A stretch of DNA of 10,000 nt from Candidatus Aminicenantota bacterium. GTDB taxonomy: Bacteria; Acidobacteriota; Aminicenantia; JAMOAD01. The DNA lies in the NCBI GenBank assembly GCA_027061995.1, contig JAMOUT010000035.1, positions 1 through 10,000 of the forward strand, read 5' to 3'. Made by a program: the position numbers and the translations under genes. Positions 1-10,000 of the stretch are shown here, in pieces (the stretch's first letter is position 1; every line of letters begins with the position of its first letter). The notes beneath the pieces are model-generated. The model searched no databases and was not told where the DNA came from. It worked only from the letters and a program-made list of their open reading frames with translations.

Positions 1-213
1 AATTTTTCAATTGATTTTATTAAAGATGATATGAAAATTGAAAATAATGTCGGTTTTTATATAAGAAAATTAAAAAAAGAAAAAGAGGGTTCAATCTCCC
101 TTTTACTCTATCTATCGATAAAGAAAAATAAAATAAAGGATAAGAATTCCTTAAAAGAGATACTAAAGACGATCGGAAATGACAGGAATTTATTGATATT
201 AATCAAAAAATAA
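1..213 (+). CDS. 3' end of a gene starting off-window; possible PDZ-domain C-terminus
   Basis: The reading frame is open from base 1 to a TAA stop at 211-213, giving about 70 C-terminal residues. An internal ATG at 31 exists, but the frame continues upstream to the window edge and no ribosome binding site precedes that ATG, so I treat this as a truncated gene. The last 33 residues, from LSIKKNKIKDKNSLKEIL to NLLILIKK, resemble the final strand-helix-strand of a PDZ domain as found at the end of HtrA/DegP-type periplasmic proteases (pattern: L-x-I-N-G-x-x-I-x-D, a helix, then LLxLIKR). The usual Gly-Asp before that strand is missing, so the match is weak and the function is not established. 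The gene converges on the hydrolase gene, with 15 bp between the two stop codons. Confidence 0.6.
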   Translation, partial: NFSIDFIKDDMKIENNVGFYIRKLKKEKEGSISLLLYLSIKKNKIKDKNSLKEILKTIGNDRNLLILIKK

Positions 214-225
214 ATGATTTTTGAT
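202..225. terminator. Weak AT-rich hairpin between convergent genes
   Basis: An 8-bp perfect inverted repeat (ATCAAAAA at 202-209, TTTTTGAT at 218-225, 8-nt loop) spans the stop codon of the plus-strand gene and fills most of the gap to the convergent hydrolase stop. Read from either side it ends in a T-rich arm, so it could act as a bidirectional terminator. It has only one G-C pair and could arise by chance in DNA this AT-rich. Confidence 0.25.
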
Positions 226-228
226 AAT

Positions 229-1080
229 TTATTCCGCTATAAGGAGTTCTTTTTCCCCGTCATAATTATTATATTTTTTTATGAAATCTATAGACAATTT
301 ATTAAAAAGTTGAGCTTGGTCAATATTACACACATGGCCGCTATTATGGATAATTCTTAAAAATGATTTTTTATGTTTTTTGACAACATTTTTAACAGGG
401 GGCAAGAATATATAATCTTCCTCTCCCATAAGATAAAGGGTGGGTTTCTCAGTGTCTTTTTCCCTGAAAAATCTCATCAATGGTTTAACATCTGAAAGCA
501 ATCCCATCCACCGCAAGAATTCCTTATGAGCAACATTTTTGGCTTCATTAATAAATACTATTCGAGATTGTTTATGCCTTTTTTTAGGCATGATTATCCA
601 TGCAAGAAGTTTGTAAAGCCATATGAAAGGGAGAACATTTTTCAGGGAATTTCCGAAAAATGCAAGAAGATTCGATTTCAAATTGAATCTTATTATAGCT
701 CCCCCCATTATCATTGATTTAACCCTTTCGGGATAATTTTCCGCAATATTCCTGATGAGCAGAGTTCCGAGAGATATCCCCACAAAATGGGCGCTTTCTA
801 TCTCAAGATAATCAAGAACATCAATAACATCCTTACTAATATCATCAAAAGTATATTTTTTTCTAACCTTTTTTCTAATAATATTTTTTGATTTTCCGTG
901 CCCTCTTAAATCAATAAGGAGGACATTAAAATTTTTTCTATAATCTCTTATCTGTTTATACCATATAGCGGAACTTCCCCCCGCACCATGAAGAAAAACA
1001 ACCCAATCCGTTTTTTCATCAAGGATAAATTGTTTATAAAAAAGGGGGGGTTTTTTGTTTTTTATCTCTATTTCACTCAT
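229..1080 (-). CDS. Alpha/beta-fold hydrolase
   Basis: This is a 283-residue cytoplasmic-type alpha/beta hydrolase with no signal peptide. The oxyanion-loop motif HGAGG is at residues 31-35, the DLRGHGKS strand-turn at 57-64, and the nucleophile elbow GISLG at 101-105, making Ser103 the nucleophile. A variable helical cap covers roughly 131-205 and contains a hydrophobic stretch near 148-164. The acid is probably Asp222 in MGEEDY and the base is His249 in NSGHV. The length matches single-domain family members such as esterases, lactonases and haloperoxidase-like enzymes, but the substrate cannot be read from sequence. The ATG at 1080 is preceded three codons upstream by an in-frame TAA, so no earlier start is possible. 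Unlike its neighbours it has no Shine-Dalgarno sequence. An A6-G7-T6 tract (plus-strand 1038-1056) falls in codons near residues 8-15. It stands apart from the operons to its right. Confidence 0.88.
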   Translation of the reverse strand: MSEIEIKNKKPPLFYKQFILDEKTDWVVFLHGAGGSSAIWYKQIRDYRKNFNVLLIDLRGHGKSKNIIRKKVRKKYTFDDISKDVIDVLDYLEIESAHFVGISLGTLLIRNIAENYPERVKSMIMGGAIIRFNLKSNLLAFFGNSLKNVLPFIWLYKLLAWIIMPKKRHKQSRIVFINEAKNVAHKEFLRWMGLLSDVKPLMRFFREKDTEKPTLYLMGEEDYIFLPPVKNVVKKHKKSFLRIIHNSGHVCNIDQAQLFNKLSIDFIKKYNNYDGEKELLIAE

Positions 1081-1394
1081 AATACTTTAATTTTACCATA
1101 AAATTAAAAAAAAATTAAATCATCTATATTCACCCTTAAATGATTAGGTTCCAAAATTCTTAGGAATCCCATGCCACTCTTGTATTTACAGTTGTTTTAT
1201 ATCTCCGTTTTCACAATTACCCTGATAAATAATATGACAAAGATAATAATAAAAGAATTATTTGTTATTTTATCCGGAAATTTCTTCTATCAGACCAAAA
1301 TAAACAACAAAAGACCTTCCTTCTCCGTAACAAAGCAATTTTTCCAACTGCAGCACGATTTGAAAATGCTCCGATGTTTTGAGGCGTTGATGCT
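1081..1394. other. 314-bp gap without a convincing gene
   Basis: The part next to the hydrolase (1081-1140) is very AT-rich and holds the possible -10 element. A weak bulged hairpin (GGTTCC at 1147-1152 against GGAATCC at 1163-1169) lies further upstream. From about 1300 to 1395 the DNA becomes noticeably richer in G and C, about 41% over 1311-1390, than other spacers here. That stretch is open in more than one frame on the minus strand but has no start codon with a ribosome binding site. I see no tRNA, no terminator with a GC stem and no insertion-sequence ends. It may be a degraded gene end, a dispersed repeat or a small RNA. Confidence 0.5.
1090..1098 (-). promoter_or_regulatory. Possible extended -10 element for the hydrolase gene
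   Basis: On the minus strand the sequence TGGTAAAAT (1098 down to 1090) fits the extended -10 pattern TG-n-TATAAT with one mismatch. Upstream is a T-rich tract but no clear -35 box, which is typical of extended -10 promoters. Transcription would start near 1083, only about 3 nt before the ATG at 1080, giving an almost leaderless mRNA. This agrees with the absence of a Shine-Dalgarno sequence. In such AT-rich DNA a chance match is quite possible. Confidence 0.35.
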
Positions 1395-1946
1395 TTAAAA
1401 TTCATCTATCGACCCGAATTTTTCAAAAGATAATCTTTCAGGTCTCTCTTTCTCAGATTTTTTCTGATAATCGGATAATTCGGAATTTAATTTTGAAGAT
1501 TTTTTCCCCACGATTATCATAGCTATTAGCTGCATATCATCGGGGATTTTTAATATTTTTTTTGCTTTGTCTTCATCGAATCCTGCAATAGGATGAGCAA
1601 CCAGACCAATTTCGGTTGCCCTTAAAATAATAAAAGCTGATGCCATCCCCGTATCAAAAAGATAATATTCCCTGCTTTTTACAATGCAATCAAGTTTTTT
1701 TTCACTAATAACCGCAATTATCATTGATGAATAATAAGCCCATTCATTCCCTTTTGAAAGTGAAGAATAGAGTTCTTCAAGTTTGTCTCTCCCTTTTACA
1801 AAAACAAATCTCCACGGTTGTTTATTAAAACAAGAAGGGGATAGAGAAGCGCTTTTTGCAAGCTCTCGAATAAGTTTTTCATCTATTTCCGTTTTTTCAA
1901 GAGATCTGAATGCTCTTCTTTTATCTATCGCCTCTTTTACATCCAT
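1395..1946 (-). CDS. Small FMN-dependent nitroreductase-family protein
   Basis: The 183-residue protein has the landmarks of the nitroreductase family, FMN flavoproteins that reduce nitro compounds, quinones or related acceptors with NAD(P)H. Near the N-terminus KRRAFR (9-14) supplies the Arg pair that normally contacts the FMN phosphate. SPSCFNKQPWRFVFV (36-50) is the family's flavin-binding segment with Asn41, Gln43, Pro44 and Trp45. FDTGMASAFIILRATEIGLVAHP (97-119) is the core helix that follows, and ILKIPDDMQLIAMIIVGK (131-148) is the typical closing strand. ERPERLSFEKF (167-177) matches the usual C-terminal R-x-x-x-x-x-F/V segment. The length is typical for the short, homodimeric subgroup. 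The start is fixed by a strong GGAGG (1952-1956) 5 nt before the ATG. It lies 54 bp downstream of the ferritin-like gene on the same strand, so the two are probably co-transcribed. The natural substrate is unknown. Confidence 0.9.
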   Translation of the reverse strand: MDVKEAIDKRRAFRSLEKTEIDEKLIRELAKSASLSPSCFNKQPWRFVFVKGRDKLEELYSSLSKGNEWAYYSSMIIAVISEKKLDCIVKSREYYLFDTGMASAFIILRATEIGLVAHPIAGFDEDKAKKILKIPDDMQLIAMIIVGKKSSKLNSELSDYQKKSEKERPERLSFEKFGSIDEF

Positions 1947-2000
1947 GAAATCCTCCGGTATAAAGATAATTATTAAATTTAAGCGTTTACCATACTTTCT

Positions 2001-2477
2001 TTATTTATTATATTCATCTTTGAGAGCTCTCAGTCTCATAAAATGTCTTCTCTCCTCATCTATTATTTTGTCTATAATAGAGTGTTGATCCTTTGAAATC
2101 ATCTCTTTCAGTTCTTTGTAATACAAGACGGCTTCAAGTTCTCTTGCAATGGCAAAATCTATCGCATCCCCCACATCTTTCATACTATCAATCTTTGTAT
2201 CCAAATCCTCTTTTTTAAAAATTATATTTTGTGTGTATGCCTTAAGATATGAAAAATAATCTTCCGGATACGCTTCCGGAGAATCATAGTTCTTTATTTT
2301 ATTAAGCATATCCGAGAAAGTTCTTTTATGGACGACCTCTTCACTCGCAAGCCAAGAAAAAATCTTTTTTAATCTTTCATCGTCCGATTTTTCAACCATC
2401 CTATTGTAAAAATATTCTCCCCCCTCCTCAATATGAATGGCAAATTGTAGTATTTCACTAATATCATATCTATCCAT
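2001..2477 (-). CDS. Ferritin-like diiron protein (rubrerythrin-type four-helix domain)
   Basis: The 158-residue protein is a rubrerythrin-like four-helix bundle without the C-terminal rubredoxin domain. Likely diiron ligands are Glu18 in IHIEEGGEYFY on the first helix, Glu47 and His50 in EEVVH (46-50) on the second, Glu113 or Glu115 in ARELEAVLYY on the third, and Glu142 and His145 in EERRH (141-145) on the fourth. This repeated E...E-x-x-H arrangement is the signature of the family. Members commonly reduce hydrogen peroxide or handle iron in anaerobes, but proteins lacking the rubredoxin domain are less well understood, so the reaction is inferred. The start is secured by AGGAGGT (2483-2489) 5 nt before the ATG, and a strong promoter lies just upstream. 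The nitroreductase follows 54 bp downstream and could be a redox partner. Confidence 0.9.
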   Translation of the reverse strand: MDRYDISEILQFAIHIEEGGEYFYNRMVEKSDDERLKKIFSWLASEEVVHKRTFSDMLNKIKNYDSPEAYPEDYFSYLKAYTQNIIFKKEDLDTKIDSMKDVGDAIDFAIARELEAVLYYKELKEMISKDQHSIIDKIIDEERRHFMRLRALKDEYNK

Positions 2478-2510
2478 TTTATACCTCCTATATTTAATCT
2501 TTATAAAAAA

Positions 2511-2539
2511 ATAATATATAAATAATCTTATAATGTCAA
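2511..2539 (-). promoter_or_regulatory. Sigma-70-type promoter for the ferritin-like/nitroreductase operon
   Basis: On the minus strand a perfect -35 box TTGACA (2539-2534) is followed after exactly 17 bp by TATTAT (2516-2511), a one-mismatch -10 box. Transcription would begin near 2504, leaving a leader of about 27 nt that contains the AGGAGGT ribosome binding site. This is the best promoter match seen in the window. Confidence 0.72.
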
Positions 2540-2623
2540 GTTTTATTTAACCTTCCCCTGAAAATATAAAAACAATATTTCCCTTTTGAAAAGCGACATT
2601 TTACCAGTTTTTTCATAGAAATC

Positions 2624-2645
2624 ATTGATAACAGTTGTTGTCAAT
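2624..2645. repeat. 22-bp near-perfect palindrome, possible operator
   Basis: The arms are ATTGATAACA (2624-2633) and TGTTGTCAAT (2636-2645) around a 2-bp centre; all arm positions pair except one (2629 with 2640). It lies about 85 bp upstream of the -35 box of the ferritin-like operon. The size and symmetry suit a dimeric transcription factor. It does not match Fur, PerR, FNR or Rex consensus sites as I know them. Confidence 0.4.
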
Positions 2646-2809
2646 TTACAGATAATTTGGATTCTGTCCATACTCCAAATGAAGATAAACTTTTTTTTCG
2701 ATTATCATAATAAAATCATTATTCCATTCGGGGACTTTTTTTCTATTATTATATTATTATCAAAACAGTTTTTTCTCAGGATTCTTTCTAAAAAATCAGC
2801 TAATCATAC

Positions 2810-2836
2810 TAAAAAATATTATAAAACTATTTTTTA
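2810..2836 (-). terminator. AT-only hairpin at the end of kdsC
   Basis: On the minus strand a 9-bp perfect stem (TAAAAAATA against TATTTTTTA, plus-strand arms 2828-2836 and 2810-2818, 9-nt loop) straddles the kdsC stop codon, and its 3' arm is a T-run. It is the only candidate terminator for this operon. It contains no G-C pairs, so its strength is doubtful. Confidence 0.25.
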
Positions 2837-3396
2837 TTACTAAAACCCACTATCCATTCATCCTCTTTATTAAAAATATCCAAAATTTCATCATATAAAT
2901 TTTGTGCCTCGAAAATCATGTCAAACACCTCTCTTACAGCTCCTCCGCCGGCAGGTTTTTCCGTCCTATATTTTGAAATCTCCTTTATTTTATAGTGAGC
3001 CTCTTTAACCGCAACAGGAAAACCCACTTTTTTCATTATATTATAATCACCTATATCATCCCCTATATAACATATCTGGTTCTCTTTTAAATCATATTTA
3101 TCAATAAATTTTTTCAATATAGGAAGTTTGTTAAAAACTCCGGTATATACATCCGTAATTTTTAACCTTTTCGCCCTCTCAAGAACATTCTCGGAAACTT
3201 TACCCGTTATTATACCTACTCTTATTCCCACTCTCTGCGCAAGAACAATCCCTGCACCATCTTTAACATCATAACCCTTTATCTCTTCACCCGAAGGAAG
3301 AATATAGAGTTTCCCGTCCGTAAGCGTTCCGTCAACATCCATTAAAACAAGTTTAATATTTCTAACGATATTTTTGATTTCAGAAGGGATTCGCAT
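2827..3396 (-). CDS. kdsC: 3-deoxy-D-manno-octulosonate 8-phosphate phosphatase (KdsC)
   Basis: This 189-residue HAD-superfamily phosphatase releases phosphate from Kdo-8-phosphate to give free Kdo, the sugar that links lipid A to the LPS core; it acts in the cytoplasm as a tetramer. The KdsC signatures are all present: DVDGTLTDG at 20-28 with nucleophile Asp20 and general acid/base Asp22, Thr64 in GIITGK, Lys90 in VFNK, and the metal-binding GDDIGD at 112-117. The subfamily hallmark GGGAVREV (150-157) follows, which separates KdsC from other small HAD enzymes. The length is typical. The ATG lies 2 bp after the stop of the upstream DUF3857-like gene, with GAGGGG about 9 nt before it, so it is the third gene of a tight operon. 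It may belong to the related CMP-sialic/N-acylneuraminate-9-phosphatase type subgroup, but the neighbourhood gives no support for that. Confidence 0.9.
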   Translation of the reverse strand: MRIPSEIKNIVRNIKLVLMDVDGTLTDGKLYILPSGEEIKGYDVKDGAGIVLAQRVGIRVGIITGKVSENVLERAKRLKITDVYTGVFNKLPILKKFIDKYDLKENQICYIGDDIGDYNIMKKVGFPVAVKEAHYKIKEISKYRTEKPAGGGAVREVFDMIFEAQNLYDEILDIFNKEDEWIVGFSNKK

Positions 3397-3398
3397 CT

Positions 3399-5297
3399 CT
3401 ATTTACCCCTCTCAAAAAGGATTGTTTTAAGTTTCCATGTATTGAATTTGTCAAAATCTTTTTTAAATTCTTTATATAACTCTCGGGAAAATATCTTCTT
3501 TTTTATATTAATAACTCTCTCCAAAAGAATTTTACCGTTTTTAAATTCAGCATTGAGATAGAATGAATAATTATCATTATCAATCTTAATCTGTTCGGGA
3601 AGATAGAGAGGTTTAAATCCAAATTCCGAAGATATCTCCCATTTTTCGGAAATTTTAAATCGATAACCGAAAAACAGAGGATATTTTCTCTCTTTTAAAC
3701 TTATCGAATAGGGAAAATTAGTGAAAGAATATGGAACAGACGGAATCGATAAAATGGAAACTTTGCCCTGTTTGACTGAGATACCTTTACCTTTGATTTT
3801 CTGTAAAAGCACAATATTTTTCTTCCTGTTATTAAGATTATCGACTCTATAAGATACTGACATCGCTCCTTCCGAAAAACTACTTGCGGAACTCATGAAA
3901 AATTTGCTTTTATCATCTTTATTTGCGAGAGAAAGAGCTCTTCTTACCATGGAATCAAAAAATCCGTCTGTTTTAACCCGGATATCAGCATTAAATCCCG
4001 TATCTTTTTTTAATATAAGTTTGATTTTACTTTCCACCCGATTTTTTACATTCTCAGGATAGATTATCTTTTCCCATACCACTTTATCCTTAATAATAGC
4101 CAACCCCTCTGTTTTCTCCGAAATTCCCGAATATCCCATTAACCTGTATTCTCCGAAAGGATCAAGATATATTTTTCCATCTTTAAGGGGAACAGCAACC
4201 AATATATATCCGAATTGATCCATAACAACAAGCTCTTTTTCAGGTTTTCTATCCGAAGGAACAAACACAGGATACGGAGCAAAACCTGCAGCTTTAAGTA
4301 TGGAAATCATTAAAGTTGTTTTATCTCTTATATCTCCGTATCCTTTTTTAAGAACAATAGCCGCTTTATGAGGGGTATAACCTACAAGCCCCAAAGGAAG
4401 AGAAACTGATTTTATCCGTTTTGTAATAAAATCATAAATACTATAAAGTTTTTCTCTTTCAGTTCTATCTTTTTTAATAATTTTCTTTGTTTTTGAAATA
4501 ATTGTTTTTTCAGGTTGTGTTGCTTTTTCAAAATCTTTAAAAAGTTCATTAACTTTTGCCTTCCAATTTTTAGAATTTGCCACCACCACATAGGGAGACA
4601 GATAAAAATCGGGAGGTCTGTGTTCTTCAATCTCCAACTTGGAAATATCTTTCATGCTCCATTTATATCCATTATTTTCAATGGAACCAATAATATTTTC
4701 ACCCTTTACTTTATAGAAGAGTTTTTTGGAAGAGGGATAATTTATATTTAAAACTCTTTCTTTTGCGGGGGTATCATTTTGAAAAAGAAAAGTTAATCCG
4801 ATATCCCCGTTTTTATTTTCGCTTGTTTTTATATATTTCATATAAAGAGCATCTTCGGGATCTATATCCTGATAAGAGTAAACTCTGTCAAGTATATCCG
4901 CATAAAGAGAAGCTCCTTGAAGAGAAACAGGTGTAATCGTATTAATAGCTTTACTTTCGACAGAAGTTAACTTTAGAGATTTATTCAAGGTTGTTGCTTC
5001 CACTATTTTGAGGTTTTCCTTGCCTTTTATATATCTTATCTTATAATCACCATAGCGATCTCTTCCCGCTCTATTAAGTATCTGATAAAAATCTATTACC
5101 TTTTTTTCAAGTTTCCGCTCTTTTTCAAGATAATTAAGGTTAAGAGAATAATAAATGGTATAGATGTATGAATTCGGGAAAATCATAGGCGCAACCGATT
5201 TTTTGTATTCTTCAATCAATTTTTTTTCAATCGCAAAACCCGACACAGTAAAACTGACAATAATTAAAAATACTAAAAATATATTTCTCTTTCTCAT
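3399..5297 (-). CDS. Exported DUF3857/transglutaminase-like protein lacking catalytic Cys and His
   Basis: This 632-residue protein starts with a clear signal peptide (MRKRN, then a hydrophobic core to residue 19, probable cleavage after GFA at 20-22), so it should act outside the inner membrane. Residues about 45-240 resemble a DUF3857 beta-rich domain. Residues about 280-385 are a transglutaminase-like fold, and the C-terminal ~200 residues are a beta-rich domain like that of its upstream neighbour. Aligned on the shared PHKA and RDK-x-x-LM segments, the position of the catalytic Cys is Ile323 (GYGDIRDK) and that of the His is Tyr364 (QFGYILVAV), while the Asp is kept (Asp379 in YLDPFGEY). 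The fold therefore appears catalytically dead, and it may serve as a partner or binding protein. Its ATG overlaps the previous gene's TGA by 4 bp (ATGA), with AGGAG (5309-5305) 7 nt before it, indicating translational coupling. Confidence 0.85.
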   Translation of the reverse strand: MRKRNIFLVFLIIVSFTVSGFAIEKKLIEEYKKSVAPMIFPNSYIYTIYYSLNLNYLEKERKLEKKVIDFYQILNRAGRDRYGDYKIRYIKGKENLKIVEATTLNKSLKLTSVESKAINTITPVSLQGASLYADILDRVYSYQDIDPEDALYMKYIKTSENKNGDIGLTFLFQNDTPAKERVLNINYPSSKKLFYKVKGENIIGSIENNGYKWSMKDISKLEIEEHRPPDFYLSPYVVVANSKNWKAKVNELFKDFEKATQPEKTIISKTKKIIKKDRTEREKLYSIYDFITKRIKSVSLPLGLVGYTPHKAAIVLKKGYGDIRDKTTLMISILKAAGFAPYPVFVPSDRKPEKELVVMDQFGYILVAVPLKDGKIYLDPFGEYRLMGYSGISEKTEGLAIIKDKVVWEKIIYPENVKNRVESKIKLILKKDTGFNADIRVKTDGFFDSMVRRALSLANKDDKSKFFMSSASSFSEGAMSVSYRVDNLNNRKKNIVLLQKIKGKGISVKQGKVSILSIPSVPYSFTNFPYSISLKERKYPLFFGYRFKISEKWEISSEFGFKPLYLPEQIKIDNDNYSFYLNAEFKNGKILLERVINIKKKIFSRELYKEFKKDFDKFNTWKLKTILFERGK

Positions 5298-7273
5298 TTA
5301 TTCTCTCCTTTCTCTAAAATTATAAAACTTTTATTGAATTTGTCCATAAGGAGCATCCCCTCTCTTAAATATTGATATTGTTTAGGTGTAATATAGGGGC
5401 TATTTATTTTAAAAATTCTTTTAAAAATTATCTTATTTCCGTTTTTTATAATATTAACACTAAGAATAACAGGACCTTTTTCAAATTTAAAAGAATCGGG
5501 AATAGCTTTTATTTTAAAATTTTCGGGAATCTCTATCTTTTCAACTATCTTTGAACCGAAAGCTGATTGCATATACATAGGGTATTTTCTCTCTGGAAGT
5601 CTTGTAAAATTATATATTACAAGTGAGAAATAGAGATCAGCGGTTGATTTTCCTTCGGGAATCTTCATAAGATAATAATTTCCGAGTTTCTCAAGGAAAT
5701 CGGGAGTTTTTATTTTAAGATAAATCTTATACTGTTTATTTATGTCTTCGGCATTTCCGTATTTTGACTCTAAAATAGTTGTTCCCTGACCTATCGATTG
5801 TATGAGTCTTTTCCATAGAAAATCTCCCATCTTACCGGGTAATTTTTTACCAATCTGTCTTAAAAGCAGATCATAGGTTCCCGAACCTTTTAAATATATT
5901 TCTGAAATAAGTTCCCCTTTATCATCTATTCTTGAATTTGCATTTACAAATCCCATACTTTTATCAGCGGTAAAATCGGGAGTCTTAACAATATCTTTCC
6001 CATTTTCAACAAGATGTAAAACATATTTTCCACCGAGATAAGCTTCTCCGAAATCAGAACTTATTTCAAGGGTCGGGTCCATATACACGAATTTACCCTT
6101 TTTACATTCAACAGCTACAATAGCATGCTCAAAATAGATAGTCGGAACCTCAATATCGGTTTTATGACTAACATTAACTATCACATCTTCAGCATGGATT
6201 CCGGCTATCTTCAACATAGCCACCATTAATATGGATTTATCCCTACAAACACCATATTGTTTATCAAAAGTATATGTAGCTTTATGAGGTTCAATAAATG
6301 CTCCCACATCCATAGATGAACCCATATATCTTATTTTTTGAGATATATACCTGAATATCGCAAGAATCTTTTCTTTTTTTGTTTTTTTATCTTTTATAAG
6401 ATTATTAACGGTTTTCACCATTTTTTCATTTTTATCTATTTTACCTATATTCAGTTCCGCTCCGTATTTTGAAAGTTGTTTCCACTCTTTGAATGTTGAA
6501 ACAACAAGTTTTGTCCCCAAATCAAAAATAGATTCCATCCCTATTTCAGGTTTTAATTGTTTTATTTCATCTCCTTTCCAAATATATTGAACATACCCCC
6601 CTTTTTTAACCTTTTTAAAATCCAACTTACCGTTTTTCACTATATAATTCAAAGGTTTTTCAATAGGAGTTATTATTTTAATTACAGTTTTTTTCAAAGG
6701 GGTAAAAGTCTGAAGAAGGAAAATATCTGAATAATTATTTTTAAGGAGAGGTTTTGAGATTGTTTTTACTTTAAATTCTATACTATCACCAACTTTAACC
6801 GATGGATATTGAACCGATATCTGTCTGAAATTATCATCAAAGATATTCATCTGTTGTGTTGCACCGAGAGTTTGATCTTTAATATTATCTTTAGGAACTT
6901 CGATATAACTTCCGTCAGGATGAATTACCCTTGCAAATTCTATATCTATTTTATTATATCTTTTATGATAAGAGAAATTGTTTTTTTCACCGTATTGTTT
7001 TTTACCCTTTTCGGTAAGAATTTTGATTAATCTATAATCCTCCCTTACAAAAGAACCGTCTTTTTCAACTTTAACCTCTGTTTTATCATAAATAACCACA
7101 GCATCTGCATCACCATTCGCTTTTGAATCCCCCGCCTTATTAATCTGCTTTAGGATTACTACGGATATTTTTTTCTTATTAATTTTCTTTGATAAATCTT
7201 TTGAATATAATGTCCCGAAAACCAAAAACAGAACTAAATTAACCAATAGAATTTTTGATAAATATTTTTTCAT
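5294..7273 (-). CDS. Exported DUF3857 and transglutaminase-like protein with intact triad
   Basis: The 659-residue product begins with a signal peptide (MKKYLSK, hydrophobic core about 8-20, likely cleavage near residue 24), then a DUF3857 domain (about 55-235) with typical KVEKDGS, ILTEKGKKQYG, ARVIHPDGSYIEVP and YPSVKVGDSIEF segments. A transglutaminase-like core follows at about 285-405: Cys343 in QYGVCRDKSILM, His383 in YFEHAIVAV and Asp399 in YMDP form the expected triad. A beta-rich C-terminal domain ends the protein. Families with this architecture are found in many Gram-negative genomes, but the reaction and substrate are not known; protease, amidase or cross-linking activity are all conceivable. 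The start is supported by GAGGTGA (7283-7277) just before the ATG. It is the first gene of an operon with its inactive paralogue and kdsC, and lies 165 bp after the 5S rRNA gene on the same strand. Confidence 0.88.
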   Translation of the reverse strand: MKKYLSKILLVNLVLFLVFGTLYSKDLSKKINKKKISVVILKQINKAGDSKANGDADAVVIYDKTEVKVEKDGSFVREDYRLIKILTEKGKKQYGEKNNFSYHKRYNKIDIEFARVIHPDGSYIEVPKDNIKDQTLGATQQMNIFDDNFRQISVQYPSVKVGDSIEFKVKTISKPLLKNNYSDIFLLQTFTPLKKTVIKIITPIEKPLNYIVKNGKLDFKKVKKGGYVQYIWKGDEIKQLKPEIGMESIFDLGTKLVVSTFKEWKQLSKYGAELNIGKIDKNEKMVKTVNNLIKDKKTKKEKILAIFRYISQKIRYMGSSMDVGAFIEPHKATYTFDKQYGVCRDKSILMVAMLKIAGIHAEDVIVNVSHKTDIEVPTIYFEHAIVAVECKKGKFVYMDPTLEISSDFGEAYLGGKYVLHLVENGKDIVKTPDFTADKSMGFVNANSRIDDKGELISEIYLKGSGTYDLLLRQIGKKLPGKMGDFLWKRLIQSIGQGTTILESKYGNAEDINKQYKIYLKIKTPDFLEKLGNYYLMKIPEGKSTADLYFSLVIYNFTRLPERKYPMYMQSAFGSKIVEKIEIPENFKIKAIPDSFKFEKGPVILSVNIIKNGNKIIFKRIFKINSPYITPKQYQYLREGMLLMDKFNKSFIILEKGENK

Positions 7274-7283
7274 ATTTCACCTC

Positions 7284-7310
7284 AATATTAATATTATCTA
7301 TATTAATATA
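7284..7310. repeat. Two adjacent 12-bp AT palindromes in the operon leader
   Basis: AATATTAATATT (7284-7295) and TATATTAATATA (7299-7310) are each perfect palindromes separated by 3 bp. They sit directly before the ribosome binding site of the first DUF3857 gene. They could be an operator, or part of a -10 region, but AT-only palindromes arise easily by chance here. The 165-bp spacer 7274-7438 shows only weak promoter matches, for example TTGATT with AATATA 17 bp downstream on the minus strand. Confidence 0.3.
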
Positions 7311-7426
7311 TACGGATGAAACAATCAATTTTATTCAATTTATTGATATTTAGACCTATTTCTATTCGATATAATCGTATTTTTTTATCTTTTTGATTTT
7401 TTTATATAAACTGACTTTTTTCACTT

Positions 7427-7450
7427 AAAATAAAAAAAGCCCGGCACTGA
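7427..7450 (-). terminator. T-tract directly after the 5S rRNA gene
   Basis: On the minus strand the 5S 3' end (...GCCGGGC) is followed at once by seven T, an A and four T (7438-7427). No separate GC hairpin exists downstream, so the closing helix of 5S rRNA plus the T-run may itself stop transcription. If it does not, the rRNA transcript would run into the DUF3857 operon. Confidence 0.3.
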
Positions 7451-7556
7451 CCTACTTTCCCACACCCTTGCGGATGCAGTATCATCGGCCCTGGAGGACT
7501 TAACTGCCGGGTTCGGAATGGAACCGGGTGTTGCCCCTCCGGTATAAGCACCGGGC
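7439..7556 (-). rRNA. rrf: 5S ribosomal RNA
   Basis: About 118 nt on the minus strand form a complete 5S rRNA. The 5' end GCCCGG pairs with the 3' end CCGGGC to close helix I. The conserved loop segment CCATTCCGAACCCGG is present, as is the GTGGGAAAGTAGGTC stretch near the 3' end. It lies 61 bp after the 23S gene with no tRNA between. The spacer (7557-7617) is AT-rich and contains a short GTCT/AGAC inverted repeat that may be part of an RNA-processing structure. End positions are good to a few bases. Confidence 0.95.
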
Positions 7557-7617
7557 AAATTATTTTTTGTTTTATGTTTAAAACATTGCTGTCTGTGAAG
7601 ACTGGCTTATAAAATTA

Positions 7618-10000
<2,383 letters not shown>

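Follow-up and report, generated by a model that had tools for sequence, protein, structure and literature searches.

A predicted exported transglutaminase and its triad-less paralogue are encoded by a selectively maintained tandem gene pair

Most of the enzyme-pseudoenzyme pairs known so far are isolated examples, and transglutaminase folds without catalysis have been described in several other proteins. Polymorphic toxins carry inactive N-terminal transglutaminase domains for which a peptide-binding role has been proposed. These domains resemble the protein P0002 described here in being exported and having lost one or more triad residues, but differ in lying within long RHS-repeat toxins, and the passages that deal with them do not describe an adjacent active paralogue (PMC3482391). 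RloB of Pseudomonas aeruginosa is an inactive transglutaminase fused to seven transmembrane helices, and like P0002 it has a periplasm-facing dead transglutaminase domain and is encoded in an operon with a peptidase. Unlike P0002 it is a membrane protein whose partners are an aspartic protease and an ATP-grasp protein; the sections of that report on RloB give it no active paralogue of its own and do not mention DUF3857 or DUF3858 (PMC12239564). Erythrocyte protein 4.2 (EPB42) is a catalytically inactive animal transglutaminase (PMC10318531). It shares with P0002 a transglutaminase fold devoid of catalysis, and the core of P0002 matches PDB 7uzs, which is listed under EPB42, with a Z score of 9.4. 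EPB42 is however eukaryotic, is encoded by a single gene, resides in the erythrocyte ankyrin complex and has no DUF3857. In the literature that we searched on DUF3857, DUF3858, 3KD4/BDI_1141 and transglutaminase pseudoenzymes, a scope outside which most subscription papers fell, an active/dead DUF3857 pair was not described.

The pair lies within the window, that is the whole 10,000-nucleotide stretch of DNA that was analysed, and its features are listed in Table 1. The open reading frame boundaries and the 4-nt ATGA overlap given in a preliminary description of the locus were confirmed. Such an overlap in itself allows only translational coupling and does not establish the near-equal synthesis that the same description had derived from it. 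The ATG of P0002 is preceded by a Shine-Dalgarno-like GGAG of its own (AGAGAAAGGAGAGAATAAATGAGA). Genes for 5S and 23S rRNA are located upstream of P0001 on the same strand. Signal peptides had been claimed for both proteins, and a hydrophobic signal-like segment is visible at each N-terminus, neither with a lipobox Cys; on the strength of these segments both proteins are predicted to be exported. The nearest named relatives of P0001 come from Candidatus Aminicenantes MAGs and one Acidobacteria MAG, and relatives assign the genome to Candidatus Aminicenantes (Acidobacteriota). A third DUF3857 gene, with an intact triad and truncated by a contig end, is present in the 2.36-Mb genome. A single-protein scan of a collection of genome contigs gave no match.

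Table 1 Features of the tandem gene pair and its surroundings in the window
Feature	Position	Strand	Description
P0001 (active-type copy)	5294..7273	minus	659 aa; predicted exported DUF3857-transglutaminase-DUF3858 protein, triad Cys343-His383-Asp399
P0002 (pseudoenzyme copy)	3399..5297	minus	632 aa; predicted exported paralogue, Ile323-Tyr364-Asp379, zero cysteines
ATGA stop/start overlap P0001/P0002	5294..5297	minus	4 nt; GGAG just upstream of P0002 ATG
Catalytic Cys343 codon, P0001	6245..6247	minus	motif GVCRDK
Ile323 codon, P0002 (aligned Cys position)	4329..4331	minus	motif GDIRDK
KdsC/YrbI-subfamily HAD phosphatase (TIGR01670)	2827..3396	minus	2 nt downstream of P0002

P0001 and P0002 are homologous across nearly their full length (almost 600 residues, 26 % identity, E 3e-26), and the motifs PHKA, RDKxxLM and (M/L)DP, which the preliminary description had reported as retained, are found in both. 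Numbering by script set Cys343, His383 and Asp399 of P0001 against Ile323, Tyr364 and Asp379 of P0002, exactly the residues proposed earlier. Judged by the transglutaminase-superfamily criterion the Cys-His-Asp triad is present in P0001 and absent in P0002, and all three residues are invariant in an alignment of ten active sequences of the P0001 type (pair A, below). We also looked for a cysteine of P0002 that could be placed in the active site, and none can be; the protein contains no cysteine at all, so that re-alignment cannot supply a catalytic one. The DUF3857-like N-terminal region and the similar C-terminal domain postulated for both proteins correspond to Pfam families. DUF3857 (PF12969) scores 98 and 66 bits in P0001 and P0002 respectively, both above the curated cut-off of 24.6, while DUF3858 (PF12970; cut-off 27) is found at both C-termini with 28.5 bits in P0002 and a borderline 26.8 in P0001. 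Transglut_core (PF01841; cut-off 23) reaches 45.4 bits in P0001 and, at 20.2 bits, falls just below the cut-off in P0002. Given its homology to P0001 and the match of its core to solved transglutaminase structures, we describe P0002 as a descendant of transglutaminases without an active site and not as a functional member.

The structure model of P0002 (pLDDT 88.8) matches PDB 3KD4 over its full length (Z 26.1, 496 residues), and that of P0001 (pLDDT 80.9) matches it with Z 30.2. The core of P0002 matches solved transglutaminases with Z of about 10, and its N-terminal domain matches the N-terminal domain of M1 aminopeptidases with Z of about 9. By sequence, P0002 matches a single PDB chain, 3KD4 (BDI_1141 of Parabacteroides distasonis), which shares the DUF3857-transglutaminase-DUF3858 fold with both window proteins, although identity to them in structural alignment is only about 14-16 %. 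In Parabacteroides distasonis NZ_OY725779.1 (L105:6899-10454) the protein encoded immediately downstream of a DUF3857 gene with an intact triad matches 3KD4 throughout, and the two genes are separated by a 13-nt gap in contrast to the overlap of the window pair. Named a protease in the PDB, 3KD4 nevertheless has Pro, Thr and Ser at the positions of the triad Cys, His and Asp. 3KD4, deposited as a "putative protease", is thus likewise a dead partner encoded downstream of a gene with an intact triad, which corrects its reading as a protease and assigns it a partner gene.

A search of related genomes for the gene pair found that it recurs, intact copy first and dead copy second. Relatives of P0002 adjoin relatives of P0001 in nine of the related genomes searched, and these neighbours together with the window pair constitute pair A. 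Most pair-A genomes contain a second, distinct tandem pair with the motif GVCKDKA, pair B, which is also ordered intact then dead. In all we assembled 59 adjacent pairs. Four are from a second phylum; the other 55 comprise the window pair, one pair from Parabacteroides and those at Acidobacteriota and MAG loci. The 40 DUF3857 loci from elsewhere in Acidobacteriota were hand-picked from the best-scoring rows and are not a random sample. In 55 of the 59 pairs the upstream copy has Cys, His and Asp and, at a minimum, the His is missing from the downstream copy, both Cys and His being absent from 54 of these 55 dead copies (the exception is L145). Two intact copies side by side were found in none of the 59, and a second copy retaining the triad, which had been looked for, never occurred in the 55 active-first pairs. 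Among the 55 same-strand adjacent pairs outside the second phylum, 51 were intact-then-dead, two dead-then-intact, two dead-then-dead and none intact-then-intact. Every one of the 51 downstream copies lacks Cys and His at the triad positions, with a few very divergent copies having alignment gaps there. The genes overlap by 4 nt in 26 of these 51 pairs and by 1 nt in five (31/51 together), some of the large negative intergenic gaps being due to the ORF caller choosing early starts. With a live-plus-dead pair present in distant bacteria, the dead member is more probably a functional partner than a decayed gene. Many single active copies have no dead partner. The dead copy precedes the active one at two loci, L084 and L103, the former (L084:951-9111) being an array of four DUF3857-transglutaminase genes in which only the third has an intact triad. 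Very large DUF3857-transglutaminase proteins of 1200-1450 aa (L096, L098, L099 and L100) also occur as intact-then-dead tandems.

Within pair A the active and the dead trees share their branching order, and the active and dead distance matrices are correlated with r=0.98 (0 of 5000 permutations as high), an agreement that a common species history would produce by itself. When a balanced set is analysed, a branch with an SH-aLRT of 95.5 has the dead copies of both pair classes on one side, and the AU test rejects a grouping of the active with the dead copies of pair A (p=0.006), indicating that the active/dead split predates the two pair classes. For pair A the same test also rejects a history in which every second copy arose from its own neighbour and was inactivated recently and independently. 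The dead classes A and B were not united in a larger tree containing many long branches, so that the case for a single origin depends on sets that are smaller and better balanced; we regard it as likely, not proven. The partners would then have been passed on jointly while the two pair classes diverged, and this shared descent, like the conserved order and overlap, fits a functional unit. At L103 (L103:1123-9322) DUF3857 proteins of about 1360 aa are encoded in tandem with the dead copy first. Here the dead and active copies are sister sequences, as if this live/dead pair had arisen later and on its own.

Estimates of dN/dS (NG86, seven close genome comparisons) were 0.11-0.26 for the dead copies, not far from the 0.05-0.17 of their active partners; the dead copies are under purifying selection. 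The active P0001-type copy and the maintained pseudoenzyme copy are thus both kept by selection, and the earlier suggestion of a pseudoenzyme kept beside its active copy held up, given these values and the missing triad in the downstream copies. The two halves of pair A differ in where they are conserved. Mean identity in the transglutaminase domain is 74 % among the active copies and 44 % among the dead ones, compared with 51 % and 47 % in DUF3857 and 49 % and 42 % in DUF3858. No part of the active copies is better conserved than the transglutaminase domain, the remainder lying at about 50 %; in the dead copies this does not hold, other parts showing 37-47 %. Lost catalysis with the outer domains retained would give such a pattern. 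The dead copies also evolve faster (mean distance 0.60 against 0.47 for the active ones).

The intact and lost triads, the long-term maintenance, the co-inheritance and the gene order of the pair are established, and P0001 and P0002 very probably constitute one functional unit. Our preferred reading, which we hold somewhat more probable than its alternatives combined, is that the locus encodes an exported cysteine-type transglutaminase/peptidase together with a pseudoenzyme dedicated to it, the two most likely forming a heteromer; direct association of P0001 with P0002 we rate at an even chance. P0001 would act in the periplasm on peptide or amide substrates through its predicted Cys343-His383-Asp399, a catalytic activity that we infer from residues and fold. 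P0002 has the same three-part fold (an M1-aminopeptidase-like beta domain, the transglutaminase core and a C-terminal DUF3858) but is incapable of cysteine catalysis and, made from the overlapping gene, may associate with P0001. Its outer domains, which have remained conserved while the former catalytic domain drifted, could supply substrate binding, positioning or allosteric control. A broader proposal, which we put forward tentatively and consider possible but not probable, is that the DUF3857 transglutaminases of several phyla are ancient obligate periplasmic enzyme-pseudoenzyme heteromers whose two genes are transmitted and duplicated jointly and whose active subunit needs the dead one, 3KD4 being an example of such a dead subunit. 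With its live-then-dead order across at least three phyla and two paralogous pair classes, this single family provides many natural cases in which the purpose of a dead subunit can be studied.

The second phylum, reached through a horse-faeces MAG, contributed four pairs, all intact-then-dead, and some two dozen genes of the dead type that have no intact copy next to them (L149-L152, L154, L156-L172, L174). Most second-phylum genomes with a lone dead-type copy show a single DUF3857 gene, and several of the lone genes are followed directly by genes for an ispE-like GHMP kinase and a MobA-like NTP transferase. Dead-type members therefore need not always have a neighbouring active copy, which speaks against a heteromer that is obligate throughout the family. 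Since dead-type proteins can serve without a neighbour, the main rival to a P0001-P0002 unit is that P0002 functions independently as a secreted binding or structural protein on a dead scaffold, its adjacency to P0001 reflecting shared regulation and an ancient tandem duplication. The proposal of inactive transglutaminase domains as binding modules in other bacterial proteins (PMC3482391, in its treatment of toxin domains) and the faster evolution of the dead copies in pair A are in keeping with this. The lone dead copies however form a clade separate from the paired ones, the close overlap and the gene order are maintained from phylum to phylum, and the partners appear to have stayed together when the two pair classes diverged; we consider independence of P0002 rather unlikely, if well short of negligible. 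In one of the second-phylum pairs (L145:2074-3984) the second copy keeps the Cys and has Ser in place of the His, possibly a half-way state of inactivation.

P0002 could instead be an inhibitor, a substrate decoy or a substrate modified by P0001, roles that close homology, coupled genes and retained outer domains would allow. A loop of P0001 ahead of Cys343 (residues 317-341) was modelled with pLDDT below 50 despite strong sequence conservation, the equivalent region of P0002 being confidently modelled, and this would fit a partner-dependent active site; the low confidence may however merely be an artefact of the ten-sequence alignment, and we judge such roles improbable. We give still less credence to the idea that P0002 retains a different chemistry, one that needs no cysteine, in the cleft of the former active site. 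Asp322, Asp325, Lys326 and Gln361, near the former active site, are invariant among the pair-A dead copies, but their transglutaminase domain contains no invariant Ser, Thr, Cys or His and its conservation has dropped to the level of the remaining protein. Asp345 and Lys346 in the same RDK motif of the active copy are conserved too, so that the invariant residues of the dead copies look structural. That P0002 is a decaying, pseudogene-like duplicate, for which only the loss of Cys and His speaks, is rejected by dN/dS well below 1, and the long open frames in relatives, the confident fold of P0002 and an active/dead split older than the pair classes leave it virtually no probability.

The KdsC-like HAD gene 3′ of the pair is found in the window and at L037-L039, and is confined to the family to which the window belongs. 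The genes that follow the pair vary between families, other lineages having other genes nearby, so that gene context names no substrate; we rejected it as a substrate guide with the KdsC-like neighbour confined in this way. At L037, LpxC is encoded a few genes further on.
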